Source: Barnesiella sp. WM24 (GTDB taxonomy: Bacteria > Bacteroidota > Bacteroidia > Bacteroidales > Muribaculaceae). Taken from it: 64,000 nt of DNA. This document shows, in pieces, positions 1 to 64,000 of the stretch. Where the stretch lies: NCBI RefSeq assembly GCF_004570975.1, contig NZ_SPPC01000008.1:1-64000 (forward strand), written 5' to 3'. Position 1 is the first letter of the stretch; every line of letters begins with the position of its first letter. The notes beneath the pieces were generated by a model. The model saw only the letters and a program-made list of their open reading frames with translations, had not been told where the DNA came from and ran no database searches. Made by a program: the position numbers and the translations under genes.

Positions 1-91
<91 letters not shown>

Positions 92-93
92 TC

Positions 94-127
94 GAGGCTG
101 CAAGCAACCCTTGCAGCCTCTTTTTTT
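94..127 (+). terminator. Rho-independent terminator of the rRNA operon
   Basis: A perfect 10-bp stem (GAGGCTGCAA at 94-103, TTGCAGCCTC at 111-120) with a 7-base loop is followed by seven T at 121-127. It lies directly behind 5S rRNA. The bases from 128 to 246 hold no gene that I can see. Confidence 0.93.
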
Positions 128-246
128 ACCCATACCCCAACCGATTATTGTGAATTCAGCATAGCGCTGCAGCGCCACACCCGCATTAAAGAAAAGGAGC
201 TACACCGGGAAGTGCAGCTCCATGTTTAAAACTATTTAATTCTTGA

Positions 247-744
247 CTATTTCTGTGCAAGCAATTTGCCGTCAGTGCTGATGTAGAGCTCGTTTAGATT
301 TGCTCCATCTGTAAGGTCTATGTCAAATCCGCGCTTCTCGCGGTCAATTTTTTCTATTTTGTCAGTTACTCCGAGTTCTGCCAGCTTTTTGTAGACATCG
401 CGTGGCACTATCTTTTTTACTGCATCGGCAGATATGACCGAATTGTCGGGAGCCTCAATCTCCATTACCTTGCCCTGATAGTCAAATTCGATTTCAGTGC
501 CGTCGGTCATTGTGAGGTCATAGTTTTCGGTGTTATAGTCCTTTTCGCAGCTTTTGGCATAGTGGTTTCCGTAGTAGTCCCTGACAAATTTTAATGCGCG
601 TTCAGGCAGATTGTTCGGGTTGTAGCTTCCTGCGATTGCAGGACCTACACCGGTATTCAGTACCGGCATCTGTGCGTTTGCAATAAAACACCCGGCTGCA
701 ATAGCTGTAAGGGTGACAGATAGACATTTAGTAATACTTTTCAT
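247..744 (-). CDS. PepSY-like (DUF2874) secreted protein
   Basis: A 165-residue protein with a signal peptide (basic MKSITK, hydrophobic stretch, cleavage probably after ANA-Q near residue 24). The mature part looks like one and a half PepSY-like/DUF2874 repeats (pattern ALKFVRDYY ... YDLTMTDGTEIEFDYQG ... FDIDLTDG), a family of small periplasmic Bacteroidetes proteins distantly related to beta-lactamase-inhibitor-like folds. The function is unknown; ligand or partner binding in the periplasm is a guess. It is a single gene: the ettA terminator lies upstream of its start, and no TAnnTTTG promoter is visible. A 14-bp palindrome (809-822) lies about 65 bp before the start. Confidence 0.85.
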   Translation of the reverse strand: MKSITKCLSVTLTAIAAGCFIANAQMPVLNTGVGPAIAGSYNPNNLPERALKFVRDYYGNHYAKSCEKDYNTENYDLTMTDGTEIEFDYQGKVMEIEAPDNSVISADAVKKIVPRDVYKKLAELGVTDKIEKIDREKRGFDIDLTDGANLNELYISTDGKLLAQK

Positions 745-808
745 AACAGCTAAATTTTAGTTTTATCTCTCTAAGTGAATCATAATTATAACATGCGGCA
801 GCGGAAAA

Positions 809-822
809 ATGTTTTATAACAT
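809..822. promoter_or_regulatory. Palindrome ATGTT-N4-AACAT, copy 1
   Basis: ATGTTTTATAACAT, a perfect 5-bp inverted repeat with a 4-base centre, upstream of the minus-strand PepSY-like gene. The same arrangement occurs at 53791-53804 and 56825-56838, always between genes. It could be an operator; no regulator can be named from the sequence. Confidence 0.35.
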
Positions 823-833
823 GTTTTTTGAAG

Positions 834-873
834 ATAAAAGCGCGGGAAGAAGCATCCAATCTTCTTCCCGCGC
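834..873 (-). terminator. Rho-independent terminator of ruvX-def-ettA
   Basis: A perfect 13-bp GC-rich stem (840-852 with 861-873, loop CATCCAAT), followed on the minus strand by TTTTATCTTC. It lies about 30 bp behind the ettA stop codon. Confidence 0.88.
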
Positions 874-901
874 CGGTATAGGATAAATTTTTATTCTGTA
901 A

Positions 902-2587
902 TTATTCCATCAGCTTTCTATAACGCTTGCGTGGCAGCTCTTTGCCACCGTTGCGAGCTTTCTTGTATTCCTCGTAGTCGGAGTAAGAGCCTTCATAGAA
1001 CACAACATTTCCATCTCCTTCAAAAGAGAGGATATGAGTGCATATGCGGTCAAGGAACCAGCGGTCGTGGCTGACAACCACCGCGCAGCCCGCAAAGTCG
1101 TCAAGACCTTCTTCAAGCGCACGGAGCGTGTTTACGTCAATGTCGTTGGTCGGTTCGTCGAGAAGCAATACGTTGCCCTCCTCTTTAAGCGCCATTGCAA
1201 GGTGCAGGCGGTTTCTTTCTCCACCTGAGAGCACACCGATTTTCTTTTCCTGGTCAGCACCGGTAAAATTGAACTTAGAGAGGTAGGCGCGTGCGTTTAT
1301 GTCTTTGCCGCCCATGCGGAATGTGTCAGTGCCTTGCGATATAACCTCATATACCGACTTGTCAGGAAGAAGGTCGTGGTGGGTCTGGTCTACATAAGCT
1401 ATCTTTACAGTCTCTCCTACGTCGAAAGTTCCGTTATCGGGAGTTTCCTGTCCCATAATTAGGCGGAAGAGTGTTGTCTTTCCCGCTCCGTTAGGACCGA
1501 TGACACCTACGATTCCATTTGGCGGAAGAGCGAAGCTGAGGTCGTTGAACAGTTGCTTCTTGCCGAATGCCTTGGCAAGATTTGTCGCTTCAATTACCTT
1601 GTTGCCGAGGCGCGGTCCATTGGGTATGAATATCTCAAGACGTTCTTCACGCGCTTTCTGGTCTTCGTTAAGCAGTCGGTCATAAGAGTTAAGTCGCGCT
1701 TTTCCTTTTGCCTGGCGTGCCTTTGGAGCCATGCGCACCCATTCAAGCTCACGTTCAAGAGTCTTGCGGCGTTTGCTTGCCTGCTTCTCTTCCTGGGCCA
1801 TGCGTTTCGTCTTCTGGTCAAGCCATGATGTGTAATTTCCTTTCCAGGGAATGCCTTCGCCACGGTCAAGCTCGAGAATCCATCCTGCCACGTGGTCGAG
1901 GAAGTAGCGGTCGTGGGTGATGGCGATTACTGTGCCGGGATATTGCTGCAGATGCTGCTCAAGCCAGTCGATGGACTCTGCGTCAAGGTGGTTGGTAGGC
2001 TCGTCAAGGAGCAGCACGTCGGGCTGTTGCAGCAGAAGGCGGCAGAGGGCCACGCGTCGGCGCTCTCCTCCCGACAGGGTGGATATTACCTGGTCGTCGG
2101 GCGGACATTGCAGCGCGTCCATTGCGCGTTCGAGCTTGCTGTCGATATTCCATGCGTCGGCGGCATCGAGTTTGTCCTGAAGCTCAGCCTGGCGCGCTAT
2201 GAGCGCATCCATCTTGTCGGGGTCTTCAAGCACGTCGGGGTCGGCAAATGCCTCGTTTACTTTGTCAAATTCGGCAAGAAGGTCCATTATCGGCTGCACG
2301 CCCTCGCGCACCACTTCGATTACCGTCTTGTCAGGATCGAGTTTAGGCTCCTGCTCAAGATAGCCCACTGAGTAACCGGGTGAAAACACCACTTCTCCTT
2401 GATATTGCTTGTCAATGCCGGCGATAATTTTCAGTAGAGAAGACTTACCCGAGCCGTTAAGACCGATTATACCTATTTTTGCACCGTAGAAGAAAGATAG
2501 GTATATGTCTTTCAACACTTGCTTCTGAGGTGGATATATCTTGCTGACACCCACCATTGAAAATATGATTTTCTTGTCGTCTGCCAT
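902..2587 (-). CDS. ettA: Energy-dependent translational throttle protein EttA (ABC-F)
   Basis: A 561-residue soluble ABC-F protein, close in length to E. coli EttA (555). It has two ATPase domains: the first with GLNGSGKSS near residue 44, LSGGERRR and LLLDEPTNHLD; the second with GPNGAGKTT, LSGGERNR and LLLDEPTNDID. Between them lies the ABC-F linker rich in K/R/E (QKTKRMAQEEKQASKRRK, then WVRMAPKARQAKGKAR), which in EttA touches P-site tRNA. Known role: it gates entry of ribosomes into elongation according to the ATP/ADP ratio. No membrane segments are present, as expected for ABC-F. It is the last gene of the ruvX-def-ettA operon, starting 6 bp after def. Identity to EttA over other ABC-F types is supported by near-colinear motifs and spacing along the whole length. 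Confidence 0.95.
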   Translation of the reverse strand: MADDKKIIFSMVGVSKIYPPQKQVLKDIYLSFFYGAKIGIIGLNGSGKSSLLKIIAGIDKQYQGEVVFSPGYSVGYLEQEPKLDPDKTVIEVVREGVQPIMDLLAEFDKVNEAFADPDVLEDPDKMDALIARQAELQDKLDAADAWNIDSKLERAMDALQCPPDDQVISTLSGGERRRVALCRLLLQQPDVLLLDEPTNHLDAESIDWLEQHLQQYPGTVIAITHDRYFLDHVAGWILELDRGEGIPWKGNYTSWLDQKTKRMAQEEKQASKRRKTLERELEWVRMAPKARQAKGKARLNSYDRLLNEDQKAREERLEIFIPNGPRLGNKVIEATNLAKAFGKKQLFNDLSFALPPNGIVGVIGPNGAGKTTLFRLIMGQETPDNGTFDVGETVKIAYVDQTHHDLLPDKSVYEVISQGTDTFRMGGKDINARAYLSKFNFTGADQEKKIGVLSGGERNRLHLAMALKEEGNVLLLDEPTNDIDVNTLRALEEGLDDFAGCAVVVSHDRWFLDRICTHILSFEGDGNVVFYEGSYSDYEEYKKARNGGKELPRKRYRKLME

Positions 2588-2593
2588 AGATTG

Positions 2594-3157
2594 TTATTTC
2601 TTTTTGGGGGCGTAGCGCACCGGATAGTCGACGCGTTTTTTGCCCGAGATTATATTGTTGAGTTTACTTCTGATAAGCTGTCGGCGAATGGGGGAGATAT
2701 GGTCGATATAGAGTTTTGCCTCAAGGTGGTCACACTCGTGTTGCACTATTCTGGCAAGAAATCCTGAAATCTCCTCTTCGTGAGGTTCAAAATTCTCGTC
2801 AACCCATTTCAGGCGGATATGTTCTACACGTGGCACAGCCTCGCTTAGGTCGGGCAGGCTGAGGCAACCCTCGTCACGTGTCACCGTCTCTCCGTCGAGC
2901 ACCTCGACCACGGGATTTATAAGCGTGAATTTCTTACCCTCACATTCCGGAAAGTGTTCAGACACAGGCGAGGCGTCAATCACGACAATGCGGTCGTTTT
3001 TCCCGATTTGCGGGGCGGCGAGTCCTACACCTTCCGAATAATACATTGTTTCCCACATGTCGGCGACAAGGGTCTTCAGGTCCGGATAGTCAGGAGTGAT
3101 ATCCTTAGATTCTTTGCGGAGCACAGGGTGTCCGTACAGGTATATCGGTAATTTCAT
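2594..3157 (-). CDS. def: Peptide deformylase
   Basis: A 187-residue metalloenzyme that removes the formyl group from the N-terminal methionine of new proteins. All three family motifs are present in order: GVGLAAPQIG (residues about 44-53), EGCLSLP with the metal-binding Cys, and QHECDHLEAKLYID with the HExxH metal ligands and catalytic Glu. The usual Gly after HxxxHL is Ala here, a mild variant. The gene overlaps the ruvX stop by 4 bp (ATGA), so the two are translationally coupled. Grouping with ettA and the initiator tRNA nearby makes a small translation-start neighbourhood. Confidence 0.96.
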   Translation of the reverse strand: MKLPIYLYGHPVLRKESKDITPDYPDLKTLVADMWETMYYSEGVGLAAPQIGKNDRIVVIDASPVSEHFPECEGKKFTLINPVVEVLDGETVTRDEGCLSLPDLSEAVPRVEHIRLKWVDENFEPHEEEISGFLARIVQHECDHLEAKLYIDHISPIRRQLIRSKLNNIISGKKRVDYPVRYAPKKK

Positions 3158-3579
3158 TGGTTATATGTTTTACTTTGTATATAGTCATTAAGTATTATTG
3201 TCGCTGCCATTTCATCGACTGCCGCCTTGTCCCGGCGTCTGCTTTTACGCATACCGCTGTCAATCATCGCCCGGTGAGCTATTGCCGAAGTGAATCGCTC
3301 GTCAAAAAACTCAATCCTGATATTTTCAGGCAGTGCAGCCCGCAATTTACGTATCCCGGGCTCGATGTAGCGCATCGATTCCGAGGGAGCGCCCTGCATT
3401 GTGGTCGGTTTGCCGACGACGATTATGTCTACCGGTTCGCGCGCCACGTAAGCTGTGACATACTCTGTCAGCTTATGGGTGGGCACTGTGTCGAGTCCGG
3501 TGGCGACAATACGCAGCGTGTCGGTCACGGCGATGCCGCAACGCTTCCTTCCATAGTCAATAGACATAAGTCTTCCCAT
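3154..3579 (-). CDS. ruvX: Holliday junction resolvase-like protein RuvX (YqgF)
   Basis: A 141-residue RNase H-fold protein. The first strand carries the MSIDYGRKRCGIAV motif with the catalytic Asp; later come IIVVGKPTTMQG and the F-DERFTS motif; a DKAAVDEMAATIIL motif holds the last acidic residues. The family is implicated in Holliday-junction or rRNA processing; E. coli YqgF acts in 16S rRNA maturation, so the RNA role is as likely as the DNA role. It is the first gene of ruvX-def-ettA. Its promoter ends only 4 bases before the ATG, so the mRNA should be nearly leaderless. Confidence 0.92.
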   Translation of the reverse strand: MGRLMSIDYGRKRCGIAVTDTLRIVATGLDTVPTHKLTEYVTAYVAREPVDIIVVGKPTTMQGAPSESMRYIEPGIRKLRAALPENIRIEFFDERFTSAIAHRAMIDSGMRKSRRRDKAAVDEMAATIILNDYIQSKTYNQ

Positions 3580-3583
3580 ACCA

Positions 3584-3615
3584 CAAAGTTACTCAATCTC
3601 CGCGTCCTGTGCAAA
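3584..3615 (-). promoter_or_regulatory. Promoter of ruvX-def-ettA
   Basis: On the minus strand TTTG (3615-3612), a 20-bp spacer and TAACTTTG (3591-3584) match the Bacteroidetes consensus TTTG-N19..21-TAnnTTTG. The ruvX ATG starts at 3579, so transcription should begin at or within a few bases of the start codon. Confidence 0.8.
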
Positions 3616-3739
3616 TATCAGTTGTCGTGTGTCATGAAATCTGAGCCGGGGCGGCAGTTGCGGATGGTGATTCCTGCTTCTCCCGAGCCCTTGTAAATCA
3701 CCATAGTAATATATTTTAACACAAAAACATGAAGAAATA

Positions 3740-3771
3740 TTTGGATAGTTCAAATAAACTCCATAACTTTG
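3740..3771 (+). promoter_or_regulatory. Promoter of the initiator tRNA
   Basis: TTTG (3740-3743), a 20-bp spacer, then TAACTTTG (3764-3771). The mature tRNA begins 18 bases further on, leaving a short 5' leader for RNase P. Confidence 0.8.
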
Positions 3772-3789
3772 CACTCACAAAAATAACAT

Positions 3790-3861
<72 letters not shown>

Positions 3862-3867
3862 CTCAAT

Positions 3868-3902
3868 GAGGATTGACTTTCGGGTCAATCCTCTTATTTT
3901 TT
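3868..3902 (+). terminator. Rho-independent terminator of the initiator tRNA
   Basis: A perfect 10-bp stem (3868-3877 with 3884-3893), loop TTTCGG, followed by TTATTTTTTG. It closes a single-gene tRNA transcript that starts at about 3778. Confidence 0.92.
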
Positions 3903-3933
3903 GTCAAATTTGTCTACTTTCGATATTCTTTAC

Positions 3934-3963
3934 TTTGAGTTTCCGCTTTTTTAGCTATCTTTG
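3934..3963 (+). promoter_or_regulatory. Promoter of the ROK kinase gene
   Basis: TTTG (3934-3937), 18-bp spacer, TATCTTTG (3956-3963). It places the transcript start near 3970 and therefore rules out an upstream in-frame ATG at 3866 as the start of the next gene. Confidence 0.75.
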
Positions 3964-3994
3964 TGGAGCAACTTTACATTCAGTTAACCTATTA

Positions 3995-4999
3995 ATGTTA
4001 GAAAAGATGAAACCTTATGTAGTAGGTATCGACATAGGTGGTACCAACACAGTATTCGGGATAGTTGACGCGAGGGGCAATGTCATTGCCAGCAATTCGA
4101 TAAAGACCGGCAAGCATGCCGATGTCAACGACTACATTGCGGAGCTGAAAGACGCTCTTAATTCCTTGATCGAGGCACATGATGCAAAAGATAAGATAGC
4201 AGGTATCGGTGTCGGTGCGCCTAATGCCAATTATTTTACCGGCATGATTGAGGATGCTCCCAATTTGCCATGGAAAGGCAAAGTGCCTTTGGCTCACTTG
4301 CTTCACGAAGCTTTTGGAGTGCCTGTGGCGATAACCAATGATGCAAACGCTGCAGCGATAGGCGAGATGACCTATGGAGTGGCGCGCGGCATGAAAGACT
4401 TTATCATGATAACACTTGGCACAGGAGTCGGCAGCGGAATCGTGGTAAACGGTCAGCTTGTATATGGACATGACGGATTTGCCGGAGAGCTTGGTCATGT
4501 CATCGTGAAACCTTCCAACGGACGCATGTGTGGATGTGGCAGGACCGGATGTCTTGAGGCATATTGCTCTGCGACAGGCGTGGCGCGTACAGCCCGCGAG
4601 TTCCTTGAAATCCGTACCGAGCCGTCAAAACTGCGTGATTTTCCTATCGAAGAGATTACATCAAAGGATGTATATGACGCCGCCATGTCGGGCGACAAGC
4701 TTGCAAAAGATGTGTTCCAGTACACCGGCGACATCATGGGACGTGCGTTTGCCGATTTTATCGCATTCTCAAGCCCTGAGGCAATTGTGCTGTTTGGCGG
4801 TCTTGCCCGTTCGGGAGAATTGCTTATGAAGCCTATAAAGGAATCTCTTGACCGCAACATCCTGCCGATATTCAAGGGAAAGACAAAGCTGTTGCTTTCT
4901 GAACTGAAGGAGAGTGATGCGGCAGTGCTTGGCGCGAGCGCCCTCGGCTGGGAGGCTCGTCAGACTCCGTCGCCTTCGTCAGCGCAACCCGTTTTATGA
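3995..4999 (+). CDS. ROK-family glucokinase-like sugar kinase
   Basis: A 334-residue ROK kinase that phosphorylates a hexose, most likely glucose, with ATP in the cytoplasm. Motifs in order: GIDIGGTNT (phosphate loop) near the start, ITNDANAAAIGE with the catalytic Asp, LGTGVGSGIV, the GELGHV segment and the ROK zinc motif CGCGRTGCLEAYCS. The frame stays open back to an ATG at 3866, but those 43 residues are hydrophobic, unlike the family, and lie before the promoter; ATG 3995 (or 4007) is the true start. The substrate cannot be fixed from sequence: N-acetylhexosamine kinases share these motifs. Confidence 0.9.
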   Translation: MLEKMKPYVVGIDIGGTNTVFGIVDARGNVIASNSIKTGKHADVNDYIAELKDALNSLIEAHDAKDKIAGIGVGAPNANYFTGMIEDAPNLPWKGKVPLAHLLHEAFGVPVAITNDANAAAIGEMTYGVARGMKDFIMITLGTGVGSGIVVNGQLVYGHDGFAGELGHVIVKPSNGRMCGCGRTGCLEAYCSATGVARTAREFLEIRTEPSKLRDFPIEEITSKDVYDAAMSGDKLAKDVFQYTGDIMGRAFADFIAFSSPEAIVLFGGLARSGELLMKPIKESLDRNILPIFKGKTKLLLSELKESDAAVLGASALGWEARQTPSPSSAQPVL

Positions 5000-5025
5000 T
5001 AAAATTTGACAAATAATTGTTATAT

Positions 5026-5054
5026 GAGAGACGGGGTGTTAATCTCCGTCTCTC
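5026..5054 (+). terminator. Weak hairpin between the ROK kinase and DUF1232 genes
   Basis: A 9-bp perfect stem (GAGAGACGG at 5026-5034, CCGTCTCTC at 5046-5054) followed by AATTTATT rather than a clean T run. It may reduce read-through from the kinase gene into the DUF1232 gene 20 bp downstream. Confidence 0.45.
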
Positions 5055-5073
5055 AATTTATTATAGGTTGACT

Positions 5074-5484
5074 ATGGAAAGACAGGATGATAAGCATGAT
5101 TTTTTACCGAGCAGGCAGGTGCTGCTGAAGTTTGACAAATGGTATTCGCGCACAAAGTTATTTGACAAGATAAGCCGTGTGGCAAAAAAGGCGGGAGTAA
5201 AGGGAGTCTATGCGGCACTTTTGCTCTATTACGCGCTTGCCGACGGGAAGGTGCCTCTTCGTGACAAGATTATTGTGGTAGGGGCTCTCGGTTATTTTAT
5301 CTGTCCTACTGACTTTATTCCCGATATTCTGGGACCGCTGGGCTATACGGACGACATCAGTGCGCTCATGTGGGCACTGTCACGCATATGGAACAATATT
5401 ACCCCGTCGACCCATGAAAGGGCGAAGTCGCGCCTGCGCCAATGGTTTCCTTCTATAGATGAGTCTGACCTCACTCTGTTTTAA
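5074..5484 (+). CDS. DUF1232 (YkvA-like) membrane protein
   Basis: A 136-residue protein. The DUF1232 core is seen as VYAALLLYYALADGK-VP and then GALGYFICPTDFIPDILGPLGYTDD, the signature PxDxIPDxxxxxGxxDD. The family is small, membrane-associated and of unknown function. ATG 5074 is preferred over an in-frame start at 5017, because the extra 19 residues come from the hairpin region and do not resemble the family. It follows the ROK kinase but is probably only loosely co-transcribed. Confidence 0.88.
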   Translation: MERQDDKHDFLPSRQVLLKFDKWYSRTKLFDKISRVAKKAGVKGVYAALLLYYALADGKVPLRDKIIVVGALGYFICPTDFIPDILGPLGYTDDISALMWALSRIWNNITPSTHERAKSRLRQWFPSIDESDLTLF

Positions 5485-5604
5485 TAATGTGTAATGAAAC
5501 GCGGAGACTGTTAAAATCCGGATTAAATATTTGCCCATTTCTACATTCTGGACGGGAAAATATTATAGATATTACTGTAAAATGCTGATAAATATAAACT
5601 TATA

Positions 5605-5680
5605 TAAATTAATAAAGGGATGTCTCACGACATCCCTTTACGTTTAAACCTTTATCTTAATCTAATACTATGAAAAACAC
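5605..5680 (-). ncRNA. Candidate small RNA (about 70-75 nt) with its own promoter and terminator
   Basis: On the minus strand a full promoter (5718-5686) is followed by a transcript of about 75 bases and a perfect 11-bp terminator stem (AAAGGGATGTC / GACATCCCTTT, 5614-5639) with a GTGA loop and TTTTATTAATTT tail. The 5' part is unpaired and AT-rich (CATAGTATTAGATTAAG), followed by TAAAGGTTTAAACGTAAA. The core AGGTT recurs in three other hairpin elements at 44140-44205, 46285-46352 and 46729-46787. From memory it resembles an abundant class of paralogous Bacteroides small RNAs; I could not check this. Confidence 0.6.
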
Positions 5681-5685
5681 ACTCA

Positions 5686-5718
5686 CAAATGTAGGCATTT
5701 TTTCCGAAACCGCACAAA
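5686..5718 (-). promoter_or_regulatory. Promoter of the candidate small RNA
   Basis: Minus strand: TTTG (5718-5715), 21-bp spacer, TACATTTG (5693-5686). It does not point to a coding gene: the RNA it would make ends at the hairpin at 5614-5639. The stretch 5485-5613 holds no gene I can recognise. Confidence 0.65.
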
Positions 5719-5836
5719 TTTTTCACGCTATATTAACATCTTTTTTGATAAAATTAGTTGAAAATATCTTATTGAATACCTGTTGTTAACATTTGTAAAC
5801 GATTTATTGTCGTCGGTACAATAACATGCTTCTAAA

Positions 5837-5867
5837 TTTGCTCATTTCTCATGATTGATTATCTTTG
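5837..5867 (+). promoter_or_regulatory. Promoter of the helicase-AmpG operon
   Basis: TTTG (5837-5840), a 19-bp spacer and TATCTTTG (5860-5867), an exact consensus match. Transcription should start near 5873, giving a 5' leader of about 95 bases before the helicase ATG at 5969. Confidence 0.8.
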
Positions 5868-5968
5868 TAGACAGGTAAACCGAAAAAGTAGGTTGGCGTG
5901 AATATTTAAAGAAGTGTCATCCTGCAGTGTTTACCTCATGTAAAATAAATATTAATGATTGATTAAAT

Positions 5969-7285
5969 ATGAAACAATCCGTAATACTTGAAAATATTTC
6001 CTCGCGTCTCGGCATTGCCGAGTTGAATCCGATGCAGCGGGAGCTGATGTCATCGCAGGCTCATGATGTGGTGCTTTTATCGCCCACCGGCTCCGGCAAG
6101 ACCGTTGCATTTACAATCTCAATGCTTCAGGCTCTCGGAAAGCCTAAGGGAGAGGTGCAGGCTGTAGTCATAGCCCCTTCCCGCGAGCTTGTAATGCAGA
6201 TTTACCGCGTTGTGCGTGAAGTCGCCACCGGCTATAAGACTGTGGCGCTTTATGGCGGACATTCGATGACTGATGAAAAAAACTCCCTGACCCCCGTACC
6301 CGACATTGTAATCGCTACGCCGGGACGTCTTCTCGACCATCTAAACCGAAAACTTCTCGACTTGTATAATACAAAGGTGCTTGTACTTGATGAATATGAC
6401 AAGTCGCTTGAACTTGGCTTTCACGACGAGATGAGGAAAATACTGCGGCTTATGCCAAATCTTAGCCGCACGGTGCTCACTTCGGCTACTCCGCTTTCCG
6501 ACAGGCTGCCTGAGTTCATGAAGGTTAAAAATCCCGTGGTCATGGATTTCCTGTCATCTGTGGCAAAACCGCGCACACGCATGTCGGTCGTCAGGGTAGA
6601 GAGTCCGGCTAAGGATAAAGTCGATACGCTTGTAGATCTTTTAAAGTCGCTTCCTAATGGCAGGGTGATTGTTTTTGTAAACCATCGCGAGAGTGCCACG
6701 CGACTATATGACCACTTGAAAAAAGCCGGTTTGCCTGTAGGCATCTATCATGGCGCGCTTGACCAGAATGACCGTGAGAAGGCTGTGGACCTGCTTAATA
6801 ACGGCACGACCCCTGTGCTTGTGTCGACCGATCTTGGGGCAAGAGGTCTTGACATCGAAGAGGTGAAATCGATAATACATTACCACATGCCCCTGACAAA
6901 GGAGACCTGGACTCACCGTAACGGCCGCACGGCACGAGTCGATGCGACTGGTACGATATATGTCATCACGTCGGAGTCCGATAATATTCCTGACTACGTT
7001 ACGTTTGACCGCTCTTATGTGCCTACCGGCACATCTGCCGACCCGATACATGCCGACTGTGCGACGCTTTATTTCAGCGCCGGCAGAAAAGAGCGTATCT
7101 CGCGAGGTGACATAGCCGGATTTCTAATGAAGACAGGCGGTCTTGCCGCTGACGAGGTGGGGCGTATCATAGTGCGTGACCACTCGGCTATAGTCGCAGT
7201 CCCTGCCGGCAAGGCTGACTCGGTCCTGCGCACAGTCGCTACTGAAAAAATCAAGGGCAAGAGAGTGAAGATTTCTAAATTGTAA
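5969..7285 (+). CDS. DEAD-box-type RNA helicase with a DbpA RNA-binding domain
   Basis: A 438-residue helicase. Domain 1: Q-motif-like PMQ, LSPTGSGKT (motif I), PSRELV (Ia), TPGRLLD (Ib), motif II read as DEYD instead of DEAD, TSAT (III). Domain 2: VIVFVNHRES (IV), TDLGARGLDI (V), HRNGRTAR (VI). The C-terminal ~75 residues (TLYFSAGRKERISRGDIAGFL ... GKRVKISKL) fit the DbpA RNA-binding domain, which in E. coli DbpA targets hairpin 92 of 23S rRNA. A role in large-subunit assembly is therefore likely. It heads a probable four-gene operon; the glycosyltransferase gene starts 12 bp downstream. Confidence 0.92.
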   Translation: MKQSVILENISSRLGIAELNPMQRELMSSQAHDVVLLSPTGSGKTVAFTISMLQALGKPKGEVQAVVIAPSRELVMQIYRVVREVATGYKTVALYGGHSMTDEKNSLTPVPDIVIATPGRLLDHLNRKLLDLYNTKVLVLDEYDKSLELGFHDEMRKILRLMPNLSRTVLTSATPLSDRLPEFMKVKNPVVMDFLSSVAKPRTRMSVVRVESPAKDKVDTLVDLLKSLPNGRVIVFVNHRESATRLYDHLKKAGLPVGIYHGALDQNDREKAVDLLNNGTTPVLVSTDLGARGLDIEEVKSIIHYHMPLTKETWTHRNGRTARVDATGTIYVITSESDNIPDYVTFDRSYVPTGTSADPIHADCATLYFSAGRKERISRGDIAGFLMKTGGLAADEVGRIIVRDHSAIVAVPAGKADSVLRTVATEKIKGKRVKISKL

Positions 7286-7297
7286 AGATATATACAT

Positions 7298-8626
7298 ATG
7301 ATTAATATAGAGCCGCTGTGTGACACCCGCAGCCTGAAATCGCTTATTACCTGTGTTGACAGTGATTATGTCATGGTGTCATTGTCAGTTGCCGGAGAAA
7401 ATGTGATTCCTATGCCTGATGCCGGGCATCGCATGGAGCAGGTTGCCCGCATGACAGGCGCAGCCATGGTTTATGCTGATTTCTATGATGTCAATGTTGA
7501 CGGCAGCCTGTCGCTTCATCAGCTTATCGACTGTCAGGAAGGGGCACTGCGCGATGACTTTGATTTCGGCAAACTGTTGTTGATTGATTCCCGCGCTTTA
7601 GTCAATGCGTCGGGGGCGATTGTCAGGGATTACCGTTATGCCGCGTTCTATGCGCTGCGTCTTGCTTTGTCACGGCAAGGTCCGGTCACACATCTTTCAG
7701 AGCCTGTCTACAAAGTAGAATCGGCATCGGGAGCGGTGTCACAATTTGATTATGTCGACCCCCGTAACCGGGAAGTCCAGATTGAGATGGAGCATGCCTG
7801 TTCCGACCACTTGAAGGCTGTAGGCGCATATCTTAATCCGGTCAATGATGATGTGGATTTTACGGGCGACTATCCCGTCGAGGCTTCCGTTGTTATACCT
7901 GTAAGAAACCGTCGGTCGACAATCATGGATGCCGTGGAGAGTGCCTTGTCGCAGGAAACGTCGTTCACTTACAATGTCATAGTTGTTGACAATCATTCTA
8001 CCGACGGCACTACTGAGGTGCTGCAGGATTTGGCTAAGAGAGACAGCCGCCTGTGTCATATCGTGCCTGAGATTACCGGACTCGGTATAGGAGGCTGCTG
8101 GAATCTTGCTGTCAATTCGCCCTGTTGCGGGCGTTTTGCGGTGCAGCTTGACAGTGACGACATCTACTCGTCGGCATCCACGCTACAGCGCATTGTAGAT
8201 AAATTCCATGCCGAGCGTTGTGCGTTGGTGGTCGGGGCTTATACGCTTACTGACTTTGATCGCAACGTCTTGGCTCCCGGATTGATTTCCCATGATGAAT
8301 GGAGCGATGAAAACGGTCGTAACAACGCGTTGCGTATAAACGGCTTCGGTGCGCCACGCGCCTTTTTTACCGGACTGGCAAGGAAAATACTATTTCCTGA
8401 CACGAGCTATGGGGAAGACTATGGCATGTGTCTTGCCATGTCGCGATGTCATAAGGTTGGCAGGATTTATGATTCTCTGTATCTCTGCCGCCGCTGGTCG
8501 GGCAATTCCGATGCGGCTCTCTCACTTGAAGCGGTTAACCGTAACAATATGTATAAAGACCGATTGCGCACATGGGAACTTATGGAGCGTAAGAGATTAA
8601 ACCTTCAGCGTGATGAAGAGAAGTGA
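7298..8626 (+). CDS. Family 2 glycosyltransferase
   Basis: A 442-residue soluble protein. From about residue 195 it has a GT-A fold of family GT2: ASVVIPVRNRRSTIMDAV, YNVIVVDNHSTDGT, and the nucleotide/metal motif QLDSDD (DxD-like). The first ~190 residues look like a separate N-terminal domain without obvious motifs. No membrane segment is visible, so it works in the cytoplasm on a soluble or membrane-surface acceptor; donor and acceptor cannot be told. Its end overlaps the start of the DUF4922-SpoIID gene, so the two proteins are made together. Context points to glycan or muropeptide metabolism. Confidence 0.85.
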   Translation: MINIEPLCDTRSLKSLITCVDSDYVMVSLSVAGENVIPMPDAGHRMEQVARMTGAAMVYADFYDVNVDGSLSLHQLIDCQEGALRDDFDFGKLLLIDSRALVNASGAIVRDYRYAAFYALRLALSRQGPVTHLSEPVYKVESASGAVSQFDYVDPRNREVQIEMEHACSDHLKAVGAYLNPVNDDVDFTGDYPVEASVVIPVRNRRSTIMDAVESALSQETSFTYNVIVVDNHSTDGTTEVLQDLAKRDSRLCHIVPEITGLGIGGCWNLAVNSPCCGRFAVQLDSDDIYSSASTLQRIVDKFHAERCALVVGAYTLTDFDRNVLAPGLISHDEWSDENGRNNALRINGFGAPRAFFTGLARKILFPDTSYGEDYGMCLAMSRCHKVGRIYDSLYLCRRWSGNSDAALSLEAVNRNNMYKDRLRTWELMERKRLNLQRDEEK

Positions 8627-10619
8627 CATAGACCTGTTTATATCAAGGCAGCTTGACTCATGGAGAGAGGCTGCCATTCGTCATGAGGCGTTATGTTCAG
8701 TCAAGACAAAAAGCGTGTGTGTCGGCGATACAGAGTGGAAAGTCATGTTTAATCCTGCAAGAAGTGTCAGCACTAATGCTAAGGTCGACGAGGAGTCGAT
8801 AAAGGCGCGCCGGTGTTTTCTGTGTGCGGAAAATCGTCCGGAAATGCAGTCTTCGGTCAGATGGAGAGACTATGACATACTTGTCAATCCGTTTCCGGTT
8901 TTTCCCGGTCATCTGACAATCGTGTTGAGGGCTCATGAAAGGCAGCTGCTGTCGGGGAGGGTTGACGATTTTGTCGACCTCGCCGCTGAGCTTGCGGGAT
9001 ATACCGTGTTTTATAATGGTGCGGGATGTGGTGCGTCTGCACCCGATCACTGTCATTTTCAGGCAGTGCCTGAAGAATACCTTCCGTTGAATAGGGAATA
9101 TCCCTTCCGCAGGATTTATTTTACCGGTGACTTGGACATGGTGAAGAAGCAGATGGGGCAAGCTATAGCGTCATTGCCGCTTGCCGGCTATGAAGAGCCG
9201 CAGTTTAATGCCGCGGTACATCACCGAGGTGACGGGACTTATGAGGCTGTGATAGTGCCTCGGGTCGCCCACCGTCCTTCATGTTATGATAAAGTGAAGA
9301 TAAGTCCGGGGGCGATAGACATGCTCGGCACCGTTATCACTACCTCCGCAGCCGATTATGATGCTGTCAACGGGGAGTTGCTTGCTTCCGTGTTTTCAGA
9401 AGTGGCTGTAGTGGATGAGACGCCTGTATTGCGGGTAGGCATCATGAGCGCAAAGGAAGTGAATTATTCTCTTCACGGTGAATACATAAGGGAGGGCGAC
9501 ACATTTTTTCCGTCATCTCCCGATTGCTGGTTTGAGCTTGACGATGTGACAATCGGTGTGGATTTTCATTGGGAACGCAAGGAGTGTCAGCGTTTTCACG
9601 GAGCCTTGCAGCTTATGAAGGGAGATGACGGGATGGAGACTGCGGTCAACATAATTTCGGTAGAAGAGTATCTGATGAGTGTAATCTCTTCCGAGATGAG
9701 TGCGGAGGCATCACCGGCACTGCTACGCGCCCATGCAGTGATTTCACGGAGCTGGGTGCTCGCCCAGTTGGGCGCGAAGAAGCTTCCGTCGTCAAACACC
9801 TGCACGGTCAGTGACGCAGAGACTGTAAAATGGTATGATCATGACGACCATGCCGGATTTGATGTGTGTGCCGATGACCATTGTCAGCGTTATCAGGGTA
9901 TTACTAGGGTTACACGTTCGGAGGCACGCGATGCGGTCATGGAGACACGCGGGGAGGTGATGATTGCCGGAGGCAGGTTGTGTGACACCCGTTTCTCAAA
10001 ATGTTGCGGAGGCGCTTTTGAGGAATTTGAGAATTGCTGGGAACCGGTAAGACATAGCTATCTTGTTGGGGCGAGGGATCTTTTGCCTGCCGGTTCACTG
10101 CCTGACTTGCGCATCGAGGCGGCGGCATGTGACTGGATAATGTCGCGCCCTGACGCGTTTTGCTCGCGTGCCACTCCCGGCATATTGCGTCAGGTATTGA
10201 ATGACTATGACCGTGCGACAACTGATTTTTATCGTTGGAAGGTCGATTATAGTGTTGAGGAACTGTCGGCGATTGTCCGTGAACGGTCTGGTATTGATTT
10301 CGGTGATATAGTCGAGCTGCGTCCGCTTGCGCGCGGCACATCGGGCAGGATATACCGTCTTGAGATTGTCGGGACAAAGCATACCCACATCGTGGGAAAG
10401 GAGCTTGAGATACGCCGCTGGCTCTCCCGCAGCCATCTTTACAGCTCGGCATTTGTGCCGGTCAGGACCGATGCCGGGTTTACGCTCTACGGCGCGGGAT
10501 GGGGACATGGTGTCGGTTTGTGCCAGATTGGTGCTGCAGTGATGGGAGCTGAGGGTTATGATTATCGTGAAATACTACTACATTATTTTAAGGATGCTGA
10601 AATCAAGAAACTCTACTGA
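8613..10619 (+). CDS. DUF4922 (GalT/HIT-like) - SpoIID/LytB fusion protein
   Basis: A 668-residue two-domain protein. Residues ~1-290 match DUF4922: a CFLC zinc-type motif near residue 69, then NGAGCGASAPDHCHFQ with H-x-H-x-Q at ~146-150, the active-site pattern of the GalT/Ap4A-phosphorylase branch of the HIT superfamily. Residues ~270-665 are a complete SpoIID/LytB domain: VEEYLMSVISSEMS with the Glu that acts in lytic transglycosylation, LLRAHAVISRSW, and near the end GAGWGHGVGLCQIGA. There is no signal peptide or membrane segment, odd for SpoIID domains, which normally act outside the cell. ATG 8613 is used; a GTG sits just before it at 8610. It overlaps the genes on both sides. Confidence 0.85.
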   Translation: MKRSDIDLFISRQLDSWREAAIRHEALCSVKTKSVCVGDTEWKVMFNPARSVSTNAKVDEESIKARRCFLCAENRPEMQSSVRWRDYDILVNPFPVFPGHLTIVLRAHERQLLSGRVDDFVDLAAELAGYTVFYNGAGCGASAPDHCHFQAVPEEYLPLNREYPFRRIYFTGDLDMVKKQMGQAIASLPLAGYEEPQFNAAVHHRGDGTYEAVIVPRVAHRPSCYDKVKISPGAIDMLGTVITTSAADYDAVNGELLASVFSEVAVVDETPVLRVGIMSAKEVNYSLHGEYIREGDTFFPSSPDCWFELDDVTIGVDFHWERKECQRFHGALQLMKGDDGMETAVNIISVEEYLMSVISSEMSAEASPALLRAHAVISRSWVLAQLGAKKLPSSNTCTVSDAETVKWYDHDDHAGFDVCADDHCQRYQGITRVTRSEARDAVMETRGEVMIAGGRLCDTRFSKCCGGAFEEFENCWEPVRHSYLVGARDLLPAGSLPDLRIEAAACDWIMSRPDAFCSRATPGILRQVLNDYDRATTDFYRWKVDYSVEELSAIVRERSGIDFGDIVELRPLARGTSGRIYRLEIVGTKHTHIVGKELEIRRWLSRSHLYSSAFVPVRTDAGFTLYGAGWGHGVGLCQIGAAVMGAEGYDYREILLHYFKDAEIKKLY

Positions 10620-11907
10620 CCGTCGTGTCTCGCCCTGGAGTTGGGTGTCGACGCTCTATTTTGCGCAGGGGCTGCCTTATGTGGCGGTGATGACTATCTC
10701 GGTGATAATGTATAAGCGTCTTGGTATATCCAACACTGATATAGCGCTCTATACCTCGTGGTTGTATCTGCCGTGGGTGATAAAGCCATTCTGGAGTCCG
10801 GTGGTCGATCTGTTCCGGACAAAGCGATGGTGGATTATAATGATGGAATTGCTTATCGCAATCGGGTTTGCCGGAGTTGCGTTTACTATACCGGCTACAT
10901 TTTTCTTCCAGTCCACGCTTGCCGTGTTCTGGGCTATCGCTTTTGTAAGTGCTACCCATGACATAGCTGCCGACGGCTATTATATGATTGCATTGTCGGA
11001 GCATGACCAGTCGTTTTATGTCGGTATACGCAGTACGTTTTATCGCATATCCACCATCGTCGGTCAAGGACTGCTGGTTATGCTTGCCGGATACATAGAG
11101 AGCCGCAATGACGCGGTTTTGCCGGGAGAAAGCATGGATTATACACCTCTTGCATGGATGGTGGTCATGGCTGTGCTGTCGGTATTTTTTCTTCTGGTCT
11201 CGCTTTACCACCGGCTCGTCTTGCCGCGCTCTGCCTCCGATCATCCGGTGCCCGGAGTGACATTGCGTAATGTCGGGAAGGAATTCCTTTCGACATTCAT
11301 TTCATTTTTTAAGAAACCTAATGTAGGCGTGGCTGTCGCTTTTATGCTGCTTTACCGCTTCCCGGAGGCACAGCTTGTAAAGATGATAAATCCGTTTTTG
11401 CTTGACGGCAGGGATGTGGGCGGTCTTGGGCTTTCTACGGCTCAGGTAGGTTTTGTATATGGCACGATAGGTATCATCGGGCTTACACTCGGGGGTATCG
11501 TCGGAGGTATAGTGGCTGCCCGCGGCGGATTGAAGAAGTGGCTTATGCCTATGGCCTGGAGCATTTCGCTGACTTGCGGGACATTCTTGTATCTTGCCAT
11601 TGTGCAGCCCGACGACATGCTGTCGGTCAACATATGTGTGTTTGTTGAGCAGTTTGGCTATGGTTTCGGATTCACTGCTTACATGCTGTATCTCATTTAT
11701 TTCAGTGAAGGACCGTTCCGCACGGCACATTACGCCATATGCACCGGTTTTATGGCCCTTGGCATGATGTTGCCCGGCATGATGGCGGGATGGTTGCAGG
11801 AGATGATGGGGTATTGTGGATTTTTCTGGTGGATTATTGGCTGCTGTGTGGCTACAATAGCCGTGACATCGCTGATAAAGGTCCCGGCATCTTTCGGCAA
11901 AAAATAA
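10594..11907 (+). CDS. AmpG-like major facilitator (muropeptide permease family)
   Basis: A 437-residue membrane protein with about 12 hydrophobic segments. The start (PWSWVSTLYFAQGLPYVAV) and the first loops (SWLYLPWVIKPFWSPVVDL, then ATHDIAADGYYM) follow the AmpG family, which imports anhydro-muropeptides for cell-wall recycling. ATG 10594 gives the usual AmpG N-terminus; the in-frame ATG at 10558 lies deep in the upstream gene. Either way it overlaps the DUF4922-SpoIID gene. It is the last gene of the helicase operon and ends in a strong hairpin. The substrate is inferred from the family and from the SpoIID neighbour. Confidence 0.85.
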   Translation: MLKSRNSTDRRVSPWSWVSTLYFAQGLPYVAVMTISVIMYKRLGISNTDIALYTSWLYLPWVIKPFWSPVVDLFRTKRWWIIMMELLIAIGFAGVAFTIPATFFFQSTLAVFWAIAFVSATHDIAADGYYMIALSEHDQSFYVGIRSTFYRISTIVGQGLLVMLAGYIESRNDAVLPGESMDYTPLAWMVVMAVLSVFFLLVSLYHRLVLPRSASDHPVPGVTLRNVGKEFLSTFISFFKKPNVGVAVAFMLLYRFPEAQLVKMINPFLLDGRDVGGLGLSTAQVGFVYGTIGIIGLTLGGIVGGIVAARGGLKKWLMPMAWSISLTCGTFLYLAIVQPDDMLSVNICVFVEQFGYGFGFTAYMLYLIYFSEGPFRTAHYAICTGFMALGMMLPGMMAGWLQEMMGYCGFFWWIIGCCVATIAVTSLIKVPASFGKK

Positions 11908-11930
11908 GAGCCGGTTTTTTAACCGGCTCT
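11907..11930. terminator. Bidirectional terminator between AmpG-like and META genes
   Basis: A 10-bp perfect stem AGAGCCGGTT/AACCGGCTCT with a T4 loop, beginning at the last base of the plus-strand stop codon. On the minus strand it is followed by TTATTTTTTG, so it can serve the convergent META gene too. Confidence 0.85.
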
Positions 11931-11962
11931 GTTATCTGCTGTAGGATTGTCGACAGGGCGTG

Positions 11963-12814
11963 TTACTGACGCTCGACATCCACTTTTTTCAACACCAGTA
12001 CGGGGGTGTTGTTCTTGTCCATCATTACAACCGTGCCGGTTCTGCCTTTCTTGGCATATTCAACACTTTCGAGCGCGACAAGAAGGGCTGTCTCTCCCTT
12101 CATGATTTCCTCCGGACATGCCATGCGTGTTGTTCCGAGATTCTGGAATTGAATGGAGTTGGACTTGTCAGGGTCAATCATTAGTGAGCCGTTGACAATA
12201 TTGCATCCGGTGTTGCCATGAAGTTTCTGTTCCTGAATGTCGATGACCATCTGCATGTCGGGGTTGTCATATGCCTTGCCGTTTATTTCCGATACTTCCC
12301 ATGTGCCGTTCAGGAAGTCCATGTTGTGTTTGCGGAGAGTCATCAGATTTGCTCCCTTGCTGTCGCGTAGCTCAAGATAATACTCGTGACCTTTTTTTGT
12401 TATGTCAAATGACTGTACTGCCGCAAGCGCCAGATTGATAGCCTGTTCATAAGGAGCGTCGTGACACATCATCATTGTCGAGATGACATTGCCTATCTTT
12501 AACTTTGAGCCTCCTGAAAGTTCAAAATCGCCATTTATGATATTACAGCCGTTTGAGCCATATATTCTGTGGTCATCCATGTTGAAGTTGATGTAGGGGC
12601 GTGTCTCTCCTGTCACCTTGTTGCCGCCTACGGTGTAGACAGTCCATTCACCGGCGAGAGCGTCTGACGAAATCTTTGAGTGGTTGGGTTGCGTTACAAC
12701 CGGTTGTTGTGTCGTTGTCTGAGATTGGGTACCGGTACTTTTTTTAGTCACTCCACAAGATGTGACGAGCGATGCAATGATTGTCATGCCGGCTATAAGT
12801 CTGAATTTATTCAT
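11963..12814 (-). CDS. Lipoprotein with two META domains
   Basis: A 283-residue lipoprotein: the signal ends in LVTSC, so Cys ~20 is lipidated, and no Asp follows it. Two META (HslJ-like) domains follow: the first from LAGEWTVYTVGG through YGSNGCNIINGDF to MMMC, the second from LNGTWEVSEINGK through HGNTGCNIVNG to TRMACP. The matching GSNGCN / GNTGCN motifs and downstream Cys suggest a duplication. META domains occur in heat-shock and secreted proteins of unclear function. It stands alone behind a 77-bp gap from the MBL gene and may be the tail of the murB operon. Confidence 0.88.
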   Translation of the reverse strand: MNKFRLIAGMTIIASLVTSCGVTKKSTGTQSQTTTQQPVVTQPNHSKISSDALAGEWTVYTVGGNKVTGETRPYINFNMDDHRIYGSNGCNIINGDFELSGGSKLKIGNVISTMMMCHDAPYEQAINLALAAVQSFDITKKGHEYYLELRDSKGANLMTLRKHNMDFLNGTWEVSEINGKAYDNPDMQMVIDIQEQKLHGNTGCNIVNGSLMIDPDKSNSIQFQNLGTTRMACPEEIMKGETALLVALESVEYAKKGRTGTVVMMDKNNTPVLVLKKVDVERQ

Positions 12815-12891
12815 GTCAATTTAATTTAGTGATTGTATAATATAGTGACGTTTTACCACTGATAAAGTTTAATGGAAGGCTGAAAATCTTA

Positions 12892-13656
12892 TTACGGAAT
12901 TTCAATTGTCAGATTGTCATATGCCATATGTATGCCCGGCGGTAGTGTCGGCTCTATTTCAGCCTGCCGGCCTATCGCATCGGCAAAATGAGTGAGATAG
13001 GTGACTCTCGGCCTGATGCGGGTAATTGCCGCTATCGCTTCGTCAAGAGTCATGTGGGATAGATGCTCTTTTTTTCGCAGGGCATTGATTACAAGTGTGT
13101 CAATGCCTTCCATCAGTCGGAATGTTTCGTCGGGGATGGTCTTGGCATCGGTGATATAGGCAAAATTGTCTATGCGGAAGCCTACTATCGGGAGCTTGTG
13201 GTGCATTACAGGCAGGGGCGTTATCTTGATGTCACCGACGGCAAACGGCTTGTCGCTTATCTCATGGATGTCAAATGTAGGCACTCCGGGATAGAGATGT
13301 TTACGGAAGCAGTAGGGGACACGGTTGCGTAAATCCTCGGCTACGTCAGGCTTGCAGTAAAGGGGAAATCCATTGTCGGTTGAGTAGCAATAGGGGCGGA
13401 GGTCGTCAATCCCTCCTACATGGTCATAGTGGCTGTGGGTGAGCAGGGCGGCTTCAAGTCGGGGCGCTCCGGCGTTTATGATTTGCTGTCTGAAATCGGG
13501 ACCGCAGTCGATAAGCAGATTTTTGTCGCCGACAGTTACGATGGCCGAAGCACGAAGGCGCTTGTCATGCTGATCGGTTGAAATGCATGTCGGGCATGTG
13601 CAGCCTATCTGTGGCACACCGGTGGATGTGCCGGTGCCGAGAAATCTCAGTTTCAT
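12892..13656 (-). CDS. MBL-fold metallohydrolase (PhnP-like)
   Basis: A 254-residue metallo-beta-lactamase-fold hydrolase. It shows the PhnP-type start FLGTGTSTGVPQIGC-C-C with three Cys that may bind a structural zinc, the metal motif HSHYDH followed by GIDDLRPY, a VMHHKLP His, and ITDAK and the late TYLTHFAD His. E. coli PhnP is a cyclic phosphodiesterase; the substrate here is unknown. The start overlaps the murB stop by 4 bp, so it is translationally coupled to murB. Confidence 0.88.
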   Translation of the reverse strand: MKLRFLGTGTSTGVPQIGCTCPTCISTDQHDKRLRASAIVTVGDKNLLIDCGPDFRQQIINAGAPRLEAALLTHSHYDHVGGIDDLRPYCYSTDNGFPLYCKPDVAEDLRNRVPYCFRKHLYPGVPTFDIHEISDKPFAVGDIKITPLPVMHHKLPIVGFRIDNFAYITDAKTIPDETFRLMEGIDTLVINALRKKEHLSHMTLDEAIAAITRIRPRVTYLTHFADAIGRQAEIEPTLPPGIHMAYDNLTIEIP

Positions 13657-14669
13657 AGCTTCCCTATTATGTTTACCTCGGGCGAAAGCGTTATGCCGAA
13701 TTTTGCAGCGACTTTTTCCCTGATTTCACCGAAGAGAGCCACCACATCGGCAGCCGTGGCGTCACCATTGTTTACTATCACGAGACATTGGCGTGGATAT
13801 ACCTGTGCGCCTCCTGTTGATTTTCCTTTCATTCCGGTGTTTTCAATCAGCCATGCTGCGGGAATTTTCACTCCGTCAGGTGTAGGGTAGGAGGGTGTTT
13901 CCGGATATTCGGCTTTCAGCTCGTTGTACTTCTCAATTGTTACAACCGGATTTTTAAAGAATGAGCCTGCGCTACCGAGCCGGTCAGGCTCCGGAAGTTT
14001 TGACCGGCGTATCTCTATCACACGGTTTCTTACATCGCGCAGCGTCAGCCCGTCAACCGAGGCAAGCTCTTTCAATGGACCGTAATCAAGGGTGAAGTGC
14101 TTTTCTCGCGACAACCGGTACACAACATCGGTGACAATATATCTTCCGGCAAAATCCTTGGTCTTGAAGATGCTGTGGCGGTAACCGTAGTCACACTCTT
14201 CCGCCTGAAATATCATTTCGTCGCCTGTTGCGGTGTCGATTGTAAAAACTTCGCTGATGAGGTCTTTTGCCTCTACTCCGTAGGCTCCTACATTCTGTAC
14301 TGCCGACGCGCCGGCTTCTCCCGGGATGTAGGATAGGTTTTCGGCTCCATAGAGATTATGCTCGATACAATACTCTACGAAGCTGTCCAAATTCACACCT
14401 GCCGACACTTTCAGATATACATCGCTTCCCGTTTCCCGGGCTATTGCTATCTGCCGTATGGCGGAGTGCATTACAAGCCCGTCATAGTCTTCTGTGAACA
14501 GCAGATTGCTGCCGCCTCCTATGTGCAGGCGCGACATGCCGGCATATGCCGGTGCAGTGAGCAGGCTCCGCAGTTCGTCGATACTTTCATATTCGGCATA
14601 TATGCGGGCTTTTACGGGTATATGAAATGTCGTTACCCCTGTAAGGTCAAAGTCATGGGATATTTTCAT
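13653..14669 (-). CDS. murB: UDP-N-acetylenolpyruvoylglucosamine reductase
   Basis: A 338-residue FAD enzyme that reduces UDP-GlcNAc-enolpyruvate to UDP-MurNAc in the cytoplasm. Seen: GGGSNLLF (FAD pyrophosphate), YIPGEAGASAVQNVGAYG, YGYRHSIFK with the type I Tyr/Arg loop, SAGSFFKNP with the catalytic Ser, and AAWLIE with the Glu near the end. Length and the YGYR loop fit type I (E. coli-like) MurB. It lies between a lipoprotein gene (9-bp gap) and the MBL hydrolase (4-bp overlap). Confidence 0.96.
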   Translation of the reverse strand: MKISHDFDLTGVTTFHIPVKARIYAEYESIDELRSLLTAPAYAGMSRLHIGGGSNLLFTEDYDGLVMHSAIRQIAIARETGSDVYLKVSAGVNLDSFVEYCIEHNLYGAENLSYIPGEAGASAVQNVGAYGVEAKDLISEVFTIDTATGDEMIFQAEECDYGYRHSIFKTKDFAGRYIVTDVVYRLSREKHFTLDYGPLKELASVDGLTLRDVRNRVIEIRRSKLPEPDRLGSAGSFFKNPVVTIEKYNELKAEYPETPSYPTPDGVKIPAAWLIENTGMKGKSTGGAQVYPRQCLVIVNNGDATAADVVALFGEIREKVAAKFGITLSPEVNIIGKL

Positions 14670-14678
14670 CGGTCAGTG

Positions 14679-15605
14679 TTAGTTTCTGAAACTTTGGAGT
14701 ATTCCGTCGTCAAATATCAGATAGATTCCGTTTTCGTAGGTCCATAGTTCCCTCATTGTGCTTATGCCCGGTCTACGGTCAATTGAGGCCGGTGAGCCGA
14801 GAGCGAGCCTGCACTCCTCACGGGTCATGTATAGGGCTACTTTTCCGCGTATGATATTATTCCAGGTCTCGTCAGTGATATTTGGATAGCGCTTGTGGGG
14901 ATCGTCAAAATAGAATAGCGAGGCAAAGTCGCGCGCTCCTTTGGCGGCATCGCCCGCTGACATGTAGAGGTAGGCGGGATGCAGATTTTCTGATGCCGGC
15001 GTAAATTGCAGTTTTACGGGATAGACTGTATTGCCAGGCAGCACATCGGTAATTTTTACCGGTATAAATTTGTTGCCGCGCAGAGCCGCGCCATTGTCGT
15101 CAAACCATGTCGAGGTGCGTATGTAATAAGTGTTTCCGAGCAAAGCCTTTTTTACATCATCCACGATAGATGTCTCCACGGTAAACGGAATCTCAATTTT
15201 TCTGCGCTTGTCAAGCTCGTCGGAGGGTGCTTGTATGCGGTATCTCACTTCGTCGCCTGCCTGATTGAGAAAGATGAGCTCTGTGTCAGGTTTCCCTGTC
15301 ATCGAGGGCAATTCATGAGATGACTGAAATTCTATATATTCAGTGGCTTTCGGATAGGATTTGCTCCCGGGTTCGAGAGCAAGGCTTATCTTGTCGTCGG
15401 TAACATAAAAAAGTTTGCCTTTTTCCCAGTCCGACAGTTGCTGAGGAGCGATGTCTTTTAGGAAACGCTCTTCATCGCTTGCGACAGCCTGCTGACGCTT
15501 AACGTCGTCGGCAGTGATTTTAGGAGTGCTCTCGATGCCGGTGAAACAACCCGACATCGAGAGCATCATGATTATTGAGATCAGAAGAGAGCAGCCTTTC
15601 ATCAT
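14679..15605 (-). CDS. Lipoprotein of unknown function
   Basis: A 308-residue protein with a lipoprotein signal (LLISIIMMLSMSGC, Cys about 19). I do not recognise the body. It has two repeated-looking beta-rich halves (both with QAPSDELDKRRKIEIPF / FIPVKITDVLPG type strands) and a C-terminal 55 residues reading KVALYMTREECRLALGSP ... WTYENGIYLIFDDG, which resembles the SmpA/BamE small-lipoprotein fold. Envelope location is clear, function is not. Its ATG overlaps the stop of the oligopeptidase gene by 4 bp, so it is made together with it. Confidence 0.75.
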   Translation of the reverse strand: MMKGCSLLISIIMMLSMSGCFTGIESTPKITADDVKRQQAVASDEERFLKDIAPQQLSDWEKGKLFYVTDDKISLALEPGSKSYPKATEYIEFQSSHELPSMTGKPDTELIFLNQAGDEVRYRIQAPSDELDKRRKIEIPFTVETSIVDDVKKALLGNTYYIRTSTWFDDNGAALRGNKFIPVKITDVLPGNTVYPVKLQFTPASENLHPAYLYMSAGDAAKGARDFASLFYFDDPHKRYPNITDETWNNIIRGKVALYMTREECRLALGSPASIDRRPGISTMRELWTYENGIYLIFDDGILQSFRN

Positions 15606-17719
15606 TCAGCAGTGGGGTCGATGCCCAGATTGTAGAAGATGAATGAATAGATGTCGGCATACTCGTCGATTACCTTTGACACGGGTTTTCCGGCGCCATG
15701 TCCTGCCTTGGAGTCGATTCTGATTATTTTAGGCTGTGACCCGGTGTCGCTTGCCTGCAGTGTAGCCGCATACTTGAATGAGTGGGCGGGCACTACACGG
15801 TCGTCATGGTCGGCGGTGGTGACCATGATTGCGGGGTAGGGTGTACCGTCATTCTTTATGTTGTGTACAGGTGAATAGTCGAGCAGATACTTTGCCATCT
15901 CGGGCGAGTCGGCGCTGGTGCCGTAGTCAGAAGCCCAGTTCCAGCCGATAGTGAAGAGATGATAGCGCATCATGTCCATTACGCCTACACGCGGGATTGC
16001 CACTTTGAAAAGGTCGGGGCGCATGTTGACAGTGGCTCCTACAAGAAGTCCGCCGTTAGAACCTCCCTCGATTGTAAGTAATTCAGGATTGGTCCAGCCT
16101 TCTTTTATCATGTATTCGGCAGCCGCGATAAAGTCGTTGAACACGTTAAGCTTCTGCTGCTTTGTACCGGCAAGATGCCACGGCTCTCCATATTCGCCTC
16201 CTCCGCGGAGGTTTGCCTGGGCGTAGATGCCTCCGTTTTCAAGCCATAATATACGCTGAGCCGAGAATCCGGGATTGAGCGAGACATTGAAGCCTCCGTA
16301 GCCGTAAAGATAAACCGGATTCTTGCCGTCGCGTTTCAATCCTTTCTTGTAGGTGATGAACATAGGTATCTTGGTGCCGTCGGCAGAAGGGTAGAATACC
16401 TGTTCTGTCACGTAATCATCGCTTTTGAAGCCTTCGATTTCTGTAGCCTTGTAGAGTTCTGACTTTCCTGTCGACAAGTCGTAACGGTAAATCTCTGAAG
16501 GATAGATGAAAGAGGTGAAGGTGTAGAACACCTCGTCATGCTTTTTGCTTGACGAGAATCCTGCCGAGCCTACGCTCGGAAAATGAATTTCGTTAAGCAG
16601 TTTGCCGTCACGTGAGTAGAGATATGACTTGCTTGCCGCGTCGATGTCATAAGAGAGGATGAGTTTGTCATCGGCAAAATCTACACCTGTCAAGACTCCT
16701 TTTTGCTCAGCCACGAGCTCTTTCCAGTTTTCGCGTTGAGGTGCATTTACAGGAGCTGTCATCAAGCGATAGCGCGGCGCTCCGTAGTTGGTGTAGATAA
16801 TCAGGGTGTCGTTGATTACGTCAAGCACCGATATTTCATAATCCTGCGACGGTTCAATGGTGACCCATCCGGCATTTTTCTCTTTTAGATTTTTCATCAT
16901 CACTGATTCACCGAGACCTTCGCCTCCGCCGTAGATGAAGATTACCGATTCATCTTCAGGCACGTAGGCTGAATGGAAGTGAAGTGGATGAGCCTTGTCT
17001 TCAAACACAAGGATGTCTTCGCTCTGCGGGGTGCCGAGCTTGTGATAGTACACCCTGTGGTTTTCATTGGCGTTGGAAAATTCTTTTCCTCCTGTCGGAC
17101 GGTCATATGCGCTGTAATAGAATCCGTTGCCGTCCCAGTTGGCTCCGGTGAACTTCGCCCATTCAATATGGTCGGGCAAGAGTTGGCGGGTCTCTGTGTC
17201 CATTACATAGATTTCGGTCCAGTCAGAGCCGCTGCGGGAGATGGTGTAGGCGGTATATTTCCCGTCATTGGAGATGCTTACTCCGGTAAGCGCCACTGTG
17301 CCGTCATCGCTTAGCTTGTTGGGGTCGAGAAACACTTCCGCTTTCTCTCCGAGTTTGCGGGTGCGGTATAATACCGACTGATTCTGCAGCCCGTCATTTT
17401 CATAGAAGTAATACCATCCGTCGCGTTTTGACGGCATGCCCGACTTATGGTAGTCAAACAGTGAGGTAAGACGCTTGCGCAGTGTCTCGCGGAACGGTAT
17501 TTTAGACAGGTAGTCCTCGGTGACGCCACGCTCGGCTTCCACCCATTTAAGGGTGGTTGCCGATGTGTCGTTTTCCAGCGGGCGATAGGGGTCTTTAACC
17601 TCCATGCCAAAATAATTGTCGGTCGTGTCAGATTTTGGAGCTTCCGGATAATTCAGCTCCCCGGCTGTCACGCCTGTTGCTATCAATGCCATTACCGGAA
17701 GTATTATGGATTGTTTCAT
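15602..17719 (-). CDS. Prolyl oligopeptidase (S9A serine peptidase)
   Basis: A 705-residue peptidase with a signal peptide (cleavage near ATGVTA-G, residue 19), so periplasmic or exported. The N-terminal ~400 residues form the seven-bladed propeller cap; the C-terminal alpha/beta-hydrolase domain carries the nucleophile in GGSNGG, the Asp in TADHDDRVVP and the His in SKAGHGAGKP. It cleaves after proline in short peptides. It lies 23 bp behind secA and is coupled to the following lipoprotein. Confidence 0.95.
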   Translation of the reverse strand: MKQSIILPVMALIATGVTAGELNYPEAPKSDTTDNYFGMEVKDPYRPLENDTSATTLKWVEAERGVTEDYLSKIPFRETLRKRLTSLFDYHKSGMPSKRDGWYYFYENDGLQNQSVLYRTRKLGEKAEVFLDPNKLSDDGTVALTGVSISNDGKYTAYTISRSGSDWTEIYVMDTETRQLLPDHIEWAKFTGANWDGNGFYYSAYDRPTGGKEFSNANENHRVYYHKLGTPQSEDILVFEDKAHPLHFHSAYVPEDESVIFIYGGGEGLGESVMMKNLKEKNAGWVTIEPSQDYEISVLDVINDTLIIYTNYGAPRYRLMTAPVNAPQRENWKELVAEQKGVLTGVDFADDKLILSYDIDAASKSYLYSRDGKLLNEIHFPSVGSAGFSSSKKHDEVFYTFTSFIYPSEIYRYDLSTGKSELYKATEIEGFKSDDYVTEQVFYPSADGTKIPMFITYKKGLKRDGKNPVYLYGYGGFNVSLNPGFSAQRILWLENGGIYAQANLRGGGEYGEPWHLAGTKQQKLNVFNDFIAAAEYMIKEGWTNPELLTIEGGSNGGLLVGATVNMRPDLFKVAIPRVGVMDMMRYHLFTIGWNWASDYGTSADSPEMAKYLLDYSPVHNIKNDGTPYPAIMVTTADHDDRVVPAHSFKYAATLQASDTGSQPKIIRIDSKAGHGAGKPVSKVIDEYADIYSFIFYNLGIDPTAE

Positions 17720-17742
17720 TGTTGTCTGATGTTTATATGTTG

Positions 17743-20700
17743 TCAGGCATTCTTGCCGTGACAGTTTTTGTATTTTTTACCTGAGCCACAGGGACAAGGA
17801 TCGTTTCTTCCTACTCTTGGCGCGTTGACAATCGGCTGAGTGCGGCGCTGTTCTCCTTGTGGTGCCGATGCGGCATTGCGCTGTGCTTCCGAGCCGGGAT
17901 ATTGCTCCTTGCTTGCCTTATAGCGGCTATAATCGTTGGGTCGCTCGGGCATAGCCTCCTTCATCTGCGGCTGCTGGCGTGGCTGCTCTTTTTCCGAGCT
18001 TAGCTGAGCGTCGCTTGCACGCGGAGCCTGGGGCTGCGGAATGAATATCTGACCGCGCAGGAGCGATGACGCCGCCTTTGTGTTGAGGGTGTTCATAGCC
18101 GCCTCAAAGAGGTGGAATGACTCTACCTTGTAGATTACAAGCGGGTCTTTCTGCTCGTATGATGCATTCTGCACTGACTGGCGCAGCTGGTCAAGTTCGC
18201 GGAGATGCTCTTTCCACACTTCGTCGATTGTCACGAGAAGTATTGCCTTGTGCCACTCCTTGAGTATTGATTTGCACTCGGTCCTGTATGCCTCGTTGAT
18301 GTCACAGGGAATGTTGAACACCCTTTTGCCGTCGGTGATGGGGACAAGGATTCTGCCGCCTTTCTCACCGGCGCCCTTATTCTCCACCCAGTCCTTTATT
18401 ACCGGCATCGCAATCTCGATTATGCGCTCGCCCTTGCGCTGGAACGCTTCGTTGACAGTTGCAAACACACGGTCAAATGCTTCTTTCTTCGGCATGCCGC
18501 GGTATTCCTCTTCCGTAAACGGAGTCTCGATGGCAAATACCTTGAGAAGCTCCATTGAGAGGTCGGCATAGTCGGCAGGCGAGTCATAGGTGTTGAGGAT
18601 GTTTTCTACGGTGTCATAGAGCATGTTGTTGATGTCTATTCCGACACGTTCACCCATCAGTGCATGGTGGCGGCGTCCGTATATGTACTGACGCTGCTTG
18701 TTCATCACGTCGTCATATTCCAGAAGGCGCTTACGTATACCGAAGTTGTTTTCCTCAACTCGTTTCTGAGCGTTCTCGATAGCGCGGTTCACCATCTTTG
18801 ACTCAATCATCTCTCCTTCTTTTACGCCGAGAGTGTCAAGCATCTTGGTTACGCGGTCGCCTGCAAACAGACGCATCAGCTGGTCTTCAAACGACAGATA
18901 GAATACAGATGAACCCGGGTCTCCCTGACGACCTGCACGACCACGCAACTGACGGTCGACGCGGCGTGATTCATGGCGCTCGGTACCGATGATGGCAAGA
19001 CCTCCGGCATCCTTCACTTCTGAAGGAAGCTTGATGTCGGTACCACGACCCGCCATATTGGTGGCTATGGTCACGGTGCCTTTCTTTCCTGCCTGAGCCA
19101 CAATGTCGGCTTCTTTCTGGTGAAGCTTTGCATTCAGCACATTGTGGGGTATGTGGCGTAAAGTCAACATTCGTGACAGCAATTCTGAAATCTCGACTGA
19201 AGTAGTGCCGACAAGGACAGGACGTCCCTGCTTTACAAGCTCTACAATCTCTTCGATTACAGCTGCATATTTTTCTTTCTTTGTGCGATATACTCGGTCG
19301 TTCATGTCGATACGTGCCACCGGCTTATTGGTCGGGATAGTCACGACATCGAGCTTGTAGATGTCCCAGAACTCGCCTGCCTCGGTCTCTGCCGTACCGG
19401 TCATACCGGCAAGCTTGTGATACATGCGGAAGTAATTCTGGAGGGTGATTGTCGCAAAGGTCTGGGTCGCAGCCTCGACTTTTACACCTTCTTTTGCTTC
19501 GATAGCCTGGTGTAGACCGTCGGAATAGCGGCGTCCTTCCATGATACGACCGGTCTGCTCGTCTACAATCTTGATTTTGTTGTCGTCAATCACATACTCG
19601 ACATCTTTCTCAAATAGAGCGTAAGCCTTGAGCAGCTGGTTGACTGTGTGGACACGCTCGGCCTTGACAGCATAGTTCTGCATGAGGTCATCTTTTTTCT
19701 GCTGACGGTCGGCGGGGGCAAGCGACTGGTCACCTTCCACCTCAGAGAGTTGTGCGGCTATGTCAGGAAGCACGAAGAACTGGGGGTCCTGGCTTCTGCC
19801 TGTAAGCTCGTCGATACCCTTGTCGGTCAGTTCGACAGAGCGGTTTTTTTCATCAATCACAAAGTACAGGGGCTCGACAGCCTTTGGCATCTCCCTGCCG
19901 TTGTCCTGCATGTAGTAGCCCTCGGTCTCAAGCAGCAGCGGCTTGATTCCCTCGGTTGACAGATACTTGATGAGGGCACCGTACTTGGGCAGACCCTTGT
20001 AGGCGCGGAAGAGCTGGAGGGCTCCCTCTTTTCTTGTCTCTTTGTCGTCGCTGGCTATTTTTTCTTTTGCCTCGACAAGAAGTTTGGCAACAAGTTTGCG
20101 CTGTGCCTCAAATACCTTTTCTACATTATATTTATACTCGTTGAAGAGCTGGTCTTCGCCTTTGGGTACTGGTCCCGAGATGATAAGCGGTGTACGGGCA
20201 TCGTCAATAAGCACGGAGTCTACCTCGTCGACAATTGCATAATAGTGTTTGCGCTGCACCATGTCCTGAGGCGACATAGCCATGTTGTCACGAAGATAGT
20301 CAAATCCGAATTCATTGTTGGTACCGAATGTTATGTCACAGGCATAAGCTTTGCGGCGCGCTTCCGAGTTTGGCTGGTGCTTGTCGATGCAGTCCACTGT
20401 CTGTCCGTGGAACATGTACAGCGGTCCCATCCATTCCGAGTCACGCTTTGACAGGTAGTCGTTGACTGTTACCACGTGTACGCCGCGTCCGGTGAGCGAG
20501 CGGAGGAAGACAGGGAGAGTGGCGACGAGAGTTTTACCTTCACCGGTCGCCATCTCGGCGATTTTGCCCTGGTGAAGCACGATACCACCGATGAGCTGCA
20601 CATCGTAATGTACCATGTCCCACTTGATTTCATTACCGCCGGCAATCCAGTGGTTTTTGTATATCGCCTTGTCGCCTTCGATGCTTACGAAGTCTTTGCC

Positions 20701-21123
20701 TGCGGCGGCAAGGTCGCGGTCCATCTGGGTCGCTGTGACCTCGATAGTCTCGTTGGCGGCAAAACGTGCCGCAGTCTCGCGCATGGCGGCAAATACCGTG
20801 GGAAGCACCCTGTCGAGCTCGGTTTCATAAGTCTCAAGGATATTCTTTTCACGGGCATCGATGTCGTCCCATAGCGGCTGGCGCTCGTCAAAGGGAAGCT
20901 CGTCAATCTTTGCCTTTATTTCGGCAATGGCTGTGGTGTCAGCCTCTGTCGCTTTGGCAAACTCTTTCTTGATGTTTGTTATGGTGTCACGCAACTCGTC
21001 GTTGGTGAGCTCTTTCATTTTCGGACCCAGAGCGTTTATCTGGTCGACAATAGGCTGGATTTCCTTTAGATCGCGCTGCGATTTGTTTCCAAACAGCTTG
21101 CTGAGAATTGATGTAAATGACAT
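17743..21123 (-). CDS. secA: Preprotein translocase ATPase SecA
   Basis: An 1126-residue SecA, about 225 residues longer than the E. coli protein (901), as usual for Bacteroidetes, where the nucleotide-binding and scaffold regions have insertions. Seen: [13 protein letters not shown] (Walker A), [33 protein letters not shown] (Walker B), the [10 protein letters not shown] and [10 protein letters not shown] motifs of the second ATPase domain, the helical wing, and at the end a proline/glutamine-rich linker followed by the zinc tail [15 protein letters not shown] that binds SecB or the ribosome. It drives Sec export together with SecYEG. Confidence 0.97.
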
Positions 21124-21208
21124 GTATTGTAATGTTTAAATTAGCAAAATTGATTGTATTGACGGAGAAGAGGGAAATGCCTTGGCTGGATATAACGGCG
21201 ATGCCTGA

Positions 21209-22825
21209 TTACTTCTTTTCAAGGCGTAACGGAGGAAATTCAGCCGCATTGGGCGACCTTATGCGCAGCAGTCGCGCCACAGTCGGGGCGATAGAGCGTG
21301 CGTCAGTCTCTGTCGATATGTGTTGTGGCTTCAGGTCGGGCGACAACAGGAATACCGGTGCGGTCATGGTGCCTGTGCGCATAGTCGACCTGCGTTCTTT
21401 CTTGTTTACAGGGTCGGTCTCCACTATCTCCCAGCCGGGGTTTACCTCGATAAGCACATCACCGGCATAGTCGACATGGGTGTTGCGTTTTATGGCGTCG
21501 GCATTTACGCCGGCTCTCCCCGCGAGAATGTCGTCAATGGTCCATACACGGCTTACCGCGCTCATCCTCACAAGGAAGTCGGCAGCCTCGGCACGTACGG
21601 TCTTTACATCGAGGTCATGCTCTTTTATGAGCTTGTGGTTGAGATACATCTGTCCGTTATAGTATCCCGATACCCACTCCCCGTTGCCATATTTTGCCAT
21701 CAGATACACGTTGAGCAGCGAGATTGCCTGACGGGGAGAAAATTCACCGTCGGGGATTCCCCATTTTTCATCGTCGCGCTTGTTGTTCTGTACAGGCGGC
21801 GTGCCTGCAATCATTATGAAAGTATTGGCGAGCCCAACGTTGGAGTCTATTGTCTTAAACAGCCTTGCAAGCTCTGAGTCAAGCCTTATATAGCTGTCCA
21901 TTGTCTCGATGCGGCTGTCGGCGTCTTTTGCCGCCGCGAAGGGGGCAAGCGTGTAGCCGATGCTCAGCATGTCCATTGCATTGCCGTTGCCAAGGCGAAG
22001 ACCTTTTATGTAATCTGACGCTATGTCGGTAAGCTCTGTGTTTACCGGTCCCGATGTCTTGTAATTGCGGAACCGGTCTATGTCGTTGCGCTGGAAAAGA
22101 TAGCGAAACGGGTAATACTTCTTATAGGCAGGCAGGTCGGGATATTTCTCCGGCTCCATGAGCGGACGCCATGTAAGCGTGTCAAGGCGCGTCGCGAGCG
22201 GCTTTGAATAGTTGCGTGACTGCATTGGCGACGGCACGTCTTTATAATAGGTGGTTGTCGCCCATCGCCCTGTCACGTCATTTATCCAGAAGGCGCTGTT
22301 GCCGGCGTGACCTGCGAGAATGATTGATTGAGGCGCCGACGGAGCAATCGAATATACGTTGCCGAGACCACCGCCGTCGATGCGCACCTCGTCGGAGAGT
22401 GTGCTTACCTTTATGGCTTTAGGTGAATATGTCTCGTCAGTGTAATTGCCTATTTTCGACGGGTCGTGAACCACGGGATAGCTTATGCGCTTTTCCGTGT
22501 CGTAGACCATTGCCGCCGGGATTCCGTTGATTGCCGGAGAACTGCCGGTATAAATCATTGCAGTAGCCGCCGCGACATCAACGGCTGTGCCGTAGTTGAC
22601 ATCGTCAAACATCACTCCCTCGCGCATTATGCGCTTGAAACCGTCTTCTCCGAAATAGCCTTTCAGAAGATCGAGGTAATCCTCCCTCAATCCGTCAATC
22701 ATTATGCCCACTACAAGACGCGGACGCGGTGACGGAGCCTGTGCGGCAACGGTAAGTGTCACCATTGACGCGACAAGAGCCGTGATTAGACGGGAGGTTA
22801 TAAAGAATTCGTTTTTTCGGCGCAT
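21209..22825 (-). CDS. PafA-like alkaline phosphatase superfamily protein, catalytic residues missing
   Basis: A 538-residue secreted protein (signal peptide ending in AAQA near residue 30). Length and order of elements follow Flavobacterial PafA-type phosphatases: VVGIMIDGLREDYL keeps the first metal Asp (44), and IYTGSSPAINGI and DSYIRLDSELARL align well. The other active-site positions do not: the nucleophile Thr and the His five residues after it are Val84 and Thr88; the T-D-x-x-G-H metal motif reads TLAPFAAA; the TADHG motif reads IAGTPP. It is probably a pseudoenzyme. ATG 22825 is chosen; a start at 22918 would precede the signal peptide by 31 unlikely residues. The start overlaps the DUF4105 gene by 28 bp. 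Confidence 0.8.
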   Translation of the reverse strand: MRRKNEFFITSRLITALVASMVTLTVAAQAPSPRPRLVVGIMIDGLREDYLDLLKGYFGEDGFKRIMREGVMFDDVNYGTAVDVAAATAMIYTGSSPAINGIPAAMVYDTEKRISYPVVHDPSKIGNYTDETYSPKAIKVSTLSDEVRIDGGGLGNVYSIAPSAPQSIILAGHAGNSAFWINDVTGRWATTTYYKDVPSPMQSRNYSKPLATRLDTLTWRPLMEPEKYPDLPAYKKYYPFRYLFQRNDIDRFRNYKTSGPVNTELTDIASDYIKGLRLGNGNAMDMLSIGYTLAPFAAAKDADSRIETMDSYIRLDSELARLFKTIDSNVGLANTFIMIAGTPPVQNNKRDDEKWGIPDGEFSPRQAISLLNVYLMAKYGNGEWVSGYYNGQMYLNHKLIKEHDLDVKTVRAEAADFLVRMSAVSRVWTIDDILAGRAGVNADAIKRNTHVDYAGDVLIEVNPGWEIVETDPVNKKERRSTMRTGTMTAPVFLLSPDLKPQHISTETDARSIAPTVARLLRIRSPNAAEFPPLRLEKK

Positions 22826-24003
22826 AGTGTAATGTATAAATATCGTACTGTCAAAATAATATCGGCGGCAATCAGAGGGATAAACGCGGGATTTCCCGAC
22901 TGACCCGTAAAGCCCCACATGACAATTAACAATATTAACGCTGCAAAGTTAATAAATCCGTATAATTTTACCAACCTGCCACACTTTTTTATATAAATGA
23001 ATATCGGCACGATGAGGCATAACGGATTGAGCCACAGGAGAAGCCAGTTGGGTGAGGTGGCTTCATGGACTGATATAAATACAAGAAAGGAGAGCAACAG
23101 CCCGCATAGACCGAAGATAAAAAACATGATTGCATCTACCCAGCGGGTCACTTTTCTCTTCCTGAAGTCGTGTATTGCCACCACGATTACAAGGGCAAGC
23201 ACGATGCAGCCTACAGCCAGTGGTGTCATATACGGGGGAGTCGCCGGGAGCGGCCCGCCGCCTTCGCGGGCATTCAAGATTACGCGTGACTCCTTGACGA
23301 CCGGTCGCCCGTTGATTGTGGCGCTGTCCATCATCTCTTTGAGTATCAACGGGGCAAATGCCTTTTCGCGGATACTTACAGGGTAGTCGATACCGCTTCC
23401 GAGCGCGAGGTCGATGCCAAACTGATACCAGGGATAGGCTGCATGGTAATGGCGCATTATGTCGCGGAATGTCGTCAGTGTGTCGCTTCCGGAGGTGGCA
23501 TGCAGGTCTATTGTGTCGCCCAGCGCTTTCTCAATCATGGCGAGCGGTCGCGTCGAGCAGTTGTCTTTTACGTAGTTGTATCGGTAGGTGCGGTTTTCCG
23601 GCAAAGTGTTTTCCTGTAGCATTGACAGCAGCTTTGCGGCTTCTTCCTGCGAAAGGTTAAGCGGTTGCTCAATGACGCTCCTTCCGCTTCGGCTATATTC
23701 TTCCATAAAATACCGGAACGGGTAGGCGGTCACCATATAATCGGTCTCGCCTTTGACAAAGCGGTACACGAAATTTGGCGTATTGAAGTCAAAAGTCCCG
23801 TAATTTACGGCTATGTCCATAGGCTCTTGTTTTATACGGAGAGCCGTGTGTCCGCAAAGCTCATATATTTCTGCGCCCGGGGAGCATGTTATGAGGCTTA
23901 TCTCAAGCTCCGGCAGAGAGTCGGCTGTAGTGTCGGCATGGACCGATAACCGGTTACACAACAATGCGGCAAGAAACAGCGATATTGTAATAAATCTTAC
24001 CAT
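22798..24003 (-). CDS. DUF4105 (Lnb N-terminal domain) membrane protein
   Basis: A 401-residue protein with a signal peptide (ending near SVHA-D), a ~230-residue periplasmic DUF4105/Lnb N-terminal domain and then four or five hydrophobic segments in the C-terminal 150 residues. The domain carries CGHTALRI and later KDNCSTRPL, i.e. a conserved His before a conserved Asn-Cys pair. That order is seen in circularly permuted papain-like folds such as NlpC/P60 and LRAT relatives; a cysteine hydrolase in the periplasm is an inference. It heads the run toward secA; a TATCTTTG box lies on the minus strand at 24031-24024. Confidence 0.82.
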   Translation of the reverse strand: MVRFITISLFLAALLCNRLSVHADTTADSLPELEISLITCSPGAEIYELCGHTALRIKQEPMDIAVNYGTFDFNTPNFVYRFVKGETDYMVTAYPFRYFMEEYSRSGRSVIEQPLNLSQEEAAKLLSMLQENTLPENRTYRYNYVKDNCSTRPLAMIEKALGDTIDLHATSGSDTLTTFRDIMRHYHAAYPWYQFGIDLALGSGIDYPVSIREKAFAPLILKEMMDSATINGRPVVKESRVILNAREGGGPLPATPPYMTPLAVGCIVLALVIVVAIHDFRKRKVTRWVDAIMFFIFGLCGLLLSFLVFISVHEATSPNWLLLWLNPLCLIVPIFIYIKKCGRLVKLYGFINFAALILLIVMWGFTGQSGNPAFIPLIAADIILTVRYLYITLCAEKTNSL

Positions 24004-24071
24004 GTTAATCTTAATAATGCTTACAAAGATAGCTAAACTATGATGAATTTTATTACCTGAGGCAGTTAATT

Positions 24072-24102
24072 TTTGAAGTTAGGATTATAATGCGTAAATT
24101 TG
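24072..24102 (+). promoter_or_regulatory. Promoter of the TPR/PD40-cstA-metA run
   Basis: TTTG (24072-24075), 19-bp spacer, TAAATTTG (24095-24102). The transcript should start near 24109, which favours ATG 24131 over ATG 24113 as the start of the next gene. A minus-strand TATCTTTG box for the divergent gene lies at 24031-24024. Confidence 0.75.
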
Positions 24103-24130
24103 AACTTGTTTTTTGACATATTTTGACCAT

Positions 24131-25534
24131 ATGTGGAATAAAAATTTAAAATCATATTTTTCTGCCGTTTTGCTGTCGGTCGCGATTGGCGGCTCGGCCG
24201 TTACGCTTGATGAGGCAAAGGAGATGTATCGTGCCGGTGATTTTACCGGGGCGCTTCCTGTGTTTCTTGACGCTTACAAGACAAAGCCGCGGGATGCGTC
24301 GCTCAATCAGTGGATAGGTGTTTGCCTTATCCAGGAAGGGCGTCCCGACGAGGCTGTGAAATATCTTAGATTTGCCCATGACAAGGGTGTTGCCGAGGCT
24401 CCGAGATACCTTGCCGAGCTGGCGTTTTATGACTATGACTTTGACAAGGCTGAGGAATATATAGAGCGTTATGAGAAGAGCCTGAAGAAGTCGCGCAAGC
24501 CGCTGCCCGAAGATATGGAGGCGTTGCAGGCGCGTATCGATATTGCCCGCAACATGCTTGACCGTGTTGAGAAAATAGTCATAATCGACAGCGTTGCCGT
24601 GAATCGTGACGAGTTTTTCAAGGCTTACAGGCTGTCGCCTGAAAGCGGCTCGGTAAATGATGCCGATGTGCTCCCTCAGGGCTATGAGGCTGCATCCATG
24701 ACTGCGGTCTATATGCCTGAGACCCGCTCTTTTATGGCATGGGCGGCTCCTGACTCAATGGAAAATTATGTACTTGTCGGGGCAAATCAGCTTTTCGACG
24801 GTTCATGGGAGGCTCCAAGGGTGCTTGGAGAGTCGCTTGCGATGAACGGTGACAGCAATTATCCGTTCATGATGTCAGACGGTGTGACGCTGTACTATGC
24901 CAACGATGGCGATGAGTCGCTCGGCGGTTATGACATATTCATCAGTCGTAAAGACGAGGATGACTTTTTGCAGCCTCAGAACATAGGCATGCCATACAAT
25001 TCGCCCTACGATGACTATCTGCTTGCCATTGATGAAGTGACAGGAGTGGGATGGTGGGCGACTGACCGCAATCAGCTTGGTGACTATATTACCATATATA
25101 AGTTTATCCCGTCAGATTTGCGTAACAATTATCCTGTCGATACTCCCGACCTTGCTGCAAAGGCGCGTGTCACGTCTTATCGGTCGACATGGGCTGAGGG
25201 GGATGATTATTCCGGTCTTCTTGCTGAAATCGAGGCTATTGATCCTGACCGCAAGGTAAAGAAAGAGGATTTCCGCTTTGCGCTTCCCGGAGGCAGGGTC
25301 TATACGACATGGGATGATTTCAAGAAGCCTCGTGCGCGTCATCAGATGGAGGAATATGTCAGGAGTAAGGACGCCCTTGACAAGGATCTTGATGAACTTG
25401 CCGCCCTGCGTGTGCGTTACCATGACGGCGACCGCAGCGTGAAGGACGCTGTGTTGCGTCTTGAGAAGCGTGTTATTGCCGCGCGTGAGGAGCTCAAGGC
25501 AAAAGCCAATGAGGTAGTAAAAGCGGAACGATGA
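24131..25534 (+). CDS. Exported TPR and PD40/WD40-like repeat protein
   Basis: A 467-residue protein with an N-terminal hydrophobic signal (LKSYFSAVLLSVAIGGSA). Residues ~20-130 are TPR repeats (AKEMYRAGDFTGALPVF ... EGRPDEAVKYLRFA). Residues ~175-330 contain PD40/beta-propeller strands (SNYPFMMSDGVTLYYANDGDESLGGYDIFISRK), as in the OmpA-associated PD40 proteins of Bacteroidetes. The C-terminus is a charged helical stretch (ALDKDLDELAALR ... EELKAKANE). No OmpA domain is present, so a peptidoglycan anchor is lacking. A scaffold role in the envelope is likely, but nothing more specific can be said. Confidence 0.78.
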   Translation: MWNKNLKSYFSAVLLSVAIGGSAVTLDEAKEMYRAGDFTGALPVFLDAYKTKPRDASLNQWIGVCLIQEGRPDEAVKYLRFAHDKGVAEAPRYLAELAFYDYDFDKAEEYIERYEKSLKKSRKPLPEDMEALQARIDIARNMLDRVEKIVIIDSVAVNRDEFFKAYRLSPESGSVNDADVLPQGYEAASMTAVYMPETRSFMAWAAPDSMENYVLVGANQLFDGSWEAPRVLGESLAMNGDSNYPFMMSDGVTLYYANDGDESLGGYDIFISRKDEDDFLQPQNIGMPYNSPYDDYLLAIDEVTGVGWWATDRNQLGDYITIYKFIPSDLRNNYPVDTPDLAAKARVTSYRSTWAEGDDYSGLLAEIEAIDPDRKVKKEDFRFALPGGRVYTTWDDFKKPRARHQMEEYVRSKDALDKDLDELAALRVRYHDGDRSVKDAVLRLEKRVIAAREELKAKANEVVKAER

Positions 25535-25572
25535 CCGGAACCTTTATTCACTTAATTAGATAATAGCTGTTT

Positions 25573-27012
25573 ATGACCACATTTCTTGTAGCAGTGGTGG
25601 TGCTTGTCGCCGGCTACTTTGTTTACGGCATGCTTGTTGAGCGGGTCATAGGATGTGACCCGAAACGTCAGATGCCATGCTACACCAGGCAGGACGGGGT
25701 GGACTATATGCCTCTTCCCGTGTGGAAAGTATTTTTGATTCAATTTCTTAATATAGCAGGGCTGGGACCTATATTCGGTGCGATAATGGGTATCATGTTT
25801 GGTCCGGCTGCCTTCCTTTGGATTGTGCTCGGGACCGTGTTTGCCGGTGCCGTGCATGATTTTTTGTCGGGCGTGATTTCCGTGCGCCGCGACGGTGCGT
25901 CTCTGCCGGAGATTGTCGGAAATGAACTCGGCGGCGGAGTCAAGCAGCTGATGAGAGTGTTCTCGCTGCTTCTTATGGTGCTTGTCGGTGCCGTGTTTGT
26001 GCTCACCCCGGCGGGCCTTATCGCCGGCATGACACCGGAATGGATGGATACCCGCTTCTGGATATTTGCGATATTCCTGTATTATATGCTTGCTACGGTA
26101 TTGCCTATCGACAAGCTTATCGGCAATATATATCCTGTCTTTGGCTTTGCGCTGTTATTCATGGCCGCAGGCATAATGTGTGTGCTGATATTTGGTGATG
26201 TGACCATTCCTGACGGGTTGTCGGAAGGATTGTACAACCGCAGGGCTGATGCAGGGTCAATGCCTCTGTTCCCCATGATGTTTGTCTCTATCGCTTGCGG
26301 TGCTATCTCGGGATTTCATGCCACGCAGTCGCCGATGATGGCGCGGTGTCTTAAAAACGAGAGGCTTGCGCGCCCGGTGTTTTATGGCGCGATGGTGGCT
26401 GAGGGGCTTGTGGCGCTCATATGGGCTGCCGCCGCGATAGCATTTACCGGAGGATATGGTCAGCTTGGCGAATATCTGTCGGCAGGCGGTGGAGCGGGCG
26501 CTCTTGTCCACGACATCTCTATCAGCTGGCTGGGCGCTTTCGGAGGAGTGTTGGCGATACTTGGCGTAATCGCCGCCCCGATCACTACCGGCGACACCGC
26601 TTTGAGAAGCGCGCGCCTGATTGCTGCTGATTTTATGCGTTACGACCAGCGCACCATCGTGCGTCGTCTTATTGTCTCTATCCCGATTTTTGCAATCACA
26701 TTTTTTATCATGCAGATGGATTTTGAAATCCTCTGGCGATATTTCGCGTGGTGCAATCAGGCTCTTTCCGTGTTTACCCTTTGGGCGATAACCGTTTATC
26801 TCGCACGACATGGAAAGATTTACTGGATAACCATGATTCCGGCGATGTTCATGACATGTGTATGCATGACCTATATATTGTTTGCTCCTGAAGGATTCCA
26901 TCTCGACTACTCGTTGTCGGTCGGCGCAGGGCTCGTTTCAGCATTGCTTGTCTGCGTGTGGTTTATGCGCAAGGTAGTTTATTCCAAATCGTTTAATATA
27001 GTTGAGGACTGA
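25573..27012 (+). CDS. cstA: CstA-family carbon starvation / peptide transporter
   Basis: A 479-residue membrane protein with about 12 hydrophobic segments. The N-terminal CstA signature is clear: GYFVYGMLVERVIG, then FLNIAGLGPIFGAIMG and FAGAVHDFLSGVISVRRDGASLPEIVG. It is of the short type (E. coli CstA is ~700 residues). E. coli CstA and BtsT take up peptides or pyruvate under starvation; the substrate here is not known. The gene follows the TPR protein by 38 bp and runs into the PHP phosphatase gene with only 3 bp between. Confidence 0.93.
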   Translation: MTTFLVAVVVLVAGYFVYGMLVERVIGCDPKRQMPCYTRQDGVDYMPLPVWKVFLIQFLNIAGLGPIFGAIMGIMFGPAAFLWIVLGTVFAGAVHDFLSGVISVRRDGASLPEIVGNELGGGVKQLMRVFSLLLMVLVGAVFVLTPAGLIAGMTPEWMDTRFWIFAIFLYYMLATVLPIDKLIGNIYPVFGFALLFMAAGIMCVLIFGDVTIPDGLSEGLYNRRADAGSMPLFPMMFVSIACGAISGFHATQSPMMARCLKNERLARPVFYGAMVAEGLVALIWAAAAIAFTGGYGQLGEYLSAGGGAGALVHDISISWLGAFGGVLAILGVIAAPITTGDTALRSARLIAADFMRYDQRTIVRRLIVSIPIFAITFFIMQMDFEILWRYFAWCNQALSVFTLWAITVYLARHGKIYWITMIPAMFMTCVCMTYILFAPEGFHLDYSLSVGAGLVSALLVCVWFMRKVVYSKSFNIVED

Positions 27013-27015
27013 TTC

Positions 27016-27837
27016 ATGACTGATACTGACATTATTGCCATATACGGCTCTACCGACAAATATAATTTTCATAGTCACACTCAGTTTTGCGACGGACGTG
27101 TCGACATGGAGGTGATGACTCGTGCGGCGATTGACGCCGGCATGCAGCACTGGGGATTTTCGCCTCACTCGCCGGTGCCGTTTGAGTCGCCGTGCAACAT
27201 GTATGCCGGGGATGTCGAGACCTACCTCTCGGAGGTGGAGAGGCTGAAGGGGATATATGGTGACCGAATCAGTCTTTATGCTTCGATGGAAATCGACTAT
27301 CTCGGTGACAACTGGGGGGCGGCGACTCCTTATTTCAGGAATTTGCCGCTGGATTATCGCATAGGGTCAGTGCATTTTGTCCCGTCAGACAAGGGATATG
27401 TAGATGTCGACGGCAGTTTTGAGTCGTTCAAGGTGAAGATGGCTGAATATTTCAGTAATGACATACGCCATGTCGTCAACCTGTTTTACCACCAGTCAAT
27501 GGCGATGGTCGAAGCCGGAGGATTTGACATAATCGGTCATCTTGACAAGATAGGTCACAATGCCTCTTTGTTCCGGCCGGGCATAGAGGATGAAGACTGG
27601 TATTGCCGCCTGGTAAACGACCTTATTGACCTCGTGATAGAGAAGGATATTATTGCCGAGATTAATACAAAGACTTACGTGTCGGCAGGTCGCTTTTTCC
27701 CGTCGCTCCGCTACTGGCAGAGGCTTGCCGATGCCGGAGTGAAGATGGTGGTCAACAGTGACGCCCATTATCCGGAGAGAGTCAATCTTGGCAGAGATGC
27801 CGCTTTTGCTTTATTAAAAACCGACAATTCATTATAA
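27016..27837 (+). CDS. hisK: PHP-family histidinol-phosphatase
   Basis: A 273-residue PHP-fold phosphatase. Metal-binding motifs: NFHSHTQFCDGR (HxH), GFSPHSP (His), YASMEIDYL (Glu), IGHLDKIG (HxD) and late NSDAHYP. This pattern is that of HisK-type histidinol-phosphate phosphatase, the eighth step of histidine synthesis in bacteria without a HAD-type HisB. It is not inside a his operon but lies between cstA (3 bp) and metA (2 bp), so the assignment rests on the family; related PHP phosphoesterases cannot be excluded. Confidence 0.82.
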   Translation: MTDTDIIAIYGSTDKYNFHSHTQFCDGRVDMEVMTRAAIDAGMQHWGFSPHSPVPFESPCNMYAGDVETYLSEVERLKGIYGDRISLYASMEIDYLGDNWGAATPYFRNLPLDYRIGSVHFVPSDKGYVDVDGSFESFKVKMAEYFSNDIRHVVNLFYHQSMAMVEAGGFDIIGHLDKIGHNASLFRPGIEDEDWYCRLVNDLIDLVIEKDIIAEINTKTYVSAGRFFPSLRYWQRLADAGVKMVVNSDAHYPERVNLGRDAAFALLKTDNSL

Positions 27838-27839
27838 TT

Positions 27840-28760
27840 ATGCCAGTAAGAGTCCCTGTGTCACTGCCAGCAGTCGAGACACTCCGCGAAGAAAACATAT
27901 TTGTCATTGACGAGCAACGCGCCTCGTCACAGGACATCCGTCCGCTTCGTATCGGTATCTTAAATCTCATGCCGCTGAAGATAATGACGGAGACCGATCT
28001 GTTGAGGCTTATATCCAATACGCCGCTGCAGATTGAGCTTGACCTTATCGACACGGCATCACATGTGTCGCGTAATACTCCACGCGAGCATGTCGAAGAG
28101 TTTTACAAGACCTTTGAGGATATACGCGGACAAAACTATGACGGATTCATAATAACAGGCGCTCCGGTGGAAAAAGTGGATTTTGAAGAGGTCGACTACT
28201 GGGAAGAGCTATGTGGCATATTTGACTGGGCGCGTACCCATGTCACCTCTACATTATATATATGCTGGGCTGCGTTTGCCGGGCTGTATCACCACTACGG
28301 TGTGCCGAAACATGTCATCGACCATAAAATCTCCGGAGTGTTTCCTCATTATGTCAGTGATCCGCGCAATCCCATATTCCGTGGGTTTGACGATGAGTTT
28401 TATGTGCCCCACAGCCGCTTCAGTGAGTTGAGGCGTGAAGAGGTGGAGGCTGTGAATGGGCTTGACATAATTGCTGAAAGCCCTGAAAGCGGGGTATACA
28501 TGGTGATGGCACGAAACGGCAGGGAGTTTTTTATTACCGGACATTCTGAATACTCGCCCGGGACCCTTGATTTCGAGTATCGCCGTGATCTTGAAAAGGG
28601 CATGAACCCGTCAGTGCCGGCACATTACTATGTTGACGATGACCCTGCGAAAGGTCCTATCGTGCGTTGGCGTTCCCATGCCAACCTGCTGTTCAGCAAC
28701 TGGCTGAACTATTTCGTATATCAGGAGACTCCTTACGACATCCGCGACATCCACGTGTAG
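27840..28760 (+). CDS. metA: Homoserine O-acetyltransferase (MetA family)
   Basis: A 306-residue acyltransferase of methionine synthesis. The catalytic residues fall at the E. coli numbers: Cys142 in YICWAAFAGLY, His235 and Glu237 in ITGHSEYS. Position 111 is Glu (GAPVEKVDF); structural work on the family showed that Glu111 selects acetyl-CoA, while Gly111 in E. coli selects succinyl-CoA. The product is therefore expected to be O-acetylhomoserine. It is the last gene of the cstA-hisK-metA run. The coding end forms one arm of a 14-bp hairpin. Confidence 0.93.
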   Translation: MPVRVPVSLPAVETLREENIFVIDEQRASSQDIRPLRIGILNLMPLKIMTETDLLRLISNTPLQIELDLIDTASHVSRNTPREHVEEFYKTFEDIRGQNYDGFIITGAPVEKVDFEEVDYWEELCGIFDWARTHVTSTLYICWAAFAGLYHHYGVPKHVIDHKISGVFPHYVSDPRNPIFRGFDDEFYVPHSRFSELRREEVEAVNGLDIIAESPESGVYMVMARNGREFFITGHSEYSPGTLDFEYRRDLEKGMNPSVPAHYYVDDDPAKGPIVRWRSHANLLFSNWLNYFVYQETPYDIRDIHV

Positions 28761-28779
28761 ACGCTGATGTCGCGGATGT
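28738..28779 (+). terminator. Long hairpin across the metA stop codon
   Basis: A perfect 14-bp stem (ACATCCGCGACATC at 28738-28751; its complement at 28766-28779) with a 14-base loop. The left arm encodes the last metA residues (DIRDIHV). No T run follows, so it is either a processing or 3'-end-stabilising structure or an imperfect terminator. The rest of 28780-28892 holds nothing I recognise. Confidence 0.5.
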
Positions 28780-28892
28780 AAGCCTGACCGGGCGAAGCCG
28801 GGAGATGTTAGGAGAACTTCTGCTCGCCGTTGCTTGTAAGATGGGGATATTTTGAGAGAGTCTTTACAGTTTATTTACAGTTGTGTCATGTT

Positions 28893-28924
28893 TTTGTCGG
28901 GAATAGGATTTTTTATTAAATTTG
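28893..28924 (+). promoter_or_regulatory. Promoter of the SulP transporter gene
   Basis: TTTG (28893-28896), 20-bp spacer, TAAATTTG (28917-28924). It leaves a 5' leader of about 45 bases before ATG 28976. Confidence 0.7.
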
Positions 28925-28975
28925 CGCTTTCATTTTCCAATCTATAAAAATTGTTAAACTTTATCATCGTTTGAG

Positions 28976-30697
28976 ATGAATCTTTCAGGTACAATTGACT
29001 TTCGTCCGAAATTGGTTTCGGCGTTGCGTCACTATTCATTGAGTCGTTTTAAAGACGACCTTATCGCGGGTATAGTAGTCGGTATCGTGGCACTCCCGCT
29101 TGCTATCGCATTTGGTATCGCTTCAGGTGTAAGCCCGACTGTGGGATTGATTACCGCTATCATAGGTGGTTTTCTTGTGTCGGCTTGTGGAGGTAACTCT
29201 GTCCAGATCGGCGGCCCTACAGGCGCGTTTATCGTAATAGTCTACAGCATCATCCAGAATTTCGGATTGCAGGGGCTCGCAATCGCGACTCTGATGGCAG
29301 GACTTATACTGATTCTTTTAGGGCTGTTTCATCTTGGCACTGTCATCAAGTTTATCCCTTATCCGATTGTCGTTGGGTTTACGAGCGGTATCGCGCTTAC
29401 AATCTTCTCTACGCAGATTAACGACTTTTTCGGGCTTGGACTGAAAGATGTGCCGAGCGATTTCTTCTCAAAGTGGGGGGTGTTTATCTCTAACTTCGGT
29501 AACATCGACCTGCCTACGCTTGGAGTCGGCATCGTGTCGCTGTTGATAATCGTGTTTACTCCGAAGTTGTCAAAGAAACTTCCCGGTTCGCTTATCGCTA
29601 TTGTGATAGTAACGGCGCTTGTATATTTTATGGAGGGCTTGATTCCCGGCATGGAAGTGGAGACTATCGGCGACCGCTTCGGCAGTCTTCCTACCGACAT
29701 CCCTCAGCCACAAGGCTTTGAACTGTCGATGAACACTATAAACATGCTTATGCCCTCGGCATTTACAATCGCTATATTATGTGCCATCGAGTCGTTGCTT
29801 TCCGCGACTGTCGCCGATGGTGTGACAGGCTCGCGCACTAACAGCAACACGGAGCTTATAGGTCAGGGTATAGCAAATGTTGTCGTGCCGTTTTTCGGCG
29901 GCATACCCGTGACGGGCGCTATCGCGCGTACAATGACCAATATCACCAACGGCGGTCGTACACCGGTTGCCGGAATCATACACACAGTCGTGCTTCTGTT
30001 GATATTCCTCTTCCTTATGCCTCTTATCAACCTGGTGCCGATGAGCTGCCTTGCCGCCGTGCTTATTGTCGTGTCATATAATATGAGCGGATGGCGTACA
30101 GTGGTAGGAATCTTCAAGGCTCCGAAGAGTGACGTGTCAGTGCTTGTGGTGACATTCCTCCTTACTGTTATATTTGACCTTACGATAGCCATAGAGATCG
30201 GTCTGCTGCTGGCGGTCATATTGTTTTTGCGCCGAGTCATGGAAAATACCGAAATCAAGGTGTATTCCGAGCAGCTCGATGTTGCTGAGGGGACAGAGCT
30301 GACGCAGCATGAAGTGCTTGATGTGGCGCAGGGTGTGAGTGTATATGAAATCGACGGACCGTTTTTCTTTGGCGTAGCTACCAAGTTTGACGAGACGATG
30401 AGGTCGACCCTCGGCACCAAACCGGTTGTGCGCATAATCCGCATGCGTAAGGTGCCGTTTATCGATGCCACTGCCGTGCATAACCTTGAACTTCTTATCA
30501 AGTCGTCGCAGAGCGAGGGTATACACGTTGTGTTGTCGGGAGTAAACCAGCAGGTGCGCCAGACTCTTGTCAAGTCGGGTATCGACAGTCTTGTCGGAAA
30601 CGACCATATCTGCGACCATATAACGAAGGCTGTAGTGATGGCTAATAAGATTGCTGATGCACGCAGGGCTGAGGTCAACCACAAGGTAAACGCGTAA
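28976..30697 (+). CDS. SulP-family anion transporter with STAS domain
   Basis: A 573-residue SLC26/SulP transporter: about 12-14 membrane segments from residue 25 to 430 (RFKDDLIAGIVVGIVALPLAIAFGIASG is the family start; GGPTGAFIVIVY follows), then a cytoplasmic STAS domain (VYEIDGPFFFGVATKF ... FIDATAVHNLELLIKSSQ). Candidates for substrate are sulfate, bicarbonate or dicarboxylates; bicarbonate uptake would suit a succinate-forming gut anaerobe but is not shown by sequence. It has its own promoter and stands apart from its neighbours. Confidence 0.93.
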   Translation: MNLSGTIDFRPKLVSALRHYSLSRFKDDLIAGIVVGIVALPLAIAFGIASGVSPTVGLITAIIGGFLVSACGGNSVQIGGPTGAFIVIVYSIIQNFGLQGLAIATLMAGLILILLGLFHLGTVIKFIPYPIVVGFTSGIALTIFSTQINDFFGLGLKDVPSDFFSKWGVFISNFGNIDLPTLGVGIVSLLIIVFTPKLSKKLPGSLIAIVIVTALVYFMEGLIPGMEVETIGDRFGSLPTDIPQPQGFELSMNTINMLMPSAFTIAILCAIESLLSATVADGVTGSRTNSNTELIGQGIANVVVPFFGGIPVTGAIARTMTNITNGGRTPVAGIIHTVVLLLIFLFLMPLINLVPMSCLAAVLIVVSYNMSGWRTVVGIFKAPKSDVSVLVVTFLLTVIFDLTIAIEIGLLLAVILFLRRVMENTEIKVYSEQLDVAEGTELTQHEVLDVAQGVSVYEIDGPFFFGVATKFDETMRSTLGTKPVVRIIRMRKVPFIDATAVHNLELLIKSSQSEGIHVVLSGVNQQVRQTLVKSGIDSLVGNDHICDHITKAVVMANKIADARRAEVNHKVNA

Positions 30698-30784
30698 ATT
30701 ATTAAAAATCAAGTTAAAATAATGCACAATTTTGCGCTGTTTAATAAAAACGCATTTTGCTGCAAAAAAATATTCTAAAAAATG

Positions 30785-30814
30785 TTGTAGTATTCCAATT
30801 TTGTATTAACTTTG
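30785..30814 (+). promoter_or_regulatory. Promoter of the small acidic lipoprotein
   Basis: TTG (30785-30787), 19-bp spacer, TAACTTTG (30807-30814), leaving about 40 bases of leader. It shows that the true start is ATG 30862 and not the in-frame ATG at 30757. Confidence 0.7.
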
Positions 30815-30861
30815 CAACGTTTTTGAAGCTAAAAATTGTTTTATTATTAATTCACAAAGAA

Positions 30862-31065
30862 ATGAAAAAGTTAGTTTTATTACTTGCTGTTATGTTCAGC
30901 GTATCAATGTTCGCTTGCAAGTCATCTGAGGCTACTGACGCTGCTGCTGATTCTGCAGTTGTTGTAGAGGAAGAAGTTGTAGCTGTTGAAGAAGTAGCTC
31001 CTGCTGATTCAGTAGTTGCTGACTCTGCTGCTGTTGTAGCTGACTCTGCAGTTGTTGCTGAATAA
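30862..31065 (+). CDS. Small acidic repeat lipoprotein
   Basis: A 67-residue protein: lipoprotein signal MKKLVLLLAVMFSVSMFAC (Cys19 lipidated), then 48 residues made only of low-complexity A/V/D/E/S/P, with repeats of the form ADSAVV / VADSAAV. The mature part is strongly acidic and has no Lys or Arg after the first residues. It has a full promoter and a strong terminator, so it is expressed as a single unit, probably at high level. The function is unknown; comparison with the abundant small lipoprotein Lpp is a guess based only on size and location. Confidence 0.75.
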   Translation: MKKLVLLLAVMFSVSMFACKSSEATDAAADSAVVVEEEVVAVEEVAPADSVVADSAAVVADSAVVAE

Positions 31066-31088
31066 TTATTATTCAAACAGCATGAAAT

Positions 31089-31118
31089 AAGCTGACCACT
31101 AAGTGATCAGCTTTTTTT
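31089..31118 (+). terminator. Rho-independent terminator of the small lipoprotein gene
   Basis: A 12-bp stem with one A-C mismatch (AAGCTGACCACT / AGTGATCAGCTT) followed by TTTTTT, 24 bp behind the stop codon. Confidence 0.85.
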
Positions 31119-31200
31119 GTGTCTTTACGTGAGCGTTTTTATCTTTTGTGACTGCTCCGGCCGCCTTATTCCGATACTGTGAAACTATTAAGTGATTTAA

Positions 31201-31232
31201 TTTGTTTTTAATAAAAGTAAAGTTTACTTTTG
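31201..31232 (+). promoter_or_regulatory. Promoter of the cydAB operon
   Basis: TTTG (31201-31204), 20-bp spacer, TACTTTTG (31225-31232). It favours ATG 31250 as the first start codon of the operon. Confidence 0.7.
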
Positions 31233-31249
31233 TTAAAAGCAAATATATC

Positions 31250-31510
31250 ATGAACCCTATACAAGAGTCCGTGAAGGGCAATATATTTATGCGGATTTAC
31301 CGTTTCTATCGCGATGGTTTCCGTTCAATGACCGTAGGTCGCTATCTGTGGCTTATGATTATCCTTAAATTATTTATACTGTTTTTTGTGTTTAAGCTCT
31401 TTTTCTTCCCCGATATACTTAAAAGAGACTATGATGATGACCGTGAGCGTGCCCAGGCTGTAAGAAGTGCGCTTATTGATGAGGATAGAAATCAATATCA
31501 ACAAAAATAA
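31250..31510 (+). CDS. DUF4492 small membrane protein of the cytochrome bd operon
   Basis: An 86-residue protein with one strong membrane segment (RYLWLMIILKLFILFFVFKLF, residues about 37-57) flanked by a basic N-terminal part (RIYRFYRDGFRSMTVGRY) and an acidic tail. DUF4492 proteins regularly precede cydA in Bacteroidetes, and a role as an extra small subunit or assembly factor, like CydX, is inferred from that. The cydA gene begins 12 bp downstream. ATG 31250 is used because an earlier in-frame ATG (31202) lies inside the promoter. Confidence 0.85.
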   Translation: MNPIQESVKGNIFMRIYRFYRDGFRSMTVGRYLWLMIILKLFILFFVFKLFFFPDILKRDYDDDRERAQAVRSALIDEDRNQYQQK

Positions 31511-31522
31511 TAACAATCGCTT

Positions 31523-33094
31523 ATGGATGACTTAATTAGTGTAGTAGAGTGGTCGCGATGGCAATTTGCGCTTACCGCGATGTATCACTGGCTATTTGTG
31601 CCTCTTACAATCGGTCTGGCTCTCATCGTGGCAGTTATGGAAAGCATTTATGTGAGAACCAAGGAGATGAAGTGGCTTGCCATGACAAAATTCTGGATGC
31701 TTCTCTTTGGCATAAACTTTGCCATCGGAGTGGCTACCGGCATCATTCTTGAATTTGAGTTTGGTACAAACTGGTCCAATTACAGTTGGTTTGTCGGCGA
31801 CATATTCGGCGCCCCGCTTGCAATAGAAGGTATAGTGGCGTTTTTCATGGAGTCGACATTCATTGCCGTTATGTTTTTCGGATGGAAGAGGGTGAGTCCC
31901 GCTTTTCATCTGACGGCTACGTGGCTCACCGCTGCCGGCACAGCCTTGTCGGCGATGTGGATTCTTATAGCCAATGCATGGATGCAGCAGCCTGCCGGCA
32001 TGGAGTTTGACCCCGCTCAGATGCGCAATGTGATGGACGATTTCTGGGCTCTTGTCTTCTCTGATACGGCAGTGGCCAAGTTTACCCATACGGTTTCGAG
32101 CGCCTGGGTTGTAGCCGGAGTGTTTGTGATTGGCGTAAGCTCATGGTTCTTGTTGAAGAGGCGTCATGTAGAGATGGCTATGGATTCGATAAAGGTTGCA
32201 GGATGGATCGGGGGTGCCGGCATACTTGTCACGCTCGCGACCGGCGACCTCTCGGCTGTCAACGTGGCAAAGCATCAGCCTATGAAACTTGCCGCGATGG
32301 AGGGCCTTTACAATGGTAGCCGCGGACAGGAACTTGTGGCTTTAGGGGTGCTTAACCCGTCAAAGGAGGTCGGCAACGATGAAAATCCTTACCTGTTCCA
32401 TGTCAGCATCCCTTATGGGTTGTCATTTCTTGCGACTCATGACCCCCATGCGTTTGTGCCCGGTATCAATGACCTTATCGAGGGTATAGAGATTGATGAA
32501 AACGGCGACACTATAAAGACTGTAGGATACGGCGAGCGTATAACACTTGGCAGGGAGGCCCATGAGGCTCTGCGTGCCTATGACAAGGCGATGGCTGCCG
32601 GCGACGTCGAGGCGATGGCTGAAGCTGAAAAGGAATTGAAGTCAAAATATGAGTATTTCGGCTATGGCTATTTTGACTCGCCGGAAGAAGCGGTGCCGCC
32701 TGTGGCGATGACATTTTATGCTTTCAGAATCATGGTGATTGCCGGCGGTTATCTGCTGCTCTTTTTCGCAGTTGCCCTGTTTGCCGCCTATAGAAAGCCG
32801 TCGTGGCTTAAAAACAGACTTGTCAATTGGGTTGGCATGCTGTCGATAATCGTTGTATGGGTCTGCTCTCAGAGCGGATGGATTACCGCCGAGGTGGGCC
32901 GTCAGCCTTGGGTGATTCAGAATCTTATGCCTACGCGCGCGGCAATCAGCCAGATAAGCGAGTCGTCGGTAATAGTGACCTTCTGGATGTTTGCAGCGGT
33001 GTTTACGATTCTGCTTGCCGCCGAGGTGAGCATAATGCTTACTCAGATAAACAAACATTCAAAGGAAGATTTATCAATAATATCTAAAGAATAA
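31523..33094 (+). CDS. cydA: Cytochrome bd ubiquinol oxidase subunit I
   Basis: A 523-residue membrane oxidase subunit holding hemes b558, b595 and d. Seen: His22 in AMYHWLFVPL (heme ligand), EGIVAFFMEST with the proton-path Glu, TKFTHTVSSAW-type His of heme b558 (AKFTHTVSSAWV), a long Q-loop region, and GRQPW near residue 456. It reduces O2 with quinol at high affinity, giving the organism oxygen scavenging and low-oxygen respiration. cydB starts 5 bp downstream. Confidence 0.97.
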   Translation: MDDLISVVEWSRWQFALTAMYHWLFVPLTIGLALIVAVMESIYVRTKEMKWLAMTKFWMLLFGINFAIGVATGIILEFEFGTNWSNYSWFVGDIFGAPLAIEGIVAFFMESTFIAVMFFGWKRVSPAFHLTATWLTAAGTALSAMWILIANAWMQQPAGMEFDPAQMRNVMDDFWALVFSDTAVAKFTHTVSSAWVVAGVFVIGVSSWFLLKRRHVEMAMDSIKVAGWIGGAGILVTLATGDLSAVNVAKHQPMKLAAMEGLYNGSRGQELVALGVLNPSKEVGNDENPYLFHVSIPYGLSFLATHDPHAFVPGINDLIEGIEIDENGDTIKTVGYGERITLGREAHEALRAYDKAMAAGDVEAMAEAEKELKSKYEYFGYGYFDSPEEAVPPVAMTFYAFRIMVIAGGYLLLFFAVALFAAYRKPSWLKNRLVNWVGMLSIIVVWVCSQSGWITAEVGRQPWVIQNLMPTRAAISQISESSVIVTFWMFAAVFTILLAAEVSIMLTQINKHSKEDLSIISKE

Positions 33095-33099
33095 CAGCT

Positions 33100-34239
33100 A
33101 TGGGACTTGAACATTTACAGATATATTGGTGGCTGCTCATCTCAGTGTTGGGCGCACTGCTTGTATTTCTTCTGTTTGTCCAGGGAGGACAGTCGATGAT
33201 ACTTTGCACACGCAACCCGATGGAGCGTAATCTTATAATAAACTCGATAGGAAAAAAGTGGGAGCTGACATTTACTACGCTTGTCGTGTTTGGCGGGGCG
33301 TTTTTTGCATCTTTTCCACTGTTTTACAGCACCAGTTTCGGTGGAGCCTACTGGCTGTGGATGCTGATTCTGTTTACTTTTGTAGGGCAGGCTGTGAGCT
33401 TCCAGTACAGGCGTAAGGCAGGAAATCTTTACGGCACGTCGTTCTACGACTGGCTGCTGATGATTAACGGGGTGCTTGGCTGCTTCCTGCTTGGAGTGGC
33501 TGTGTCGATGTTTTTCTTCGGTGCAGAGTTCTCGGTCAAGATGGGTAATATTCTTGATTCAGGCTCGCCTGTGATTTCAAGGTGGGCGCCGACTCATGGA
33601 TTTGAGGCTATCTTCTGCTGGAAAAACTGGATTCTTGGCATAGCAGTGGTGTTTCTGGCGCGTATGCAGGCTGCATTATACTTCATGAACAATGTAGGTG
33701 ACGATGACCATTTCTTTAGACTAAACAAGCGCAGGGTGCTTGTCAACGGAGTTATCTTCGTCGTGTTTTTCCTCGTTTTTGTAGGGATGTTGCTTATGGC
33801 TGACGGTTACCGCACTACCGGTGCCCACAGTTTCTTGCAGGAGTCTAACCGCTATCTGCTTAACTTTATCGAGATGTGGTGGTGTCTTGTCTTGTTTCTT
33901 GTAGGAGTAGTGATGGTTTTGTATGCCGTGTTCAGGTCAAGTGTGTCTGACCATTATACAAAGGGTATATGGTGGTCGGGCATCGGCACATTTATTGTCG
34001 TGCTTTCTCTCTTCTTTGTCGCCGGATATAATGACACTCCTTATTATCCGTCGCTTACCGATCCGTCAAGCTCGCTGACGATACAGAACAGTTCGTCGAC
34101 TTACTTCACATTGAAGGTGATGAGTTTTGTGTCGATACTGATTCCTGTCGTTGTCGCATACATCGCTTATGTGTGGTACAAGATGGACCGCGGACAGTTC
34201 ACGCCCGAAGAGATGGAAAGTGACAGCCACTCTTATTGA
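33100..34239 (+). CDS. cydB: Cytochrome bd ubiquinol oxidase subunit II
   Basis: A 379-residue membrane protein with about nine hydrophobic segments. The N-terminus (LQIYWWLLISVLGALLVFLLFVQGGQSM) and the segments FGGAYWLWMLILFTFVGQAVSFQYRRKAGN match CydB, which pairs with CydA in the bd oxidase dimer. It closes the DUF4492-cydA-cydB operon. A GC-rich imperfect hairpin follows at about 34252-34284 and could be the terminator. Confidence 0.95.
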   Translation: MGLEHLQIYWWLLISVLGALLVFLLFVQGGQSMILCTRNPMERNLIINSIGKKWELTFTTLVVFGGAFFASFPLFYSTSFGGAYWLWMLILFTFVGQAVSFQYRRKAGNLYGTSFYDWLLMINGVLGCFLLGVAVSMFFFGAEFSVKMGNILDSGSPVISRWAPTHGFEAIFCWKNWILGIAVVFLARMQAALYFMNNVGDDDHFFRLNKRRVLVNGVIFVVFFLVFVGMLLMADGYRTTGAHSFLQESNRYLLNFIEMWWCLVLFLVGVVMVLYAVFRSSVSDHYTKGIWWSGIGTFIVVLSLFFVAGYNDTPYYPSLTDPSSSLTIQNSSSTYFTLKVMSFVSILIPVVVAYIAYVWYKMDRGQFTPEEMESDSHSY

Positions 34240-34343
34240 CCGGTCATAGATGCCGGGGTAATCACGGCCGGTTAAGCCCCGGCTTGACAATAAATTTCAG
34301 ATTGTCACCCATAATCCTTACCTTTGCAGGAAACTAAAGGATT

Positions 34344-34940
34344 ATGGGTGACACATTTTATACACTTGAGGCTCCCGCAGAGGGATGGTATAAGGAGAAG
34401 ATGAGCAAGTTTCTCGCATTTGCCGTCCCGGTCGATAGCGCCGCGGAGGCAAAAGAGGTTATATCATCCTTTCAGAAGAAGTATCATGACGCGCGTCACG
34501 TGTGCTGGGCATACATGATAGGGGCGGCGCGCACTGAATTTCTATCCAATGACAACGGCGAGCCGTCGGGCACTGCCGGAAAGCCTATTCTCGGTCAGAT
34601 AAATTCTTTTAATCTCACTAACATAGTCATCGTGGTCGTGAGATATTTCGGCGGTATAAAGCTCGGTACGAGCGGACTTATCGTGGCTTATCGCGAGGCG
34701 GCGAGAGAGGCTATAGCGGCAGGCACTGTCATAGAGTGTCACGAGCAGGCGACAATCGGCTTCACGTTCCCGTATCTTGTGATGAATGACGTGATGAAAG
34801 CTGTAAAAGACCCGGAGGTAAAGATTGTCGACCAGATATTTGACAATGCCTGCGAGATGACGATAAAAATACGCGCTGACCTTGCCGGGGCAATGACAGC
34901 GCGTCTATGCGGTATAGATGGAGTGAGTCTTCGGGATTAG
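34344..34940 (+). CDS. YigZ / IMPACT family protein
   Basis: A 198-residue protein. The UPF0029 N-terminal domain shows [36 protein letters not shown] and [20 protein letters not shown], the family signature; the C-terminal ~60 residues match the DUF1949 EF-G-like domain. Family members interact with translation factors (IMPACT in eukaryotes); the bacterial role is unclear. A TACCTTTG box at 34319-34326 gives a leader of about 12 bases. The last codon overlaps the last codon of queA on the other strand. Confidence 0.9.
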
Positions 34941-35989
34941 TCGATGATGAGCATCGCGTCTCCGTAGGCTCCGAAGCGGTATTTTTCTTTCACCGCGACT
35001 TCATAGGCTTTCATCACAAGGTCATAGCCGCCAAATGCGGTGACCATCATGAGCATGGTGGAGTAGGGCATGTGAAATCCGCTCACCATTGCGTTTGCGA
35101 CGGTAAAGTCGTAGGGAGGGAAGATAAACTTGTTGGTCCAGCCGGTAAAAGTCTTCATGTGTCCGCCCATGCTTACCGCACTCTCGATTCCACGCAGCAC
35201 TGAAGTGCCGACGGCACATACGCGCTTACCGGCATCTTTTGTCTCGTTTACCCGGTCAACAAGAGTATCGCTTACTTCCATTTCCTCCGAGTCCATGCGG
35301 TGTTTAGTAAGGTCTTCCACGTCGATTTCCCTGTAATTGCCAAGACCGGAGTGTACGGTCAGAAATCCTGACTCGATACCTTTTATCTCCATGCGTTTAA
35401 GTAGCTCGCGGCTGAAATGCATGCCTGCCGATGGAGCCACTACCGCGCCTTCTTTCTTAGCGAAGATACACTGATAGCGTTCGGCATCCTCAGGCACCGG
35501 CTCGCGCTTAATGTAGGGGGGAAGCGGTGTCTGTCCGAGCTTGTAAAGCGCTTCCTTAAATTCTTCGTGGCTTCCGTCATAGAGAAAGCGCAGTGTCCTT
35601 CCGCGTGAGGTCGTGTTGTCGATGACTTCTGCCACCATTGACTCGTCGTCGCCGAAATACAGCTTGTTTCCGATACGTATCTTGCGGGCAGGCTCTACGA
35701 GTACATCCCACAATTTATTCTCTTCATTAAGTTCGCGCAACAGGAATACCTCGATTTTTGCGCCTGTCTTCTCCTTGTTGCCATAGAGGAGCGCGGGAAA
35801 TACTTTTGTGTCGTTGAAGATGAACATGTCACCTTCGTCAAAATAGTTGATGATTTCCTTGAATTGGCGATGTTCAATCTCGCCGGTAGAGCGGTGCACT
35901 ACCATAAGTCGTGACTCGTCACGAACGTCACATGGTTCCGTGGCTATAAGCTCATCGGGAAGTTTGAATTTAAATTGAGAAAGTTTCAT
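34937..35989 (-). CDS. queA: S-adenosylmethionine:tRNA ribosyltransferase-isomerase
   Basis: A 350-residue enzyme that moves the ribosyl group of SAM onto 7-aminomethyl-7-deazaguanine in tRNA to make epoxyqueuosine. Seen: [11 protein letters not shown] at the start, [37 protein letters not shown] and the [12 protein letters not shown] region. It is the last gene of the ftsX operon. Its stop codon shares three bases with the stop of the convergent yigZ-like gene (34937-34940). Confidence 0.96.
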
Positions 35990-36026
35990 AAACGTATATA
36001 CGGTAATGTTGTTAATTTCCGATTTG

Positions 36027-36740
36027 TCAGTTACTTTGTTCTTCCGGCATTTCGATGGGGGTCTCGCCTATGAGTTTTATTGCGTTGTCAACCGACAGGC
36101 AGTTGTCGACATGCACGGTGCCCACCCTTGTGCGCCGCAGCGCAGTGAGATGTCCGCCTGACCCGAGAGCTTCTCCGATGTCACGTGCGAGAGCTCTGAT
36201 ATATGTGCCTTTGCTGCACACTACCCTGATTTCAATGCTTTCGGGAGTGAATGTCAGTAATTCGATAGCGTCGATTACAAGCATCTTGGGCTTTATCACG
36301 ACCTCTTTGCCTTTGCGTGCCCGTTCATAAGCCCTTACGCCATTTACCTTGCATGCGGAGAATGCCGGCGGTATCTGTGATATGGGGCCGGTGAACTTTT
36401 TTAGCGTTTCCTCGACAAGTTCGCGTGTAATGTGTGACGTAGGATATGTCGCGTCAATCTCTGTCTCGAGATCAAATGACGGCGTGGTCGCCCCGAGGGC
36501 TATCGTAGCCACATACTCTTTGACATGAGCCTGCAGGGTGTCTATCTGCTTGGTGGCTTTGCCGGTGCATATCATCATTACGCCGGTGGCAAGGGGGTCG
36601 AGAGTGCCCGCATGTCCTACCTTGAGCTTCTTGATTTTCATGCGCCGCAGCAGCGCGCCTCTTACGCGCTTTACAGCGTCAAACGATGTCCAGCCGAGTG
36701 GCTTGTCGATATATAATATTTCTCCGTCAATAAAATTCAT
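36027..36740 (-). CDS. truB: tRNA pseudouridine-55 synthase
   Basis: A 237-residue enzyme making pseudouridine 55 in the T loop of tRNAs. Motifs: [12 protein letters not shown], the catalytic-Asp motif [14 protein letters not shown], the [10 protein letters not shown] strand, [17 protein letters not shown](R)AR and [17 protein letters not shown]. It lacks an extra C-terminal PUA domain, as common for short TruB. It lies 7 bp behind uppP in the conserved ftsX-DUF3098-uppP-truB-queA order. Confidence 0.96.
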
Positions 36741-36747
36741 CGCGATA

Positions 36748-37578
36748 TTACCAGATTAGACAGACGATACCGGCGATGACACAATACACGGCAAACCATA
36801 CAAGCTTGCCCTTCTTGATGATGTCGAGCATCCATTTGCACGCTATGCAGCCTACGATGAACGAGGCGAGGAAGCCTACGACAAGGGGAAGTGTGCCTAT
36901 CGAAGGTGCGGCTGAGGCGGCAGCGTCGGGGAAAATCATGTCTTTGAGGTCAAGAAGTCCTTTGCCAAGGATGGGGATGATGACCATGAGGAAAGAAAAT
37001 TGTGCTACCTTCTCTCTGTTGTCGCCAAGGATTATACCGGTCGCGATTGTGGTGCCTGAGCGTGAAAGCCCCGGGAGAACTGCTATCGCCTGCGCGCAAC
37101 CGATGATGAATGCGTCAAGCCAGGTTATGTCTCTGCCCTGAGGACTTCCGGGATTTTTGATGGCGGCGCGGGTGCGGGTGAAGTAGGCGAAGCAAAGTAG
37201 TGCGGCAGTGACGATAAGGCAGATGCCCACTACTGTAAGATTGCCCTTGAAAAACTCTTCTACATCTTTTTGGAAAAATGCGCCTACAATCCCCACCGGA
37301 ATACATGAAAGCAGAATCTTGCACACGGTGTAGAAGCGGTCGTCGCGCTTTACTGTGAAAAATGACACTACCAGGGGATAGAACTCATGCCACAAGATTA
37401 CAATCGTACTTAATACTGTGGCTACATGAAGCATGATGCTGAACTCAAGCGATGCGTCGGGGTCGAGATGCACGCCGAGTATCTGCTTGAATATTTCAAG
37501 ATGTCCGCTGCTGCTTATCGGCAGATATTCCGAAAGCCCTTGTATTATGCCCAGTATAAGGGCGTCAATCCAGTCCAT
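36748..37578 (-). CDS. uppP: Undecaprenyl-diphosphate phosphatase
   Basis: A 276-residue membrane enzyme (BacA family) with about eight hydrophobic segments that recycles the lipid carrier C55-PP to C55-P for peptidoglycan and O-antigen synthesis. Signature motifs: GIIQGLSEYLPISSSGHLEI (with catalytic Glu and the SGH His) and VLPGLSRSGTTIATGI. It stands between DUF3098 and truB in the same operon. Confidence 0.96.
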   Translation of the reverse strand: MDWIDALILGIIQGLSEYLPISSSGHLEIFKQILGVHLDPDASLEFSIMLHVATVLSTIVILWHEFYPLVVSFFTVKRDDRFYTVCKILLSCIPVGIVGAFFQKDVEEFFKGNLTVVGICLIVTAALLCFAYFTRTRAAIKNPGSPQGRDITWLDAFIIGCAQAIAVLPGLSRSGTTIATGIILGDNREKVAQFSFLMVIIPILGKGLLDLKDMIFPDAAASAAPSIGTLPLVVGFLASFIVGCIACKWMLDIIKKGKLVWFAVYCVIAGIVCLIW

Positions 37579-37617
37579 GTCTTATATATTATATATTGTA
37601 GATTATAATAATGTCTG

Positions 37618-37902
37618 TTATTTTTTGCGCGGGCGGAAGACTATAGCCACACCCATGAAAATGAATCCGAGAAATGCGATTGTCGGGCCGACCACTATGC
37701 GCCTGGTCGAGAAAATGTCGGGGTTGAACGACTCGACAGTGGTGCTTCCGCCAAGCATCAGCAGGAAGCCGGTCAGGATAACAAAGCCGGCTATCGCCAT
37801 AAGGATGAAGTTAATCTTTGTAAGGGCAAAGCGGCTGCGCGGCTCTGTCTCTATTATGTCGCCGGAGTTTTTGTCGGCTCTTGTTTTGTTGTTTGTTGCC
37901 AT
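37618..37902 (-). CDS. DUF3098 membrane protein
   Basis: A 94-residue protein with two membrane segments (INFILMAIAGFVILTGFLLML and IVVGPTIAFLGFIFMGVAIVF) and a basic end. DUF3098 proteins are found directly behind ftsX in Bacteroidetes, which hints at a role in the FtsEX or envelope machinery, but no function is established. It lies 27 bp behind ftsX and 39 bp before uppP. Confidence 0.88.
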   Translation of the reverse strand: MATNNKTRADKNSGDIIETEPRSRFALTKINFILMAIAGFVILTGFLLMLGGSTTVESFNPDIFSTRRIVVGPTIAFLGFIFMGVAIVFRPRKK

Positions 37903-37929
37903 ATGTCGGGGTGTATTATTTTGTCGTTG

Positions 37930-38802
37930 TCATTTAAACATGTCGTCGTAGTCGGAGCGCAGGTACTTGTTTGTGGCAAACAATGAGGCGACAGCGCATA
38001 TTGCGATGCCGATGACTATAATGCCTCCAAACACCCATGCCGCCTGGTCCCACGGTATTGCCGAGGCGATTACTTTGTCGGCTGAATGTAGGTAGAACAG
38101 CGCGCCTGCAAGCAGCAGGTCGGCTATGATTGCAGCGAGAAATCCGCCAAGGATATTGCTGTTTATTATCGGGCGGCGGATGAAGCTTCCGGTGGCGCCT
38201 ACGAGTTTCATCGTGTGTATAAGGAATCTGCGGGAATACACTGTGAGCCTTACTGTATTGTTAATCAGGGCAAAGGATATGAATAGCAATGCCGCCGCCA
38301 CAATTGTCAGAATAAGGGCTACTGACTTGATGTTGTGGTTGATGGCATCGACCATGTCGGAGTGTACGCTGATTTCGCTTATATAGGGCAGCTTCTTTAG
38401 CGGGGCGATGAGGGTTTCTATCGAGTCGGTGGAGGCGTAAGCGGCTTTTACTTTTATTTCAAGCTCTCCCGGCAGCGGGTTGACTCCAAGCACCTTTATG
38501 AGGTCTTCGCCCGTCTCTTCCTGCCATTTTTGCAAGGCGTCTTCCGGTGAAAAGTACCTGATGCCTGACACTCCCTGCGTTGAAGAAAAGTGTTTCTTCA
38601 GGTAATTGACATTGGTTACTGTGGCTGTGTCGGAAAGAATCACGCTGAATCCCATGTTTTCGCGTATTTCTGTGGTTATTGACCTTGCCGCTATGCCGAG
38701 CATTGAGATTATGCCGAGCAGCAAGAGTACAAGCGCGACACTGACTGTCGATGTTATCTGAGCTGAAAATGTAGATATGCCTTTTTTACCTTTTTTCTCC
38801 AT
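37930..38802 (-). CDS. ftsX: Cell-division permease-like protein FtsX
   Basis: A 290-residue membrane protein with the FtsX layout: a short cytoplasmic start, TM1 (SVALVLLLLGIISMLGIAA), a periplasmic loop with FSPEDALQKWQEETGEDLI and LPGELEIKVKA, then three membrane segments in the last 130 residues. With the ATPase FtsE (not in this window) it controls peptidoglycan hydrolases at the septum. ATG 38802 is preferred; a GTG four codons upstream (38814) is also possible. It heads a five-gene operon. Confidence 0.9.
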   Translation of the reverse strand: MEKKGKKGISTFSAQITSTVSVALVLLLLGIISMLGIAARSITTEIRENMGFSVILSDTATVTNVNYLKKHFSSTQGVSGIRYFSPEDALQKWQEETGEDLIKVLGVNPLPGELEIKVKAAYASTDSIETLIAPLKKLPYISEISVHSDMVDAINHNIKSVALILTIVAAALLFISFALINNTVRLTVYSRRFLIHTMKLVGATGSFIRRPIINSNILGGFLAAIIADLLLAGALFYLHSADKVIASAIPWDQAAWVFGGIIVIGIAICAVASLFATNKYLRSDYDDMFK

Positions 38803-38839
38803 ATATGGTGTCACGGGGCGATAATTGCCTAATGACGTG

Positions 38840-38870
38840 CAAATTTACAACATAATTGACGGCTTGTCAA
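38840..38870 (-). promoter_or_regulatory. Promoter of the ftsX-queA operon
   Basis: Minus strand: TTG (38870-38868), 20-bp spacer, TAAATTTG (38847-38840). Transcription would start near 38834, leaving about 30 bases before ATG 38802. Confidence 0.65.
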
Positions 38871-38882
38871 GTATTTGGTTGT

Positions 38883-38929
38883 AAAAAAAATACTTCCGGT
38901 CGGTGATTTAAATCGCTGACCGGAAGTAT
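38883..38929 (-). terminator. Rho-independent terminator of the CoA-transferase gene
   Basis: A 12-bp perfect outer stem (38890-38901 with 38918-38929) continues inward through two mismatches, and on the minus strand is followed by TTTTTTTT. It lies about 20 bp behind the stop codon. Confidence 0.9.
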
Positions 38930-38948
38930 GATATTGAAAATTAGCTGA

Positions 38949-40442
38949 TTATGCAAATTTTGACCAGTCGGTCTTGCGCATGTCGCCTTCAGCTGCAAAA
39001 GTAGTGTGGAAGGCGAGGGCTGCATTGAGTGAGTGAGGAGTGTGACCGCCCTTCGTAAGCTTCAGGTAGTCCCAGAGAAGCTGTTTGTACTCGGGGTTGA
39101 CACAATTTTCGATTACAGTTTGAGCTTTCTGTATCGGTGATTTGCCGCGAAGGTCGGCGATACCCTGGTCGGTGATTATTACATCTACGGAGTGCTCGCT
39201 GTGGTCGAGGTGTGACACCATCGGTACAATAGTGGAGATGAGGCCTCCCTTTGCTATTGACGGACAGCTGAAAATGGAGATGTAGGCGTTGCGGGTGAAG
39301 TCGCCTGAGCCGCCGATTCCGTTCATCATCTTTGTTCCGGTCACGTGGGTCGAGTTTATGTTACCGAATATGTCGGCTTCGAGCGCGGTGTTCATGGTTA
39401 TGACACCGAGTCGGCGCACGACCTCAGGGCTGTTGGATATTTCGCCCGGACGGATGAGAATCTTGTCGCGGAAGAAGTCTATGTTGTTGAACACCTCAGC
39501 CATTTTGGCATCGGAGAATGTCATCGAGCAGGTGGATGCAAATTTACATTTGCCGTTTTCCATAAGGTCGACTACAGCGTCCTGGATAACTTCGGTGTAC
39601 ATCTCGAACGCCGGGATTTCGGGTGAGTCGCCAAGACCGAACAATACGGCGTTTGCCACGTTGCCCACACCGCTCTGCAGGGGGAGGAATGTGGCGGGGA
39701 TGGCTCCGCGGCGGAGTTCGTTGATGAGGAAGTTGCATACGTTGGCTCCGATCTGTTCGGTTACCTGGTCGAGCGGAGAGAAGCCGTGTACACCGTCGGT
39801 GCTGTTAGTGCGGACAATTCCTACTATTTTTGACGGGTCGACTTTCAGCAAGGTGTCGCCTATGCGGTCGCTCGGCTTGTAGATGGGGATTTCGCGGCGG
39901 TAGGGGGGATCCAGCGGGAGATAGAGGTCATGAAGCCCTTCGACTGATTCGGGGATGGCGTCGTTGAGCTCGATGATGATTTTTTTTGCCATTTTTGCAA
40001 CGGTAGGTGTCATGCCTACACCGGTGCCGAGAAGTATCTCACCGTTGTCGCTGACGCGCGCAGCCTCGATTATTGCCACGTCGATGTCGCCGAATGTGCC
40101 ATAACGGAGCTTCTGTGCAAGCTCTGACAGGTGAAGGTCAAAGTAGTTTGCCTCATGAGCGTTGATGCGCTTGCGGAGGTCGGCTGAACTTTGATAGGGG
40201 GTGCGCTTGTCTATGGCGTTGGCGCGGGCGAGGGCTCCGTCGATATGGTCGTTGGTTGACGCGCCTGAAAATATGTTCACTTTAAAGGGCCTGCCTTCGG
40301 CGTGCTCTTTTTCCGCTTTTTGAGCCAGTGCCTCGGTTACTGCTTTGGGGGTACCGGCAGCGGTAAATCCTGAGATGCCGAGGTTGTCACCGTTCTTAAT
40401 GATGTCGGCAGCTTCTTGAGCTGTAAGGATCGGGAATGCCAT
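38949..40442 (-). CDS. Acetyl-CoA hydrolase/transferase family (succinyl-CoA:acetate CoA-transferase type)
   Basis: A 497-residue class I CoA-transferase. Seen: the N-terminal NLGISGFTAAGTPKAV, a GTGVGMTPTVAKMAKK segment, GVGNVANAVLFGL and the MYTEVIQD segment whose Glu fits the catalytic residue, then a C-terminal GIGGSGDFTRNAYISIF. Homologues such as AarC move CoA between succinyl-CoA and acetate, so it links acetate and succinate fermentation. ATG 40442 (MAFPILTAQEAAD) is chosen, because upstream in-frame codons overlap the promoter. It is a single-gene transcript. Confidence 0.9.
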   Translation of the reverse strand: MAFPILTAQEAADIIKNGDNLGISGFTAAGTPKAVTEALAQKAEKEHAEGRPFKVNIFSGASTNDHIDGALARANAIDKRTPYQSSADLRKRINAHEANYFDLHLSELAQKLRYGTFGDIDVAIIEAARVSDNGEILLGTGVGMTPTVAKMAKKIIIELNDAIPESVEGLHDLYLPLDPPYRREIPIYKPSDRIGDTLLKVDPSKIVGIVRTNSTDGVHGFSPLDQVTEQIGANVCNFLINELRRGAIPATFLPLQSGVGNVANAVLFGLGDSPEIPAFEMYTEVIQDAVVDLMENGKCKFASTCSMTFSDAKMAEVFNNIDFFRDKILIRPGEISNSPEVVRRLGVITMNTALEADIFGNINSTHVTGTKMMNGIGGSGDFTRNAYISIFSCPSIAKGGLISTIVPMVSHLDHSEHSVDVIITDQGIADLRGKSPIQKAQTVIENCVNPEYKQLLWDYLKLTKGGHTPHSLNAALAFHTTFAAEGDMRKTDWSKFA

Positions 40443-40490
40443 TGTCGTGATAATTATAAAGTCGTTTAAGGAAAAATTCGTAATTTTGCA

Positions 40491-40521
40491 CAAAAGTAAA
40501 TAAAAGTGCGCAACAAACAAA
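40491..40521 (-). promoter_or_regulatory. Promoter of the CoA-transferase gene
   Basis: Minus strand: TTTG (40521-40518), 19-bp spacer, TACTTTTG (40498-40491), about 48 bases before ATG 40442. The stretch 40522-40701 shows no other feature I can support. Confidence 0.75.
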
Positions 40522-40701
40522 ATTTTTCAATCTGAGGATTGGTTATTTTGATAAGCGATACTTGCAATAATTGGAGATTAAGTAATCCGGAAAAGGCGCG
40601 GTGCATGGCGGTGGCGTGATTGAAATGTATTTTGCACTGATTATGGACACGTGGAAAGGATTGCTTGACATGATATATAAATAATGATAAAATAGTTGAT
40701 T

Positions 40702-42054
40702 ATGACTGATAAGATGAATGGCGCCGTCGCTGAGAGACGGTTGTATATAGAGACATATGGCTGCCAGATGAATGTGGCAGACAGTGAGGTCGTGGCAGCC
40801 GTGATGTCGACTGCCGGCTATGACATGACCGATGACATTAATCTTGCCGACGCTGTGCTGCTTAACACATGCTCCATCCGCGACAATGCCGAGCAGAAGA
40901 TTCATTCGCGCTTGCAGTATCTTGCGTCGTTGAAGCGTAAGCGTCAGGGCGGACTTATTGTAGGCGTGATCGGCTGCATGGCGGAGCGTGTCAAGGATGA
41001 CCTTATCGCCAATCATGGTGTGGACATGGTTGCCGGTCCTGACTCCTATCTTGACTTGCCTGCGCTGATAGGCGCGGTCGAGGCGGGTGAAAAGGCTATA
41101 AACGTTGATTTGTCGACTACTGAGACTTACCGTGATATAATCCCGATGAAGATAACCGGCAACAGGGTGTCGGGATTCATAAGCATAATGCGCGGATGTA
41201 ATAATTTCTGCTCTTATTGCATTGTGCCTTATACAAGAGGCAGGGAGCGTAGCCGGGAGGCTGAAAGTATATTGAGGGAACTCGCCGACCTGCGTGAGCG
41301 TGGGTTCAAGGAGGTGACCCTGCTCGGGCAGAATGTGAACTCTTATAATTATGTGTCGCCCGATGGTGACACTGTGGATTTCGCCCGCCTGCTGTCGATG
41401 GTGGCGGAGGCTGCGCCTGACATGAGGGTGAGGTTTACGACAAGCCATCCTAAGGATATGAGCGACGACATCATTGACGCGATAGCTTCCCATGACAATA
41501 TATGCAATCACATTCACCTGCCTGTGCAGTCGGGCTCTGACTCTGTGCTGAAGGCGATGAATCGTAAATACACGCGTGAATGGTATCTCGGGCGCATAGC
41601 GGCAATTCGTCGCGCTATCCCTGACTGTGGAATCTCCACCGATATGTTCACGGGCTTCCACGGTGAGACCGAGGATGACTTTGAAGAGACGCTGAGCCTG
41701 ATGCGTGAGGTGGGATTTGATTCCGCGTTTATGTTCAAGTATTCGGAGCGCCCTGGTACGCTTGCTGCGCGCACTATGCCCGACAATGTGCCTGAGGAGG
41801 TCAAGATTGATCGCCTTAACCGGATGATTGCACTTCAGAACGAGCTGTCGGCTGAGTCTAACCGCCGAGACATAGGCAAGACTTTTGATGTGCTTGTCGA
41901 GGGTGTGTCAAAGCGTTCAAAGGAGCAGATGGTAGGGCGCAATCAGCAAAACAAGACATGTGTATTTCCGCGCGGTGATTTCCGTATCGGTGATGTCGCG
42001 CGTGTGCGTGTCACCGGCTCGTCGTCGGCGACATTAATCTGTGAACTTTGCTGA
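40702..42054 (+). CDS. miaB: tRNA-2-methylthio-N6-dimethylallyladenosine synthase
   Basis: A 450-residue radical-SAM methylthiotransferase. The N-terminal MTTase domain has three cluster Cys (YGCQMN, LNTCSIRDNAE, GCMAER); the radical-SAM motif is RGCNNFCSYCIVPYTRG; a TRAM domain closes the protein (FDVLVEGVSKRS ... RVRVTGSSSATLICE). It adds the methylthio group to i6A37 of tRNAs reading UNN codons. NTCSIR and the C-terminal pattern fit MiaB more than RimO or MtaB. ATG 40702 is preferred to the TTG six bases earlier. Confidence 0.94.
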   Translation: MTDKMNGAVAERRLYIETYGCQMNVADSEVVAAVMSTAGYDMTDDINLADAVLLNTCSIRDNAEQKIHSRLQYLASLKRKRQGGLIVGVIGCMAERVKDDLIANHGVDMVAGPDSYLDLPALIGAVEAGEKAINVDLSTTETYRDIIPMKITGNRVSGFISIMRGCNNFCSYCIVPYTRGRERSREAESILRELADLRERGFKEVTLLGQNVNSYNYVSPDGDTVDFARLLSMVAEAAPDMRVRFTTSHPKDMSDDIIDAIASHDNICNHIHLPVQSGSDSVLKAMNRKYTREWYLGRIAAIRRAIPDCGISTDMFTGFHGETEDDFEETLSLMREVGFDSAFMFKYSERPGTLAARTMPDNVPEEVKIDRLNRMIALQNELSAESNRRDIGKTFDVLVEGVSKRSKEQMVGRNQQNKTCVFPRGDFRIGDVARVRVTGSSSATLICELC

Positions 42055-42060
42055 TGGTTA

Positions 42061-42102
42061 GACCCCGTTCCCCGGCGTTAACAAATATTGGGGAACGGGG
42101 TC
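42061..42102. terminator. Terminator between miaB and the Crp-like gene
   Basis: A perfect 13-bp stem GACCCCGTTCCCC / its complement (42061-42073 with 42090-42102), between convergent genes. The T run is poor on both sides, but stem length and place argue for termination in both directions. Confidence 0.7.
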
Positions 42103-42789
42103 TTAGTCGGCTGTCGTGTGTAGGATGTCGAGCAGTGCCTGACGGGAGATAATGCGTATCTCGTTGGTGTCATACTCGATTATCCCGCGCTCTTTAAGGC
42201 TTTCAAGAGTGGATATAAAGGATGTGCGCTGCACGCCAAACATTGAATATAAGTCTCTCTGTTTGCACGTAAGCGCTATGTCAGTGCCGCCGGGCTGTGT
42301 AAGCGAGATTATCCAGAATGCGATACGCTCCTCAAGGCTTCCCGCTGTTATCGACAGGATGCCGTCAACCGCCTTTTGTGCGTTGCGCGACAGTATGTTG
42401 AGGAAGTTGAACAGAAATATTTCGTCTGTGTTAAGTATCTTTGTATAGTCGGCTTTTGAAATCTGTAGGATGCTTGTGGGCTCTATAGCCACTGCCGAGC
42501 ATGGATAAAACGGAGCTTTGCCGAATAAAAATTCGGGGGAGAGCACATTTGGAGCTTCAAGTGTCTGCGAGACCTTGAGACGGTTGTTGGCATTGGCGAT
42601 TGTTACTCTCAATTTGCCTGAGATTATGAACACTATATGTGTACACGGGTCGCCTGCATTTACCACAGTCTCATCTGAAAGATATTTCAGAAAATGAAAT
42701 TTGGTAGTGCCAACGACTTCCGATAGCTTGTAGCGGCTTACTCCTTTAAACAGCGGGAGCTCCATCAGTATTTCATACATGCTGTTCAT
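42103..42789 (-). CDS. Crp/Fnr-family transcription regulator
   Basis: A 228-residue regulator: a cyclic-nucleotide-binding beta-barrel (SDETVVNAGDPCTHIVFIISGKLRV), a long dimer helix and a C-terminal winged helix (ALTCKQRDLYSMFGVQRTSFISTLESLKERGIIEY). The N-terminal Fe-S cysteines of Fnr are absent, so oxygen sensing of that type is unlikely; the effector is unknown. ATG 42789 or 42780 fits the domain best; an upstream start at 42855 would add an unlikely tail. It follows the bile-acid-symporter-family gene on the same strand and may control it or sense its substrate, which is a guess from position. Confidence 0.85.
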   Translation of the reverse strand: MNSMYEILMELPLFKGVSRYKLSEVVGTTKFHFLKYLSDETVVNAGDPCTHIVFIISGKLRVTIANANNRLKVSQTLEAPNVLSPEFLFGKAPFYPCSAVAIEPTSILQISKADYTKILNTDEIFLFNFLNILSRNAQKAVDGILSITAGSLEERIAFWIISLTQPGGTDIALTCKQRDLYSMFGVQRTSFISTLESLKERGIIEYDTNEIRIISRQALLDILHTTAD

Positions 42790-42862
42790 GACTCTGGTAT
42801 TATAATGTATTATATTAAACGCTGATGTTTTATAAAAGTTTTTAAAATTAACCAAATAAGGG

Positions 42863-43783
42863 TTAATCCTGTCGGGTTTTCTCCTGTCTTGTCTTGAAAA
42901 ACAGCTGAAGGGAATTAATTGTATTCTGCCATGCTACATATGCCGCCGGTCCTACCGATGCTATGGGATTCAGGTAAGTGAGTGCCATCCATATTGCCAG
43001 TACGGTGTTTTTTTGTCCTAATCCTTGTGCGCCTGAAATCTTGTCGCCGAGGCGCGAACCTATTTTTCTCCCGATATAGAATTGCAGCATACAGGCGGCA
43101 AGCGATGCGAGAGCGATAAGGATCATTTCAGGGATGCGGTCGGCAGGTTCTTTCATGACAAAGCTCACAGCGTTGCCTACCACAATTATCAGGGCGACCG
43201 CCCATATATAGAACGAAAGTGACTGGCGATTGGCGATTTCGTGATGTATTCTCGGTGCGAACACCTGGAATAGAAGCGCAAGAGCAAGCGGTGACAGTAT
43301 AAGTGGAAGCACCTTGACGCATATCGTTGTCGCTGACTCGATAAATCCTATTTCTGCCTCCGTGCCCATCAAGGAGAAGAGCAGAGGGGCGAGCAGGGCT
43401 ACCGCAATGTTGCTGAAAATAGAGTAGGTGACGACTCGCGAGACAGATCCTCCGAGCATGCCTGTTATTACCGGCGCAGCTGTGGCTGTGGGGCAGAATA
43501 TGCAGATAAACGCTCCCTGCGCTATGTCGGCGTTAAATGGCAGGATGGCGATGTAGGCGGCGATGGAGCCTATAATCTGGACTGCAAGCATCGCCCAGAT
43601 AAAGCGTGTTATTTTGAAGACTTTGGGCGACACGCGGCAGAAAGTAATCAGAAGCATGATAAATATAAGACATGGTGACAGAAATGCAACCATGCCGATG
43701 TAGTCATGCAATATGATTCCGATGACCATTGCTATCGGCAGTATCCACGGTTTGAGCTGCTGCCTGAAGTTTGATGTTTTCAT
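42863..43783 (-). CDS. Bile acid:sodium symporter family (BASS) transporter
   Basis: A 306-residue membrane protein with about nine or ten hydrophobic segments. The BASS signatures are present: CPTATAAPVITGMLGG in the first half and GQKNTVLAIWMALTYLNP in the second, the crossing-helix regions that bind Na+ and substrate. Substrates of the family include bile acids, pantoate and keto acids; none can be chosen here. The promoter's -7 box ends 4 bases before the ATG, so the mRNA should be leaderless. Confidence 0.87.
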   Translation of the reverse strand: MKTSNFRQQLKPWILPIAMVIGIILHDYIGMVAFLSPCLIFIMLLITFCRVSPKVFKITRFIWAMLAVQIIGSIAAYIAILPFNADIAQGAFICIFCPTATAAPVITGMLGGSVSRVVTYSIFSNIAVALLAPLLFSLMGTEAEIGFIESATTICVKVLPLILSPLALALLFQVFAPRIHHEIANRQSLSFYIWAVALIIVVGNAVSFVMKEPADRIPEMILIALASLAACMLQFYIGRKIGSRLGDKISGAQGLGQKNTVLAIWMALTYLNPIASVGPAAYVAWQNTINSLQLFFKTRQEKTRQD

Positions 43784-43787
43784 GGTG

Positions 43788-43819
43788 CAAAGGTAATCCC
43801 AAATCTTAAAAATAGCAAA
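43788..43819 (-). promoter_or_regulatory. Promoter of the BASS transporter gene
   Basis: Minus strand: TTTG (43819-43816), 20-bp spacer, TACCTTTG (43795-43788), directly before ATG 43783. The expected transcript start is at or inside the start codon. Confidence 0.75.
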
Positions 43820-43981
43820 TGCTTCTTGACCGGATTTGTTCTTGTGGATTTTGTCGCTGAAATAGGTGGACTTTTTGTTTGAAATCGTAAATCAAAATAA
43901 GATAATGGGATTAATTGAGTTTCAATCATAATCTATATTATTACATGGATATACTCTGATTATCAGTATTAAATATTTATA

Positions 43982-44006
43982 TTTGTATCTAATATTTTTG
44001 TATCTA
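43982..44006 (+). repeat. Direct repeat TTTGTATCTA x2
   Basis: TTTGTATCTA occurs at 43982-43991 and 43997-44006, a 15-bp period, inside an AT-rich non-coding stretch (43820-44135) that otherwise shows no gene. It could be a regulator site or chance in AT-rich DNA. Confidence 0.3.
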
Positions 44007-44136
44007 TATCGTATATAGTAGGCATGTAATGAACAATTGATTAATTTTGTAATGCTGAAAGAACGATATAAATCGAACTGTCAGTTTTTCCAACAATGTG
44101 ACGAATGTAAATAGTGCATAATAGTAAATGTGTTTT

Positions 44137-44205
44137 ATGTTAGGTTTGAAAGCCTTTGAAAGAAGGCACAAAAATGGCCACTTCGTGAGAAGCGGCCATT
44201 TTTGT
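44137..44205 (+). ncRNA. Two-hairpin RNA element A (GAAA tetraloop plus terminator)
   Basis: ATGTTAGGTTTGA (44137-44149) is followed by the hairpin GCCTTT-GAAA-GAAGGC (44152-44167) and a long terminator stem (44168-44179 with 44194-44205, inner CTTC-GTGA-GAAG), then a T-rich tail. It fits the 3' end of a small RNA or a terminated leader. A promoter cannot be placed firmly: TAATTTTG at 44042-44049 and TAGGTTTG at 44141-44148 lack good -33 boxes. Elements with the same order lie at 46285-46352 and 46729-46787. Confidence 0.45.
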
Positions 44206-44293
44206 TTGTTTCAATGACCGCTTTTTATGTTGCTAAATTAAGAAACTTGAATCGCATTATTGATTTCGTTTGAGTGAAAAAGTGTTAATGCGA

Positions 44294-44323
44294 TTGGAGC
44301 GTCGGAATTTTGATGTATATTTG
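44294..44323 (+). promoter_or_regulatory. Promoter of the DUF6377 gene
   Basis: TTG (44294-44296), 19-bp spacer, TATATTTG (44316-44323). The transcript would start near 44330, about 37 bases before ATG 44367. Confidence 0.7.
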
Positions 44324-44366
44324 TAAGTGAAAACCTTGGATTACTAATTGTTTACCAAAAGACCTA

Positions 44367-45953
44367 ATGCGATACCGTTTCATTATATCAATATTTGTTT
44401 TGTTGATAAGTGCTTATTCTGTGACTTGTCGGGCCGATGCACAGTTCCCGCCTACGCTTGACCGGGCGTTGAAGTCACTTGACAAGGCGTTGGAAAACAG
44501 GCAGGACAAGATTGATGAAGTCAATGGATTGATAGACTCTTTGCGCCGGGAACTTTCAGCGCCCGGCATAGGGTATAATGACGAGATATTACTACTGGAG
44601 CAGATTGCAGGGGCATTCCGGCATATCCAAGTGGATTCGGCATATGCGTATTCGGAAAGGGCGATTGCTCTTTCACGGGAGAATGGAGATTCTGCGCGCG
44701 CTATGAGGCTGTATCTTAACCAGATTGACATTTTGCCTCTGCGAGGGTATGTACATGAAGCGTTGATGAGGATAGACTCGGTGAACGCCATGTCTCTTGA
44801 CAGTGACTTGAAACGCTCATTCTTTAAAAATGCGCGCAGTGCGCTGCTGTGTATCACGTCTTTATATTCTCCCCACGCTTTGAATGACAGCTATTTTGAG
44901 CGGTATGTCGCTTATAATGATTCTTTGCTTTCGGTTACTCCGGAGGATGTGCCTGAGCATAAGCTTTATCTTGGCTGTCATTATCTCGGTTCCAATCAGT
45001 TGTCGCTTGCAATGGCTACCCTTAGCGATTATCTTGAGTCGATAGATATGAGTAATGCGTGTTTCGGTGATGCGGCTGCTAATCTTGCGATTGCCCAGTT
45101 TATCCGGGGACGAATGGATCTATGGCTTTATTTCTTGACGCTGAATGCTCATTTTGAGGTGGTGAATGGATATACTGACGGTGAGGCGCTTCGTCAGATT
45201 AGTCCGCGCTTGTATGAACGCGGTGACGTCAATCGCGCTTATAGTTACCTGTTTACCTCTCAGGAGGACATCGCTTCGAGCGGCGCACTAATCCGTAGTA
45301 TGCATGTCGCGGGGGCTTTCCCTATGGTTGAGGGCGCTTACCGGCTTCAGCAGGAGCGGTACACATATATATTATGGACGGTGCTGGCTTGCCTTTTGCT
45401 GATATGTTTTCTGGTGTTTATGATTATGCGTAATAAGATGCGCGACTTAAAGCGGCTTAGCGATTTAAAGGTGAAGCTTGCAAAGGCTAATGCCGTAAAG
45501 GAAACTTATATAGCGGAATTCCTTTCGCTGTGTTCGGTGTATATGGATAAGCTTGAGGAGTTTAACCGCACCGTCAGCCGCAAGATTACTGCCGGACAGA
45601 TTGAGGATTTGTATGGCATGGTGAAGTCGGGGCGTTTTATTGATGAGCAGACGAAGCTGTTTTATGATGTATTTGACAATGCGTTCATAAATATATATCC
45701 TGATTTTATTCATGACGTGAATCTTCTGCTTCTTGACGACAAGAAGTTTGTGCTGGCTGACACTAAGAAGCTTACTCCAGAGCTGAGGATTCTTGCGTTT
45801 ATGCGTCTCGGGCTTGAGGACAGCGCAAAGATGGCGCGTTTTCTCGGGCTTTCGTTGAATACAGTTTACACCTATCGTAACCGCCTGAAAAGCAGGGCGA
45901 AGAACAGGGATACTTTTGAGCGGGATATTCTTAATATTGGCGGTGTCGGCTGA
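44367..45953 (+). CDS. DUF6377 membrane-bound TPR and HTH protein
   Basis: A 528-residue protein. A signal-like N-terminus (FIISIFVLLISAYSVTCRA) leads into a ~300-residue periplasmic region with TPR-like helices (YAYSERAIALSRENGDSARAM). One membrane segment follows at about 332-353 (YILWTVLACLLLICFLVFMIM), then a coiled-coil stretch and a cytoplasmic end with a LuxR-like helix-turn-helix (LRILAFMRLGLEDSAKMARFLGLSLNTVYTYRNRLKSRA). DUF6377 proteins are Bacteroidetes one-component membrane regulators of unknown signal. It stands alone in a gene-poor region, with hairpin RNA elements on both sides. Confidence 0.85.
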   Translation: MRYRFIISIFVLLISAYSVTCRADAQFPPTLDRALKSLDKALENRQDKIDEVNGLIDSLRRELSAPGIGYNDEILLLEQIAGAFRHIQVDSAYAYSERAIALSRENGDSARAMRLYLNQIDILPLRGYVHEALMRIDSVNAMSLDSDLKRSFFKNARSALLCITSLYSPHALNDSYFERYVAYNDSLLSVTPEDVPEHKLYLGCHYLGSNQLSLAMATLSDYLESIDMSNACFGDAAANLAIAQFIRGRMDLWLYFLTLNAHFEVVNGYTDGEALRQISPRLYERGDVNRAYSYLFTSQEDIASSGALIRSMHVAGAFPMVEGAYRLQQERYTYILWTVLACLLLICFLVFMIMRNKMRDLKRLSDLKVKLAKANAVKETYIAEFLSLCSVYMDKLEEFNRTVSRKITAGQIEDLYGMVKSGRFIDEQTKLFYDVFDNAFINIYPDFIHDVNLLLLDDKKFVLADTKKLTPELRILAFMRLGLEDSAKMARFLGLSLNTVYTYRNRLKSRAKNRDTFERDILNIGGVG

Positions 45954-46250
45954 TGTCTTTTTTGAAACTGTTTATATGGTCTTGTGATGGCTTGTGTTGA
46001 TTTTGGTTGATTCTCAGGCTGTTGCTCACTTGATTTCTTATATTGTGTTATATTGACATGAGATAGTGTTGACAATCCCATGTCTCAATTATTATTTTTG
46101 TGCCGTGATTGATGTCCAAGGACGATTTTTCACGCCACTTATTGTCTTTATTGCTTTCTCTTGAGCGAATAAATAAAGCTATAGTGGAGTTATATCGGCT
46201 ATTATTGACTTGCTGACATATATATTGAAAAAACAGAACTCAATAGGTAT

Positions 46251-46352
46251 TATTTTTGAATAGGAAAGATTGATGTTAGTTAGTAAAGGTTGAATGCCCG
46301 CAAGGGCGTAAAATCGGGAGCGACATCGGGAGATGCTGCTCCCGATTTTGTG
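46251..46352 (+). ncRNA. Two-hairpin RNA element B (GCAA tetraloop plus terminator)
   Basis: TAAAGGTTGAAT is followed by GCCC-GCAA-GGGC (46296-46307), then CGTAAAA and a terminator stem AAAATCGGGAGC / GCTCCCGATTTT (46310-46321 with 46338-46349) whose inner part closes on a GGGA loop. A TATTTTTG box lies at 46251-46258 with TTG 23 bp upstream, so a transcript of about 85 bases from ~46264 is possible. The words TAAAGGTT and CGTAAA are shared with the candidate small RNA at 5605-5680. The rest of 45954-46250 shows no gene. Confidence 0.45.
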
Positions 46353-46591
46353 TAGAAGTTTTTAAGTTAAAAGTGGGTTGGGTGTCTCTTTTCGATGATT
46401 CATTTCTTGTTTCTTGGTGGAAAAATTATCAAAACGATGTAATAATGGTGGTTTTTAACAAAAAAATACATTATGTAATTATTTAAAATAGATAATTGTA
46501 ATATAGTGTATGACAAATTGTTATCTGTTATATAGAGAAATTTAGTTTTATATTGAATTATGATAGATGTGTTTTATGTAAATTCATGATA

Positions 46592-46787
46592 TATCTTTGC
46601 AATGTGTAAAATAAATTACTCAGTCTAAGATTAGAAAAGTTATTAAAAAGGGTTAGTATTTTTGATGTGAAGAATTAGGATAGTTAGTTTATACAATGAT
46701 GAAAAGTGTTTTTGATTAATTAATGTTTTAGGTTGATTACTTGGCGAAAGCCAAAACGAATAAAGCCACTCGTGAGAGTGGCTTTTT
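46592..46787 (+). ncRNA. Two-hairpin RNA element C (GAAA tetraloop plus terminator)
   Basis: ATGTTTTAGGTTGA (46724-46735 and on) is followed by TTGGC-GAAA-GCCAA (46741-46754) and a 10-bp terminator stem AAAGCCACTC / GAGTGGCTTT with GTGA loop (46762-46785) and a T run. TATCTTTG at 46592-46599 could be the -7 box, giving an RNA of about 180 bases, but no -33 box is seen. The last hairpin can also end the minus-strand glycosyltransferase gene, whose stop codon is 6 bases away. Confidence 0.4.
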
Positions 46788-46792
46788 TGATG

Positions 46793-47371
46793 TCATATGG
46801 TTTCGTAGATCTCCAGGTAGGAGCTTGCCGGATCTGCCGGGCCTATTATATATCCGGGATGAGGATCAGTCAGTTCGTGACATGTCATCTCTCTGTTTTC
46901 AAAAGCTATGTGGAGCAGTTCCCAGTCTGAGAGTATTTTGTTAAAGAGTTTGCGGTTGTAGGATTCTCTTTTTATGAGGGCTTTTCTTGTCTGGTAGATG
47001 TCGGCGGGATTGGAAAGCGTCAAGAGGGTAGGTATCTTATATCTCATCAGTACATAGGCGAGCATCGGCAGGTTGAGATAGTCTCCGTCAAGGGTGTAAA
47101 TATGTATAATGTCGGGACGTACTTCTGCAATACGGTCAAGGAGGGTAGACGTGGCTCTTATCGAATGGAGGTGATACGAGTCGCTGATGTAGCCGAGGGT
47201 TCTATGAATTAACCTGTCGGCTTTGGACCCTATCTTTATTGCCGGTGGTGGAGCGGTTATTTCCTGCTTTTCCGCTGCTGCCACAATTATTTCGTGATGT
47301 GATGCGTTTGCCTTTTTTATGATTTCGGCAATTCCTTTTCCCGTGTTGTATGTTATGATCAGAATTTTCAC
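46793..47371 (-). CDS. Half-length GT4-like glycosyltransferase (N-terminal domain only)
   Basis: A 192-residue protein that matches the N-terminal Rossmann domain of GT-B (GT4) transferases: MKILIITYNTGKGIAEI at the start and RPDIIHIYTLDGDYLNLPMLAYVLMRYKIPTLLTLS in the middle. The C-terminal donor-binding domain, with its E-x7-E motif, is missing, although the family is usually 350-400 residues. The downstream DNA does not continue it in any frame that I can see. It is either a remnant, a stand-alone acceptor-binding protein, or a partner of another subunit. It diverges from the ATP-grasp gene with 50 bp between; a TATATTTG box lies at 47402-47395. Confidence 0.7.
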   Translation of the reverse strand: MKILIITYNTGKGIAEIIKKANASHHEIIVAAAEKQEITAPPPAIKIGSKADRLIHRTLGYISDSYHLHSIRATSTLLDRIAEVRPDIIHIYTLDGDYLNLPMLAYVLMRYKIPTLLTLSNPADIYQTRKALIKRESYNRKLFNKILSDWELLHIAFENREMTCHELTDPHPGYIIGPADPASSYLEIYETI

Positions 47372-47421
47372 CGTCTTTTTGATTTCTCTTTTTGCAAATA
47401 TAGCTAACTTTACTCTTAATA

Positions 47422-48552
47422 ATGAAATTATATCTTTTTAATCCGGAGAATGACATCGCGCTCGCTTATGGCAGGCGGAGGTTCACGATGTCACAGAATG
47501 TCGCCCGCCTGCATGATGACGGCGCGTTACTGCCTATGTGGTACGCTTCTGATTGTGACGCTGTTTTAGGTGTTTGTCATGATGGGGAGTGGCTTGACTT
47601 TGTGAGGGCTTCGTTTGGCATCGGGGCTGACGTGACCAAGTCTTGCCGTCATGGGGTATACAATGGTTCTCCTTGGGGGTGGTCGTTTGATGCGTCGCGC
47701 AGGCTTTCGTCAGCCGGGGCTGCTGTAATTAGTGACGAAAAAATCGACGCTATTGCCTCGTTGAGTCATAGAAGGGTGACCGTAAGAATCATGCAACGGT
47801 TGCATGAGAATCTGGACTTCCCTCTTCCTCGTGTGCCGGTTGAGATTTCCGATACAGGGAGTCTGCTGCGGCGTGTTTCAGAATCTCCCGTCTATGTCAA
47901 GGCGCCGTGGTCAAGCAGCGGCAGGGGTGTGTTTAGGGTAGATACTGTTGATGAGCGTGTGCTTGCCCGTGTTGAAGGCGTGTTGCGTCGTCAAGGAAGC
48001 GTGCTTGTCGAGGATGCTCTTGAAAAGAAATGTGATTTCGCCATGCTGTTTAATATATCCGGCGGTATAGTCAGTTGGGTGGGGTATTCGTTTTTTTTCA
48101 ATGCTGTCGGCGATGCTTATGGCGGAAATATGCTTGCCGATGACAGCCGGATTGAAGATCTGCTGGTTGCAAATGGAGCTGCGCGTGAGCGGCTGCATGC
48201 GATACGCGATCTCCTTGTCGATGTATTTGCTGATATAATCGGTGACGCCTACGAAGGTTACTTCGGAGTTGATATGCTGATTACGGAGAGTGGCATGATA
48301 GCTCCATGCATAGAGCTTAATCTTCGCATGACAATGGGGGTTGTAGCCCATATCTTGAAATCGCGCTATCTTCCTGATGGGGTTACGGGTGTCTACCGTG
48401 TATTGTCAGGCGTTCCTTCATCGGTGACCGCTCCGGTGATTGAAAATGGGAAATTACTGAAAGGTAGCGTGTTTCTTACCCCACCTTCAGCCGGCGGGTT
48501 CAACTTTATTATGGAAGCCGGCGGTCAGCTTATTTCCGACAGATGCTTGTAA
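47422..48552 (+). CDS. ATP-grasp superfamily protein of unknown substrate
   Basis: A 376-residue protein. It starts KLYLFNPENDIALAYG; the central part shows ATP-grasp features: VYVKAPWSSSGRGVF (nucleotide loop with Lys), SVLVEDALEKKCDFAMLF (hinge strand) and YFGVDMLI ... PCIELNLRMTMG, where Glu-x-Asn binds Mg. It should join an acid to an amine or thiol using ATP; the substrate is unknown. The first residues suggest a family restricted to Bacteroidetes. The last 28 bp overlap the end of the convergent maf gene. Confidence 0.75.
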   Translation: MKLYLFNPENDIALAYGRRRFTMSQNVARLHDDGALLPMWYASDCDAVLGVCHDGEWLDFVRASFGIGADVTKSCRHGVYNGSPWGWSFDASRRLSSAGAAVISDEKIDAIASLSHRRVTVRIMQRLHENLDFPLPRVPVEISDTGSLLRRVSESPVYVKAPWSSSGRGVFRVDTVDERVLARVEGVLRRQGSVLVEDALEKKCDFAMLFNISGGIVSWVGYSFFFNAVGDAYGGNMLADDSRIEDLLVANGAARERLHAIRDLLVDVFADIIGDAYEGYFGVDMLITESGMIAPCIELNLRMTMGVVAHILKSRYLPDGVTGVYRVLSGVPSSVTAPVIENGKLLKGSVFLTPPSAGGFNFIMEAGGQLISDRCL

Positions 48553-49112
48553 AGCTTGTGTACAGGCAGCCCCATGACATTGTAGAAACTTCCGTCGATT
48601 CCTTTTATGCCAACAGCGCCTATCCATTCCTGGATTCCATATGCCCCGGCTTTGTCATAGGGACGGTATTTATTGATGTAATAATCGATTTCTTCATCGG
48701 TGAGATTGTCAAATGTGACTTTTGTCTCGGCTGAAAATGACGCGCTTTTGACCGATGTAGACACGGTCACACCTGTTACGACTTTATGGCTTTTCCCTGA
48801 TAGCATTTTCAGCATTTCCTTTGCCCTCTCTTCCGATGACGGCTTGCCTAAAATCATGCCGTCAACAATCACTACCGTGTCGGCGGTTATTATAATTGTG
48901 TCAGGTGTTATTGTCGGCAGATAGGCTTTGCCTTTTTTTGCTGAAAGATATTCTGCCACTGATTCTGCCGGCATGTCATCGGGATAGCTCTCATCGACCT
49001 CAATTATGTCAGCTATGTCAAAGTCTATGCCGAGCATCCCGAGCAACTCGCGGCGTCGGGGAGAGTGGCTTGCAAGGAGAATCTTTTTCCCGTCAAGATT
49101 TCGTAGCGGCAT
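48525..49112 (-). CDS. maf: Maf-like nucleoside triphosphate pyrophosphatase
   Basis: A 195-residue house-cleaning enzyme that hydrolyses dTTP/UTP and modified nucleotides. Signature: KKILLASHSPRRRELLGMLG at the start, ADTVVIVDGMILGKPSSEERAKEML, and KAGAYGIQEWIGA. It is the last gene of the operon SPOR-nitroreductase-DUF2520-kdsC-maf, 35 bp behind kdsC, and its 3' end overlaps the ATP-grasp gene on the other strand. Confidence 0.94.
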   Translation of the reverse strand: MPLRNLDGKKILLASHSPRRRELLGMLGIDFDIADIIEVDESYPDDMPAESVAEYLSAKKGKAYLPTITPDTIIITADTVVIVDGMILGKPSSEERAKEMLKMLSGKSHKVVTGVTVSTSVKSASFSAETKVTFDNLTDEEIDYYINKYRPYDKAGAYGIQEWIGAVGIKGIDGSFYNVMGLPVHKLYKHLSEIS

Positions 49113-49147
49113 TTGGAAAGTATTTTGGGGTTAACGTATAGGGTTGA

Positions 49148-49672
49148 TTACCATCCGAATGCCTTTTCTGATGACATCCAGCAGTCTTGTGCTTTCATTA
49201 TTTCTTCAATCAGGTCGCGTGCCACACCGTAGCCGCCGTTTACCGGCGAGATATATCGTGCCGCTTCTCTGATTTCTGTGGCAGCGTCGGCGGGGGCGAC
49301 AGGGAGTCCTACGTGACACATCGACTCATAGTCGGGAATGTCGTCGCCGACAAATGCTACCTCCTCCGGCTTGAGCCCGTAACATTCCATCCACTCCTTG
49401 AGTATATTTATTTTGACTCCCGCCTTCATGTATATATCCTTGATGCCGAGGGCGGCAAATCTTGTTCTTATCGCCTCGCTGTCGGCTCCTGTTATTATGG
49501 ATAGTATATAGCCGTGTTTTACCGCGAGCTGTAACGCGTAGCCATCTTTGATATTTACCATTCTCGATGGGACGCCGTTTTCGCCAAGCGGAATCGTGGA
49601 GGGTGACAACACTCCGTCTACATCAAAGGCTATCGCGCGAATTTTGCCAAGGTCATAATTAATCTTGCTCAT
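49148..49672 (-). CDS. kdsC: 3-deoxy-D-manno-octulosonate 8-phosphate phosphatase
   Basis: A 174-residue C0-type HAD phosphatase without cap domain. Motifs: AFDVDGVLS (nucleophile Asp), SIITGADSEAIRTR (motif II), K in MKAGVKINILKEW, and FVGDDIPDYESM (metal Asp). KdsC makes free Kdo for the lipid A core. It overlaps the DUF2520 gene by 14 bp. Such HADs also act on related keto-sugar acids, but the length and motifs fit KdsC best. Confidence 0.92.
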   Translation of the reverse strand: MSKINYDLGKIRAIAFDVDGVLSPSTIPLGENGVPSRMVNIKDGYALQLAVKHGYILSIITGADSEAIRTRFAALGIKDIYMKAGVKINILKEWMECYGLKPEEVAFVGDDIPDYESMCHVGLPVAPADAATEIREAARYISPVNGGYGVARDLIEEIMKAQDCWMSSEKAFGW

Positions 49673-50456
49673 GAGGATAGTATTGTTTTATAATGCTTTC
49701 TGAAAGAATGGAATATAGCTCTTTATTCTCTCCGTCAAGCATTTCAAGGTGCTTGTTGATGATTTTCCTGTCGTTTCTTCGAGCCGGTCCTGTCTGTCCT
49801 TCCCGGGGAGTCACCTCGCAGGCTTTTGCGAGCATTGCTTCTACAAGCGGGCGCATTGTCTCGAATCCAAGTCCAAGTTCTTTAAGCAGCGATGCAGAGA
49901 TGTCCCATAGCCTGTTGGTGAAATTGCAGGCAAATACCGCGGCGATATGCAGCTTTGCCCTGTGTTCACTGTCGGCATAATAGACCTTTTCTGAGATAAG
50001 TGATGCATATTGCTTGAGAAGTCTCGCTGTCTCAGGGTTGTTGCCCTCTATGAATATCGGCACCTCGTGCATATTGACATCGACATCCTTGGAAAATGTC
50101 TGCATCGGGTAAAATACGCCATAGTCGCATGAAATTGCGGCAAGTGCTTCCATCCCTACAGAGCCTGAGGTGTGTGCCCACAAGCCACCCACGCCTTTGA
50201 GCTTTTGTGCTATCTCGGCTATGGCGTCATCTTTTACCGATATGATATATAACCCCGCGTCAGTGCATAGCGAATCAAGACTGTCAATAGCCTGTGCCCC
50301 TACTTTTGCGGCAAGGACTTCTGCTCCTGACAGATTATGGTTGTATATTTGCCTGACGTGAGTGTGTCGCGCAAGATTTATCGCAAGATGTGTCGCGACA
50401 TTGCCGGCACCGAGTATTACAACTCCACCTTCAATCCCGTTCAGCGTTCTTTCCAT
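49659..50456 (-). CDS. Rossmann-fold / DUF2520 protein
   Basis: A 265-residue protein with an N-terminal NAD(P)-binding Rossmann domain (VVILGAGNVATHLAINLAR) and a C-terminal DUF2520 helical domain (VFACNFTNRLWDISASLLKELGL ... PLVEAMLAKA). The layout is like pyrroline-5-carboxylate reductase and 6-phosphogluconate-type dehydrogenases, with HTSGSVGMEAL typical of the DUF2520 family. The substrate is unknown. ATG 50456 is preferred over 50480; both overlap the nitroreductase end. Confidence 0.85.
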   Translation of the reverse strand: MERTLNGIEGGVVILGAGNVATHLAINLARHTHVRQIYNHNLSGAEVLAAKVGAQAIDSLDSLCTDAGLYIISVKDDAIAEIAQKLKGVGGLWAHTSGSVGMEALAAISCDYGVFYPMQTFSKDVDVNMHEVPIFIEGNNPETARLLKQYASLISEKVYYADSEHRAKLHIAAVFACNFTNRLWDISASLLKELGLGFETMRPLVEAMLAKACEVTPREGQTGPARRNDRKIINKHLEMLDGENKELYSILSESIIKQYYPHEQD

Positions 50457-50977
50457 GTGCCTATATGCACTTTTTCCCAAAGGAGCTTATCGGTTGCCTG
50501 AGGCTTGCGCTCTTCTGCCTTGTGTCCGAGAGTTATTATGCACACAGGCAGTATTATATCGGGCATTTCAAGCAGATTTTGCACGTATGTCTCCGACTCC
50601 ATGTCGTTTGCCGTGTATCTTCCGCGGAGCTGTATCCAGCAGCTTCCGAGTCCGAGGTCCTGAGCCTGTAGCTGAATATAGGTAGCGGCTATTGCTGCGT
50701 CTTCAATCCAGGGGTCGGTGGCCTCTACATCCACAGCCACCACGATTGCGAGTGAGCACCCGGCTACAGGTCCTGCTCCGTGTTCCTTGCACTTGCTTAA
50801 AGCTTCAAGCACAGCGGAGTCCTCCACTACTACGAAATGCCAGGGGCGTGTGCTTTTTGATGACGGAGCCATGAGTGCGGCTTCAAGGATTGTCTTTACG
50901 TCCTCGGGATTAATCTCTTCTTCTGTATATCGGCGTATGCTGCGTCGATTGACAATAAGGTTATGAAAATCGCTCAT
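50441..50977 (-). CDS. Nitroreductase-family protein
   Basis: A 178-residue FMN-dependent oxidoreductase. Seen: NRRSIRRYTEEEI at the start (FMN phosphate Arg), ALMAPSSKSTRPWHFVVV and GLGSCWIQL in the second half. Members reduce quinones, nitro compounds or flavins with NAD(P)H. Substrate not deducible. It lies 43 bp behind the SPOR protein gene and overlaps the DUF2520 gene. Confidence 0.9.
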   Translation of the reverse strand: MSDFHNLIVNRRSIRRYTEEEINPEDVKTILEAALMAPSSKSTRPWHFVVVEDSAVLEALSKCKEHGAGPVAGCSLAIVVAVDVEATDPWIEDAAIAATYIQLQAQDLGLGSCWIQLRGRYTANDMESETYVQNLLEMPDIILPVCIITLGHKAEERKPQATDKLLWEKVHIGTWKER

Positions 50978-51020
50978 AAGATATTGTGCTGGTAAATATA
51001 TGAGAAAATTGATGTCGGGA

Positions 51021-51998
51021 TTAACGACGGCACACCCATGCGTTAGGGTATCTTATCGCATATTGGTCAATAGTTACCGGTTGGCGCGCCATGTCAATGG
51101 TGCTGCCGGTTGCGATATATACACGGAATCTTCCGTCGGCTTCAGTAATTTCCATTCTGTCGCCATGATTTTGAGAGGCGATATATTCCTTTGCTTTCTC
51201 CAGCGTGGGGAGTGACGCTACTATAAGGTAATATCTGTCAGACGGGTCAAGATGCAATGTTGCGGCAGGTACGGTGTTTTGTGTGATTTCAGCGACTGCA
51301 ACGCTTTTGATGATACTGCTTTCTTCCTTTGCGGGAAGAGCGATACGCAAGTCAAGGTCGGGCTGTGACACAGGCTCAAACATCGGTTCTTCAATATGAG
51401 ACGTGGATGTGATGCCGCTTGCGATACCGGCAAATGCCGCCTTGTTTTCAATAATCGGGGTGGTCATTGTCACGCCCAGGCATAAGAGTAGGGCGATTGA
51501 TGCCGCTATGTTAAGAACACGACGGCGCACAGAAGATGTGTTTGCCTGTTCTGAAGCAGTGGCTTCAGCCTCGTTTCTGACAGTTTCCGATATCGGGGTC
51601 ATGGCTATTGCCCGTAATCCGGCAAGGCGAGGGGTGATGGCTGTCTTTGAAAAAGGCTCAAAGGTTATGGCGCCATTGTCGCTGCGGCTGAATATGCCTA
51701 AGCGTCCGAGAGCAAATTCACCTGAGTTTTCAAGTTGAAGCTTTAATGCCGCCACTTCTTTCGACAGCATTGCCATAGCATTATCAAAGGTTGTCTCTGT
51801 CCCTCTTGCTATTGATGATGCGAGCAGTCCGTCATTGTGGGTGATGTCGGGATTGAATCCAAGGGTGCGTGACGGCGGAAACATGCAACCAAGCTCACGG
51901 TCAATATACGCCGGACGGTAATGGGCTATGATAGCTCCAAAACCGGGTATTGCCACACATTCGTGTCGCAGCATCAAGTACTCAATATGACGTATCAT
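51021..51998 (-). CDS. HU-CCDC81 and SPOR domain membrane protein
   Basis: A 325-residue protein: N-terminal CCDC81-type HU-like domains (MIRHIEYLMLRHECVAIPGFGAIIAHYRPA, then NSGEFALGRLGIFSR), one membrane segment at about 165-183 (LNIAASIALLLCLGVTMTTPI) and a C-terminal SPOR domain (RYYLIVASLPTLEKAKEYIASQ), which binds denuded peptidoglycan at division sites. HU-like domains facing the cytoplasm plus SPOR outside suggest a link between nucleoid or cytoskeleton and septal wall; this is inference. ATG 51998 fits the promoter (transcript start near 52005) better than ATG 52007. It heads a five-gene operon. Confidence 0.83.
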   Translation of the reverse strand: MIRHIEYLMLRHECVAIPGFGAIIAHYRPAYIDRELGCMFPPSRTLGFNPDITHNDGLLASSIARGTETTFDNAMAMLSKEVAALKLQLENSGEFALGRLGIFSRSDNGAITFEPFSKTAITPRLAGLRAIAMTPISETVRNEAEATASEQANTSSVRRRVLNIAASIALLLCLGVTMTTPIIENKAAFAGIASGITSTSHIEEPMFEPVSQPDLDLRIALPAKEESSIIKSVAVAEITQNTVPAATLHLDPSDRYYLIVASLPTLEKAKEYIASQNHGDRMEITEADGRFRVYIATGSTIDMARQPVTIDQYAIRYPNAWVCRR

Positions 51999-52011
51999 CA
52001 AATTCACAATA

Positions 52012-52042
52012 CAAAGTTACGGAGTTGCCGTCAGATTTCAAA
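52012..52042 (-). promoter_or_regulatory. Promoter of the SPOR-to-maf operon
   Basis: Minus strand: TTTG (52042-52039), 19-bp spacer, TAACTTTG (52019-52012). With ATG 51998 the 5' leader is only about 7 bases. Confidence 0.75.
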
Positions 52043-52070
52043 ATGTTAATTTAATTTATTTGTTCGGCAG

Positions 52071-52115
52071 TTATCAACAAAGTTATCAACACAGTTATTT
52101 ACACTGTTGTCAACA
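52071..52115 (+). repeat. Four DnaA-box-like 9-mers with 12-bp period (candidate origin element)
   Basis: TTATCAACA (52071-52079), TTATCAACA (52083-52091), TTATTTACA (52095-52103) and TTGTCAACA (52107-52115) lie on one strand at an exact 12-bp step, separated by AAG, CAG and CTG. Each is one to three changes from the DnaA box TTATCCACA. An AT-rich stretch (52041-52062) lies next to the array, as at bacterial unwinding elements. It is between two minus-strand genes in a 200-bp gap. It may be part of oriC or a DnaA-controlled site. Confidence 0.5.
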
Positions 52116-52133
52116 CCGCGCGGATATTCAAGG

Positions 52134-52164
52134 AAAAGGTCACCGGTTTTTCCGGTGACCTTTT
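52134..52164 (-). terminator. Rho-independent terminator of ndk-M23
   Basis: A 13-bp perfect stem AAAAGGTCACCGG / CCGGTGACCTTTT with a 5-base loop, about 40 bp behind the M23 peptidase stop codon; on the minus strand TTTTCCTTG follows. Confidence 0.85.
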
Positions 52165-52205
52165 GTATAAATCCTATTGAGAAGAATGTATTGAAGCGTA
52201 TTGTT

Positions 52206-53153
52206 TTATCTTACTTTCAAGGGTTTGCCGGCTGTAAGGGTTGTTGTGCGGCTTATGCCGTTGAGCTTGCACAGCTTGTCGACTGTAGTGCCGTTGGCTT
52301 TTGCTATTTTAGAAAGCGTGTCGCCCTTCTTTATTCTGACAGTTGACGAATTTCCCGATTTGCTTGAAGAGGCAACTGCTTTTGTGGATTTCTTCTTTGG
52401 CGAGTAGTCGCGAGAGTTCTGGTAGGTACTCTTGTTGAATGTAAACTCGTCAGTATGAGTTGTCTGGTTGGCAAAGTCGAAAATTGCTGCGGGATTTATC
52501 GCATATCCCATATAGCGTGTCTCGAAGTGGAGATGGGGTCCGGTCGAACGTCCGGTGTTGCCGCCGAGTGCGATAGGATCACCTGCCTTTACATATTCAT
52601 CGGGCTTTACAAGGAATTTTGACAAGTGACCGTACACGGTCTCAAGCCCGTTTTCGTGGCGAACGATTACATAATATCCGTAACCTTTGCGCTCAAATTT
52701 GGTGAGTCTCACCTTTCCGTCAAATGCAGCACGTATCGTGTCGCCTATCTGCACTTTGAGGTCGATTCCTTTGTGCATACGGCGGAACCTCGGACGATAT
52801 CCGTAGGGTGATGTCACGTAGCCGTTGGTAGGCATGGCAAAATTACTTACATCTATCTTTTTTGTCTCCGGAACATCTGAGCTGCGGTAGGGATTGACGG
52901 TTCCGCTGTCCCATCCTTCGGTGTAGATGTCCATTTCGGGCTCTTCTTCTTCATTGAAGATATTGTCCATGTAATCAAGCGTTTCTTTCAGCTTGATCTG
53001 TTCGTCGATGTTTGTCTGGTACGCGAGCAAATCCTGGTGCTCGGCGTTGTGCTGTGCGGGTCGGCGGTTGAAATTGGTTTGTGCCGATACCGAAAGTACA
53101 GTTGCTAAAGCTAATGCCGTCGCGGCGGTAAATTTTTTGATATTAAATTGCAT
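52206..53153 (-). CDS. Secreted M23 peptidase with LysM domain
   Basis: A 315-residue exported peptidoglycan endopeptidase. A signal peptide ends near SVSA-Q (24). The M23 (LytM) domain at about 105-230 has YGYRPRFRRMHKGIDL (first zinc His and Asp), GYYVIVRHENGLETVYGHL and HLHFE (active-site and zinc His). A Ser/Lys linker leads to a C-terminal LysM domain (IKKGDTLSKIAKANGTTVDKLCKLNGI) that binds glycan strands. All catalytic positions look intact. It follows ndk by 16 bp. Confidence 0.94.
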   Translation of the reverse strand: MQFNIKKFTAATALALATVLSVSAQTNFNRRPAQHNAEHQDLLAYQTNIDEQIKLKETLDYMDNIFNEEEEPEMDIYTEGWDSGTVNPYRSSDVPETKKIDVSNFAMPTNGYVTSPYGYRPRFRRMHKGIDLKVQIGDTIRAAFDGKVRLTKFERKGYGYYVIVRHENGLETVYGHLSKFLVKPDEYVKAGDPIALGGNTGRSTGPHLHFETRYMGYAINPAAIFDFANQTTHTDEFTFNKSTYQNSRDYSPKKKSTKAVASSSKSGNSSTVRIKKGDTLSKIAKANGTTVDKLCKLNGISRTTTLTAGKPLKVR

Positions 53154-53169
53154 CGGTCTGTTTTTTCAA

Positions 53170-53631
53170 TTAATTGGCGTCAGGCGAGTAGAAAAAGCTC
53201 AAATCAGATGGAGTGTAATCAAATATTTCTTCCGGCTTGAAGAATCTGTTTAATTCGATTTTAGCACTCTCAACGCTGTCGGAGGCATGCACGATATTCT
53301 CTTGCCCGCTCATGGAGAAGTCTCCTCTGATTGTGCCGGGGAGAGCTTTCCTTCCGTTTGTGGCTCCGGTCATTAGTCTTACGGTCTCTACGGCATCGAT
53401 GCCTTTAAGACACATTACAATGACGGGAGTCGCCATCATGGAGTCCAGGATAAATGGGAAAAAAGGTTTTTCTACCAAGTGAGCATAATGCTCGCGAAGT
53501 ATTGTCTCGTCAAGTTGCATCATCTTCATTCCTGTGATGATGAGTCCCTTGTCCTGAAATCTACCGATGATTTTACCGGTCAGTCCACGATGTATGGCAG
53601 AGGGCTTGAGTATTACTAAAGTTTGCTCCAT
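53170..53631 (-). CDS. ndk: Nucleoside diphosphate kinase
   Basis: A 153-residue enzyme that balances nucleoside triphosphates. It starts with TLVILKPSAIHRGLTGKIIGRF (usual KPD reads KPS here) and holds the phospho-His in ENIVHASDSVESAKIE; the ATNGRKALPGTIRGDF loop is complete. It is followed by the M23 peptidase in one transcript. A TATATTTG box lies at 53679-53672 on the minus strand, without a clear -33 box. Confidence 0.95.
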   Translation of the reverse strand: MEQTLVILKPSAIHRGLTGKIIGRFQDKGLIITGMKMMQLDETILREHYAHLVEKPFFPFILDSMMATPVIVMCLKGIDAVETVRLMTGATNGRKALPGTIRGDFSMSGQENIVHASDSVESAKIELNRFFKPEEIFDYTPSDLSFFYSPDAN

Positions 53632-53790
53632 GTCAGTTTTGATATTTTAACCTTTTCTTACGTCTGTACTTCAAATATAAGAAATTTTCCGCTTGGGTTG
53701 AATACATTGTCAAGACAAAAAGTGCAAAAAATATCAACAGAAATTAAAATGTCGAGATAAAACACTGTTAATCAGATGTTTTATAGAAAT

Positions 53791-53804
53791 ATGTTTTACA
53801 ACAT
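53791..53804. promoter_or_regulatory. Palindrome ATGTT-N4-AACAT, copy 2
   Basis: ATGTTTTACAACAT, followed by GTTTT exactly as in copy 1 (809-822), so 18-19 bases agree between the two with one change. It lies between ndk and recG, about 160 bp upstream of ndk. Confidence 0.35.
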
Positions 53805-53876
53805 GTTTTCAAACTTCCTTGTTGTCGTGCCTGTTTCTCGACCTGTAATAATGTTAAAATATGTTGTGTGAGGCTG

Positions 53877-55967
53877 TTAGCTTATGCGCGACCAGTCAAC
53901 ACGGTTGTTGCCCGACATGGCGAGTTCGTTGCGTAAAACTGTGTTTTCAGGTGCTTTCAGCTCCGGGTCGGTGTCAAGAACCTCGATGGCGGTGTCACGC
54001 GCGAGCTGTACAATCTGACCGTCGGTGGCAAGATTTGCAATATTCAGTTCGATAGGCATTCCGCTTTGCATTGTGCCCTCAATGTCGCCCGGGCCTCTCA
54101 TTTTGAGGTCGGCTTCAGCTATGACAAATCCGTCGGTCGTCGATGTCATTATCTCGAGGCGCCGTCGCGTTTCTTTGGCTATTTTATGATGAGACATCAG
54201 TATACAGTAGCTTTTGTCGGCTCCTCTGCCAACACGTCCTCTGAGCTGATGGAGCTGCGAAAGCCCGAAACGCTCAGCATTCTCGATAAGCATCACTGTG
54301 GCGTTTGGCACATTTACCCCGACTTCTATTACAGTCGTGGCTACCATTATATGGGCTTGTCCTGATGCAAACAGTGTCATCTGGTGGTCTTTTTCCGCCG
54401 GTTTCATCTTTCCGTGTACATAACATACCTTGTATTGCGGAAAAGTTTCCCTGACAAGTTCGTAACCTTCTTCAAGACAGCGCAGGTCAAGTTTCTCGTT
54501 CTCCTTGATAAGCGGATATACGATGTATGCCTGCCGTCCTTCTTTAAGTTGCCTGCCGATTGCCTGATAGACGCTCATGCGGTTGTCGTCATACCGTAAT
54601 AATGTAGTGACCGGTTTTCTTCCGGGAGGAAGCTCGTCGATGACCGATACGCTCAAGTCGCCGTAGATGGTCATGGCGAGAGTGCGGGGGATAGGGGTCG
54701 CTGTCATGACAAGGACATGAGGGGCTATGCGGTTTTTTGACCATAGTCTCGCGCGTTGGGCGACACCGAAGCGGTGTTGCTCGTCAATCACTACAAATCC
54801 GAGATTTTTGAACTGCACATTGTCCTCAATCACAGCATGGGTGCCGATTAATATGTGCAGTGACCCGTCATGGAGCTGTCGGTGAATAATGTCGCGCTCG
54901 GCTTTGCCGGTCGACCCGGTAAGCAGTTTGATGTTGATTCCGAGAGGTGCGGCAAGCTTGTATATAGTCTCGAAATGCTGAGTGGCAAGGATTTCAGTAG
55001 GCGCCATCAGGCATGCCTGGGTGTCGTTGTCAAGTGCAATCAGCATGCAGAGTAGTGCCACAAGCGTTTTGCCGCTGCCGACATCTCCCTGTAGAAGGCG
55101 GTTCATCTGCCTCCCTGTGGCAATATCGGCGCGAATCTCCTTTATCACGCGTTTTTGGGCGCCTGTAAGCTCAAAGGGCAGGCGCTCAAAATAGAACCGG
55201 TTGAAGTAATCGCCGATCCTTGAAAAGCGGAATCCGGCAAGCGCCATGTTGCGTTGGCGTGAATAGCGCTGGATGTTGAGCTGAAGATAAAACAGCTCTT
55301 CAAATTTAAGCCTGAGCTTTGCCGCGTTCAGCGCGTCGATTGACTTCGGATTATGTATGTTGACCAGGGCGTCACGCAGTGGCATGAGTCTCAGCTTCCT
55401 TATGATGTGGTCGGGCAGCGTTTCCGTCATGTGGGGCGCTGCGGCAAGGGCAGTCTGTACCCATGTGAAAATCTGCCTTGTGGCTATGCCCTGGTTGCGG
55501 AGTGTGTCGGTGAGAGGGTATATCCCGCGCAATCCCTGGGCGGCACCCGCTGAGTCGGGCATGTCTACTTCAGGATGCACCATGCTCCATTTGCCGTTAA
55601 AGCTTTCCGGTTTACCGAAAAGTATGTACTGGTTGCCGGTGTGATAGCTGTCTTTTAGCTGTTTTACCTTGCGGAACCACACGACTTCCATCGTGGTCGT
55701 CCCGTCGGTAAACACCCCTACAAGCCTTGTTTTGGCACCCTCGCCGTGAATAGCAAATGCAAGGAATCTCCCTTTGACCTGTATTGCCGGCATGTCGCCT
55801 TCAAACTGAGAGATTTTATAAAAGGTGGAGCGGTCGACATACCGGTGAGGGAAATGGTAGAGAAGGTCGCGATATGACGATATGCCAAGCTGCTTGTTCA
55901 GCAGTTCGGCACGTTTCGGACCGATTCCACGCAGAAATTTTATGTCAAGACTACGCAGGCGGTTCAT
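53877..55967 (-). CDS. recG: ATP-dependent DNA helicase RecG
   Basis: A 696-residue helicase that remodels stalled forks and Holliday junctions. An N-terminal wedge/OB domain (FLRGIGPKRAELLNKQLG ... VEVVWFRKVKQLKDSY) is followed by the SF2 motor: LLQGDVGSGKTLVALL (I), VIDEQHRFGVAQR (II, DEQH), VMTATPIPRTLAM (III), YIVYPLIKENEK (IV), VATTVIEVGVNVPNATVM (V), QLRGRVGRG (VI). It starts within the last codons of ispD (4-bp overlap). Confidence 0.97.
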   Translation of the reverse strand: MNRLRSLDIKFLRGIGPKRAELLNKQLGISSYRDLLYHFPHRYVDRSTFYKISQFEGDMPAIQVKGRFLAFAIHGEGAKTRLVGVFTDGTTTMEVVWFRKVKQLKDSYHTGNQYILFGKPESFNGKWSMVHPEVDMPDSAGAAQGLRGIYPLTDTLRNQGIATRQIFTWVQTALAAAPHMTETLPDHIIRKLRLMPLRDALVNIHNPKSIDALNAAKLRLKFEELFYLQLNIQRYSRQRNMALAGFRFSRIGDYFNRFYFERLPFELTGAQKRVIKEIRADIATGRQMNRLLQGDVGSGKTLVALLCMLIALDNDTQACLMAPTEILATQHFETIYKLAAPLGINIKLLTGSTGKAERDIIHRQLHDGSLHILIGTHAVIEDNVQFKNLGFVVIDEQHRFGVAQRARLWSKNRIAPHVLVMTATPIPRTLAMTIYGDLSVSVIDELPPGRKPVTTLLRYDDNRMSVYQAIGRQLKEGRQAYIVYPLIKENEKLDLRCLEEGYELVRETFPQYKVCYVHGKMKPAEKDHQMTLFASGQAHIMVATTVIEVGVNVPNATVMLIENAERFGLSQLHQLRGRVGRGADKSYCILMSHHKIAKETRRRLEIMTSTTDGFVIAEADLKMRGPGDIEGTMQSGMPIELNIANLATDGQIVQLARDTAIEVLDTDPELKAPENTVLRNELAMSGNNRVDWSRIS

Positions 55968-56653
55968 TTCTCGATATAAAGCGACGCGATTTTAATGTCG
56001 TCGGGGAGCGTGATTTTTATATTGTGGGGGTCTCCGTCTACGAGTGTTATGTCGTCATGACCGGCTGCTGCCATGACCGATGCGTCGTCAGTAAAGTCGT
56101 GACGGTAGGGCAGGCTGTAGGCGTCAAGCAGCAATTTGCCGTCAAATGCCTGCGGGGTCTGGACTGCGCGAAATTCGCTGCGGTCAACCGGAGTCGAGCT
56201 TCCGTCGGGACTGAGGTGTCTCAGCGAATCACTCACCGGGACTACCGGGATTACCCCGGTCGATTGTCTTGCCGCTTCGATAATGCGTGCTACAAGTTGG
56301 CTGTCCACGACCGGACGGGCTCCGTCATGTACCATTATTATGCTTTTGCCGCTTTCCGGAATCGTGATTGTGGAAAGCGCGTTTTTGACTGATTCCCAAC
56401 GTGTGCCGCCTCCGGTGACTTCAGTCGGTGAAATGAAATCATGACCGGCACACAGTTCGTGCCAGAAGTCAATATGCGCCTTGTTTAAGACTAATACTAT
56501 TTTAACATTTCTGCATGCTTTTCTTAATCCGTCGATTGTGTGCATGAGAACCGGTTTGCCGTTCATGTCGCAGAACTGCTTGGGAAGGTCGGAGCCAAAC
56601 CGTGTACCGGTTCCGGCTGCGACTATTATGCAATATATCGTTGTCTCAGTCAT
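55964..56653 (-). CDS. ispD: 2-C-methyl-D-erythritol 4-phosphate cytidylyltransferase
   Basis: A 229-residue enzyme of the MEP isoprenoid pathway that makes CDP-methylerythritol. Seen: IIVAAGTGTRFGSDLPKQF (CTP loop with Arg and Lys), VMVHDGARPVV-type segment (IIMVHDGARPVV), QTPQAFDGKLLLDAY and FTDDASVM. ATG 56653 is chosen: the promoter's -7 box sits at 56666-56659, so the in-frame ATG at 56689 would be inside the -33 box. The mRNA should be nearly leaderless. recG follows with a 4-bp overlap. Confidence 0.94.
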   Translation of the reverse strand: MTETTIYCIIVAAGTGTRFGSDLPKQFCDMNGKPVLMHTIDGLRKACRNVKIVLVLNKAHIDFWHELCAGHDFISPTEVTGGGTRWESVKNALSTITIPESGKSIIMVHDGARPVVDSQLVARIIEAARQSTGVIPVVPVSDSLRHLSPDGSSTPVDRSEFRAVQTPQAFDGKLLLDAYSLPYRHDFTDDASVMAAAGHDDITLVDGDPHNIKITLPDDIKIASLYIEK

Positions 56654-56658
56654 GTTTA

Positions 56659-56690
56659 CAAAATTACTCAATACTCGCGGTTTAAGCAAA
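56659..56690 (-). promoter_or_regulatory. Promoter of ispD-recG
   Basis: Minus strand: TTTG (56690-56687), 20-bp spacer, TAATTTTG (56666-56659); the ispD ATG starts 5 bases after the box. Confidence 0.8.
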
Positions 56691-56778
56691 AATAAAAAGG
56701 AGCTTAATCACTTAAGCTCCTTTTTATGGGTTTCCAATAGGTACAATTTCTAAGGTAAAAAAGATTGTTTTAGGTTTG
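56690..56778 (-). ncRNA. Candidate small RNA or terminated leader upstream of ispD
   Basis: A strong minus-strand terminator, stem AAAAAGGAGCTTAA / TTAAGCTCCTTTTT (56694-56707 with 56712-56725) with a GTGA loop and TATTTTTG tail, ends just before the ispD promoter. Upstream lies GACCTTTG (56791-56784, one change from TAnnTTTG) with TTG 20 bp before it, so an RNA of about 88 bases is possible. The hairpin may simply end the lpxH operon, 220 bp away. Confidence 0.4.
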
Positions 56779-56824
56779 TGGTACAAAGGTCACCCTTTTT
56801 TTTGAGTTAACCAAGCAAAAAAAC

Positions 56825-56838
56825 ATGTTTAGCAACAT
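56825..56838. promoter_or_regulatory. Palindrome ATGTT-N4-AACAT, copy 3
   Basis: ATGTTTAGCAACAT, extended to CATGTT-TAGC-AACATG, between lpxH and the terminator at 56694-56725. Same arrangement as 809-822 and 53791-53804. Confidence 0.35.
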
Positions 56839-56944
56839 GCTTTTGGCGAATAGCATTGCCGGTTATTCGGCTTTGATGGTGTAAATATCTGTATCATAAT
56901 GGTTTGTTACTAATGTTAACAGATATTTAAATCTTTGAAATTTT

Positions 56945-57721
56945 CTAAATATGTACTATTTTATTAAATTCTTGTACATATCTGTATATCTCCATGGACT
57001 CTCCGTTAAATCGTGCAAACGAGAAGTGGTGAATCCAGTCGCCCAATATGATAACGTGACAATGATTTGAAATATTGTAGTCAAGCAGTACATGACGGTG
57101 ACCGAATACAAAATAATCAATGTCACTGTGTACTGCGGCATATTCCCTGGCAAACCTGACGAGCGACTCTTCGTCAGGATCCTTTACGACCGGTATCTCG
57201 GCTGAGAAGTTGCGGCTTGAGCATGACCACCGGAGTGCAAACGGTATGGTCCAGCGGGGATGGATTGCGCTGTACAGCTTCTGACATGTCCTGTTGCGGA
57301 AAATTGAGCGCATTAAGCGGAACGATGGTTTTAGCTTCCCTACGCCGTCACCGTGGGACAGGAAGAATTTTTTGCCTTCAACCTCCTTTACAAGATATCC
57401 GTCGATTACAGTCACCCCTATCTCGTCGCGGAGATAGTCAAAGAGCCATATGTCATGGTTGCCGATAAACCAATAGATTTTTACTCCGGCGTCGGCAAGC
57501 GATGCAAGAGCGCCGAAAAACCTTACATATCCGCGCGGGACCACAGTCTTGTACTCAAACCAATAGTCAAGTATGTCACCGAGCATGTAAAGTTCCTTGG
57601 CATCGTCTTTTATGGATTTGAGCCATTCCACGACGCGTTTTTCGTAGTCGTGAGGGTGATCCAGATAAGTGGCTCCAAGATGCAGGTCGGAAATAAAGTA
57701 TGTATATTTGCGGCTGCTCAT
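56945..57721 (-). CDS. lpxH: UDP-2,3-diacylglucosamine diphosphatase (LpxH-like)
   Basis: A 258-residue calcineurin-fold phosphoesterase. Metal motifs: FISDLHLG, MLGDILDYWFE, WFIGNHDIWL, LSHGDGVG and FGHRHVLLDY. LpxH splits UDP-diacylglucosamine to lipid X in lipid A synthesis; the DYWFE motif after GD and the Arg-rich central part support this over general phosphatases. ATG 57721 leaves a 7-bp gap from the SufT-like gene; an in-frame ATG at 57763 would overlap that gene by 35 bp. Confidence 0.9.
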   Translation of the reverse strand: MSSRKYTYFISDLHLGATYLDHPHDYEKRVVEWLKSIKDDAKELYMLGDILDYWFEYKTVVPRGYVRFFGALASLADAGVKIYWFIGNHDIWLFDYLRDEIGVTVIDGYLVKEVEGKKFFLSHGDGVGKLKPSFRLMRSIFRNRTCQKLYSAIHPRWTIPFALRWSCSSRNFSAEIPVVKDPDEESLVRFAREYAAVHSDIDYFVFGHRHVLLDYNISNHCHVIILGDWIHHFSFARFNGESMEIYRYVQEFNKIVHI

Positions 57722-57728
57722 GGGAGTG

Positions 57729-58049
57729 TCATAGAAATCCAAGATCCAGTTTCGCTTCTTCACTCATCATGTCTTTGTTCCATTCCGGTTCAAAGACTAT
57801 GTTTATGGTCACGCTCTTCACTCCTTCTATGCTTTCCAGCTTTATGCGCGAGTCTTCTACAAGAAAGTCGGCGGCCGGACAGTTAGGCGCAGTCAGGGTC
57901 ATGTCGACTGTAAGGTTGCCTTCATCATCGAGGTCAATCTTGTAAATAAGTCCGAGATTATATATGTCTACGGGTATTTCGGGGTCATATACTGTCTTGA
58001 GCAGCGTTACAGCCCGTTCTTCTATCTTGAGTCTTTCTTCAGGTGTCAT
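57729..58049 (-). CDS. DUF59/MIP18 Fe-S assembly protein (SufT-like)
   Basis: A 106-residue protein with the DUF59 core: VYDPEIPVDIYNLGLIYKI, then MTLTAPNCPAADFLVED with the conserved reactive Cys, and VTINIVFEPEWNKDMMSEEAKLDLG. The family helps Fe-S cluster maturation (SufT, MIP18). It lies 38 bp behind ligA and 7 bp before lpxH, away from any suf operon in this window. Confidence 0.9.
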   Translation of the reverse strand: MTPEERLKIEERAVTLLKTVYDPEIPVDIYNLGLIYKIDLDDEGNLTVDMTLTAPNCPAADFLVEDSRIKLESIEGVKSVTINIVFEPEWNKDMMSEEAKLDLGFL

Positions 58050-58087
58050 AATTTTTTAGAGTGTCTAAAGTTGGTGTCTGGGATGAT

Positions 58088-60103
58088 TTATTGATTAATC
58101 ATTTTTAGAAATTCTTCTTCATTGATGATAGGAATGCCGAGGGTGCGTGCTTTTTCAAGCTTGGACGGACCCATGTTTTCTCCGGCAAATACAAAATCGG
58201 TCTTCTTTGAGATGCCGCTTACGTTTTTGCCGCCGTTTCGTTCGATTATCTCTTTATATTCATCCCGGGAATGATGGGAGAATGTTCCGCTTATTACGAT
58301 TGACTTTCCTTTGAGCAGGTCGGTGCGCGATGACTCATCTTCTTCGGGAAGTGACATCTGCACTCCGGCAGCACGCAGCTGCTCTACCATTTCGCGGTTG
58401 TCGGGATTGCTGAAATAAGTGATTATGCTTTCAGCTATGCGGGGCCCGATGTCATCAATCAAGGTCAGCGATTCGGTATCGGCATTCATGAGCGAGTCAA
58501 TGTCGCGCACCGCGCGTGCCAATTTTTTTGCCACGGTCTCTCCTACATAGGGTATTGAAAGGGCATATACAACGCGCTCAAACGGCACTGACTTCGACGC
58601 CTCGATGCCGTCGAGTATTCGTTCGACAGTGCGTGGTCCCATTCCCGGAAGCAGCATCATGTCTCTTGAGTGTCGGCTCAGGGTGTACAGGTCGGCGGGT
58701 GTCTTCACCCATCCGTTGCGGTAAAGGATTACAGCCATCTCTTCACCGATACCTTCGATATTCATCATGCGGCGCCCTACGAAATGCTCCAGGCGTCCAC
58801 ATATCTGAGGCGCGCATCCCTCCTTGTCGGGACACATCCACGCCGCTTCTCCTTCGATTCTTACAAGCGGGGTGTCACACACCGGGCAGCGGGTGACAAA
58901 CTGTATCGGGTTTGCATCGGGCTGTCGTGCCGATACATCGATTCCTGTCACCTTGGGGATGATTTCGCCACCCTTTTCGACATACAGCATGTCATGGTCA
59001 TGAATGTCAAGCGACCTTATGATACCCTCGTTGTGAAGTGACGCGCGTTTTACGATTGTCCCTGATAGAAGCACCGGATCCAGATTGGCTACGGGGGTGA
59101 CTATGCCCATTCTGCCTACCTCAAATGACACTGATTGCAATCGGGTGAGCGCTCGTTCAGCCTGAAATTTGTAGGCTATCGCCCATCTGGGCGACTTTGC
59201 CGTGTAACCGAGGTTAAGCTGCTGGCGCAGGTCGTTGACCTTGAACACGAGACCGTCGGTGGCAACCGGCAATTCTTTTCGTGCCGTGTCCCAATGGTTG
59301 ATAAATCGGTCCACCTCGTCGATGCCGTGAAGCTTGGACATGACAGGCGCGACCTTGAATCCCCATTCTTTCGCCGCAATCATGTTGTCATAATGATTGT
59401 CGGCAGGCAGGTTGTCGCCAAGCAGATAGTAGAACACGGCGTCAAGTCCGCGGCGAGCCACCTCGGCTGAATTCTGCATCTTTAATGTGCCTGACGCGGC
59501 GTTGCGCGGATTGGCAAAAAGAGGCTCTTCATTAAACTCGCGTTCTGCGTTCAGCCTGTCAAATTCTTTCCAGGGCAACACAATCTCGCCGCGTATCTCA
59601 AATTCCTCAGGCCATCCTGACCCCTGAAGCGTGAGGGGCACGCTTTTTATTGTCTTTACATTGTCGGTCACTACATCCCCGCGTTCACCGTCGCCGCGTG
59701 TTACAGCTCTTACGAGCCTGCCATGCTCATAGGTGAGCGAGATGGACGTGCCGTCATATTTCATCTCGCCTACTATTGTGAAATCCTGTCCCATGAGCGC
59801 GTCACGTGTACGCGTCACAAATTCATCGACCTCTTCGATAGAGTAAGTGTTGCCGAGCGACAGCATGGGGCGTTGGTGAAGATGCTGTGTAAACGCCTTG
59901 TTGATGTCGCTTCCGACACGTTGGGTCGGAGACAGAGGGTCGGCATATTCGGGATGCTCTTTCTCAAGTTGTTCGAGCTCCTTCATCATCATGTCAAAGT
60001 CGCGGTCGGAAATCTCGGGCGAGTTAAGCACATAATAATTATAGTTGTGGCGATTCAGCTCGTCACGCAGCCGCTCAATCTGCTGTTTGGGTTGTAGGTC
60101 CAT
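58088..60103 (-). CDS. ligA: NAD-dependent DNA ligase
   Basis: A 671-residue ligase sealing nicks in replication and repair. Domains in order: NAD-binding Ia, adenylation domain with KYDGTS (Lys near 118 takes AMP) and [14 protein letters not shown] fold, a four-Cys zinc finger (CPVCDTPL ... [12 protein letters not shown]), helix-hairpin-helix repeats and a C-terminal BRCT domain ([20 protein letters not shown]). All parts are complete. A TATCTTTG box lies at 60137-60130 on the minus strand. Confidence 0.97.
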
Positions 60104-60139
60104 GTCGTAGTGAAAATGAATTACTATTGCAAAGATAGC

Positions 60140-60184
60140 TATAAAAAAGAAGAAAAGGTCATTTCTTGATTCAGAAATGACCTT
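60140..60184 (-). terminator. Rho-independent terminator of groESL
   Basis: A perfect 12-bp stem AAGGTCATTTCT / AGAAATGACCTT (60155-60166 with 60173-60184) followed on the minus strand by TTCTTCTTTTTT, 25 bp behind the groEL stop. Confidence 0.88.
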
Positions 60185-60209
60185 CTCATTTATGTTAAGC
60201 AGTGTCGGC

Positions 60210-61862
<1,653 letters not shown>

Positions 61863-61866
61863 TTAA

Positions 61867-62142
61867 TTATTCAGTAACGATTGCCAAAATGTCAGATTGA
61901 CGCATGATGAGAAGTTTCTCGCCGTCAAGTTCAATCTCTGTTCCGGCGTATTTGCCAAACATCACTACATCATTTACCTTTACTACCATCTCTTCATCTT
62001 TGGTGCCGTTGCCTACGGCGATTGCTGTGCCGCGAAGCGGTTTCTCCTTGGCTGAATCGGGGATTATGATACCTGAAAGGGTCTTTTCCTCTGCTGGAGT
62101 GGGCTTGATGAGCACTCGGTCGGCAAGTGGTTTGATATTCAT
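61867..62142 (-). CDS. groES: Co-chaperonin GroES
   Basis: A 91-residue Hsp10: [33 protein letters not shown] (with the mobile loop) and [43 protein letters not shown]. It caps GroEL. No TAnnTTTG box and no CIRCE element is visible upstream; instead the 320-bp gap holds several TGTCA/TGACA half-sites. Confidence 0.98.
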
Positions 62143-62228
62143 GACTGTTGTTATTTAAAGTTTGATTATGTTATTTAGTTTTATTTTCTGTTATACGATA
62201 TAGCATATTTTGTGCCAAATCCTTTTTC

Positions 62229-62376
62229 TGACATGACGGTTGACAAAATGTCACCCTGCCGCTTTGCACTATATATCTCAACAATAGTGACTGCGCGCAG
62301 GTTCATCGGCTATAATATAATAATGTGAAATAAATGTTGTGATGTCATGTGAGGGCGCGTAAATGTCAGTTTGTCA
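62229..62376 (-). promoter_or_regulatory. TGTCA/TGACA half-site cluster upstream of groESL
   Basis: TGACAAAATGTCA (62241-62253) is a perfect palindrome; a further TGACA lies at 62229-62233. Farther up, TGTCA occurs at 62343-62347, 62364-62368 and 62372-62376. In both pairs the half-sites start exactly 8 bases apart. They may be the heat-shock control sites of groESL, replacing CIRCE. The rest of 62143-62400 shows no gene. Confidence 0.4.
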
Positions 62377-62398
62377 TTTTTTGTAAGCCTGCCGGTTA

Positions 62399-62437
62399 AA
62401 AAGACAGTCTCATGTCAATGGTTTTGACATGAGACTG
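62399..62437 (-). terminator. Rho-independent terminator of ribBA
   Basis: A perfect 13-bp stem CAGTCTCATGTCA / TGACATGAGACTG (62405-62417 with 62425-62437), followed on the minus strand by TCTTTTTAA, about 28 bp behind ribBA. Confidence 0.88.
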
Positions 62438-62464
62438 CGTTATATCGGTTTCCGTGTCGGATGC

Positions 62465-63685
62465 TTACATGTGTAGGTCGTGCAGGTCGTGACCCATACG
62501 CTCTTTTTTTGTGCGCATGTAGCGGAGGTTATATTCGTTAGGTTTCACCTCGATGGGCACATTGTCAGTGATTTCAAGCCCGTAGGCCTCAAGCCCTACA
62601 CGCTTTACGGGATTGTTGGTCATGAGCCTCATCTTGCGTATGCCTATTTCACGCAATATCTGGGCTCCGACTCCATAGTCGCGTTCGTCGGCGAGGTGTC
62701 CGAGGCAGATGTTGGCGTCTACAGTGTCCATGCCGCCTTCCTGAAGCTTGTAGGCCTTCATCTTCTCCATCAGTCCTATGCCTCTGCCTTCCTGGTTCAG
62801 ATAGATTACTGCGCCTCGTCCTTCTTTTTCAATCATCTGCAAGGCGCGGTGGAGCTGCTCGCCGCAGTCGCAGCGTTGCGAGCCGAATATGTCGCCTGTC
62901 GCACATGATGAGTGTACTCTTACGAGCACCGGCTCGTCGCTTGAAGTGATGTCGCCTTTGATGATAGCGATATGTTCAAGCCCGTTGCTTTTCTGACGGA
63001 ACGGAATCAGACGGAAATGCCCGTATTCCGTGGGCATGTCGACTTCGACACCCTTCTCGACAAGCGACTCCTGCTTGAGCCTGTAGGCAATCAGGTCTTT
63101 TATTGATATGAGTTTCATGCCCCATTCGTCGGCGAGCTTTCTCAGCTCGGGCAGGCGTGCCATTGTTCCGTCGTCGCTCATTATCTCCATAAGCGCGGCT
63201 GCAGGGTATAGACCTGCGAGGCGTGACAGGTCGACGGCGGCTTCAGTGTGTCCGGCGCGTCTTAACACTCCTTTATCCTGGGCATAGAGTGGATTGATGT
63301 GACCCGGTCTGCCGAATGTCTCCGGCTTGGAAGCGGGGTCGGCAAGGGCGCGTATCGTCGCAGCGCGGTCTTCGATGCTGACACCGGTGGAGCATCCTTC
63401 GAGCTTGTCGACGGTGACTGTAAACGGAGTCCCGAGCATTGATGTATTGTTGTCGACCTGATGGGGCAGCTCAAGCTCTTCGCAGCGTGAGATGGTGAGC
63501 GGCACACAGAGCACACCTCTGGCATGTTTCAGCATGAAGTTCACTTGCTCGGGAGTGATTTTTTCGGCGGCTACAATCAGGTCGCCCTCGTTTTCCCTGT
63601 CTTCGTCATCAACCACGATTACAAATTTTCCTTCACGAAAATCCTTTAATGCGTCTTCGATTGAGTCAAGTCTTATTTTGTCCAT
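62465..63685 (-). CDS. ribBA: Bifunctional DHBP synthase / GTP cyclohydrolase II
   Basis: A 406-residue enzyme of riboflavin synthesis. N-terminal RibB half: [20 protein letters not shown] (acidic metal loop) and [15 protein letters not shown]-terminal RibA half: [24 protein letters not shown] with the three zinc Cys, and [11 protein letters not shown]. It makes both the four-carbon unit and the pyrimidine precursor of riboflavin. ATG 63685 leaves a 7-bp gap to the upstream permease gene; an ATG at 63709 would overlap it. No FMN riboswitch is seen, consistent with an operon-internal position. Confidence 0.96.
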
Positions 63686-63692
63686 ATGTGAT

Positions 63693-64000
63693 TTAGGTGT
63701 TAATGTCATTAGTGTTAACCTCCAAGAGGGCTATAAGTTCGTTGTCGGTAGTGATAATATGCTCAAGTTCCTCTTTCAGCTTGCGCTGGCAACGGGTGCC
63801 CCAGAGGTAGATGGGGATTCCTACGGGGAATATTGCGATGAAAGACCATCCGATCGCTTTATAGTCGGTGGGGTGATAAAACCACAGGCTTCTCATTACG
63901 GGGAGTTCCATCAGCTTCAATATGACGACGCGGTTTCGCGAGTTTGCCATGTAGTCGACTGTCTGTTCAAGCATCGCGTTTATGGAGTGTATCTCGCGTC
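63693..64000 (-). CDS. LptF/LptG-type permease, C-terminal part
   Basis: The frame is open to the window edge; at least 102 codons are visible and the 5' part lies outside. The visible end reads [23 protein letters not shown], then a membrane segment ([20 protein letters not shown]) and a charged tail ([24 protein letters not shown]). This matches the C-terminus of Bacteroidetes LptF/LptG-like permeases, which carry lipopolysaccharide from the inner membrane. It is co-transcribed with ribBA (7-bp gap), a common pairing in the phylum. Confidence 0.7.

Follow-up and report, generated by a model that had tools for sequence, protein, structure and literature searches.

A fused DUF4922-SpoIID gene beside an AmpG-like permease suggests an undescribed step in cell-wall reuse in Bacteroidales

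Genes of the locus

Three overlapping forward-strand genes are considered here, all from the window, by which we mean the whole 64,000-nucleotide stretch of Barnesiella sp. WM24 that was analysed. The central gene (8610..10619) encodes a DUF4922-SpoIID fusion protein of 669 amino acids if started at the GTG at 8610, or 668 if started at the ATG at 8613; residue numbers below count from the GTG. It overlaps (by 17 bases from the GTG, by 14 from the ATG) the preceding gene for a GT2 glycosyltransferase (7298..8626, 442 amino acids; Pfam Glycos_transf_2, E = 6.6e-20), and is followed by the gene for an AmpG-like MFS permease (10594..11907; TIGR00901, E = 1.3e-47). The permease reading frame is open from 10558; relatives at loci L036 and L039 begin at the position equivalent to the ATG at 10594, from which the overlap with the fusion gene is 26 bases, as it is in both relatives. 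The original prediction for this DNA gave the interval 8613-11907, which takes in the fusion and the permease but leaves the GT2 gene outside; the fusion with all the motifs it named, and the overlapping GT2 and AmpG genes, are present as judged by Pfam, NCBIfam and the open reading frames. Only these three genes sit together in the window. NamZ, MurT, MurK and MurQ genes are not beside this core, and the genome's NamZ gene lies away from it (G000:C1:38893).

The DUF4922 (PF16269) HIT-like domain occupies residues 10-153 of the fusion (8637..9068, forward strand; Pfam E = 1.4e-54, with Ap4A_phos_N at 2.5e-9) and contains the motifs C69-x-x-C72 (8814-8825) and H147-x-H149-x-Q151 (9048-9062). 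The SpoIID/LytB domain, apparently lacking an export signal, lies at 9639..10610 on the same strand: Pfam PF08486 matches residues 342-451 (E = 2.1e-21; 76.8 bits against a cut-off of 23), and NCBIfam TIGR02669 spans residues 344-667 with 142.5 bits against a cut-off of 83.3. Its characteristic residues are E362 (9693-9695), C420...H424-C425-Q426 (C420, H424 and C425 within 9867-9884) and the GWGHGVG segment running from G630 to G636 (10497-10517). Both the sole DUF4922 match and the sole SpoIID match of the genome fall within this gene, and the nearest named relative found is from Heminiphilus faecis (Muribaculaceae, Bacteroidales), with 62% identity. A fusion with intact motifs and overlapping neighbours is far beyond chance.

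The GT-A domain of the glycosyltransferase begins at residue 197, and its DSDD and GEDY segments are conserved in the aligned columns of relatives; the N-terminal 196 residues gave no match in a Pfam search. Among solved structures, the best match to a profile built from 32 relatives is chondroitin synthase (2z87, 1.9e-21). The window's permease scores 162.4 bits against TIGR00901, under the NCBIfam cut-off of 350, and that of locus L098, which has the gene order of Tannerella forsythia discussed below, likewise stays below it with 174.3 bits; the permease profile matches the solved AmpG structure 8zgz (3.3e-32) over positions 48-420 of 425. A large insert is found in 23 of 107 AmpG reading frames, and these may have another specificity.

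Distribution and gene neighbourhoods

Searched with PF16269 alone, 103 of 392 Bacteroidales genomes gave a DUF4922 match; of 197 genomes sampled from the class, 7 did, all seven of them Bacteroidales. SpoIID is present in 102 of the 103. Genome G344 has neither SpoIID nor AmpG, and its DUF4922 match (E = 3.1e-5) is probably spurious; it was kept in every count.

The GT2-DUF4922-SpoIID-AmpG neighbourhood proved to be conserved, as had been foreseen. Across 55 named DUF4922 loci, a GT2 gene adjoins DUF4922 or is fused to it in 53, a SpoIID gene does so in 55, and AmpG is near in 53; the corresponding figures for 40 further loci, chosen by hand rather than at random from different families of the 103 DUF4922-positive genomes, are 36, 29 and 32. 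Loci L036-L091 (56 loci, with L087 lacking DUF4922) came from a scan with the fusion's own peptides and are for that reason biased to this type of SpoIID. SpoIID is the sole fusion partner of DUF4922 in 19 of the 55 named loci and GT2 the sole partner in three, while in three more both are fused to it (3, 2 and 2, respectively, among the 40 others); the three-part GT2-DUF4922-SpoIID fusions amount to six distinct genes. Several genomes have their SpoIID gene at another site, in some cases together with a separate copy of GT2 or AmpG. Frequent neighbours in relatives are NamZ, assigned from Pfam, and MurT-like and MurK-like genes, which Pfam lists as DUF5009 and BcrAD_BadFG with scores under cut-off; upstream, many relatives have a gene for a Golvesin_C protein with an Amidase_3 match that is also under cut-off. 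The window's gene is best described, on the basis of sequence comparison, as a fused form of a conserved, AmpG-tied module of putative enzymes in Bacteroidales. The module can be kept where DUF4922 is absent, as in genome G576 (L169), which has GT2-SpoIID-AmpG, so DUF4922 is not always needed.

Co-occurrence with AmpG and other recycling genes

For co-occurrence, 80 genomes were chosen to include many DUF4922/AnmK states per family, so percentages within this set are not frequencies and contrasts on the tree are enriched. An AmpG profile match (E up to 1e-20) was found in 39 of the 40 DUF4922-positive genomes vs. 5 of the 40 DUF4922-negative ones, and in none of the 25 AnmK-only genomes among the latter. 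Two of the five exceptions carry, or probably carry, this type of SpoIID: G281 has it (L168) together with AmpG but without DUF4922, and for G407 it is probable from the genome's own match and from the genus-mate G518 (L170). The AmpG matches of the other three score 378-389 bits, close to the scores of second AmpG copies in other genomes. An RpoB tree was built for 78 of the 80 genomes (G406 was left out for having no marker match and G418 for a split marker). It holds 21 independent pairs with a difference in DUF4922; in 15 of them AmpG follows DUF4922, and in none does it go the opposite way (p = 6e-5). As the gene orders and this tree show, the three predicted enzymes mostly adjoin AmpG, have repeatedly been fused to one another, and are gained and lost with it. 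Conserved neighbourhoods, fusions and co-variation with AmpG on the tree together led us to reject chance adjacency.

The relation to AnmK is looser. Among the 392 genomes, 13 have both DUF4922 and AnmK, 90 have DUF4922 only, 238 AnmK only and 51 neither, and the exclusion is mostly between families; within the seven families where both vary, six genomes have both vs. 9.2 expected (p = 0.028). On the tree the opposition is not significant (a mean of 3.7 of 21 pairs opposed and 0.1 concordant, median p = 0.125). AnmK is kept in 9 of the 39 genomes with both DUF4922 and AmpG, so replacement is not strict, and strict replacement of AnmK by DUF4922 was rejected in view of the 13 genomes with both and of the tree test. 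No AnmK match was found in 35 of the 44 AmpG-positive genomes among the 80, and 11 genomes with DUF4922 and AmpG, the window's included, have no match to AnmK or MurQ. In the window's genome (G000), specifically, PF03702 gave no match, and MurQ was not found beyond weak partial matches. MurQ is partially associated with DUF4922 (28 of 40 positive vs. 6 of 40 negative genomes). For MurU, none of 42 genomes exceeds the NCBIfam cut-off of 250 bits, but all 14 control genomes also match below it; the best match in the window's genome is 133 bits (C40:109805).

Cellular location of the SpoIID domain

The N-terminus of the fusion (MMKRSDIDLFISRQ) shows no signal peptide by eye. In the stand-alone SpoIID genes of the same group the domain starts almost at the beginning of the protein; N-terminal hydropathy stays under threshold in 101 of their 105 reading frames (92 distinct), the remaining four exceed it through the domain's own first strands as judged by eye, and by hydropathy and eye together no signal peptide was seen in any of the 105. 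In the other, shorter-match type of SpoIID, 19 of 20 are over the threshold and the twentieth resembles a signal peptide by eye; NamZ proteins from the same loci exceed it in 57 of 60 cases. Given that the exported type has such signals while the fusion and the 105 stand-alone reading frames have none visible, export of the SpoIID domain discussed here was rejected. No export signal was visible in the other two predicted enzymes, GT2 and DUF4922, either. The absence of an export signal, combined with the fusions to the HIT domain and to GT2, makes a cytosolic place very likely, as originally predicted, and we consider it highly probable that the module is both cytosolic and coupled to AmpG.

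In a tree built from half of the SpoIID sequences, 65 of 130 (45 of 110 of this type and all 20 of the other), a single branch with support of 99 separates this type from the exported one. Of the exported type, 17 of 20 come from AnmK genomes and 5 of 20 from genomes that also have DUF4922, so the two types can coexist.

None of the three observations named beforehand as counting against the original prediction (an export signal, loss of the HIT histidines, lack of a conserved gene neighbourhood) was made.

Active sites of the DUF4922 and SpoIID domains

C69, C72, H147, H149 and Q151 are kept in all 89 DUF4922 sequences compared, so the HIT histidines are retained in the homologues just as in the window. 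The solved structure nearest to the DUF4922 profile is that of Ap4A phosphorylase 2 (4i5t, 3.1e-7), a likeness that points to nucleotidyl chemistry of some kind rather than to a particular substrate. We take the domain to be kin also to GalT and GDP-L-galactose phosphorylase. In the extracts of open-licence literature available for DUF4922, the family is mentioned in plant papers only.

The SpoIID profile matches the SpoIID structure 4rwr (4.2e-27). E362, H424, G632 and H633 are invariant in 57 of 57 full-length sequences of this type, and the glutamate, C-H-C-Q and GHG segments are common to this type and the exported one. Elsewhere in the site the two types differ: S381-W382 here vs. Thr (19) and Tyr (18) among the 20 exported-type sequences, and S463-K464 here vs. 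His next to Phe in 16 of the 20. These four residues are themselves invariant in all 57 sequences of this type, and the changed site may carry out a different reaction. With 89 of 89 and 57 of 57 sequences retaining their respective motif residues, decay of the HIT or SpoIID motifs was rejected. The assignment of E362 as the presumed catalytic glutamate rests on its aligned position and on E88 of the B. subtilis protein, as given in PMC6635528. B. subtilis SpoIID is reported there to digest naked glycan strands, and a SpoIID from Chlamydiales gave chiefly non-anhydro products from naked glycan, with another acidic residue being important.

The Tannerella forsythia operon

The original prediction held that no pathway with this set of genes had been described. 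The same gene order has, however, already been published for the ampG-murTKQ operon of T. forsythia (Tanf_08345-08385), where it is listed as 'xanthan lyase', gtf, gtf, lytB, ampG, ybbC, murT, murK and murQ (PMC5388701). The three genes between the 'xanthan lyase' and ampG bear names only in the part of that paper describing the operon, and the extracts of open-licence papers covered here (including PMC7670621, PMC5388701, PMC9928106, PMC5512222, PMC6635528 and PMC10465942) assign no function to the GT2, DUF4922 or SpoIID genes. Locus L098 has the order XANL-GT2-DUF4922-SpoIID-AmpG-NamZ-MurT-MurK-MurQ, with MurQ recognised by eye. From this order, MurT, MurK and MurQ of L098 are presumably the genes so named in T. 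forsythia, where we take the second 'gtf' to be DUF4922, 'lytB' to be this type of SpoIID and ybbC to be NamZ.

T. forsythia is a MurNAc auxotroph for which AnmK is not predicted (PMC7670621), and its AmpG (Tanf_08365) has been shown to function in muropeptide uptake (PMC5388701, PMC7670621). According to the sections of PMC7670621 on growth, the wild type reaches an OD of about 0.8 on digests rich in GlcNAc-anhMurNAc, on which an ampG deletion does not grow; AmpG also imports GlcNAc-MurNAc, which needs no ring opening and supports better growth (OD about 1.3), and free anhMurNAc allows some growth (OD about 0.32). The route taken by anhMurNAc was left by those authors for future study. Together with the coupling to AmpG, the gene order of this muropeptide and MurNAc operon upholds the link to muropeptide salvage that the original prediction had drawn.

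Discussion

The set of GT2, DUF4922 and SpoIID genes suggests a step in cell-wall reuse that has yet to be described. Since T. forsythia grows on GlcNAc-anhMurNAc with no AnmK predicted, the anhydro ring has to be opened somehow before the sugar becomes available to MurK or AmgK, and its operon seems to encode a cytosolic member of the very family whose usual product is GlcNAc-1,6-anhydroMurNAc. We are aware of no case in vivo of anhydro sugars being opened by a lytic-transglycosylase fold. Our tentative reading, possible though held at rather less than even confidence, is that GT2, DUF4922 and SpoIID form a cytosolic module for what AmpG imports, chiefly GlcNAc-anhMurNAc, with SpoIID working on the anhydro bond. 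AmpG would bring GlcNAc-anhMurNAc into the cytosol, where the SpoIID domain would meet it inside the cell and open the anhydro bond rather than form it, C1 of the anhydro sugar being attacked by water or a different acceptor. The product would have a normal MurNAc reducing end, usable by the MurK/MurQ or AmgK/MurU routes, so that AnmK would not be required. The chiefly non-anhydro products in the available account of a Chlamydiales SpoIID imply that water can be the acceptor in this fold, and it is conceivable, if still somewhat short of an even chance, that the domain opens or transfers the 1,6-anhydro bond. Ring opening by itself does not account for GT2. With less weight, the HIT domain might add a nucleotidyl group to a sugar-1-phosphate or remove one from it, and GT2 might consume or yield the nucleotide sugar concerned; roles this specific for DUF4922 and GT2 are doubtful. 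Rather unlikely, too, is that SpoIID would run 'backwards', the energy of the anhydro bond driving transfer of the disaccharide onto water, phosphate or a sugar, and the product going on to the HIT domain and GT2.

An enzyme with a preference for the disaccharide would be consistent with the poor growth on free anhMurNAc, but poor uptake would explain it too, and the fact that there is some growth means that the single sugar is not excluded as a substrate. Taken with the uptake of GlcNAc-MurNAc and the better growth on it, this means that the anhydro-disaccharide need not be the main substrate either.

The original prediction had glycan pieces being cut, and a cytosolic SpoIID could act as a lytic transglycosylase or muramidase on imported pieces larger than a disaccharide; the glutamate, C-H-C-Q and GHG segments shared with exported SpoIID, the permeases with a large and possibly specificity-changing insert, the upstream amidase-like gene (match under cut-off) and the reported digestion of naked strands by B. 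subtilis SpoIID (PMC6635528) would all suit such a cutter. The AmpG substrates given in the relevant parts of PMC7670621 and PMC5388701 are, however, the disaccharides GlcNAc-anhMurNAc and, in T. forsythia, GlcNAc-MurNAc, neither of which holds a MurNAc-GlcNAc bond, and this makes glycan cutting less likely; we regard it as doubtful. If the SpoIID part were instead a non-catalytic scaffold or sensor, binding imported muropeptides for the HIT domain and GT2, then replacement of the residues common in the exported type by S381, W382, S463 and K464 would be natural. But E362, the other shared residues and these four are all invariant in 57 of 57 sequences, and invariance of old and changed residues alike is more easily reconciled with an altered active site than with decay, so that a mere binding role seems decidedly improbable.

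The three enzymes might also make or edit another glycan, as in protein or lipid glycosylation, with AmpG and the MurNAc genes merely co-regulated. The T. forsythia operon has been termed glycosylation-related, citing earlier work, in PMC5388701, and a polysaccharide synthase is the solved structure nearest to GT2; against this stand the joint gain and loss with AmpG in 15 of 21 independent pairs and the many loci that are operon-linked to NamZ and to MurT-, MurK- and MurQ-like genes, which leave this explanation little probability. Least credible of all would be a protein that is secreted despite having no classical signal and that cleaves the glycan of the wall from outside. Exported SpoIID proteins do occur in the same order, and one long three-part fusion reading frame (L128) has a hydrophobic stretch ahead of its probable start, but the fusions of SpoIID to a HIT domain and to GT2, and the 105 stand-alone reading frames with no visible signal beside NamZ proteins that mostly exceed the threshold, argue strongly for the inside of the cell.

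As far as the sequences can tell, then, the place and the pathway originally proposed appear right, while the proposed reaction and the claim that nothing like the set was in print are weaker. The gene order is already published for T. forsythia, and what the present comparison adds is three candidate enzymes for AnmK-less use of anhMurNAc there and in other Bacteroidales, and a pathway context for DUF4922. To our knowledge, SpoIID proteins have hitherto been thought to act outside the cytoplasm, and a cytosolic one would be an exception. If the rather unlikely reading of a SpoIID domain running 'backwards' is true, the module would amount to an energy-conserving salvage of peptidoglycan that bypasses AnmK, all three enzymes being joined in a single polypeptide in certain species.

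Comparison with known systems

The module shares an AmpG-like importer with the AmpG-NagZ-AnmK recycling of anhydromuropeptides in E. coli, from which the window's genome differs in having no AnmK match. With the branch of Ap4A phosphorylase, GDP-L-galactose phosphorylase and GalT, DUF4922 has the HxHxQ motif in common; unlike that branch, it has a near-invariant CFLC segment and is fused to, or lies near, SpoIID. The SpoIID/LytB lytic transglycosylases of B. subtilis, Clostridioides and Chlamydiales share with the present domain the full HMM domain, the glutamate, the Cys/His motif and GHGVG, whereas here no export signal is seen, residues 381-382 and 463-464 are changed, and the domain is HIT-fused, sometimes GT2-fused and mostly near AmpG. 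The T. forsythia operon has an order that, compared as printed gene order rather than as sequence, matches that of L098. It differs from the window in that the latter has only GT2, the fusion and AmpG together, with DUF4922 and SpoIID as one protein, and it includes murQ, which was not found in the window's genome.

Flanks of the cluster and variation among its relatives

On one side of the cluster in the window lies a gene for a DEAD helicase that carries a DbpA domain (5969-7285); on the other side, and on the strand opposite to the cluster, is a gene that by eye probably encodes a lipoprotein (11907-12814). A terminator-like hairpin, scored on the minus strand, lies at 11907-11930.

Among the related loci, the GT2 gene 5' of DUF4922 is duplicated in tandem in L047, L048, L074, L075, L077 and L080, and L082, L083 and L085 each carry a tandem pair of AmpG-like genes 3' of SpoIID; the copy adjoining SpoIID is 21% identical to the window's AmpG in L082 and 24% in L083. 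AmpG ORFs of more than 600 amino acids number 23 of 107, among them those at L045:10274-12181 and L063:10258-12168, and in the four long ORFs inspected by eye a soluble insert of about 200 residues is seen between transmembrane helices 5 and 6, a loop that likely places it outside the membrane. The fusion of GT2, DUF4922 and SpoIID in one ORF, elsewhere seen in Bacteroidales, occurs at locus L039 on a contig titled as a Lachnospiraceae MAG, which is perhaps mis-assigned.

The upstream gene

The 5' neighbour at locus L065 (L065:3495-6497) matches Golvesin_C, with an Amidase_3 match below the cut-off. The N-terminal hydropathy threshold is passed by 34 of 40 upstream ORFs of this kind, and the upstream gene may encode an exported wall amidase. 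Set against the ampG-murTKQ operon of T. forsythia (PMC5388701), L065:3495-6497 occupies the slot of the gene printed there as a xanthan lyase.
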